Source: Candidatus Dojkabacteria bacterium (GTDB taxonomy: Bacteria > Patescibacteriota > Dojkabacteria > J137). Taken from it: 35,832 nt of DNA. Within the stretch, counting starts at the first letter, position 1; every line of letters starts with the position of its first letter. Both the position numbers and the translations under genes were made by a program. The stretch is taken from the NCBI GenBank assembly GCA_030950485.1, contig JAUZRK010000026.1, positions 1-35,832 of the forward strand. Reading direction: 5' to 3'. Below the pieces are notes generated by a model. The model was not told where the DNA came from. It did no database searches and saw nothing but the letters and a program-made list of their open reading frames with translations. This document shows positions 1 to 35,832 of this stretch, in pieces.

Positions 1-1206
1 AGAGAAAAACCAAAATCAAATAAAAAATTAAATACAAAATTAAATACAAAAGGGATTTTTATTGTATTCATTTTAATACCAATAGCTATCTTAGGATATT
101 TTTATTTCACTTCTAAAGTTTCAGTTATTATTGAAGTTAAAAGAGACGAAGTAAATTTAAGTAAAACTATACAAGCAGATACTACACTTGAAGAAATAGA
201 CTTAGGTGCCTTAACGATAACAGCCTCAGAGGTTACTACTTCAAAAGTAAGTGGACAAAGAAGCGGGACTGCAACAAAAATTGCAAATAAAGGAGAGAAG
301 GCTTCTGGATTTGTAAATATTTATAATACAACAACTGGAGCAGTTCAAATCCCTAGTGGTAGTATTATTTCTAATGCTACAGGAAACTTGAAATATGAAA
401 TTTTAGAAGACGTAAGTTTAGAGGGTACTAAGTTAGGAAATGGTGTTGCTGGAGAGAATGCTGGTGCTGTTGCGGATGATGTTCCGGTAGCTGCAATAAG
501 TTTTGGAGAAGAATATAACCTTACTGGTACTGAGTCTAATACTCAATTTGTAATTGAAGGATTTGAAAATACTAGTGAAATTTATGCAAAAAGATTTAGG
601 AGTTTTGAAGGAGGTACTAGTGAAGAATTTACAACAGTATCAACTTCAGACATTGAAGCGGTAAAAGCAGTTTTATTAGAAGAACTTAAGAATGAAAGTT
701 ATCAAAGTGTTCGAAACTCAGTGCCAAGTGGATACAAGATAATTGATAATACAATTACTTTTGAAGAGACATTAATAGAAACAAATCCGGAAGCAGGAGA
801 AGAAGTTATAGCTGAAGAAGGAGCAGAAAAGGTGTTTACTCTTTCTCTAGAGGGAGTTACAAAAGCTATCGCTATAAATTGTAATGATTTAATAGAGCTT
901 GCTAAGGCAGAATTTGGAGGAAATACTAAATTATCTTGTAATAATATTGAGATTTCAAATGTAGTTGCTTCAGGTACTTCAGTTACTTTTGATATTGCTT
1001 CTAGTACTACAGTCAGTAGCTCAGTTAATCAAGAGGATTTAATAGAGCTTATAAAAGGTAAAGCTTTTAGTGATGTAGAAGAGATTTTAGAAACGGATCC
1101 TAATATAATGAGTGCAAAGGCTTCTTATTCACCATTTCCAATGCCAGGATTTTTAAGATATGTTTCAAATAATTCAGAAAGAATAGAAATTATTATAAGA
1201 GACTAA
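1..1206 (+). CDS. Membrane-anchored baseplate J-like surface protein (5' end cut by window)
   Basis: The reading frame is open from base 1, so the gene is truncated at the left edge; the first internal ATG at 388 is not the start. The visible N-terminal part is basic, then has one TM segment (about residues 19-38, encoded near 55-115), followed by an extracellular part rich in Thr, Ser, Gly and Glu. A segment with KGEKASGFVNIYN, then a Val/Pro/Ala-rich linker and FEGGTSEE, resembles the baseplate J/gp47-like proteins often annotated in CPR genomes; this is a remembered family pattern, not a search result. There is no catalytic motif. The protein is probably displayed on the cell surface. Its stop is followed by the groES promoter, so it belongs to an upstream operon. 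Confidence 0.6.
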   Translation, partial: REKPKSNKKLNTKLNTKGIFIVFILIPIAILGYFYFTSKVSVIIEVKRDEVNLSKTIQADTTLEEIDLGALTITASEVTTSKVSGQRSGTATKIANKGEKASGFVNIYNTTTGAVQIPSGSIISNATGNLKYEILEDVSLEGTKLGNGVAGENAGAVADDVPVAAISFGEEYNLTGTESNTQFVIEGFENTSEIYAKRFRSFEGGTSEEFTTVSTSDIEAVKAVLLEELKNESYQSVRNSVPSGYKIIDNTITFEETLIETNPEAGEEVIAEEGAEKVFTLSLEGVTKAIAINCNDLIELAKAEFGGNTKLSCNNIEISNVVASGTSVTFDIASSTTVSSSVNQEDLIELIKGKAFSDVEEILETDPNIMSAKASYSPFPMPGFLRYVSNNSERIEIIIRD

Positions 1207-1254
1207 ATAAAATTGCAATCCACAATTGCAAATCACCAATTTTTTTTCATTTTG

Positions 1255-1284
1255 TTGACATAGATTTTCGTACTCTGCTATTAT
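1255..1284 (+). promoter_or_regulatory. Sigma70-type promoter of groES-groEL
   Basis: TTGACA at 1255-1260 and TATTAT at 1279-1284 are separated by 18 bases. The -35 box is a perfect consensus, which is rare in this window. The CIRCE-like operator starts immediately after the -10 box, so repressor binding would cover the transcription start. Confidence 0.8.
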
Positions 1285-1311
1285 TTAGCAGTTAGCTTAC
1301 TTCTTTGCTAA
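1285..1311 (+). promoter_or_regulatory. CIRCE-like HrcA operator
   Basis: TTAGCA (1285-1290), 15 bases, then TGCTAA (1306-1311) reproduce the geometry of the CIRCE consensus TTAGCACTC-N9-GAGTGCTAA exactly (27 bp). The outer six bases of each arm are perfect, while the inner three have drifted (GTT and CTT). CIRCE is the HrcA repressor site of groE and dnaK operons. Its place directly after the -10 box of groES makes HrcA control likely. hrcA itself is not in the window. Confidence 0.75.
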
Positions 1312-1349
1312 CGCATTAAATTTAATATAATTTTTTAAGACTTTTATTT

Positions 1350-1655
1350 ATGGCAAAAGAGCTAAAGATACAACCTGTAGGAGGAAACATCTTGGTTAAA
1401 CCAGCTAAGGAAGAGGAAACTACTGCTTCTGGTTTAATTATTCAGACTTCAGGAAAGGGCGAAAAACCTCAAAAAGGAGAAATCGTTGCTGTAGGATCAG
1501 GATTATTAGACGATTCTGGTAAATTAATTCCATTCAATGTAAAAGTTGGGCAAACAGTAATGTTTAAAAAATATTCTCCAGAAGATGTAGAAATTGATGG
1601 GGAAGATTACTTAATTATGAAAGAAAGCGATATTTTGGCTATTTTTAATGACTAA
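1350..1655 (+). CDS. groES: Co-chaperonin GroES (Cpn10)
   Basis: A 101-residue protein, close to the usual GroES length. It begins with the typical IQPVGGNILVKP and has a mobile-loop region (residues about 20-35, EETTASGLIIQTSG) that contacts GroEL. GEIVAVGSG and VKVGQTVMFKKYSPEDVEIDGEDYLIMKESDILA match the conserved body and C-terminus. GroES forms the heptameric lid of the folding chamber in the cytoplasm. It is the first gene of a two-gene operon with groEL, 63 bases apart, under a strong promoter with a CIRCE-like operator. The ATG has no Shine-Dalgarno sequence; only T-rich leader is seen. Confidence 0.97.
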   Translation: MAKELKIQPVGGNILVKPAKEEETTASGLIIQTSGKGEKPQKGEIVAVGSGLLDDSGKLIPFNVKVGQTVMFKKYSPEDVEIDGEDYLIMKESDILAIFND

Positions 1656-1709
1656 AAGAGGCCTTATATACAAGGCATCCACAAATCATATATTTAATAT
1701 TTTAAATAA

Positions 1710-3362
<1,653 letters not shown>

Positions 3363-3410
3363 AAGTTAGTTTGTAGGGAGTAGGTGGTAGTAAGTAGTGA
3401 AATACGAAAA

Positions 3411-3442
3411 TCGTAGGGGCAAGGCATGCCTTGCCCCTACGA
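3411..3442. repeat. 32-bp perfect palindrome, REP-like
   Basis: The 16-base arm 3411-3426 is the exact reverse complement of 3427-3442, with no spacer. The core GGGGCAAGGCATGCCTTGCC is GC-rich against an AT-rich background. It lies between groEL and its terminator. A related hairpin with the core ACAAGGC/GCCTTGT sits at 8718-8742. It looks like a dispersed intergenic palindrome that could also stabilise the 3' end of the groESL message. Confidence 0.8.
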
Positions 3443-3456
3443 TAAAAAAACAATTT

Positions 3457-3497
3457 AAAGCGGACTCTGGAATTTATTCTAGGAGTCCGCTTTTTTA
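3457..3497 (+). terminator. Rho-independent terminator of groESL
   Basis: An 11-bp stem, AAAGCGGACTC (3457-3467) with GAGTCCGCTTT (3483-3493), encloses a 15-base loop and is followed by a run of T (3491-3496). It is the main stop for the groES-groEL message. Confidence 0.9.
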
Positions 3498-3518
3498 TCT
3501 ACTGTTTTTTAGACGAAC

Positions 3519-3651
3519 CTCTGAGCCCTGCCTGCCGGCAGGCAGGTTGAATCAGAGTTAACACTGGTTGATTTTGCTTCTAAAAACATAGCTCCGGTGT
3601 TATCCCTGAATCGAGTTCATGGTAGCAAAAGGGTTTATTCCTGCACCCGCT
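3519..3651 (+). ncRNA. Possible structured RNA with a pseudoknot, unknown family
   Basis: This gene-free stretch has a dense set of compatible pairings. CTCTGA (3519-3524) pairs with TCAGAG (3552-3557) around a 20-bp palindrome. AACACTGG (3560-3567) pairs with CCGGTGTT (3594-3601). TTTTGCT (3572-3578), inside that loop, pairs with AGCAAAA (3624-3630), which would form a pseudoknot. GGGT (3631-3634) pairs with ACCC (3645-3648). I see none of the conserved motifs of tmRNA, RNase P, SRP or 6S RNA. It may be an ncRNA, a leader element or a decayed repeat. 3652-3728 shows nothing further. Confidence 0.3.
3527..3546. repeat. 20-bp perfect palindrome CCTGCC...GGCAGG
   Basis: CCTGCCTGCC (3527-3536) is followed directly by its reverse complement GGCAGGCAGG (3537-3546). 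It is strongly GC-rich for this genome. Palindromes with a TGCCTGCCGGCAGGCA core recur between genes in many CPR assemblies (from memory). It sits inside the possible structured RNA. Confidence 0.8.
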
Positions 3652-3728
3652 TTAGTGAAAGAAAAGTAGTAACATTATCTTCTTAATATAAATTCATTCA
3701 CCCCGACTCTAGGTCGTGTTAAAAAATA

Positions 3729-3737
3729 TGATAAAAT
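3729..3737 (+). promoter_or_regulatory. Extended -10 promoter
   Basis: TGATAAAAT fits the extended -10 pattern TG-N-TANAAT. No convincing -35 box is present. It lies 26 bases before the ATG at 3764. Confidence 0.5.
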
Positions 3738-3763
3738 TTGATACTTAACTCATTGTAAATAAC

Positions 3764-4447
3764 ATGTCAGAACCAAAGTTACCAGATGGATTAGGTGATG
3801 AAGATAGTCAACCTAACGAAATTACAGCAAATGTATTTAACTTTGAAATGGATGAAGACGATCCTCATTATCAAACTTTTGAACTATTAAAAGGAGTAAT
3901 TTCTTTAGCAAGAGACAAGGCTTTAGTACAAAGAGAAAGAGGTAGTGCTATTTTTGAATGGAATATTAGGGATATATTTACAGATGTCCAAGGTGTTGTT
4001 AGGAGTTTAGATGATTTAATTGGAACGAAGGCTATGGATTTCCCTGGTTTTATTGATACTAATTTAGGTATTGTTACTGAAGATATTATCTTTACAACAA
4101 AGAGAGATCACCTAAAAGGCCTATATCTAAAGTCTAATTGGCAGAATTTTGATGTACCTGGAATTACCTCTAGGGTAATAGTAGATGAAGCGGGAGATAT
4201 TTTTGATATTGTAATTGATTTAGAAACTACTTCAGAGCCAATGTCTGAATTCGGTAGTAAACTTGGAGAAAATCCTGGTAAACCAATTAATAAAATCAGA
4301 TTTAGTTATAGAGATAGGTATAGTACGTCTTACTGTTATGGCGACGCTATAATGCCTATGAAAGAAGAGGATAGGGCTTATCTAAATCAAGCTTTGGGAA
4401 ACATGCAGAGATATTTGATACAGCTCGCTAGTGACTTAAGGAAGTAA
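3764..4447 (+). CDS. Hypothetical acidic cytoplasmic protein
   Basis: I do not recognise this 227-residue protein. The first 35 residues are acidic and probably disordered. The rest looks globular, with alternating strands and helices, for example IRFSYRDRYSTSYCYGDAI and a helical C-terminus. There is no signal peptide, membrane segment or catalytic motif. It has its own extended -10 promoter, no clear ribosome binding site, and stands alone between two noncoding stretches. The frame is intact over its whole length, unlike three other genes in this accessory region. Confidence 0.75.
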   Translation: MSEPKLPDGLGDEDSQPNEITANVFNFEMDEDDPHYQTFELLKGVISLARDKALVQRERGSAIFEWNIRDIFTDVQGVVRSLDDLIGTKAMDFPGFIDTNLGIVTEDIIFTTKRDHLKGLYLKSNWQNFDVPGITSRVIVDEAGDIFDIVIDLETTSEPMSEFGSKLGENPGKPINKIRFSYRDRYSTSYCYGDAIMPMKEEDRAYLNQALGNMQRYLIQLASDLRK

Positions 4448-4485
4448 AATTGGCTTTGACTTTCAAATTAAAGTATTAATCGCCC

Positions 4486-4561
4486 CGCATCTCGGTACAA
4501 TTTCTCGAAGACTCGAAATCACTCGCATCTCGATACAATTTCTCGGGGACTCGAAATCACT
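4486..4561. repeat. Two tandem 38-bp repeats
   Basis: Copy 1 (4486-4523) and copy 2 (4524-4561) are directly adjacent and differ at 3 of 38 positions. Each begins CGCATCTCG and ends ACTCGAAATCACT. A partial third start (CGATGC) follows. The repeats contain several TCG/CGA words and are more GC-rich than the surroundings. This is part of the gene-free interval 4448-4777. Confidence 0.85.
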
Positions 4562-4599
4562 CGATGCTGCACATTGTGTGTTTGCATTTTTAGAATCTA

Positions 4600-4661
4600 A
4601 CCCTGTGCAGTCTCGAGTGAACCCGGTCATCCGGGATTCTATCGAGAGATGGGAGCAGGGT
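4600..4661. repeat. Nested imperfect hairpin after the tandem repeat
   Basis: Three nested stems share one axis: ACCCTG (4600-4605) with CAGGGT (4656-4661), TCTCGA (4611-4616) with TCGAGA (4642-4647), and CCCGG (4622-4626) with CCGGG (4631-4635). An alternative fold pairs CTGCAC (4567-4572) with GTGCAG (4605-4610). Together with the 38-bp repeats it forms a 175-bp structured block resembling intergenic palindromic elements. The minus-strand open frame across it is a by-product. Confidence 0.6.
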
Positions 4662-4719
4662 ACAAGCAAGCACTCGCTACGGTAACTCACACAGCTGGTT
4701 AAAAGTATTTACTATATAG

Positions 4720-4725
4720 TATAAT
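4720..4725 (+). promoter_or_regulatory. -10 box TATAAT
   Basis: A perfect TATAAT lies 52 bases before the ATG at 4778. No good -35 box is seen at the right distance. Confidence 0.45.
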
Positions 4726-4777
4726 CCTTCGCAGTACTCAATATTTCTAAACTTAAGTTAATCTGAAGCTTATAAAA

Positions 4778-5094
4778 ATGTTACCTGAACCATCTTTAGA
4801 CTGGGATACAAAAAAGATAAGGAATCTTTAAGAGATGAATCAATAGTCAAACAGCTAAAAAGAAAAAGGAATGATTTGAAAGTGGAGTTTGATGAATTAT
4901 TAATGCCAATTTCATACCATCCAGATATTATAGTTCATACTAGTCAAAGAGATCGGGATAGAGCTGATAGGCTTATTGAAGAAATTACCTACTGTGATAA
5001 TCAAATACGATTCTACGAAACTGGAGAAGTAGCTTTAATGGACGATACAGAGATGTCTAATACTGGAAGAAAATATCCTGATTTAGAAGGATAG
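4778..5094 (+). pseudogene. Small hypothetical gene with a -1 frameshift at a slippery A-run
   Basis: An ATG at 4778 opens MLPEPSLDWDTKK, but this frame stops at the TAA at 4829. The frame one base back is open from 4789 to 5094 and continues with a charged helix (DKESLRDESIVKQLKRKRN) and an acidic C-terminus. The two frames join if one A is added to the run at 4810-4815, or if ribosomes slip -1 at A AAA AAG (4810-4816), which is exactly in zero frame. The joined product is about 105 residues and of unknown function. A shorter product could also start at TTG 4876. Choices are an assembly indel, a recent mutation, or programmed frameshifting. I see no strong stimulatory hairpin. Confidence 0.55.
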
Positions 5095-5182
5095 GAAAAA
5101 TTGAGAGATATTAGAAACTTTATATTTTTTGGAAATCGTTATAGTGCAGTGTAGAACCTTAAATGGTTTTAACTAAAATATA

Positions 5183-6817
5183 TTATCCAATACCAATACT
5201 CGCAATCTTATCCCTGTCGGTATGACTAAAGTTTTCTGGCAGGATAATAAAGTCTGTCATTTCAGGAATATCCATAATTCTTGAGAACATTTGAATATTT
5301 ATCGTCAGATTATCTGTTCGGGTATCTGCATCCATTGGATCTGCGTTAGGCCCAATACATATAGCGTTTAATATTCTCCTAATCGATGTATTTGCCTGAA
5401 GAAACAGACTTTGAGAAAACGCATTTGATAAGATAATCTCACTTAAAATTTCATCACTTGAGTATTCAGTTAGAAACTCATTAATCATTGTCTCTTCTCC
5501 TGCAAGGTACCTTACTAAAACATCATACTGATCTCCATAGAATTCAAAGCCAGTAAGAACAGATAGATAGTTCGAATTTACTCTTGCATGTAACTTGTAA
5601 AGTATTGCATCTCTAGTTAGCATTCTACTGAATGTACTTACATTTGATACATCATAAGCAAATACTTCTGTACTATCTCCATAAACTATGGTTCCCCAAT
5701 CCCTAATTCTATTTACATCTACACTAATAAAGTTCTCAGGATATATATTTATTGAACTTTCAGAAGAAATTTGGATATCAAGCTCCAGCATATATACTTC
5801 TATTAGATCTTCAATAAATGTATCACTATTCGGATTTATAATTATCCTATTCTCTAACCCAAAATATTTCAGTGAATCTTGTGTAAGTTGTAATTCGTCA
5901 GGGTCAACAAATAGTATGTTATTAAATGCATTGATAGTATCTTCTGGATTTGCTTCGAAGAAATCGGCAGGCAAAATGTCTTGAAGAATTATCCACGCTA
6001 CTTCAGAACCAGAGTATCTTTCCATTAAAGAGGGGGATTCAATTGTCTGAGCATCTATATACCACTGTAATACATCGTTAAATTCTTCTTCAGTATATTC
6101 TATATTCTCGGGAATCGAATTTTCGTAAATATCAGATAAGTCTGCTGTAAGGAAGGCAGGCGTACCATTTGAATTAACCATACCTGTAAGTAATGGATAG
6201 TCACGATCATTAATTCCCAGTGTAGCTGCTCTAGTATCTCTTACATTTTCTGCAAGATATGATAGAAAATATATACCACTATCTTGAGTAGCATTACCGG
6301 TATTAATAGATTGTGAAAACGCATATGTCTCTCTACTACCTTGAATTAAATTATCAGCAGCACTAAATTCAGTAGCATTTAATAAAAGACCAAATCTTAC
6401 TATACAAGCAAGGGTATCTCCTCTAAATATATTTAAGGCTAATTGATCTCTCATTTCTAAAGCATCTACTCCAGGTAATTCTCTTACCCCGGCTAATGCT
6501 TCTATAATACTTTGAATAGAACTATCAATAGCTAGATTATTTGTCCTATAGTAGCTCATAGAGAAATCAAGATTATCAGATCCTGAAGCTGCTATAAAAG
6601 CTACTTCTGCTAATATTGTAGTTGAATACTCGTTAGACCCGTCTAGATTTACCAATTCTGCATTTTCTATATCATCTTCATTCCAAAGCATTATGATCGG
6701 GTTGCCTGCATGAATATATTGAATTACTCCATCAGTATATTGGCTACTATCTTCAATAGCTAATAACTGATCGTTTCTAGACTCAACTGAGAAATGAGCT
6801 TGTAATTTATGACCTAG
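5183..6817 (-). CDS. C-terminal part of an interrupted putative zinc metallopeptidase
   Basis: This frame is open from 6817 down to a TAA at 5183-5185 and is in the same frame as the fragment at 6818-7270; only a TAG codon (6818-6820) separates them. The first residues after the stop are LGHKLQAHF, and the last residue before it is His, so the join reads H-stop-LGH, the HExxH zinc-protease motif with the catalytic Glu codon replaced by amber. A Glu in TILAEVAF about 70 residues later could be the third zinc ligand. The rest (about 450 residues) is unknown, with no membrane segment. An internal ATG at 6691 (502 residues) is a possible but unlikely start because it leaves out the motif. The peptidase assignment rests on one motif. 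Confidence 0.6.
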   Translation of the reverse strand, partial: LGHKLQAHFSVESRNDQLLAIEDSSQYTDGVIQYIHAGNPIIMLWNEDDIENAELVNLDGSNEYSTTILAEVAFIAASGSDNLDFSMSYYRTNNLAIDSSIQSIIEALAGVRELPGVDALEMRDQLALNIFRGDTLACIVRFGLLLNATEFSAADNLIQGSRETYAFSQSINTGNATQDSGIYFLSYLAENVRDTRAATLGINDRDYPLLTGMVNSNGTPAFLTADLSDIYENSIPENIEYTEEEFNDVLQWYIDAQTIESPSLMERYSGSEVAWIILQDILPADFFEANPEDTINAFNNILFVDPDELQLTQDSLKYFGLENRIIINPNSDTFIEDLIEVYMLELDIQISSESSINIYPENFISVDVNRIRDWGTIVYGDSTEVFAYDVSNVSTFSRMLTRDAILYKLHARVNSNYLSVLTGFEFYGDQYDVLVRYLAGEETMINEFLTEYSSDEILSEIILSNAFSQSLFLQANTSIRRILNAICIGPNADPMDADTRTDNLTINIQMFSRIMDIPEMTDFIILPENFSHTDRDKIASIGIG

Positions 6818-7270
6818 CTAATGGAATAGTACAATAATACTTGTTCTATTTGTCGGTAGATATATATTTTCATCTAAGACACATCCTCCAGTACCTGAGC
6901 CACAAATACCTGTAACGCTATCTAAGAAATAAGTTCTGTTTAGTGTATCTAAAACGAGTTCTCTCATTCCTGGAAAATCATCTATATTATATAGTGAAAC
7001 GTAATACCCATATAATATAGCTAATGAATCTTCTATTGATATTTCTAAGGTTTCACTTAAAGACTGAATATTATTATTTTGTATACCAAGTTGAAAGCTT
7101 TCGTATGCTGTCCCTAATTCTATAGATGGAGCAGTGATTTCATTATTAGTAATGTTTCCGAATTGTACTCCAAGTTCAATAAAGGCTTGTTGTCTTTCTT
7201 GTTCATCTTCTATATATAATCCTAGCTCGTAGAGTCTATCTTCGTATGTTTGCTCAACATAAGTAGACAC
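6818..7270 (-). CDS. N-terminal part of the interrupted putative metallopeptidase
   Basis: 150 residues from a GTG at 7270 to a TAG at 6818-6820. It is acidic and helical, with two Cys (ICGSGTGGCVLDE) before the NRTSIIVLFH that precedes the amber codon. The frame stays open upstream of the GTG to a TAA at 7325-7327, and six codons before that is an in-frame ATG (7343-7345), five bases from a -10 box. So the original gene may begin at 7345 and carry two in-frame stops. No signal peptide is visible. The reading frame is otherwise intact across both fragments, with no frameshift, over about 720 codons. Confidence 0.6.
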   Translation of the reverse strand: MSTYVEQTYEDRLYELGLYIEDEQERQQAFIELGVQFGNITNNEITAPSIELGTAYESFQLGIQNNNIQSLSETLEISIEDSLAILYGYYVSLYNIDDFPGMRELVLDTLNRTYFLDSVTGICGSGTGGCVLDENIYLPTNRTSIIVLFH

Positions 7271-7350
7271 ATCAGCAGGTCTGCAATTAGAAGAAGTATC
7301 CTCAATTATAGTTGTAACGCACTCTTATGCTGGTTGATCTGCCATCTTCT

Positions 7351-7359
7351 ATTATACCA
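7351..7359 (-). promoter_or_regulatory. Extended -10 promoter (TGGTATAAT), possible leaderless start
   Basis: Read on the minus strand the sequence is TGGTATAAT, a near-perfect extended -10. The ATG at 7345 lies 5 bases downstream, about where transcription would begin, so a message from here could be leaderless. It drives the interrupted metallopeptidase gene. Confidence 0.6.
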
Positions 7360-7479
7360 TGATTATATAGTTTGTCGCCAGTTTAAGATGACCCGATATG
7401 CTGAATACTATAAATGTATCTGAGCAGTTCTTAACTGTCAATACTTTTAAAATCACTCAATCAAATATATAATCTCCCT

Positions 7480-8271
7480 ATGAAACTATTATCACTAAAC
7501 GCAGCTTACTTTATAAACAATAATGATAAAGTTATTGATTTCATTAAAACCCAAGACGCTGACATAGTCTGTCTCCAAGAAGTCTCTAGGCATATTGATG
7601 AATCTGTAAAGTACGAATATAAACTTAAATCGCAACTCGATAATGTAATTAGTGATAATTATCAATATAAATTCTATTCTCCCTGTGTTGTATCTAACAA
7701 CTTTCAAAAAGTAGACGAGTTCTATGTCGATTTTGGAGGTTTTACAGAATTTGGTACATACATTTTATCTAAAAATAAAATTAAATATGGTGAAGCTGTA
7801 ATTCAAAATGGGAGTGTAGAGTATGTAGCTGATTGGTCAAATTGGCCGAATCCAGATTTTGCCAGACCGATTCAAACAGTTAAACTAGATATAGATGGGC
7901 AAGAAATTATAGTTATTAACTTACATGGGTTATGGTCTAAGAGTAAACAGGGTAGTTTGATGACTAATGAACAGAGTAAAGGAATACTTAGACTAATTGA
8001 AAAATATAATTTACCAACAATAGTCTGCGGAGATTTTAATCTATTCCCAAATACTGAATCGATAAGGCTATTAGATGCTAAGTTAAAAAACCTCTGTAAT
8101 GAATATAAAATAAATACTACAAGACCTTCTGATAATCTTCATTCTTCAAAGGATAGGAATGTTGTAGATTATATATTTACAAGTAAGGAAATTAAAGTGA
8201 ATCATTTTGAAGTTGTTGATTCAAATATTTCGGATCATTTACCTCTATTATTAAATCTTGATATAAGCTGA
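7480..8271 (+). CDS. Endonuclease/exonuclease/phosphatase (EEP) family hydrolase
   Basis: A 263-residue protein with the motifs of the EEP fold in order: LLSLNA at the N-terminus, the metal-binding Glu in VCLQEVS, the GDFNLFPN block (Asp and Asn), VVDYIFTS, and the C-terminal SDHLPLL. The family includes Mg-dependent nucleases (exonuclease III, DNase I) and phospho- or sphingomyelin phosphodiesterases; the substrate cannot be told from sequence alone. There is no signal peptide, so it is probably cytoplasmic. It ends in TGA six bases before the next gene and likely shares its transcript. It is divergent from the interrupted metallopeptidase. Confidence 0.88.
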   Translation: MKLLSLNAAYFINNNDKVIDFIKTQDADIVCLQEVSRHIDESVKYEYKLKSQLDNVISDNYQYKFYSPCVVSNNFQKVDEFYVDFGGFTEFGTYILSKNKIKYGEAVIQNGSVEYVADWSNWPNPDFARPIQTVKLDIDGQEIIVINLHGLWSKSKQGSLMTNEQSKGILRLIEKYNLPTIVCGDFNLFPNTESIRLLDAKLKNLCNEYKINTTRPSDNLHSSKDRNVVDYIFTSKEIKVNHFEVVDSNISDHLPLLLNLDIS

Positions 8272-8276
8272 GAAAT

Positions 8277-8690
8277 ATGGCCGAAATACAAACCCCTGTT
8301 GATGAAGTCAAAGAGTTTAAGCATACTATTACCTTTCCCGAATCATTCACTATGGATGAATCAGATGTGAGAATTTGTAGAGAGCTTGTAGAGACTTTAG
8401 GTAATGTAGAAGTAATTTCTCCTGAATCAGACTTAACGTTCGTAATTGGATGGGGCTTACCAGATAGAAGAGAGTTTCGCTTGATTTCAACAAGGGGCGC
8501 AGCGATAGATGGATTGAAAGGTACACTAGTAGATTTTAATAAGGTTTTAATAAACATATGTAGAAGAGATGGCTTAGATTATATGGAAGCTTGGGAAAGA
8601 GTCTCTAGATTCTTTTTAATCAAAGGTGAAATATACGAAAATGATAAGGTGTTATATAAATATTTTGATTTACCACAAAGTGAAAGTTGA
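8277..8690 (+). CDS. Hypothetical protein downstream of the EEP hydrolase
   Basis: A 137-residue acidic soluble protein I do not recognise. It looks globular, with a predicted strand-rich centre (LTFVIGWGLPDRREFRLI) and helices toward the end (DGLDYMEAWERVSRFFL). No signal peptide or membrane segment is present. It follows the EEP gene after 5 bases and is probably co-transcribed with it. It ends in TGA. The downstream hairpin has its T-tract on the other strand, so its own terminator is not obvious. Confidence 0.75.
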   Translation: MAEIQTPVDEVKEFKHTITFPESFTMDESDVRICRELVETLGNVEVISPESDLTFVIGWGLPDRREFRLISTRGAAIDGLKGTLVDFNKVLINICRRDGLDYMEAWERVSRFFLIKGEIYENDKVLYKYFDLPQSES

Positions 8691-8712
8691 TTAATGAATG
8701 AGTCAATTAAAT

Positions 8713-8742
8713 AAAAAGGGACAAGGCATACCGCCTTGTCCC
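8713..8742 (-). terminator. Terminator of the minus-strand membrane protein gene
   Basis: GGGACAAGGC (8718-8727) and GCCTTGTCCC (8733-8742) form a perfect 10-bp stem with a 5-base loop. On the minus strand it is followed by TTTTT (8717-8713). It therefore ends the gene at 8765-9871. The stem shares its CAAGGC/GCCTTG core with the palindrome at 3411-3442. Confidence 0.8.
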
Positions 8743-8764
8743 AAAAAATATGAATTTAAAATTA

Positions 8765-9871
8765 CTATTTAACTTCAGCTTTTTCTTTTAACTCTTTCTT
8801 TTCTTTAACCATTCCTCTAACTTTATTTTCAATATTCTTACCTTGCAATAAGAAAACTCCAGCTAGAACTCCTATCAGCACTAAAATGATCCAGAAATTT
8901 GCGATTGTTATAATTATTAACATTAAGATTATTGAAACAATTGCTCCAAGTCCTGCAGCTAAACCTCTTGCAGCTCCTCCAACTAGTGGGATTAAATCAG
9001 TGAAAGCAAGTATTGGGCTTAATATACTTGTAAATGCAATTACTAGAATTATAAATGCAAATATTCTCATTCCCCATCTAGTTGCACTTTCTTCACCTTC
9101 AAGTGTATCTATTATTTCTGAATCATCTTGATCAGTAAATACAAATGGATCTCCAGAAGAAATTCCAGAGCTTCGTAGTTCTCCAACTACTATGTACTCT
9201 CTATCATCTTCTTCAAGATAAGTAACGCTAGCTCTTATCTTACCAACTTGATCGCTTACAGATCTTCCATAATCATTTATCTCCGGAGCATCTTCTAGAT
9301 AAATACTAGAAATCTCGTCTTTTTTATAATCAACTCTAACTTTTGCTTTTTTTGGAGTTATTTCTATTCCTTCTATTTCAATATCTGCCCACTCTTCAGC
9401 TCTAAAGTCTTCTAATTCTACCCAATCTTCTTCATACTCAGTTGTAGTAGTTGTTTTACCATTTGCATCTGTTGTAGTTTTTTCTTTTTCTATTAACTGA
9501 AATTGTTCAATTACAGCCTTATAGTATAAAAGATCACTATATTCTTTTATATCTCCTTCTTCGTAGTAACAATCTATTTTTGAACAGTCTTCTAGTTCAT
9601 AATTTAAAGTATTATCTGAAGAAACCTGACCATAAATTTTTACAAGTCCTCTATCTCCTGAATCAACATCTTTTGCAGACTCAAGCTCTAGTTCTTCGAC
9701 CTCTTTTGAATTTTCATCTACTGAAGTTGCTGATTTCCAGGTTATAAAACTACCTAATAAGAGTAATGCTATTCCTAGAAGAACTCCTTTTATTATCTTT
9801 CCGGCTTGTGAGGCAACTACAGCTCCTCCTGTTCCGATTGCACCCCATTTGAAAATATTTTTTAAATCCAT
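8765..9871 (-). CDS. Membrane protein with GIDE-like loop and TMEM43-like C-terminus
   Basis: 368 residues: one TM segment near residues 28-46, a large acidic extra-membrane region (about 50-260), then three closely spaced TM segments (about 266-345) and a basic tail. The sequence RGLVKIYGQV followed by LLYYKAVIEQFQ and a conserved Trp region (EDWVELEDF) resembles the GIDE domain of MUL1-type proteins. The C-terminal block with ILSPILAFTDLIPLVGG resembles the TMEM43 family. Both are family-pattern recognitions by eye. The role in bacteria is unknown. It is transcribed alone from an extended -10 and has its own terminator. Confidence 0.75.
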   Translation of the reverse strand: MDLKNIFKWGAIGTGGAVVASQAGKIIKGVLLGIALLLLGSFITWKSATSVDENSKEVEELELESAKDVDSGDRGLVKIYGQVSSDNTLNYELEDCSKIDCYYEEGDIKEYSDLLYYKAVIEQFQLIEKEKTTTDANGKTTTTTEYEEDWVELEDFRAEEWADIEIEGIEITPKKAKVRVDYKKDEISSIYLEDAPEINDYGRSVSDQVGKIRASVTYLEEDDREYIVVGELRSSGISSGDPFVFTDQDDSEIIDTLEGEESATRWGMRIFAFIILVIAFTSILSPILAFTDLIPLVGGAARGLAAGLGAIVSIILMLIIITIANFWIILVLIGVLAGVFLLQGKNIENKVRGMVKEKKELKEKAEVK

Positions 9872-9897
9872 GTTAAAAAAGTAAATATAATATTTTA

Positions 9898-9906
9898 TTT
9901 ATAACA
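9898..9906 (-). promoter_or_regulatory. Extended -10 promoter (TGTTATAAA)
   Basis: The minus-strand sequence TGTTATAAA lies 26 bases before the ATG at 9871. It follows the same TG-N-hexamer pattern as other genes here. Confidence 0.45.
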
Positions 9907-10022
9907 GAAAGTAAGAAATAAATTAAGAGCTGGTGTTTTTTAGCAAGCAGAAGAGTGATTTTACAGGTAATAATATGTTAAGACTCGCCAAGTTTTGGCA
10001 ATATTTATTATATAAAAAATTT

Positions 10023-10229
10023 ATGAGTGATAATCAACAAGATTTCAATCCAGAAACAGGAGATGAAGAGTTTTATAAAAATATAGGGTTGGAGATGGAT
10101 AATGATAAAAGTACTGTTAGTCCTTCTGGCTTAGGGATAGTTACGGATGTGCTTTTTAGAAGATATAGATACTCAACCCTTAAGCCAATATTCATTAGAG
10201 GATTATTCAATACATATGCCTTTAGATAA
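10023..10229 (+). CDS. N-terminal fragment of a frameshifted hypothetical gene
   Basis: From the ATG at 10023 the protein begins MSDNQQDFNPETGDEEF and is acidic. The frame is open further up to a GTG at 9933, but the ATG follows an AT-rich TATTATAT element and is the better start. After GLGIVTD the frame turns basic and ends at 10229. The frame one base on continues as an acidic, plausible protein (next entry). Removing one T from the run at 10153-10157 joins the two. I do not recognise the product. Confidence 0.55.
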   Translation: MSDNQQDFNPETGDEEFYKNIGLEMDNDKSTVSPSGLGIVTDVLFRRYRYSTLKPIFIRGLFNTYAFR

Positions 10230-10620
10230 ATTAAAGTATGAAATAAAGTTGGTAAATAATAATTTATTGACTGATATTTTTCTCTCGGTTTCAAAAACTG
10301 ACAACTCAGGAGAAAGAATTCGAGTAGTATTAGATGAAAGAATAGATAGAAGAACAGAACTCAATAACGGTCAGTTAATTCGATTATATAAAGACATCGA
10401 GAAGCTTAAAGACGAGGACAACCTTACTATTATTAATGATTATTTAAAAATAGAACTTGAAAATTTTCAAGATAAATTTCTAGGACCTCTATACGATACT
10501 TTTGTAATGTTTAAAAATACGGAAATGGCAAGCTTAGTTGTTGATGAGAAAAGGAAAAGGGTAGAAAGATCAACAAGACAAGATGACTTATTTGAAAAAA
10601 TCTTATATCCTGAATCGTAA
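10147..10620 (+). CDS. C-terminal part of the frameshifted hypothetical gene
   Basis: 157 residues in the frame +1 to the preceding fragment, overlapping it by 83 bases. The natural join is GIVTDVLLEDIDTQPLSQ, made by one T less at 10153-10157; the joined protein would be about 198 residues. It is helical and charged, with KLKYEIKLVNNNLLTDI and an amphipathic C-terminal half; no membrane segment. The ATG at 10147 is probably accidental. Whether the shift is an assembly error or real cannot be decided from one sequence. Confidence 0.65.
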   Translation: MCFLEDIDTQPLSQYSLEDYSIHMPLDKLKYEIKLVNNNLLTDIFLSVSKTDNSGERIRVVLDERIDRRTELNNGQLIRLYKDIEKLKDEDNLTIINDYLKIELENFQDKFLGPLYDTFVMFKNTEMASLVVDEKRKRVERSTRQDDLFEKILYPES

Positions 10621-10661
10621 AATTTTGTTTTATTAAGCACTAGGAATTTAGAAATAAATTT

Positions 10662-10670
10662 TGTTAGAAT
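10662..10670 (+). promoter_or_regulatory. Extended -10 promoter, probable leaderless start
   Basis: TGTTAGAAT ends 6 bases before the ATG at 10677. With a normal 6-8 base spacing the message would begin at the start codon itself. Confidence 0.6.
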
Positions 10671-10676
10671 GGGTTT

Positions 10677-11363
10677 ATGGGAATAGATACACTGCCTGAT
10701 GGCATAATAACAACTTATAATGATGATGGTACAACTAGCGAGGAAGCAATCGCTGGAGAAGATCTCGATATGGTAAAAATTACAAGAGATCACATTGGTC
10801 AGTCTATTGGGACTGTAGATGGAGATGAAAGTATAGATGAATTACCTATCGAAGAAGTATATGAAGATCTACCCACTCTTCCTAGCTTATCAGATATGAA
10901 AATAGGTGAGTTTGAAACTGAATTAGAGAAACTAAGGTTAAATAGCAATGAACTCAAAAATCTTGCAAGAGTATTTATGAAAGAAGGATTAACTGAAAAG
11001 GCGGCGATCTTACGTGAGAGAATTGTATCATCTGAAATTTCCGTAAAAGATAGGGACGTTGAAAAAAGACTTCTAGGCTCTAAGCCAGCAGAAAAACCAC
11101 AAGCAACTAGTAAACAATTAAGCAGTGCTAAGAGAGCAATCTTAAAGATGAATGTTCCTACAAAAAATGAATTTGACGGAGATACCGATGCATATAATAA
11201 AGCAGTTCAAGGGTATATGGATAATATTAGAATTACTGCATCTAAAAATGGACTTAATTCAATTGATCTTGAAAATTTAAGAAAAAGTATTGTAGATAAT
11301 GATTTGGATCAAGTAAATGGAGATTTGACTAATAAGGTAATTTTAAACGCAGCAATAGATTAA
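10677..11363 (+). CDS. Hypothetical acidic helical protein
   Basis: 228 residues, not recognised. The first 75 residues are acidic and probably flexible. Residues about 78-135 form a strongly helical, possibly coiled-coil part (EFETELEKLRLNSNELKNLA). A Lys/Ser-rich linker and a helical C-terminus follow. No membrane segment. The start is placed at the ATG directly after the extended -10, which would make the message leaderless. After the TAA the same frame continues for 17 codons (to 11414), too short to judge. Confidence 0.75.
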   Translation: MGIDTLPDGIITTYNDDGTTSEEAIAGEDLDMVKITRDHIGQSIGTVDGDESIDELPIEEVYEDLPTLPSLSDMKIGEFETELEKLRLNSNELKNLARVFMKEGLTEKAAILRERIVSSEISVKDRDVEKRLLGSKPAEKPQATSKQLSSAKRAILKMNVPTKNEFDGDTDAYNKAVQGYMDNIRITASKNGLNSIDLENLRKSIVDNDLDQVNGDLTNKVILNAAID

Positions 11364-11415
11364 GGAACTATAGAAGCTACAGGTGAACCACCAGAACCTT
11401 GGATTAGCTCAGTAT

Positions 11416-11435
11416 AAGATATACTATTATATCTT
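11416..11435. other. Small AT-rich hairpin, possible weak terminator
   Basis: AAGATATA (11416-11423) and TATATCTT (11428-11435) form an 8-bp stem with a 4-base loop, followed by a pyrimidine-rich tract. It lies between the hypothetical gene and the next promoter. The stem is weak. Confidence 0.3.
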
Positions 11436-11439
11436 CTTC

Positions 11440-11468
11440 TTGCACCCAATTTCTTACCAAACTATACT
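11440..11468 (+). promoter_or_regulatory. Promoter of the appendage/secretion locus
   Basis: TTGCAC (11440-11445), 17 bases, TATACT (11463-11468). Transcription would start near 11475, 17 bases before the TTG at 11492, which supports that start codon. Confidence 0.65.
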
Positions 11469-11491
11469 GTATTTATCTTAACTAAATCATT

Positions 11492-11812
11492 TTGAGAGAA
11501 TACACTATTAACTTTGTAGTCTGGTACTACTACTATAAAACAAGACAAGCTTTTAACTACGTTATAAATAAACTCTTTTATATCTTGGTGAGGACTAGAA
11601 CTTTACCAATGTATAAGAATTTATTCACTCCAATGTATGGAGATGATTCTGCACCTGGAAGGTTTATGGGATTTTTTATTCGATTCTGGTGGGGACTATT
11701 TGGTTTAATCGCTAGCGTAGTATTTATTATTCCTTTTATATTATTCTTTTTACTTGTCTTAGTTTTACCATTTATCCCATTTTATGGAGTTTACATGCTC
11801 TTAGCTTCATAA
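11492..11812 (+). CDS. Small membrane protein preceding the Clp-like ATPase
   Basis: 106 residues from a TTG start placed just after a good promoter; the ATG at 11608 would lose the aromatic N-terminal helix. The N-terminus has VVWYYYYKTRQAFNYVI, then LPMYKNLFTPMYGDD and a hydrophobic C-terminal half with two TM segments (about 66-104). Proteins of this type, with an N-terminal aromatic helix and a short LFTP-like segment, occur before Clp-like ATPases in other CPR genomes as I remember them. Function unknown; it may be a membrane partner of the next protein, whose gene begins 40 bases later. Confidence 0.7.
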   Translation: MREYTINFVVWYYYYKTRQAFNYVINKLFYILVRTRTLPMYKNLFTPMYGDDSAPGRFMGFFIRFWWGLFGLIASVVFIIPFILFFLLVLVLPFIPFYGVYMLLAS

Positions 11813-11852
11813 AGCTTTTGAGGAAAAATAAAGAAAGTTGTAATAAAAAATT

Positions 11853-14423
11853 ATGAAAATATTTAGTGGAAAACAAAAAGTAGCAAAATATTTAAATATA
11901 GACTTAGTCGTGGATTTTGATGATCTATTTAAATATAGAGGGGAGAGAAGATCGAATAGATTGATAGCTGCGAGTCTAGGACGAATACTTTTAATAATAA
12001 GTCTGATTTTAATAATCGCTCCTTTTGTATTTGGAACACCAAATATCGAGAAAATTCTAAAACCAGATGAATTAATCTATCTAATGCCATATTTAGCAAT
12101 ATACTTTGTAATCTACTCACTATATTTACTAAGAGACAGAACTGAGTTTGACTTCAATATTGAAGGTCATGATGCAAGAAGATTGAAAAATAAAATTAAA
12201 GAATCTGGAATTAAAGAAATTGAAATTGATAACTACTTTTCAGACGAAATAGCAGCTGAGATAGATAAAGCTTACTTTAAAGATTCATCTCAATTTATAA
12301 AAAATCTAGGATATTTCCTACTAGAACAAAAAGAAAATCTAACATTACTAGAAAAAAGACTAGATATTTCGTCTAAGCAATTTATTTCCCATGTTGAAAA
12401 ATTAAATTATAATTCAACTTTTGAAGAAAACTATCAAAACTTTTTCCTAAGATGTTTTAGTACAGCGCTTCAACTTGATATTGAATATGTAGATAAACAA
12501 GTATTATTCCTTATTTACTGTAAGTTTTATTGGAAAAGCATAATATTAGACTTAGATGCGACTGAACTTGAAGTAGAAGGATTAATGGACTGGCTTAAAA
12601 ATGAGCATAGAAAAAAATATTATTATAAAAGATGGAAGGTACTTTCTAATTTAAAACCAAGAGGAGCAATAAATAGAAGCTATACTTCTAAGTCAACACC
12701 AGTTCTAGATGCAAATTCAGTAGACTTTACATCCCTTGCGGCTGAAAGCGAATTCGTAACAGCTATTGGTAAAGACGAAGCACTTACTGAAACATTTAGA
12801 ACACTTCAAAAAGGATCAGGTTCTGCAGGCCTTATACTAGGAGAGCCAGGAGTTGGAAAAACATTTTTCTTAAGATACTTAGCTACAAGAATGGTTGTAG
12901 AAGATGTTCCTGAAAGTCTTTACGATTATCGATTGGTAGTTGTAGATCTCAATAGAACAATGTCAGTGTCCGGGTCGGTTGATGGTTTTAAATCTGTTTT
13001 AAATACAATGTTTGAAGAAGTTATAAGTTCCGGAAACATTATCTTAGTATTTGAAGATATAGGACAGATTTTTGGATTAAGAGATGAAGGAAGAGCAGAG
13101 GTAATAAGTCTAATTTCTGGAATGATTAATAAATATAATATTAAAGTTTTAGCTACTGCTTCGAAAAGAGAATATGAAAGTAGGATGAAAACTAATAAGG
13201 GATTTTCATCTTTATTTGAAGTTATAACAATTGAAGAACCTTCAAATAATATAGCCTTTCAAATAGTAATGGACTTCGTTCCATTTTTAGAGAAAGAAAA
13301 TAAAATAACGGTTAGATCAGAAGCGGTAAAAAGAATAGTAGAGTTTGGAGAAAATATTATGCACGAAAGAGTAATGCCAGATAAAGGAATAGTATTACTT
13401 GAAGATGCAATACTACAAGCAAAGGCGAAGGGGTTAGATTTTCTAGATGATAAAACTGTAAATGAGATTTTTGAAAAAGAAATTGGGGTTAATGTTGGAG
13501 AAATATCAGAAGATGAATCTAAAACACTTATAAATCTAGAAGAAACAATGCATGAAAGAGTAATAGGACAAGACAAGGCTATACTTGGTGTTGCTAATGC
13601 ATTAAGAAGAGCAAGGTCGGGAATAACTAGCGGAAAAAGACCAATCGCTTCATTTTTATTTTATGGTCCAACTGGAGTTGGAAAAACTGAGGTTGCAAAA
13701 ACACTAGCTGAAACTTATTACGGAGACGAGAATTTAATGATTAGGGTAGATATGTCTGAATATCAAGAAGAGATAAACCTAGATAGATTAATCGGATATA
13801 CAGATGCAGATGGTAATTTTTTAGGAGGTTACCTTACCGAAGCTGTACGAACAAAACCTTTCTCTTTAATTTTATTAGATGAGTTAGAAAAGGCGAATCC
13901 TAAAGTTTTAGATCTTTTTCTTCAAGTTTTAGATGAAGGAAGACTTACTGATGGATTAGGGCGAGAAGTGAATTTTAGAAATACAGTATTAATTGCTACT
14001 TCAAATGCAGGATCAAGACAAATTGCAGATTTAATTATAAAAGGCAAAAAATATAAGGAAGTAAATAAAGCAGTTGAACCGGTACTAAGAGAGGTATTTA
14101 GGGTAGAGTTCTTAAATAGGTTTGATAAAGTAGTAATGTTTAAACCATTAAGCAAGATCGAGGTTTCTCAAATAGCACATCTAATGCTAAAAGGAGTAAA
14201 TAAGAGATTAGAAGAAAAGGGAATAGTAATTAAATGGGATATGAGAACTCTTGGTGTTCTTGCAGAAGAGGGTTATAACTCAGTATACGGTGCAAGAGAG
14301 CTTAGAAGAACTATTCAGGACGAAATAGAAGATAAAATTGCCCAATTAATTATTTCAAATAAGGTAACTAGTGGTAGCGAAATATTTTTCTCAGGTACTG
14401 AAGTTGTCCAGATTCAGAAATAA
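11853..14423 (+). CDS. Membrane-anchored double AAA+ Clp/Hsp100-like ATPase
   Basis: 856 residues. Two TM segments lie near residues 41-62 and 73-92, then a helical region to about 290. The first AAA+ domain has Walker A GEPGVGKT (about 330-337), but its Walker B reads ILVFEDI, with Glu-Asp in place of Asp-Glu, and the usual arginine-finger position reads GFSSLFE without Arg. The second domain is intact: GPTGVGKT (about 605), DMSEY, LILLDELEKA, TSNAG, FLNRFD and the sensor-2 GARELRR. There is no M domain, and I see no IGF/LGF loop for ClpP docking. It is therefore probably an unfoldase or assembly motor at the membrane that works without ClpP. Often named ClpC or ClpB automatically. Confidence 0.88.
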   Translation: MKIFSGKQKVAKYLNIDLVVDFDDLFKYRGERRSNRLIAASLGRILLIISLILIIAPFVFGTPNIEKILKPDELIYLMPYLAIYFVIYSLYLLRDRTEFDFNIEGHDARRLKNKIKESGIKEIEIDNYFSDEIAAEIDKAYFKDSSQFIKNLGYFLLEQKENLTLLEKRLDISSKQFISHVEKLNYNSTFEENYQNFFLRCFSTALQLDIEYVDKQVLFLIYCKFYWKSIILDLDATELEVEGLMDWLKNEHRKKYYYKRWKVLSNLKPRGAINRSYTSKSTPVLDANSVDFTSLAAESEFVTAIGKDEALTETFRTLQKGSGSAGLILGEPGVGKTFFLRYLATRMVVEDVPESLYDYRLVVVDLNRTMSVSGSVDGFKSVLNTMFEEVISSGNIILVFEDIGQIFGLRDEGRAEVISLISGMINKYNIKVLATASKREYESRMKTNKGFSSLFEVITIEEPSNNIAFQIVMDFVPFLEKENKITVRSEAVKRIVEFGENIMHERVMPDKGIVLLEDAILQAKAKGLDFLDDKTVNEIFEKEIGVNVGEISEDESKTLINLEETMHERVIGQDKAILGVANALRRARSGITSGKRPIASFLFYGPTGVGKTEVAKTLAETYYGDENLMIRVDMSEYQEEINLDRLIGYTDADGNFLGGYLTEAVRTKPFSLILLDELEKANPKVLDLFLQVLDEGRLTDGLGREVNFRNTVLIATSNAGSRQIADLIIKGKKYKEVNKAVEPVLREVFRVEFLNRFDKVVMFKPLSKIEVSQIAHLMLKGVNKRLEEKGIVIKWDMRTLGVLAEEGYNSVYGARELRRTIQDEIEDKIAQLIISNKVTSGSEIFFSGTEVVQIQK

Positions 14424-14466
14424 ATAATTGCTAATTGCTGACTTTTGAATGGCAATTGCTATTTAA

Positions 14467-14495
14467 TTGTCATGTAATTTTCTTTGATGTATATT
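14467..14495 (+). promoter_or_regulatory. Promoter before the pilin-like genes
   Basis: TTGTCA (14467-14472), 17 bases, TATATT (14490-14495), about 30 bases before the first pilin-like gene. Each box differs from consensus by one base. Confidence 0.55.
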
Positions 14496-14530
14496 GTTTA
14501 ATATAAGTTTTCAGTGCTATTTTTAAATTT

Positions 14531-14944
14531 ATGAACACTATTAGAAAAGTTCAAAATAAAATCACAGGTTTGATTATTGAATTCAGAATTATTACTTACG
14601 TATTAGTTTTTTCAATTACTACATACTTTTCAATAGGAATAACACATGCGCAGAACTTAGGATATAAAATTCCAAATCCATCAAAATTCAACTCTTTAGA
14701 AGAGATAATTTCCGCTGCAGCATCACTAATAAGGCCATTATTTCTTTTAACATTTGGTGCTTTTATTATTGTAGGTGCTATAACATTAACAACCTCTCGA
14801 GGTGAAGCTGAAAAGGTAGAATCTGCAAAAAAGACAATAACTGCAGCAATAGTAGGGTTTGTAATTGCTGTATTCGCCCCATCTATAGCAAACCTTGTAT
14901 TAGGTTTACTAGGAGCTGATGGACTAGGTTTATTTGGACCTTAA
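14531..14944 (+). CDS. VirB2/TrbC-like pilin
   Basis: 137 residues with a long signal sequence ending near THAQ (about residues 18-40), a short exposed segment, and two TM helices (about 67-88 and 98-127) separated by a charged turn (TSRGEAEKVESAKK). This layout is that of VirB2/TrbC, the pilin of type IV secretion systems, and is widespread in CPR genomes. It is the first of five genes of the same design on this strand, and the next gene begins 11 bases later. The mature protein would sit in the cytoplasmic membrane and may be assembled into a filament. Function is inferred from architecture only. Confidence 0.75.
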   Translation: MNTIRKVQNKITGLIIEFRIITYVLVFSITTYFSIGITHAQNLGYKIPNPSKFNSLEEIISAAASLIRPLFLLTFGAFIIVGAITLTTSRGEAEKVESAKKTITAAIVGFVIAVFAPSIANLVLGLLGADGLGLFGP

Positions 14945-14955
14945 ATTCTATAAAT

Positions 14956-15687
14956 ATGATAAAAAAACTTTTAATTATAATTTTTGCAGTAGCATTTATT
15001 AACATTATACTTCCAAGTTCATTAAGCGCAGCCCCAATAGCCTGCTTAAGTTCAAGTATAGATCCAAATTGCGCATCAAGAAATTTGTATGAAGCTTGCG
15101 GTGGAGGTAATTACTGTATTCCACAAGGTAATAATAATTCAAGGAATTGCGTATGTACAATTGCAGTACTTTTTTGTATTCCTGAAAATTGTCCAAGAGA
15201 ATATATTCCAAATACGGCTTGCTTGAATGAGCAAATTTTAAATCCTGCAAGTCCAGAAGCGGCAACTTGCTGCGAAAATAAATGTAAAGACGACGCTTTA
15301 AATAGTATTGCAACAGGAACAAAGACTAGTGCACCAGCTGAAATAGATGCTTTAATAACAATGTTTGGACAAACAGTATCAGTTAAAAATGAGGATAGAT
15401 TTGCAGTATTTGTAAATCTTGCAATTACAACAGTACTTGGAGCTATAGCTGCTTACACATTAGTTTATGGAATAATTCTAGCTGCATATAAAAGACCTAA
15501 TACAGTAGATGCAGAAGAGATTGCCAGAATAAATAAGACTTTAACTAATATGATTCTTGGCTTTGTATTAGCCTTTAGTTTTGTATTAATAATGCAGGTT
15601 TTTGCCAACTTACTAGGACTTGGTAACTTAGCAAGTATTCAATTAACGGGATCAACACCATCAGATACTCAAATTGTAATAAACTAA
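14956..15687 (+). CDS. Cys-rich VirB2/TrbC-like membrane protein
   Basis: 243 residues: signal peptide ending near SLSAAP, an exposed domain of about 110 residues with at least twelve Cys (including CC and CVC), then two TM helices (about 148-175 and 190-220) joined by a charged turn (KRPNTVDAEEIARINK). The C-terminal half matches the pilin-like neighbours. The Cys-rich domain faces outward and probably forms disulfides. It could be an adhesin-type or tip subunit. No known domain is recognised in the Cys-rich part. Five bases separate it from the next gene. Confidence 0.7.
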   Translation: MIKKLLIIIFAVAFINIILPSSLSAAPIACLSSSIDPNCASRNLYEACGGGNYCIPQGNNNSRNCVCTIAVLFCIPENCPREYIPNTACLNEQILNPASPEAATCCENKCKDDALNSIATGTKTSAPAEIDALITMFGQTVSVKNEDRFAVFVNLAITTVLGAIAAYTLVYGIILAAYKRPNTVDAEEIARINKTLTNMILGFVLAFSFVLIMQVFANLLGLGNLASIQLTGSTPSDTQIVIN

Positions 15688-15692
15688 AAAAT

Positions 15693-16304
15693 ATGAAATC
15701 AAACATTACAAAATTATTTTTAACCAGCATCATTTTCATAATGCTTTCAATATTTACACTTAATATTGTAAGTGCTCAAGGAGGTGGAACTGTTGATTTA
15801 GATACTCAGTTTGATTTAGATTCTAAAATTTCATTACAATCTATTACAATAAATTACTTTCCCCAGCCTTTAGATCCGGGAGGAGAATATGCAACTGTAC
15901 TTTCTTGGCTTAGCTTTTTTGGTATCCTTATAACTATTGGAGCAGCTGTATTCTGGATATTCCTTTTATTAAAAGCAGGTTTATTCGCCTTTAAAAGTGA
16001 GGGAGATGAGGTAGCGCTTGCTGAGTCATATAAAAAAGTTAAATCAGTTTTTATAGGAGCTGGATTGTCTTTTTTATTTCCTATGATTCTTACAGTAGTT
16101 GGATTTGCTGTAGGTGTCGGAGGAATATGGACTTGGCCTAAGGCATTTAGAGACTGTCCAAATGACCCAGATTTAAACTTTTACTTTCAAGCTGTTCTAG
16201 AAGTAGATGAAAGTATACCTGCAAATAGGGTAGATATAGAAGCAGAAACTAGATGTTACGGAGCACCAGTATTTACAACACCAGGTGGAAGTGTAACTTT
16301 ATAA
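15693..16304 (+). CDS. VirB2/TrbC-like membrane protein with C-terminal extension
   Basis: 203 residues: signal peptide ending near IVSAQ, an exposed segment, two TM helices (about 71-95 and 110-140) with the turn KSEGDEVALAESYKKVK between them, and an exposed C-terminal tail of about 60 residues with two Cys (FRDCPNDP and ETRCYGA). The core layout repeats that of the preceding two genes. It begins 5 bases after the previous stop, so it is translated from the same message. A divergent pilin paralogue is the best reading. Confidence 0.68.
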   Translation: MKSNITKLFLTSIIFIMLSIFTLNIVSAQGGGTVDLDTQFDLDSKISLQSITINYFPQPLDPGGEYATVLSWLSFFGILITIGAAVFWIFLLLKAGLFAFKSEGDEVALAESYKKVKSVFIGAGLSFLFPMILTVVGFAVGVGGIWTWPKAFRDCPNDPDLNFYFQAVLEVDESIPANRVDIEAETRCYGAPVFTTPGGSVTL

Positions 16305-16314
16305 AATATATAGT

Positions 16315-16770
16315 ATGAATAAAATAAAAATAAATAAAACAATATTCATAGCATTATTCTTTGTAATATTCTCGACACTAGCTTGCTTATTTGCAAATCA
16401 GACAAATGCACAGGCTTTCTGCGATGTTTTTCCTTGTGGAGATAGTAATAATACTTCAGGTCCAATTTCTGGAACTGAAGCAGGAGACTTATTTACTTTT
16501 ACATCTGGAAGTATTTTTATAGGATTTATTTTAGTTGGTGTTATCTATATTATTAAAGCTGTAATAAAAATAATAAGAAGTCAGGGCGATGAAGCAAAAA
16601 TCGAAGAAGGTATGAAAATAATGAAAGGCGTTTATATCGGAATAGGTTTAGTTATAATAGGTATTATTGGTTTAGTCATTCTAGCAGCTGGTTTTAAGGC
16701 TGGAGATCTTTTTGGAAACGATGTTACAACTACACCACCTGGTGTGGTTATTCCACCAGGAATATTCTAG
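16315..16770 (+). CDS. VirB2/TrbC-like pilin paralogue
   Basis: 151 residues: signal peptide ending near TNAQA, a short Cys-containing segment (FCDVFPCG), then two TM helices (about 62-83 and 98-125) around the turn RSQGDEAKIEEGMKIMK, and a Pro-rich tail. It is most similar by eye to the next gene, which shares the CDVFP start and the R-S-E/Q-G turn, so the two look like a tandem duplication. The turn between TM helices would be cytoplasmic or periplasm-facing as in VirB2. Last gene before an internal promoter. Confidence 0.72.
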   Translation: MNKIKINKTIFIALFFVIFSTLACLFANQTNAQAFCDVFPCGDSNNTSGPISGTEAGDLFTFTSGSIFIGFILVGVIYIIKAVIKIIRSQGDEAKIEEGMKIMKGVYIGIGLVIIGIIGLVILAAGFKAGDLFGNDVTTTPPGVVIPPGIF

Positions 16771-16822
16771 TTAAAAAACTCTATACATGTATAAAAAAAC
16801 AATGTATATTAGTATTAGAGAA

Positions 16823-16828
16823 TATAAT
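16823..16828 (+). promoter_or_regulatory. -10 box TATAAT before the last pilin-like gene of the group
   Basis: A perfect TATAAT in the 65-base gap, 19 bases before the ATG at 16848. No good -35 box. It may give this pilin extra transcription. Confidence 0.45.
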
Positions 16829-16847
16829 AGTTAAGGTGTATAAATAT

Positions 16848-17444
16848 ATGAAAAAATTTCAAAAGATAACACTTGCTTTATTAGTTGCAGTTTCGTCTTT
16901 TCTTACATTGGCAATTACGCCAGCAGCTTTTAATACAAATCAAGTAGAGGCTCAAAATTTATTATGTGATGTTTTCCCATTTATAGGAAGTATAGATTAT
17001 ACATCTTCACTTTGTGGAACTGGAAATATTGAAGGAGACGCCAGGTCTGCAGTTAGTACAGTAGAACAGCTTATTCAATTAGGTGTTTCTCTAGTATTTA
17101 TCGGTATTATTATTATAGCTGTAGGTACAATTATTAAAGCAGCAGTAGTATATATTAGAAGTGAGGGAAACGAAGGAAAAATTCAAGAATCTCAAAAAGC
17201 TATTAAATCAGTATTCATTGGTATTGGTGCTTTGATTATCGGTATTATAGGACTAGTTATTGTTCTTGCTATATTTAATGCAGGAGAAGCAGTAGGTGGT
17301 GGAGGAAGCGCTGGAGATGCAGTAGATATCTTACTAGGAAAAGCAGCCGGTGGAGGTGGAGGTGCTTGTTCAAATCCAGGTGTAGCTTGTGCAGGTGGTG
17401 GTACTATAGCAAACTGTTCAGCTGGAGGGCCTATTCTTACTTGA
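16848..17444 (+). CDS. VirB2/TrbC-like pilin with Gly-rich tail
   Basis: 198 residues from the ATG at 16848 (a GTG at 16836 would add four residues; the ATG gives a normal signal peptide start MKKFQK). The signal ends near VEAQ, followed by LLCDVFPF, two TM helices (about 83-105 and 118-145) around YIRSEGNEGKIQESQK, and a Gly-rich tail with three Cys (ACSNPGVAC). It is the closest relative of the preceding gene. It has its own -10 box and is followed by a strong terminator, so it may be made in larger amount, as expected for a major pilin. Confidence 0.72.
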   Translation: MKKFQKITLALLVAVSSFLTLAITPAAFNTNQVEAQNLLCDVFPFIGSIDYTSSLCGTGNIEGDARSAVSTVEQLIQLGVSLVFIGIIIIAVGTIIKAAVVYIRSEGNEGKIQESQKAIKSVFIGIGALIIGIIGLVIVLAIFNAGEAVGGGGSAGDAVDILLGKAAGGGGGACSNPGVACAGGGTIANCSAGGPILT

Positions 17445-17496
17445 AGAGGTGGATTCTGGGCACCATAATCTTTCTTCCTGAGTTAAATAAAATTAT

Positions 17497-17531
17497 AGAG
17501 AGGTATCAAATTTTGATACCTCTCTTTTTTA
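17497..17531 (+). terminator. Rho-independent terminator after the pilin group
   Basis: AGAGAGGTATCAAA (17497-17510) pairs with TTTGATACCTCTCT (17512-17525), a 14-bp palindromic arm, followed by TTTTTT. It ends or attenuates the pilin transcript. Confidence 0.9.
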
Positions 17532-17581
17532 TTGCTTTCATTTTTTACTTCTTGTAAGCTGATAGAAGTAAATAGAAAAAA

Positions 17582-18478
17582 TTGGGGAAGACTATTAAAC
17601 AAAAATTCTTAGTATTAAGCTTACTTCTAATAATTTCTTTAGGTGGATTAATAACCTCTAGTAGTAAAGTAGAGGCTCAATCTCAAGATTTTAATTTCTC
17701 AGGAAATAGTGCTACTAGCTATCAATGTTTTACTTTAGCTGGTGATAAGATACCTGATGGAGTTTCAAGCATGAAGTATAATGGCCAGTTTTTATGTAAA
17801 TGTTTAGCAGCAGGAATTTCCCCTGATGTCGCTGTAGTGACAGATTACAATGTAACTCCACTTGCAAATGGACGTTGTCCAGGAACTGCAAATCCTACTG
17901 ATATTAGCCCTGGACTATCTGGTAATTATGCTATTCAAGCAGTACTTAGGCCACCTAAACTACAACAAATAGAAATTTGGTTTGTAAGAATAGTTTATAT
18001 AATTTGGGGGGGAGTAGCAGCCCTTTCATTCTTCTTTTTAGTAATTCTAGGTTATCAATATATGCTTACTAGAGGAGATGTTACAAAGATTACTCAAATA
18101 AGACAAAGAATTATTTACTATATACTAGGAGTAGTATTGGTATTTTTAGCTGTACCTATTTTAACTACAATTTTTAGGCTATTTGGAATTAACCAACAAG
18201 TTTCTTGTTACAATGAGGTTAATATGCCAGGATTTCAATTCTTCTTCGCAAACTTATGTACAGATCCTAAGGGTATTTTGGCTAATAGTTGTGAATCATT
18301 AGGAAATAGCTTTAGCGAATCTTTAGAGCTTTTAGGAGTCCCATGTCAGACAAATGGAGAAAGTCTAAATTGTAATTCTCAAGTAAGAATTTTTGGAATA
18401 CCACTGAATATTCAATATGCGGTTACTTGTAGTGAGAATTTCTGGCAATTAGATTTCTTAACTAGGGGTGGGCCATAA
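17582..18478 (+). CDS. Cys-rich two-TM secreted/membrane protein, VirB2-like core
   Basis: 298 residues from a TTG start; the frame offers MGKTIKQKF, a normal signal sequence ending near VEAQ. An exposed domain with three Cys follows (about 35-120), then two TM helices (about 133-160 and 175-203) around LTRGDVTKITQIRQR, and an exposed C-terminal domain with about eight Cys (SCYNEV, LCTDPKG, NSCESL). Compared with the pilin-like genes it is larger and carries Cys domains on both sides. It may be a pilus-associated or VirB6-like membrane component. No ribosome binding site is visible. Confidence 0.68.
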   Translation: MGKTIKQKFLVLSLLLIISLGGLITSSSKVEAQSQDFNFSGNSATSYQCFTLAGDKIPDGVSSMKYNGQFLCKCLAAGISPDVAVVTDYNVTPLANGRCPGTANPTDISPGLSGNYAIQAVLRPPKLQQIEIWFVRIVYIIWGGVAALSFFFLVILGYQYMLTRGDVTKITQIRQRIIYYILGVVLVFLAVPILTTIFRLFGINQQVSCYNEVNMPGFQFFFANLCTDPKGILANSCESLGNSFSESLELLGVPCQTNGESLNCNSQVRIFGIPLNIQYAVTCSENFWQLDFLTRGGP

Positions 18479-18562
18479 ATTATAGGTTTATAAACTTAAT
18501 CATTATCTAATTGATATTTCCTTCAAACGCTTGTAGACTTTTAAAAGTAATAAATAGCATCT

Positions 18563-19993
18563 GTGATTTTTTCTTTTCCAAAACTTGAAATTATAAAAAA
18601 AGATAATTCTGTATTAAATATAGAAGGTTCAAATGATGTTAAATTAGATAAAGATCTAAAGATTGTTTTAAGGGAGTTTACTAATATCTTCGAATTTAGC
18701 CTACCAGAAAAAAATATAAACCATGTGTTTTGTATATTAGATATTCAGAAAGGTGATGATACTTATGTAATTTCTATTGAAAAGAATCGCGAAAAAGAAA
18801 TTATTGATTTTAGAATTAATGGTGAAAAGTTTGAAGATGATTTCTATCAGTGGCTTTCTGAAAGTTTAAAAATTAAATTTTCAAAAGATATTTGGCAAAA
18901 AAGATTTATCGATTCATCAAAGATAACTGATCTAAAAAAGAACTTAGAGGAAATTGAAGCTGAGGTTTTATCAAAAGATGTGAAAATAAATGAAGAGACT
19001 GAGGAGACTATAAAAAACAAGATATCAGCTTTAGAAAAAAATATAGATGATTATAAAAATACAAGAAAAAATAAAGATGAATTAGAGGTTAAAATAAGAA
19101 AGCAAAAGGATCTAAAAACAGAAATTAAAGATAAATTAAAAGACTCAGAAGGATACATTAATAGAATTCAAAAAGTTGAAAGCCAATTAGCGAAATTTAA
19201 TGGATTAGCTAATACGTCATCAGAAGAACTTGATAAAAGAGTTACTGCATTAAAAATAATGCGAATTCAAAGTATAATAGGCGTTTTAAAAAAATTAAAA
19301 TTAAATTCAGAATCTATAGTAGACCAAGATAAGTACCACGATAAGAAAAATCGGACTAATTCATTTTTATATGCACTAAGTTCAATTTTCTATTTAATAG
19401 GAACGATATTATTTTATCTGCAGTCTGGAGATCTAAGAGTAATAATTATTGGATTAATTGGGTTTTTAATAATTCTATTTTTACTGATTATTTTAAAAGT
19501 AAGTTTAGCTACTAATAAGACTAGAAACTTTAGAGTAGATCCTACAGATCTAGACTCTAGCTATAATAGTTTCACCACTCATTTTGATCCTAATGAAGAC
19601 GCGTTATTAGTCAATTCATCTTGGGTAAAAGCCTTACGATCAGAATCTTTTAGGCTAAATGAAATGTTAAAAAGAAACCTTGGAGGTAAAGATTATAATG
19701 AGGTGCAACTAGAGCTTGGTAATATAGAAAAAAGTATAGATGAAATTAAAAATGAGATAGATGAACTAGAAAAAAACAGAATTACATCTGAGGAATATTT
19801 AAAGAAAAGGAGAGAATTAGATGTATTATCTTTAAAATTAAAAGATTTTAAGAAGAATCTTAAAACTAGTAGCTCCGAGAATTCATTCAGTCATATACCT
19901 ATTATTTTATACTCTTATACTAAAGAGAACCTCGGTAATAACTCATTATTAGAAAATTTGGAGAAAGACTTTCAGATAATCAAAATGGTGTAA
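18563..19993 (+). CDS. Coiled-coil protein with central TM hairpin, YhaN-like without P-loop
   Basis: 476 residues from a GTG start. A globular N-terminus (1-130) is followed by a coiled coil (about 135-220), two adjacent TM segments (about 265-312), a second coiled coil (about 360-440) and a short C-terminus with PIILYSYTKEN. This is the order of YhaN-type SMC-like ATPases, which have a membrane hairpin in the coiled coil. However, there is no Walker A, and the C-terminal segment where PVILDDPF would stand has no acidic pair. If related, it is a non-ATPase derivative with a structural role at the membrane. It lies 8 bases before the SpoIID/LytB gene. Confidence 0.6.
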   Translation: MIFSFPKLEIIKKDNSVLNIEGSNDVKLDKDLKIVLREFTNIFEFSLPEKNINHVFCILDIQKGDDTYVISIEKNREKEIIDFRINGEKFEDDFYQWLSESLKIKFSKDIWQKRFIDSSKITDLKKNLEEIEAEVLSKDVKINEETEETIKNKISALEKNIDDYKNTRKNKDELEVKIRKQKDLKTEIKDKLKDSEGYINRIQKVESQLAKFNGLANTSSEELDKRVTALKIMRIQSIIGVLKKLKLNSESIVDQDKYHDKKNRTNSFLYALSSIFYLIGTILFYLQSGDLRVIIIGLIGFLIILFLLIILKVSLATNKTRNFRVDPTDLDSSYNSFTTHFDPNEDALLVNSSWVKALRSESFRLNEMLKRNLGGKDYNEVQLELGNIEKSIDEIKNEIDELEKNRITSEEYLKKRRELDVLSLKLKDFKKNLKTSSSENSFSHIPIILYSYTKENLGNNSLLENLEKDFQIIKMV

Positions 19994-20001
19994 AATAACT
20001 T

Positions 20002-21774
20002 ATGACAAAATCAACAAAGTTTATAACAATTTTATTAGTTGCGATTTTGCTTTCATTCAATTTAGTAAGTGTTTTCGCTAGAGGATCAGACGATATAGGC
20101 TTAGAGATTGACGAGAAAAGAGAAGAGCTTGAAAAAACTAATGAAGAAATTAAAAGATTAAAGGAAGAAATTGAAAATAATGAAATCTTAGTTTCAGAAG
20201 CAGCTACTGGACTACCTAAATTAGAAGCAGAGATAAATAAAATTAATTCTGAGATTGCTTTAAATGATGCAACTCTTAAACAACTAGAACAAGAGTTAGA
20301 GCTAAAGAAATTACAAAAATCAGATAAAGAAGAAAGGCAAGAGAAATCTCTTAACTATACATATAAAAATTGGAGGTTAAATCGAAATGCGGTTAGTGTT
20401 TTAACTGGGGACTCATATGAAGATTTTAAATATGATCAATATGCTTCAATAACATTAGGAGTAAGTAAGGATGATTTACTTGAATTATCCTCTGAAATTA
20501 GAGCTCTAAATCTAGAAACAAATCAATATGAAGAACTAATAGCAGGTCTAAGTAATCAAAATAATGACTTACAATCAAAGAAAAGATCTATCGAAAATGA
20601 AATTGCTTATTATAGCGGTTTGATAAATCAAAACTTAGCTGCGTCAAATAACCTGCTTAATTTACAAGATAGTTTACAAGAAGAAATCTTAAGTCTGCTT
20701 GCTGAACAAAGAGATGCCGCTGCTAGAGAGGCTGAACTATTAAAAAATACTCAAAATCAAGCTCCAAAAATTCCGCCAAGAGCAGATGGAGAAAATAATA
20801 TTAGCGTTGATCCGGTAGCTGGTACCTTTTATTTCTCTGGAATAGGTAGAGATACTTACCAAGGTCATGGAGTTGGAATGTCGCAATGGGGAGCTTATGG
20901 GGCTGGAAATGCAGGAATGAATTATGAACAAATCCTTAGATTTTATTATATAGGAATAGATTTTGGTGTAAGAGGAGGTTCAGTAAACGTAACAGATTTA
21001 GGATTAAATCTAGACATAGAAGAATATGTATCTCATTTAGGAGAAGTGCCAACTAAAGCTTGTGGTAACGCAGAACAGGCAAAGAAATCTCCGAATAAGT
21101 ATGTTGTTGATGACCCAGGTAATATGTGGGACTGTTGGCCAGAAGAGACAATTAAGGCCCAAATTATTGCTGCTAGAACATATGCTCTTTACCATGGTTC
21201 TGTATTCTCAGATGCTAGGAGCCAAGTTTATAATCCAAGCTTTGATGCTAGATGGGCAGCTAAAGAGACAGAAGGGATTGTTATAACTTATGGAGGCGAA
21301 TTAATTGAAGCACTTTACTCTGCAGATAACAGCCAGGGAAACGGAACTGCGAATAACGAAACTATTTTCCAATCAATTACTGGTGATGGTACTATTAAAC
21401 CATATTTAAGAGCAGTAAATGATACTTCTTTTGCTGCAACAACACAGTGGACTAATTGGAATTATTCAACTTTTCACTATAATTACGATCTTATAACTGA
21501 GATGTTAGAATATAGTACAACTGAAGCTAGTGGATATTCACCTTATGAAAGAGACTATATTCGAAGCATTCTAAATGGTGCAAGTCAAATAAGTTCAATT
21601 GAATTTGAAAGAGATCCTTCAAATAGAGCAGTAAGAGTATGGTTTATTGGTATAAATGGCAATAGAGTTTCTTTAGGAGGATGGTGGTTTAAGAATCTTT
21701 GGAACAATTGGGCATATAATATTGGAACTTATGATTATATATACAGTACAACATTTTATATAAATTATAATTAG
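20002..21774 (+). CDS. Secreted coiled-coil SpoIID/LytB-domain protein
   Basis: 590 residues: signal peptide (1-27, ending SVFA), a long coiled coil (about 30-245, Glu/Lys/Leu-rich), a linker, then a SpoIID/LytB domain. The segment GHGVGMSQWGAYG (about 288) comes first and is followed by LGLNLDIEEYVSHLGEVP and AQIIAARTYALYHG with SADNSQGNGT later. SpoIID enzymes are lytic transglycosylases that cut peptidoglycan stripped of stem peptides. A coiled coil plus cell-wall hydrolase would suit making room for an appendage through the wall. Whether the catalytic Glu (GEVP) acts here is not tested. Confidence 0.85.
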   Translation: MTKSTKFITILLVAILLSFNLVSVFARGSDDIGLEIDEKREELEKTNEEIKRLKEEIENNEILVSEAATGLPKLEAEINKINSEIALNDATLKQLEQELELKKLQKSDKEERQEKSLNYTYKNWRLNRNAVSVLTGDSYEDFKYDQYASITLGVSKDDLLELSSEIRALNLETNQYEELIAGLSNQNNDLQSKKRSIENEIAYYSGLINQNLAASNNLLNLQDSLQEEILSLLAEQRDAAAREAELLKNTQNQAPKIPPRADGENNISVDPVAGTFYFSGIGRDTYQGHGVGMSQWGAYGAGNAGMNYEQILRFYYIGIDFGVRGGSVNVTDLGLNLDIEEYVSHLGEVPTKACGNAEQAKKSPNKYVVDDPGNMWDCWPEETIKAQIIAARTYALYHGSVFSDARSQVYNPSFDARWAAKETEGIVITYGGELIEALYSADNSQGNGTANNETIFQSITGDGTIKPYLRAVNDTSFAATTQWTNWNYSTFHYNYDLITEMLEYSTTEASGYSPYERDYIRSILNGASQISSIEFERDPSNRAVRVWFIGINGNRVSLGGWWFKNLWNNWAYNIGTYDYIYSTTFYINYN

Positions 21775-21778
21775 AGAA

Positions 21779-22579
21779 TTGGCAGATACACCATATTCAA
21801 ATAACAACAATAGTAATGCTAACCCAAATAACCCGTATATGTTAGTTCCGAACCCTAACTACGTTGGTAATCCAACTACGAATCCTACTCCTAGACCTCC
21901 AGCACCGAATATTAATAATAATATGACCTATGCAACGAATGCTGCTGCTAGAGCTCATCTTACAAGGAGGCAGATAGAATTAATGAAACTTAAAGAAATA
22001 GATGAGATGATACCTAAAAGAAGAGGAAATTCATGGAGCGGGCTACTTTTTAGACCAAAAAGTATTAGATTTGAAAATCAAAATGATTATGAATATGTAT
22101 TTGTAGTTGTTAGAAGCCATTGGTCTTCTAATATTGCTTGGATCGTAAGAAATGTCTTATATAGTTTTATTCCAATATTGCTTTTGGTTCTATACTCGTA
22201 TTTTAATATTTCATTAAGTTTTGTAAGCGCTATAAATGTAAGTATTTTCTTTTTGGCATTTTATTCAGTTATTATGACAAATGTTATAAGAGATTTCTTT
22301 GATTGGTACTTTGATCCTTATATTGTTACAAATCAAAGAATTGTTCACTATGAATTTAAGCCATTTTCAAGTTATACAATTAAAGAAACAAATCTAGAAA
22401 ATATTGAATTCGTAAGAGAAAAATCTGCAGGAGTTTTAGCTGGTATATTTGATTATGGAACAATAATTGTAGCAACCGCATCCGAGCAATCATTATTTGA
22501 ATTTAAAAAAATTCCAGAAGCTACACTGGTAAGAGATATTATTACTGATTTAAGAACAATACATGCAAAGTATAATTGA
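21779..22579 (+). CDS. Membrane protein with bacterial PH domain (bPH2/DUF304-like)
   Basis: 266 residues from a TTG start, 4 bases after the previous stop. The first 70 residues are Asn/Pro-rich and disordered. Two TM segments (about 119-140 and 146-168) follow, then WYFDPYIVTNQRIVHYEF, and a beta-rich C-terminus ending with a helix. The Y-x-VTNQRI motif and the following strands are typical of bPH2 (DUF304) domains. Such proteins are membrane-bound and of poorly known function. Here it sits in the appendage operon, with the next small gene overlapping its 3' end by 17 bases, which suggests translational coupling. Confidence 0.8.
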   Translation: MADTPYSNNNNSNANPNNPYMLVPNPNYVGNPTTNPTPRPPAPNINNNMTYATNAAARAHLTRRQIELMKLKEIDEMIPKRRGNSWSGLLFRPKSIRFENQNDYEYVFVVVRSHWSSNIAWIVRNVLYSFIPILLLVLYSYFNISLSFVSAINVSIFFLAFYSVIMTNVIRDFFDWYFDPYIVTNQRIVHYEFKPFSSYTIKETNLENIEFVREKSAGVLAGIFDYGTIIVATASEQSLFEFKKIPEATLVRDIITDLRTIHAKYN

Positions 22580-22787
22580 CAGTTTTTCATTAGATCTAGA
22601 CTATATTATAAAAGTCTCAAGTATAATCTTTGGATTGGTACATTTTTTGTTGGGTTTAGTAATCTATAGAGAAATAACTAGAATTAATAGAGTATATAAA
22701 AGCGGGAACGCTGGGTTTTTCAATATAGTTATGCTGTTTTACGTAATAATACTTTTCTTTTCTTTCATTATTTTCGCAGTAATATAG
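22563..22787 (+). CDS. Small two-TM membrane protein
   Basis: 74 residues, starting at an ATG inside the last codons of the PH-domain gene. Two hydrophobic helices (about 14-36 and 48-74) are separated by a basic loop (YREITRINRVYKSG). Small membrane proteins of this size occur in similar CPR loci, but I cannot name the family with confidence. The overlap suggests it is coupled to the preceding gene. No catalytic motif. Confidence 0.65.
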   Translation: MQSIIDSFSLDLDYIIKVSSIIFGLVHFLLGLVIYREITRINRVYKSGNAGFFNIVMLFYVIILFFSFIIFAVI

Positions 22788-22855
22788 CTAAATTAGTTAT
22801 ATCTACTATGAATACATTTTTTGATTATACAAAATTCAATATTTAGATTCATTTC

Positions 22856-22864
22856 TGATATACT
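22856..22864 (+). promoter_or_regulatory. Extended -10 promoter (TGATATACT)
   Basis: TGATATACT lies 23 bases before the ATG at 22888, in the 100-base gap that starts the last part of the locus. No -35 box at a useful distance. Confidence 0.55.
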
Positions 22865-22887
22865 TTTTATACAGGTTAATTAACGAT

Positions 22888-25365
22888 ATGAATTTTAAAA
22901 CTGATTTTATTGCAAGTAGTCCCTCTAATAACGAATGGTCTGGAGTTTACGGCTATAGGCCAGACACTCATAAAGAACTTTTTCAATTTGGTGAATTATT
23001 TGCAGTTATGCGTTTAAAAACTGAAGTAGACGGTTTTAATTTAGAAAGAATGGCAAAAGTTCTAATGTTAGAAATACATGAGAACTACTTTAATAATGAT
23101 CTATTAGAAGAGAAAGGATCTCATTTAGAGATTTTAGAAGCTGCTTTATGGAAAATGAAATCAAAAATGGAAGTAGTTTTGGCAAAAGAGGATGCAATTT
23201 TAGAAAAAGGCATAGATCTTGAATTAGCTGTTGTAACGGTTATTAATAATATTCTATACGCTGTAGTAGTAGGAGAAAGTAAAGTATATATAGCAAGAGA
23301 TGGTAACTTTGTAGATGTGTCTGAAGCTTTAATAGATACTAAGAAAGGTGAATTTATAAGATCAGGAAGTTTAGAAGTTAAAGATAAAGATAAATTTCTA
23401 ATTTCAACTTTCAATGTTGTAGAAAAAGCAGGAGCTACGATAGAGGAGATGGTAGATAAGTTAGATGTTACATTATTAGAAGAACAGCTAGAAAGTGATC
23501 CTGGGTCTAGTTTATTGCTGTTCGCTGATGAATTATTGGATTGGCCAAAGGAGGAAGAAGAAAAAGAAGAGATTTTAGAAACTGAGGACAATAGTGAATT
23601 AGATGAAGAAATTTCAGAAGAAGATGATTCTGAGGAGAAAACTGTAAAGACTATTAAATCAAATGATAAATTTGAGAAGGAATCTGATGATAAAGGAGAT
23701 ATCGAAAATTCTTCAATCAATAGTCTTGATGATCAATCTCAATCTAAAGGAAAAAATATAGCAAATCAGATAAAAGGACATGCAAAGAATGTACAATCAG
23801 TCTTGTCTACAAGAATAGATAAATTTAGAAATAAGGGTAGCGAATCGGAGGAAGATTTTGATGAAAATGAAGAGATAATTGAGAAAAATGATAGAGCAGA
23901 GAATAGGTACTCTAAATTAGAGAAAGATAAATCTCCAGTTGAAAGTGCTTTGTCAGTTATTTCACCTATTACAAATTTTATTAAATCCATAGTAAGTAAG
24001 GTAAGAAAACATTTTGAAGAGAATCAGACTACATATGTTAAGGTTCTTAAAGATGCTTTTGGTAAAATCAAATCTCTCTTAGCTAAAGCAAAAGAACTTT
24101 TTGATAAAGAAATAGTTGGAGATCCACGAGCTAGACGATTAGCTTATCAAAAGAAAAAATTAAGAAGAAATAGAATAATATTTGCAGTTGTGACACTATT
24201 ACTTGTGTATTTTATATATTCAAATGTAACTACTACATTGAATAACAATACAGAACAGGAGGTAAGAGATGAAAAACTACAAGTTTATAATGGCTTTAAA
24301 GCAGACTTAGAACAAATAAAGACTGATTCGCTAATTACAACTAATGCAAACTCAATAATAACAAGATTGTCAACATTGGAGAAAAGTATACAATTCGAAT
24401 CTACTGATGATGTACTAACACAAGACGAGGTAACAAGACTTAATAACTTATTGATAGAAATTCAAAATACTGAAGATGATATTTTAAATATAGATTCTTT
24501 CTCACAACCTTCAATAGTTGCAGATATTGGATCATTATTCCCTGACGCAAGTCTTTATGACATTGAATATGCAAATAATAATCTATTTATTACTGACAAT
24601 GCTAGAAGTGTTATCTATAAAACTGGTATCGAGCTGCAAAGTGATGTTGATGTTTTTACTTCTGAAGTAAATGAACCTACAAACCTTGTTAGAAATGTGG
24701 CTGGAGATATCATTTTCTTTGATTCTCAAAGTAATGACAGTGGAATTGGTAAATTTAGTCCTTCAACACCAGGAACATTAACAAGATTCACAGGATTATC
24801 TTTAAGTAATACTGGATTTATAAATGAGGTAGCGATATTTGAGGGTAATGATGCATTATATGAGATCCATAATACTAACAATCAAATATTTAAAAGAGAC
24901 AAAGATGGTAGTTCATATTTTGGAGGTGGAGCAACTTATGTTGCTGATAATCCACCAAATTGGAAGACATCTAGAGAAATTGGCTCTGCAATTGATATAG
25001 ATGCACCGTTTGAAATTTATGTTTTATCAAAGGGACAAGGTTTATTCAGATATTTAGGTGGAGGAGAAAATACATTAACTTTTAATTCTTTTAGTGGACT
25101 ATCTCAAGCAGAATTTGCAAAATTTACTACAGCTAGTTCAATAGATGCAACAGCAGGATATTTAGCTGTAGGAATTCCAAACGAAAGAAAAATAATGCTT
25201 TTCTCAATTGCAGACACGCCTGATAAGCCACTGACACTTATAAAACAGTACGTATATAGAGGAGAGGGCAATATTCTAACCGATATAAATGAAATAATAA
25301 TAAATGAAGACTTAGGTCGGATTTTTGTACTAGACAATGATAAAGTGTTAAGATTGGACATTTAA
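22888..25365 (+). CDS. Membrane protein with PP2C-like N-terminus and beta-propeller-like C-terminus
   Basis: 825 residues. The N-terminal 220 residues resemble a PPM/PP2C phosphatase core (VVTVINNILYAVVVGESKV, then ISTFNVVE), but I do not see the Asp metal ligands, so it may be inactive. An acidic disordered stretch (about 225-350) and a basic helical part follow, then a single TM (about 430-448). The extracellular part has a helical region (about 455-545) and a repetitive beta-rich domain to the end (DIGSLFPDASLYDIEYANN and similar), consistent with an NHL-like propeller. It looks like a signalling or scaffold protein linking the cytoplasm and the surface. Ten bases separate it from smpB. 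Confidence 0.7.
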   Translation: MNFKTDFIASSPSNNEWSGVYGYRPDTHKELFQFGELFAVMRLKTEVDGFNLERMAKVLMLEIHENYFNNDLLEEKGSHLEILEAALWKMKSKMEVVLAKEDAILEKGIDLELAVVTVINNILYAVVVGESKVYIARDGNFVDVSEALIDTKKGEFIRSGSLEVKDKDKFLISTFNVVEKAGATIEEMVDKLDVTLLEEQLESDPGSSLLLFADELLDWPKEEEEKEEILETEDNSELDEEISEEDDSEEKTVKTIKSNDKFEKESDDKGDIENSSINSLDDQSQSKGKNIANQIKGHAKNVQSVLSTRIDKFRNKGSESEEDFDENEEIIEKNDRAENRYSKLEKDKSPVESALSVISPITNFIKSIVSKVRKHFEENQTTYVKVLKDAFGKIKSLLAKAKELFDKEIVGDPRARRLAYQKKKLRRNRIIFAVVTLLLVYFIYSNVTTTLNNNTEQEVRDEKLQVYNGFKADLEQIKTDSLITTNANSIITRLSTLEKSIQFESTDDVLTQDEVTRLNNLLIEIQNTEDDILNIDSFSQPSIVADIGSLFPDASLYDIEYANNNLFITDNARSVIYKTGIELQSDVDVFTSEVNEPTNLVRNVAGDIIFFDSQSNDSGIGKFSPSTPGTLTRFTGLSLSNTGFINEVAIFEGNDALYEIHNTNNQIFKRDKDGSSYFGGGATYVADNPPNWKTSREIGSAIDIDAPFEIYVLSKGQGLFRYLGGGENTLTFNSFSGLSQAEFAKFTTASSIDATAGYLAVGIPNERKIMLFSIADTPDKPLTLIKQYVYRGEGNILTDINEIIINEDLGRIFVLDNDKVLRLDI

Positions 25366-25374
25366 AATTCTGGG

Positions 25375-25830
25375 ATGAAAGTTTTGTATTTAAACAAAGA
25401 AGCAAAAAGAGATTACGAAATAATTGAAAAAGTTGAGGCAGGTATAGTACTTAAAGGGTGGGAAGTTAAATCTATTAAGTTACAAAATGTTTCATTAAAA
25501 GGATCTTTTATAAAGATTGAAGAAGAGCAGGCGTATTTACTAAATTCAACAATAGGAGCATATAAGTTTGCCAGTGATATTAGTAAGGATGATTTAACAA
25601 GAAAAAGAAAGCTTTTACTGAAAAAGAGACAGATTACTAATCTGCATTCCAAAGTAAAAGAAAAAGGATATACATTATTTCCACTAGATATATATGTTTC
25701 AGAAAGTAACTTAATTAAATTAACTATCGCTCTAGGTAAAGGACGGAAAAAGTTTGATAAGAGGCAAAAGCTTAAAGAAAGAGATATGAAACGGCAGCTA
25801 GATAGAGATAGAAAATCATACAGTTTTTAA
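25375..25830 (+). CDS. smpB: tmRNA-binding protein SmpB
   Basis: 151 residues, the normal length. The conserved N-terminus (YLNKEAKRDYEIIEKVEAGI), LKGWEVKSIK, the KRKLLLKKRQI region, LFPLDIY and the basic C-terminal tail (KKFDKRQKLKERDMKRQLDRDR) are clear. SmpB delivers tmRNA to stalled ribosomes for trans-translation. It lies in the middle of the secretion locus and is translated from the same message, with the next ATG directly after its stop. The tmRNA gene (ssrA) was not found in this window. Confidence 0.96.
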   Translation: MKVLYLNKEAKRDYEIIEKVEAGIVLKGWEVKSIKLQNVSLKGSFIKIEEEQAYLLNSTIGAYKFASDISKDDLTRKRKLLLKKRQITNLHSKVKEKGYTLFPLDIYVSESNLIKLTIALGKGRKKFDKRQKLKERDMKRQLDRDRKSYSF

Positions 25831-26394
25831 ATGGATGCAAATATAACAGATCCAAAATTAAGGAAAGTATTAGAGCAATTGGAACCATTTGGTTTCGAAT
25901 TTTTTTGCTTTAGTGAAAATGGTGCACCGCTTGTTAAAAGTCCAAATGAACAAATAGCAGAAATTAATGTTGCAATAGCATTTGTAAATGAGCAAGTAAC
26001 AAAAAAACAATCAGAATCTAATCAGTCTTCAGCTTCACCAGAAGACTTTCCAAGTATGCCTAATATGCGGCAGTCAAAGGCAGAATCTAGCATGGAATCA
26101 AATGCTGAATCAAAAGACTCTAGCTTTGAAAGACAATCTAATAAGCCTAAAAATATTCAACCTTCTCAAAAAAAGATAAATGTACCAAGGAGAGCTCCTA
26201 TAGTGAAAATTAAAAAAGAGAAAATTAAACCTTATGGAGACGGATTTGATCCAGTTTCATTTGACCCTTCTGATTTAAGAAAAGCTATGACATTTATAGA
26301 TAAGAATAGTAAGAAAAAGAATACCTCTTCATCAAAATGGCTTGCAATTCTTTTTAAAAAGTTTCTTGATGAAATGAGTTCAGACATTAAATAA
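25831..26394 (+). CDS. Hypothetical protein between smpB and the T4SS-like ATPase
   Basis: 187 residues, start directly after the smpB stop. A small folded N-terminus (about 1-60, DPKLRKVLEQLEPFGFEF) is followed by a Ser/Gln/Asn-rich, low-complexity middle (60-125), a basic Pro-rich stretch, and a short folded C-terminus (DGFDPVSFDPSDLRKAMTF). No membrane segment. Family not recognised. Its position suggests a soluble partner of the downstream ATPase. Confidence 0.7.
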   Translation: MDANITDPKLRKVLEQLEPFGFEFFCFSENGAPLVKSPNEQIAEINVAIAFVNEQVTKKQSESNQSSASPEDFPSMPNMRQSKAESSMESNAESKDSSFERQSNKPKNIQPSQKKINVPRRAPIVKIKKEKIKPYGDGFDPVSFDPSDLRKAMTFIDKNSKKKNTSSSKWLAILFKKFLDEMSSDIK

Positions 26395-26395
26395 G

Positions 26396-26404
26396 TGTTA
26401 AAAT
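26396..26404 (+). promoter_or_regulatory. Extended -10 promoter (TGTTAAAAT)
   Basis: TGTTAAAAT overlaps the end of the preceding gene's tail and lies 25 bases before the ATG at 26430. The same 9-mer occurs at 28897 and 33666. Confidence 0.55.
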
Positions 26405-26429
26405 ATCCTTAGAAGTTAATTTTAAATCA

Positions 26430-28871
26430 ATGACAGGTTCGGGCTCAATTGGCAGTACGTTTACAGCAATTCTTATCACTATAGGTATAGCGATAGCGCT
26501 TATTGCCGTCCTTATACTATCACTAAAAAAAATTCTTGATAATTATTACGAAAGAAGTTTAATTAGCAATTCTAAGAACTTTACATTTTTTGAAGTAAGG
26601 CTACCTAATAATAACGAAGTAGAAATAAAAGCTGCTGAACAGATGTTCGCTGGACTTTTAGGAATAGGAAAGAAACTTAAAGGCTTAGAAAAATTCAAGA
26701 AACAAAGAATGTTTGTAAGTTTTGAAGTTGTCGCAATGAAAGAGACGATTAGATTCTATGTAGTTTGTCCAGATAAAATTGCATCTGTTGTAGATAGACA
26801 GATTAACGGTACATACCCAACAGCAGAAATTAATAAGAAAAAGGAATTTAACCTATTTCCAGAGGATGGAGAAGTTGCATATGCTGCTTTAAAGTTAGAT
26901 AAAGAAAATAGACTTCCTATACAGACATTTGAAGAGCTTCCAGTAGACACTATGGCTACTATAACTGATGGATTTAGTAAATTTGCTCATTATGAGGGAG
27001 GTCTATTTCAAGTGATAATATCGCCTTCTGGTGCAGATTGGCGAAATGCATCAAAAGAATATGTTTCTAAAGTACGAGATAGCAGATCTGATAAAGATAA
27101 GACTGAGATAAAGGAAAATGACGACACACTTAATTTAATTGAAAAGAAATCTGGTAAATCAGGATTTTATACAGATATACGATTAGTAGTTGTTTCTCAA
27201 ACTTCAATTGAAGCTGAGGCACATTTAACAAACCTACTAAGTTCATTCGATCAATATACAAAAGAAGGGGGTAATAGATTTACTAAAGATTCTGGTAAAA
27301 GTGTTAAGAAAATTGTTACTGATGTAATTCATAGAATTCCAAGAGAAACTGCAATAATGAATGTAGAAGAGCTTGCAACGCTATATCACTTTCCTAATAA
27401 AAATGTACAAACACCATATATACAGTGGTTACTATCTAAGAAAGCTCCAGCACCTGATTATGTAACTAGTAAATTTGATGATGATTTACTTTATATTGGA
27501 AAAAATAAATTTAGAGGAGGATCGAAGGAAGTTTTCTTAAAACCAGAAGACAGACTGAGACATCTTTATGTAATTGGTCAGACGGGAGCAGGTAAATCAG
27601 GTTTTATGGGTGGTTGTATGATTAGAGATATAAAAATGGGCCATGGTTGTGCTTTTATAGATCCCCACGGTAGTGATGCAGAAAAGATACTACAGCAAAT
27701 ACCACCTGAAAGAGTAGAGGATGTTGTATTTTTTGATCCTTCAGATATTGAAAGACCAATGGGACTTAATATGCTTGAATTTGAGACTGATGCTCAGAGG
27801 ACACTTGTAATAAATGAGATGTTAAATATATTCGATACTCTTTATGATTTAAAGAGAACAGGAGGTCCTATGTTTGAGCAATATTTTAGATACGGAATTA
27901 TGCTTTTAACTGAAGATGTTGAGTCAGGAGCAACACTTATGGAAGTTCCAAAAATATTTGTAGATGATGATTATAGAAATTATAAATTATCAAAGACAAA
28001 TAACCAGGAGATTATTGACTTCTGGACTAAACAGGCTGAAAAAGCTGGAGGAGAGGCCTCGTTAAAGAATATAGCTCCTTATGTAGTTTCTAAGTTAGCT
28101 AGTTTCTTATCAAATGCTTATGTTAGACCGATTGTAGCCCAGCAAAAATCTTCAATAGATTTTAGGGATATTATGGATTCAGGTAAAATTCTGATTGCTA
28201 AATTATCAAAAGGTAAAATTGGAGACTTTAATATGAGTTTATTAGGTATGACTCTAATTGGTAAACTTTTAGTTGCAGCACTTGGAAGAGAAGATGTTCC
28301 TGAAGATCAAAGATTACCATTCTATCTTTACATAGACGAGTTTCAGAACTTTTTAACTGATGGAATTAATATCATACTTTCAGAGGCCAGGAAGTATAAG
28401 TTAGCACTTACTCTTGGACACCAGTTTGTAGGACAGCTTACACGAACAGGAAATGATACAAAAATTAGAGATGCTATATTTGGTAATGTTGGTAATAAGA
28501 TGATCTTTAGAGTTGGTGCTGATGATGCAGAGTTCTTGAAAAAGCAATTTGATGGTCACTTTGAAGAAGATGATCTAAAGCAGGTAGAAAATTTTACATA
28601 CTTCTCTAAGATTTTAGTTGATGGAAAACCAGCAACTCCATTTACTTTAAGATCATACTATGGAGAATCTATATACGATATGGTTGGAGACTCTAGCCCT
28701 GAATTAGCAGATATAATAAGACAAATATCTAGGCTTAAATACGGAAAAGATAGAGATTTAGTTGAGGCCGAAATAAAGCAAAGAGGTGCATTAATTAAGA
28801 AAAAAGAAGCAGAGAAAAAATCACCGCTGGGAGGAGGCATAGATTTTGGAAACTTCTCTCCAAAGTTTTAA
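26430..28871 (+). CDS. VirD4/TraG-like type IV secretion ATPase (DNA-transfer family)
   Basis: 813 residues. One N-terminal TM (about 12-33), a helical/beta region to about 350, then the P-loop ATPase: Walker A GQTGAGKS (about 383-390), AFIDPHGSDAEKIL, Walker B YLYIDEFQNF (about 635) and the LTLGHQFVGQL block that follows in T4SS coupling proteins and HerA/VirB4-type motors. CPR homologues are usually annotated as type IV secretory DNA-binding proteins. It is membrane-bound and would power DNA or protein transfer or pilus assembly. It closes the locus. Whether it acts as a VirB4 or VirD4 cannot be decided from this; no second such ATPase is in the window. Confidence 0.88.
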   Translation: MTGSGSIGSTFTAILITIGIAIALIAVLILSLKKILDNYYERSLISNSKNFTFFEVRLPNNNEVEIKAAEQMFAGLLGIGKKLKGLEKFKKQRMFVSFEVVAMKETIRFYVVCPDKIASVVDRQINGTYPTAEINKKKEFNLFPEDGEVAYAALKLDKENRLPIQTFEELPVDTMATITDGFSKFAHYEGGLFQVIISPSGADWRNASKEYVSKVRDSRSDKDKTEIKENDDTLNLIEKKSGKSGFYTDIRLVVVSQTSIEAEAHLTNLLSSFDQYTKEGGNRFTKDSGKSVKKIVTDVIHRIPRETAIMNVEELATLYHFPNKNVQTPYIQWLLSKKAPAPDYVTSKFDDDLLYIGKNKFRGGSKEVFLKPEDRLRHLYVIGQTGAGKSGFMGGCMIRDIKMGHGCAFIDPHGSDAEKILQQIPPERVEDVVFFDPSDIERPMGLNMLEFETDAQRTLVINEMLNIFDTLYDLKRTGGPMFEQYFRYGIMLLTEDVESGATLMEVPKIFVDDDYRNYKLSKTNNQEIIDFWTKQAEKAGGEASLKNIAPYVVSKLASFLSNAYVRPIVAQQKSSIDFRDIMDSGKILIAKLSKGKIGDFNMSLLGMTLIGKLLVAALGREDVPEDQRLPFYLYIDEFQNFLTDGINIILSEARKYKLALTLGHQFVGQLTRTGNDTKIRDAIFGNVGNKMIFRVGADDAEFLKKQFDGHFEEDDLKQVENFTYFSKILVDGKPATPFTLRSYYGESIYDMVGDSSPELADIIRQISRLKYGKDRDLVEAEIKQRGALIKKKEAEKKSPLGGGIDFGNFSPKF

Positions 28872-28896
28872 TTTGGGTTGAGTTTAATTTTCTCCG

Positions 28897-28905
28897 TGTT
28901 AAAAT
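28897..28905 (+). promoter_or_regulatory. Extended -10 promoter (TGTTAAAAT)
   Basis: TGTTAAAAT, the same 9-mer as at 26396 and 33666, about 100 bases before tRNA-Ile. It may drive the tRNA. The interval to 29003 holds several CTTAGTA/TACTAAG words but no gene. Confidence 0.45.
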
Positions 28906-29003
28906 ATCTAACAGCTTTAAATCTTAGTAAATAGATAATTCTTAATTTTAATACTAAGGATTAAAGATAAAAAGCTTAGTACATTAATATTGTAAGATAG
29001 TGT

Positions 29004-29077
29004 AGGCCTGTAGCTCAGGTGGTTAGAGCGCGGTTCTTATAAAGCCGAGGTCGGTGGTTCGAGTCCACTCAGGCCTA
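29004..29077 (+). tRNA. tRNA-Ile (anticodon UAU)
   Basis: 74 bases with a perfect 7-bp acceptor (AGGCCTG with CAGGCCT), a GCTC/GAGC D stem, anticodon stem CGGTT/AGCCG with loop CTTATAA (anticodon TAT), and a GGTGG/CCACT T arm with TTCGAGT loop. CCA is not encoded. It reads AUA without lysidine modification. Most bacteria instead use a CAU tRNA modified by TilS. Confidence 0.93.
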
Positions 29078-29112
29078 TTCTGTCTTAGAGTATTTCTTCT
29101 TAAACAAAGAAA

Positions 29113-29955
29113 CTATATTTCAACTGGGTGTTTTAAAGTAGATCGTTTATATTTACCAGCAAGTAAATCTAAATACCTTTTAGTAGTAAGCAAGTTCTTA
29201 TGTCCTACGAGTTCAGAAACCAATTCAATACTTAAACCTGCTTCTAGCTGACTAATTATAAAAGTATTTCTTAAATCATTAACAGAATAGTGTTCCAGAT
29301 CTACCTTTTTAAAGATATTATCAATTAACAATCTTATATTCCTAACATGTATCTGCTTACCGTTTGAGGTATAAAATAAAGGCTTTGTCTTATCTTTTTC
29401 TCTATGGTAATGCTTTATGTATTCTTTTAAGATTAACTTTGCTTTTGAGTTAATTTTTATAGTTCGATCATGGAGATCTATAGTAGGTTTTGCAAGAAGG
29501 CTGATATCTTCTAGCTTTAATTTTGCAAGTTCTCCAATCTTAATCCCGGTTTGTAAAAGTAACTCAATAATTGTATAGCTAATCATATCCTCGCCTGCAG
29601 TCTCTCTAAGTACTAGGTAATCCGATCTATCTAAGATCTTTGGCTTTCTTAAATTTACAGTTGTTGAGCCAAAATCAATTTCTGGAATTTCACTAATATA
29701 ATCATTTTCCTTTAAATATGTTAGAAAACTTTTGATACTATTTAACTTTCTTGCAATTGTCTGTCTTGCTGAATCATTTACCTTTAACTCTTTCTTAAAT
29801 TTCTCTATTTTTTCTTGATCAAGCTCATCAACTTTTAACGCACTATTAAATGAGTTTTTAATGTCTCTTGTATATGCCTTTATAGTATTTGGCGATTTGC
29901 CTTCCTTAATTAAGTGCTTTTCATACTTTTTTAATGCTTTTTCTAGAGGTATCAT
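29113..29955 (-). CDS. Tyrosine recombinase (XerC/XerD-like) with altered active site
   Basis: 280 residues: an N-terminal SAM-like core-binding domain (1-85; HLIKEGKSPNTIKAYTRDI) and a C-terminal catalytic domain. The usual TGLRxSEL reads TGIKIGEL (Arg to Lys), and the H-x-L-R-H box reads VNDLRNTF (first His to Asn), while Arg of LR, the His of LVGHKN and the nucleophile Tyr of KRYLDL are present. Xer proteins resolve chromosome dimers; phage-type relatives integrate elements. The gene ends 36 bases from the 3' end of tRNA-Ile, on the opposite strand. It may be the chromosomal Xer of this lineage or a decayed integrase. Confidence 0.9.
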   Translation of the reverse strand: MIPLEKALKKYEKHLIKEGKSPNTIKAYTRDIKNSFNSALKVDELDQEKIEKFKKELKVNDSARQTIARKLNSIKSFLTYLKENDYISEIPEIDFGSTTVNLRKPKILDRSDYLVLRETAGEDMISYTIIELLLQTGIKIGELAKLKLEDISLLAKPTIDLHDRTIKINSKAKLILKEYIKHYHREKDKTKPLFYTSNGKQIHVRNIRLLIDNIFKKVDLEHYSVNDLRNTFIISQLEAGLSIELVSELVGHKNLLTTKRYLDLLAGKYKRSTLKHPVEI

Positions 29956-29968
29956 TGAATTATTCTTT

Positions 29969-29996
29969 TTGAGATTTTGTTAAATTCATTATAATG
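29969..29996. promoter_or_regulatory. Shared palindromic -10 of a divergent gene pair
   Basis: CATTATAATG (29987-29996) is its own reverse complement, so it gives TATAAT on both strands. On the plus strand a TTGAGA (29969-29974) lies 15 bases upstream, and the FtsB-like gene starts at 30021. On the minus strand the recombinase starts at 29955. Confidence 0.5.
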
Positions 29997-30020
29997 TAAA
30001 TCAGAGAGAATTATTGAAAT

Positions 30021-30431
30021 ATGTTTAAGATTTTTAAAGCGCCTATTGCTAACTTTAGGTCAAATATTAAAAATATTAAGTTAGATGGAGCTGAGCTAAC
30101 GCTTATGCTTCTTTTTGTAGCGACCATTCTGACAGCTAATATTATCAGGGTTGTTAATGATGCAGAAAAGAATTATGGAATTTATCTTTATGAGGTTAAT
30201 AAGCTTGAAGAGCTTGCAAGTGATATAGAGGATTTAGAGAGAGAATATGAGTTCTCAGCCTCCGAAGAGGCTAAGATTCTGCAGGCAAGAGAAATCTTAA
30301 ACTCAACTGCAGAAAATGGAGAACTTATTAAAGTAGCTAATGATCCAGGATTCTATGAAGTAAATATTGAACACTTAGATATCAGTACAAAGAAGAATTA
30401 TACAGATTGGTGGTTAAAGCTTGGTATATAA
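30021..30431 (+). CDS. FtsB/DivIC-like septum formation protein
   Basis: 136 residues: a basic cytoplasmic N-terminus, one TM (about 26-46), then a coiled coil (about 55-85, YEVNKLEELASDIEDLERE), a helix with an EAREKLG-like segment (QAREILNSTAENGELIKV) and a C-terminus ending YTDWWLKLGI, close to the W-WW ending I associate with CPR FtsB/DivIC proteins. These single-pass proteins belong to the divisome and support FtsQ and FtsL. It is followed by the initiator tRNA and ftsH. The family assignment is by layout. Confidence 0.72.
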   Translation: MFKIFKAPIANFRSNIKNIKLDGAELTLMLLFVATILTANIIRVVNDAEKNYGIYLYEVNKLEELASDIEDLEREYEFSASEEAKILQAREILNSTAENGELIKVANDPGFYEVNIEHLDISTKKNYTDWWLKLGI

Positions 30432-30448
30432 TTAATTTGTGGTATAAT
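30421..30448 (+). promoter_or_regulatory. Promoter of the initiator tRNA
   Basis: TTGGTA (30421-30426), 16 bases, TATAAT (30443-30448), the latter also in extended form TGGTATAAT. The -35 box overlaps the stop region of the FtsB-like gene. The tRNA begins 9 bases after the -10. Confidence 0.7.
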
Positions 30449-30456
30449 AAATCCGA

Positions 30457-30531
<75 letters not shown>

Positions 30532-30542
30532 AAATGAAAATT

Positions 30543-30574
30543 AAAGAGGCTCTACACGTTGGTAGAGCCTCTTT
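30543..30574 (+). terminator. Hairpin after the initiator tRNA
   Basis: A 13-bp perfect stem, AAAGAGGCTCTAC (30543-30555) with GTAGAGCCTCTTT (30562-30574), with a 6-base loop. The T-run is short (TTT then AG), so it may terminate weakly. Confidence 0.7.
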
Positions 30575-30621
30575 AGTAAAAGTTATTAATAAAAAATCTT
30601 TTCTGATATAGCTTTTGCGTG

Positions 30622-30627
30622 TATAAT
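30622..30627 (+). promoter_or_regulatory. -10 box TATAAT of the second CAU tRNA
   Basis: Perfect TATAAT 9 bases before the tRNA, as with the initiator tRNA. Confidence 0.6.
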
Positions 30628-30636
30628 ATCATGCAA

Positions 30637-30710
30637 GCCGGGGTAGCTCAGTTGGTTAGAGCGCAGGATTCATAAACCTGAGGTCGGCAGTTCGATTCTG
30701 CCTCCTGGTA
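30637..30710 (+). tRNA. tRNA with anticodon CAU, probably elongator Met
   Basis: 74 bases without CCA. Acceptor GCCGGGG with TCCTGGT (three G-U pairs), D stem GCTC/GAGC, anticodon loop TTCATAA with A31-A39 mismatch, T arm GGCAG/CTGCC with loop TTCGATT. CAU can be Met or lysidine-Ile; since tRNA-Ile(UAU) is nearby, elongator Met is favoured. About 27 bases separate it from ftsH, so the two may share a transcript. Confidence 0.88.
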
Positions 30711-30737
30711 TTTATATTTATCTTACTAAATTTTCAT

Positions 30738-33155
30738 ATGGGGACAGATAAAACAACAAGTAAGAAATCGAGCGATGTTGTCAAAAGTAAACAAAAACTT
30801 GAAGAAAAGAAAGAATTAGAAAAATTCTCTAAAGAGTTAGCTAAAAGAATTTCAACAGCTACAAAGCAAAATAAGCGTAAAAAAGGTATTTTAGGTAAAA
30901 CAAATCCATTTGTTTTATTAATATCATTTTTTGTAATAGTCTTCTTCGGATATAGTTATTTCACTAATAGTTTCAATGCAACAGAGGTGAAGAATATTGA
31001 TGTAGGAGAGTTATTAGACGGAATTGACCCTGAAAATAATAGATTTTCAAAGATTGTAATAAAAGACGACGGAAGCGTTTTAGCTGAAGAAAAATCTTAC
31101 TATATCGTAGATAGTTCATCTGATATTGATAATGTAGATAATATAGATGAAATTAACTATCTTTCGGATTCTGAAGAGGTTACTCTAAACGAATTACTGG
31201 ATTTAAGAGAAGAAAGAAGTCTAGTAGATGAGATTAGAGCATTCTTTGGTAAAAAGAGTGATGGTCTATCAAAATTAATTGTAGCAGATGATTTTATTAT
31301 AGGAATTGTTTCAGGAGAAGATGAAAGTTCTTATATTGCATTCAATGTTGGTTCTGGTGATTTAGATTCATACTTATCAGATAATGATATAGACCTAACC
31401 GTGAGTAATGTAACAGTGATAGATCTTTCAGTTTACGCTGGAACTCTTTCTAATGATTCATTAATTTCTAGAATTGAAACAGGACAAATCTCTTCAGTTA
31501 TAGATATTGATGGCGTTGCTATCGCAGAGGTAAATGAAGAATATATAGGTAGATACGTTATTGATTGGTCGCCTGTTATCCCTACTTTTACTAATCTTAT
31601 AAATGATAATGGACTAGATTTAAGAAGTCCAAATATTGAAATTATTACAGAAAGAGTACCAACTTCACTAAATTTTAGTGATTTACTAACAATTATTACA
31701 ATTATAATATTCATAGTTCTAGCATTTATGATCTTCAGAGGAGCACAAGCTTCTGGAATGGGAGTTATGCAGTTTGGTAAGAGTAAAGCTAGAATGTTCT
31801 TTGGTCAAAAAACTGATACTTCGTTTAAAGACGTTGCAGGAATTGATGAAGCTAGAGAAGAGTTAAATGAAATAGTAGATTTCTTGAAAAATCCTGGAAA
31901 ATATAGAAAACTTGGAGCAAGAATTCCAAAAGGAATACTTATGTTTGGTCCTCCCGGAACTGGTAAAACTCTTTTAGCAAGAGCTATTGCTGGTGAAGCT
32001 GGCGTTCCATTCTTTCATACTTCAGGTTCGGAATTTGAAGAGATGTTAGTTGGAGCTGGAGCTTCAAGAGTTAGAGATCTTTTTGATAAAGCTAAAAAAG
32101 CATCACCTGCTTTAATATTTATAGATGAGATTGATGCAGTTGCAAGAAAGAGAGGAACTAGAGTTCAATCTGGAAGTACTGAACAAACATTAAACCAAAT
32201 TTTAGTTGAAATGGATGGTTTTGAAAAGAATGTTAATGTAATTGTAATTGCTGCAACAAATAGACCTGATGTATTAGATAGAGCAATCTTGAGACCAGGT
32301 AGATTTGATAGACAAGTTAGAATCGAACTTCCTGACAAGGACGGAAGATTTAAAATTTTAAAATTACATGGAAAGAATAAGCCATTTGCAAAAGATGTTA
32401 ATCTTGAAAGAATAGCAAAGAGAACTGTAGGCTTTACTGGAGCTGATTTAGAAAATATATTAAATGAGGCTGCAATTATTTCTGCTAAAGCAGGTCAAAA
32501 AGAAATATTTGATGCTGACATTGATGAAGCAGTTTCTAAAGTAGTTATCGGTCCTGCAAAAAGATCTAGAAAGAGAACTGAGAATGAATTGAAATTAGTT
32601 GCATACCACGAAGCTGGACATGCACTAGTGTCTCACTTTACTCCAAATTCTACTCCTGTAGATAAAATTTCTATAGTTTCAAGAGGAGGCACAGGAGGAG
32701 TAACTATGTTCTTACCTGAAAAGGATGAGAGTATAATATCTAAAGGTAAATTACTTGCTGATATTGTAGTATCGTTAGGAGGAAGAGCAGCTGAAGAGAT
32801 AGTTCTAGAAGACATTTCAACTGGTGCATCAAATGATATTGAACAAGCAACTAGCACTGCTAGAAGAATGATTCAAAAATTTGGAATGAATGATAAATTA
32901 GGATTAGTTCAATATGGACAATCTATGGATAATCAATATCTTGGATACCATTATGGTGATTCTAAAGATTTCTCTGAATCAACAGCAGAATTGATTGATA
33001 AAGAAATTAGAGAAACTATTGGTAAAGCTTACGAGCAAGCTAAGAAAATCATTACTGATCATAAAGCAAAGCTTGATGAAATAGCTAAGATTTTATTAGA
33101 GAAAGAGGTAATGGATAAGGAAGAATTTGAAAAACTATTTGATGAAAAGAAATAA
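30738..33155 (+). CDS. ftsH: ATP-dependent zinc metalloprotease FtsH
   Basis: 805 residues, about 150 more than a typical FtsH because of a long N-terminal part: a basic start, TM1 (about 56-75), an acidic extracytoplasmic domain of some 240 residues, and TM2 (about 316-335). The AAA domain has GPPGTGKT (about 403-410), [11 protein letters not shown], and the SRH region [20 protein letters not shown]. The protease has HEAGH (about 624-628). FtsH degrades membrane and short-lived regulatory proteins. Pore motif reads F-E-E-M-L-V-G. The gene ends at a strong terminator. The enlarged extracytoplasmic domain is its only odd feature. Confidence 0.96.
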
Positions 33156-33202
33156 GTAAAAGGAATACGATTTAAGAAGTAAGAAATAAGATATAAGAAT
33201 TT

Positions 33203-33243
33203 AAAAAGTAGTGGAGGGTTTGAAACCCTCCACTACTTTTTTA
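33203..33243 (+). terminator. Rho-independent terminator of ftsH
   Basis: A long palindrome: arms 33203-33221 and 33223-33241 are exact reverse complements around a single G, ending in TTTTTT. Core is GTAGTGGAGGG/CCCTCCACTAC. A-run on one side and T-run on the other could make it bidirectional. Confidence 0.9.
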
Positions 33244-33246
33244 TTC

Positions 33247-33275
33247 TTTACATGTATCAATCGGAGAGTTATTAT
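33247..33275 (+). promoter_or_regulatory. Promoter before a small hypothetical gene
   Basis: TTTACA (33247-33252), 17 bases, TATTAT (33270-33275). About 50 bases before the ATG at 33325. Confidence 0.6.
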
Positions 33276-33324
33276 ATTAATAATAAGTGTGCAGTGGCGC
33301 AATCTAATTTTTTAGTTTTTATTT

Positions 33325-33624
33325 ATGTCTCATGTAGTTTTAGGTTGGCGTCGGCAAAGAGGTTGTAGGGATCCATATTATGGTCATAATGAAAGAGCTA
33401 TCTCAAGAGGTAAAATATCATTACTTTCTTTAAAAAGAGGATACAAACTTCGTGATGATCAGATAGAAGAACTTGTAACTGCTGCTACACATTCTGATGA
33501 AATACGGAGTTCTCTTGGAATTAATTTTGATACTGAAATAACAACATCTTTAATAGTTGAGGTGACTAATAGATTTGCTTCAGCTGAAACTGAAAATGAG
33601 ATTAATGAAAATGGAGAACCATAG
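33325..33624 (+). CDS. Small hypothetical protein
   Basis: 99 residues, family not recognised. The first third is basic (GWRRQRGCRDPYYGHNERAISRG), the rest is acidic and helical. No signal peptide, membrane segment or zinc motif. It has a reasonable promoter and an ATG start without a ribosome binding site, and stands between the ftsH terminator and the promoter of the DUF523 gene, so it seems to be a single-gene unit. Confidence 0.6.
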   Translation: MSHVVLGWRRQRGCRDPYYGHNERAISRGKISLLSLKRGYKLRDDQIEELVTAATHSDEIRSSLGINFDTEITTSLIVEVTNRFASAETENEINENGEP

Positions 33625-33665
33625 GATTTAACAATCATTTTATTTTATCCTGAGAACTAGTCTTC

Positions 33666-33674
33666 TGTTAAAAT
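33666..33674 (+). promoter_or_regulatory. Extended -10 promoter (TGTTAAAAT)
   Basis: TGTTAAAAT, the same 9-mer as at 26396 and 28897. It lies 22 bases before the TTG at 33697, supporting this start. Confidence 0.55.
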
Positions 33675-33696
33675 AGCGTAATTAAAATTCATAGGT

Positions 33697-34239
33697 TTGA
33701 CAAAACAATCTAAACAAAATCCAATACTTTTTAATGATAAGGGGGATGGGACTTTTAATCCTTCAATACTCTTTAGCGCTTGTATAGTAGGTCAGCTTAC
33801 TAGATACGATGGCAATGGGCTAAGCATTCAATTATTTAAAGACCTATTAGATCAAGGTAAATCAGTAGCAATATGTGCTGAAGTAGCTTCTGGGCTTCCT
33901 ATACCAAGGCCACCATGTGAAGTTGAGCCAGGTAAGAGTGCAGCTGAGGTACTTGATGGTGATGCAAAAGTCATATCAATTGACGGTGTCGACTTTACTA
34001 AGGAATTTATAGATGGTGCAAATCAAGTTCTTCAAATGTGCTTAAAGTATAAAATTAAGACTGCAATTCTAAGAGCTAAGAGCCCATCTTGCGGTTATGG
34101 CTTAGTTTACGATGGGAAGTTTAAGGGAGATAAGATTAAAGGAAATGGAATAGTCTCAGAGCTTCTAGTACGGAATAAGATTAATGTTTACCCTCATGAT
34201 GACTTCCCTGAAGAACTTATTACGGATCTATTGGATTAA
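33697..34239 (+). CDS. DUF523 family protein
   Basis: 180 residues from a TTG start that follows an extended -10. The family pattern is visible: an early Cys (FSACIVGQLTRYDG), then CAEVASGLPIPRPPCEV, where most members have CPE..GLPTPR, and the block LRAKSPSCGYG. DUF523 (YbbK-type) proteins carry several conserved Cys and are of unknown function, with suspected metal or Fe-S binding. It is cytoplasmic and is separated from the next gene by a promoter, so it is transcribed on its own. Confidence 0.88.
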   Translation: MTKQSKQNPILFNDKGDGTFNPSILFSACIVGQLTRYDGNGLSIQLFKDLLDQGKSVAICAEVASGLPIPRPPCEVEPGKSAAEVLDGDAKVISIDGVDFTKEFIDGANQVLQMCLKYKIKTAILRAKSPSCGYGLVYDGKFKGDKIKGNGIVSELLVRNKINVYPHDDFPEELITDLLD

Positions 34240-34246
34240 AGCTACG

Positions 34247-34255
34247 TGATATAAT
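34247..34255 (+). promoter_or_regulatory. Extended -10 promoter (TGATATAAT)
   Basis: TGATATAAT, a near-perfect extended -10, 30 bases before the ATG at 34286. Confidence 0.6.
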
Positions 34256-34285
34256 TAAGTATCCTTAAATATTAATATTTCACTA

Positions 34286-34957
34286 ATGCATATTAAATTT
34301 ATAGCTCAATCAGGCTTTATAATTAGTCTTGAAAATGGACAGAGTATATCTATAGACCTTTGGCTTAATAATCCACTGATGCCTTTGGAATTAGTTGATG
34401 TCCCAAAAATGGACTATGTTTTCACAACTCACGACCATGGTGATCATGATTTAACATCAGCTATTGAAATTGCTAAGAGGGATAATGCTTGGTTTACATC
34501 TAGTTACGGCATTGCAAAGTATGCATCTGAACAAGGTGTAGAGAAAGTAGAAAGAGGAAATGTTGGTGGAGAGTACTCTATGGGAGATCTTGATGTAATT
34601 CAAACTCTAGCTTTTCATTCTAGCGATATTGGGAATCCTGTTGGGTTTATTATTGAGACAAATGAAGGGACTATTTATCATATGGGAGATACTGGATATT
34701 TTAATGAATTGAAATTTTATGGAGAGCTTTACGATATAGACATTTTAATGGTCCCAATAGGCTCTAGATACACTATGGATTCATTACAGGCATCATTTGC
34801 GACTGCTGATATAAATCCAGAAATTGTAATACCAATGCACTACAATACCTTCCCAGCTATACAGCAAGATCCAAAGGAGTTTGAGTTTCAGGTTAAAGAA
34901 AGGGAGTGTAATGCTAAAGTTAAGATAATGAAACCTGGAGATGTATTGGAGTACTAG
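34286..34957 (+). CDS. UPF0173-type metal-dependent hydrolase (metallo-beta-lactamase fold)
   Basis: 223 residues. The metal site HxHxDH is clear in TTHDHGDHD (about 49-57), followed by the Asp in YHMGDTGYF and a late His in IPMHYNTFP. The N-terminus (KFIAQSGFIISLENG) and overall length match UPF0173/UlaG-like hydrolases. These bind two metal ions; the substrate of this group is unknown. Cytoplasmic, with its own promoter. An internal segment VPIGSRYTMD is typical of the family. Confidence 0.9.
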   Translation: MHIKFIAQSGFIISLENGQSISIDLWLNNPLMPLELVDVPKMDYVFTTHDHGDHDLTSAIEIAKRDNAWFTSSYGIAKYASEQGVEKVERGNVGGEYSMGDLDVIQTLAFHSSDIGNPVGFIIETNEGTIYHMGDTGYFNELKFYGELYDIDILMVPIGSRYTMDSLQASFATADINPEIVIPMHYNTFPAIQQDPKEFEFQVKERECNAKVKIMKPGDVLEY

Positions 34958-35006
34958 GTACTGAAGTGAAAAGTCAAAAATGAAAAATCAAAAGTCGAAA
35001 TTAAAA

Positions 35007-35832
35007 ATGAATAGAGAAATAATAAAATTGCTGTCTGATATCTATCTGATCAATTGGACTATGGCTGGAGTTTCAGAGAAGGTTATAGACAGTCTCCGAA
35101 GGGTTTTTGAATCACTTATTCCAGAGGGATATTCTGATCAACTTTTTAAATCATCTGAAGACATTAGGAGACTTTTTAAGCTAGCTTCGAAGCAAGCAAA
35201 TTCAGGAATTTCAGAAATAGATATTTGGGAGCTTTTGGAAATTAACCAATATAATTCATTTCTTGATGTTGGTTCAAATAATTTAAGAACTATAAAAGAG
35301 ATAGAATTTAAATTTAAGAATTTTGAAAAAATAATTGCTGTAGATTTAGAAAGTGATCCTAAAAATAAAATTAATTACTCTGATAAACTCCAATTCTTCT
35401 CACTAGATTTTTCTAATCATGATCAAATCTTAAGTTTGAAAATGAAGTTTGATGTCATTAACTTTAAATTTTCTTTGCACCATTTTGAAAGTAATGAAGC
35501 TATTCAAAATGCATTTAATAATGCATTAGAATTATTAAATGATAATGGGAAATTAATAATTTGGGAGGAGAGTTTTAATAAGGATATTTTAGATTTAGAA
35601 ACCTTAATTCTTAATACAGAAAGTTTAGGAATTGAAGTCGATCATGAATTAACCAAGTCTTTTTACGGCTTGAATAGGGAAGATAGAATGAGATTAGTAG
35701 AGCTTAATGACTTATTCATTAATGCTAGGAATCCTCATATGCAATGGGTTGATAATTATAAAGCTTGGGAAGAGTGGAAAGAGCTAGCTAGCAATTCAGG
35801 CTTTATGCTAGAAAACGAATATAACCTGCTTG
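35007..35832 (+). CDS. Class I SAM-dependent methyltransferase (3' end cut by window)
   Basis: The frame is open from an ATG at 34980, or more likely 35007, to the end of the window without a stop, so the C-terminus is missing (at least 275 residues). A helical N-terminus is followed by motif I FLDVGSNN, the acidic IIAVDLESD (motif II), FDVINFKFSLHHFES (motif IV/post) and LLNDNGKLIIWEES, the usual order of a Rossmann-fold methyltransferase. The substrate is unknown. The bases before 35007 are a low-complexity AAAGTCAAAAATG-like tract, so the upstream ATG is less likely. Confidence 0.82.
   Translation, partial: MNREIIKLLSDIYLINWTMAGVSEKVIDSLRRVFESLIPEGYSDQLFKSSEDIRRLFKLASKQANSGISEIDIWELLEINQYNSFLDVGSNNLRTIKEIEFKFKNFEKIIAVDLESDPKNKINYSDKLQFFSLDFSNHDQILSLKMKFDVINFKFSLHHFESNEAIQNAFNNALELLNDNGKLIIWEESFNKDILDLETLILNTESLGIEVDHELTKSFYGLNREDRMRLVELNDLFINARNPHMQWVDNYKAWEEWKELASNSGFMLENEYNLL

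Follow-up and report, generated by a model that had tools for sequence, protein, structure and literature searches.

Three described systems bear most closely on the locus presented here: bacterial nonsense pseudogenes, the HExxH zinc metallopeptidases (zincins), and the pyrrolysine/amber recoding systems. A nonsense pseudogene is recognised by a coding-like frame in which coding signal both precedes and follows an in-frame stop, and this is what is observed here, with the stops lying in an open, codon-biased frame, with many other such stops in the same genome, and with none of the 42 stops counted genome-wide falling in conserved codons. The locus differs from such pseudogenes in that one stop stands at a likely catalytic residue, and in that no parent family was recognised. 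Its resemblance to the zincins lies in an H-x-L-G-H sequence that follows the hydrophobic run TSIIVLFH, and in a Glu within ILAEVAFIAA, ~70 residues downstream of the motif, that could be a third ligand, whereas the codon expected to encode Glu is a stop, a Lys follows the motif, and no profile matches the protein. With the recoding systems it shares an in-frame TAG inside a coding frame, but here TAG is an ordinary stop, and neither a tRNA-CUA nor a PylS above cut-off was found.

The window, i.e. the whole stretch of 35,832 nucleotides that was analysed, is contig C19 of a source genome (G000) represented by a draft assembly of 1.41 Mb in 30 contigs. The interrupted frame within it is most likely an orphan pseudogene: a lineage-specific accessory gene that lost its function only recently, carries two nonsense codons, and is one of dozens of accessory genes in the genome broken by a stop or a frameshift. 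The two nonsense codons, a TAA at codon 7 and a TAG at the motif, would stop translation of the accessory gene, the full-length product would be absent, and promoter, codon bias, and the remainder of the frame would so far have stayed intact, the loss being recent. A single orphan pseudogene matters little, and the pseudogene load of the genome is the better observation. In CPR genomes, a high coding density has been taken to mean that pseudogenes are few (PMC9166423); if this is a Patescibacteria/CPR genome, as its size, GC, and gene content suggest, 42 frames cut by nonsense codons would be unusual, and would indicate that the lineage is still losing genes.

The interrupted frame and its probable start

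The minus strand between positions 7324 and 5183 holds a 713-codon frame cut by a single TAG at 6820-6818, after which 544 codons stay open until a TAA at 5183-5185, in agreement with the same-frame continuation of ~545 codons proposed in the first-pass annotation. The codons around the TAG, CTA TTC CAT TAG CTA GGT CAT AAA, read L F H stop L G H K, so that the stop does stand, as had been claimed, exactly at the Glu position of an HExxH-like motif. Codon usage is coding-like on either side (0.203 bits/codon before the TAG and 0.211 after, with open reading frames of more than 300 aa averaging 0.255 bits/codon, sd 0.096), while the remaining five frames of the region score at most 0.005 bits/codon and contain 32–84 stops. 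The features of the gene are as follows.

7351..7378, minus strand: promoter-like sequence GCGACA-16-TATAAT, 10/12 matches, with an extended -10 element (preceded by TG) that lies 5 nt upstream of the ATG
7343..7345, minus strand: probable original start ATG, leaderless type, opening MADQPA, assigned from its frame and the promoter spacing
7325..7327, minus strand: TAA at codon 7, probably the first of the premature stops, amid coding-like codon scores (+5.65 over the 25 codons from 7351)
6821..7324, minus strand: N-terminal stretch of 168 codons ahead of the TAG, ending in TSIIVLFH, from sequence and codon usage
6818..6820, minus strand: TAG that separates His from LGH, the second premature stop, from sequence
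6809..6823, minus strand: HxLGH motif region, a putative former HExxH zinc-binding motif
5183..6817, minus strand: C-terminal stretch of 544 codons after the TAG, plus TAA, without a recognised domain

The first-pass annotation had described an N-terminal fragment at 6818-7270, and its end at the TAG stands, but its start at GTG 7270 does not, with coding-like codons extending upstream of that GTG as far as an in-frame TAA at 7327-7325 that had been overlooked. Six codons ahead of this TAA, and in frame with the main reading frame, lies ATG 7345 (MADQPA). Consensus promoter sites taken alone are not above chance in the region of the promoter-like site (12 found versus 14.8 expected); genome-wide, a TATAAT 5–8 nt before an ATG is enriched, occurring at 48 of 858 starts (18 at a distance of 6 nt and 16 at 7 nt) compared with 1–3 per spacing closer to the start or just beyond, with TANNAT found 6 nt before 64 of the 858. 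Since, in addition, only 2.7% of starts in the source genome are preceded by a Shine-Dalgarno-like stretch, leaderless mRNAs appear to be common in this organism, making ATG 7345 the best candidate for the start and probably the original one. As this start precedes the TAA at 7327-7325, two premature stops probably lie within the gene, the TAA at codon 7 and the TAG at codon 176. Two lesions in 720 codons, with no frameshift, argue against advanced decay.

An in-frame ATG at 6691, 42 codons past the TAG, opens a C-terminal reading frame of 502 aa that is long and coding-like, and it could be proposed that the stops are real while a part of the gene still works, either through this C-terminal product or through an N-terminal piece of 150–168 aa made separately. 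This is improbable, with the coding signal running unbroken through the 42 codons before ATG 6691, a restart there discarding the motif region, and the probable first stop lying as early as codon 7.

The HxLGH motif and the identity of the protein

His is rare in the interrupted frame, with six among 713 residues, yet two of these flank the TAG at HxxxH spacing. The probability of finding HxxxH around a random codon of an interrupted frame is 2.4e-4, with ~0.01 such cases expected over 42 stops, and for this reason the motif is more than noise, although it was picked out post hoc. HExxH itself is not encoded in the present sequence, which holds H-TAG-LGH in place of a Glu codon. By codon usage, Glu accounts for 14–20% of the single-step origins of a TAG, the other main sources being Tyr, Lys, Trp, and Gln; the surrounding motif raises the odds of Glu, and in our judgement this was rather probably the residue lost. 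A former zinc-protease Glu at the TAG is a reasonable guess, and HELGH a plausible candidate for the ancestral motif, judging by the HxLGH spacing, by the hydrophobic stretch ahead of it, and by the possible downstream Glu. The Lys that follows HxLGH is atypical, and the PROSITE zinc-protease pattern excludes Lys at this position. The protein was perhaps formerly a zinc metallopeptidase of the HELGH type.

Profile searches returned no peptidase family in Pfam (up to E 10), NCBIfam, or PHROGs, and no other family model in these libraries matched the protein. Homologues were likewise absent from the source genome itself, from 57 relatives, 86 genomes of the class, and 380 of the phylum, and from collections of genome contigs, viral contigs, phages, and plasmids. 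A 63-aa match to another open reading frame of the source genome was rejected as spurious, and a search of PDB sequences with the piece after the TAG gave chance matches only. Single-sequence folding, with the stop read as Gln wherever the sequence had to run across it, gave a mean pLDDT of 35–36, too low for a usable model. Because no homologue was found, loss of function is not demonstrable by comparison.

Reading of TAG in the source genome

The first-pass annotation had offered several explanations for the TAG, of which an inactivating mutation is the likely answer, while amber readthrough with an inserted residue finds no support. Readthrough or recoding, with an amino acid placed at the TAG so that the whole protein is produced, would suit a frame otherwise open for 713 codons and a stop at a motif position. 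TAG is however an ordinary terminator in this genome, ending 257 of 811 open reading frames of at least 200 aa, and genes resembling both release factors are present, with an RF1-like gene at C13:2611-3636 (391 bits, E 1e-117, slightly under the curated cut-off, 423) and an RF2-like gene on C12 assigned from a weaker match. The CUA-anticodon suppressor tRNA that the annotation had proposed looking for was not among the 38 tRNAs predicted by ARAGORN at default stringency in a genome about 92% complete, and PylS gave no match above cut-off, only sub-threshold matches such as are seen in most control genomes. Furthermore, the TAG that interrupts an MFS transporter of the same genome aligns with Trp in the three displayed homologues of solved structure (QacA-type and EmrB), whereas a Glu is wanted here, and a single inserted residue could not suit both sites; the TAA in the same gene would probably need to be read as well. 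On these grounds, namely the ordinary use of TAG, the presence of RF1 and RF2, the lack of tRNA-CUA and PylS in these searches, and the position of another TAG on a conserved Trp, amber recoding of the gene is very unlikely.

Loose ARAGORN settings produced many chance ‘CTA’ tRNAs, which were rejected as noise. The anticodon loop of a tRNA-like gene at C14:41685-41756 (L055, 1685-1756) is abnormal (ARAGORN ‘cgga’, Pro or Ser), and the gene is perhaps a decayed tRNA.

Interrupted frames across the genome

The genome was scanned for stops that have coding signal before and after them, counting a frame only where the 20 codons following the stop held no ATG; frames overlapped by better open reading frames were removed. 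At least 42 coding frames in the source genome are interrupted by an in-frame stop (29.8 per Mb), compared with 2 in 800 kb of the relative G003 (2.5 per Mb) and 3 in 263 kb of the relative G006 (11.4 per Mb) by the same scan, with the caveat that some of the 42 lack any recognised domain and are possibly not true genes. A scan of the source genome also found 23 frameshift-like breaks. All three stops occur among the 42, with TAA the most frequent (29 TAA, 7 TAG, and 6 TGA), a bias in the direction predicted for substitution; substitution would be expected to give ~48% TAA, 23% TAG, and 29% TGA, and the observed TAA share exceeds this simple model. At least 11 of the 42 stops lie inside recognisable Pfam domains, and the frames that hold them are broken genes, not operon junctions. 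The domains concerned, with examples of interrupted frames in the source genome, are listed below.

Cut by TAA: ABC transporter (L054:5054-6403), MarR, beta-lactamase fold, nucleotidyl transferase (L069:6276-7142), and GDPD
Also cut by TAA: 2-hydroxyacid dehydrogenase, RecQ DEAD domain (L042:11579-13792), and ParB-CE
Cut by TGA: SDR and Nudix
Cut by TAG: MFS transporter (L059:6640-8229)

With at least 42 interrupted frames in the genome, a stop on a motif residue becomes less surprising, and the placement of the TAG at the motif is most probably fortuitous, with 42 stops to provide the opportunity. The first-pass annotation had called a stop at the catalytic residue striking; the placement is real, but the surprise is weakened by these numbers and by the probable second stop in the gene. 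That all three kinds of stop in accessory genes are usefully read through, with dozens of accessory proteins, among them a protease silenced at its catalytic residue, made conditionally, is as improbable as amber recoding of the single gene.

A consensus or assembly error, in which the real population would have a sense codon in place of one or both stops, was also considered, given that the assembly is a draft in 30 contigs and that only two lesions occur in a long open frame. Conserved codons were defined by one relative only, as those whose alignment to G003 proteins reaches at least 40% identity, and comprise 99,212 of 392,142 coding codons (25%). None of the 42 stops falls in these codons (p = 7.5e-6), whereas uniform error would strike conserved genes too, and this favours real gene decay over uniform error. 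An error would also have to occur twice, independently, in one gene, and this explanation is accordingly unlikely, if less so than partial function or readthrough. By this measure of conservation, the interruptions appear confined to less conserved accessory genes. A separate BLAST check did place a few stops inside conserved alignments, e.g. in a ComM-like gene at C1:147770-149275. The interrupted gene of the window itself lies within a stretch, from 3764 to ~11.8 kb, that is absent between groEL and a Clp-like ATPase gene of G003.

The ComM-like (Mg-chelatase-type) gene contains two frame changes in addition to a stop, and is 47–72% identical to its G003 relative. Many conserved genes of G003 (L090-L129) are broken across reading frames, with 48 frameshift pairs in a pattern of long-read assembly errors. 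Because many conserved G003 genes are frameshifted in this manner, this genome is a poor control for frameshifts, and was used for nonsense codons only.

Two further observations concern other parts of the window. On the plus strand, two overlapping open reading frames in different frames, at 9933-10229 and 10147-10620, may be one frameshifted gene, with no homologue found in G003. Between 14531 and 17444 lies a run of predicted small membrane proteins with similar two-helix ends and a pilin or VirB2-like appearance, which sits in an apparent type IV secretion-like cluster.
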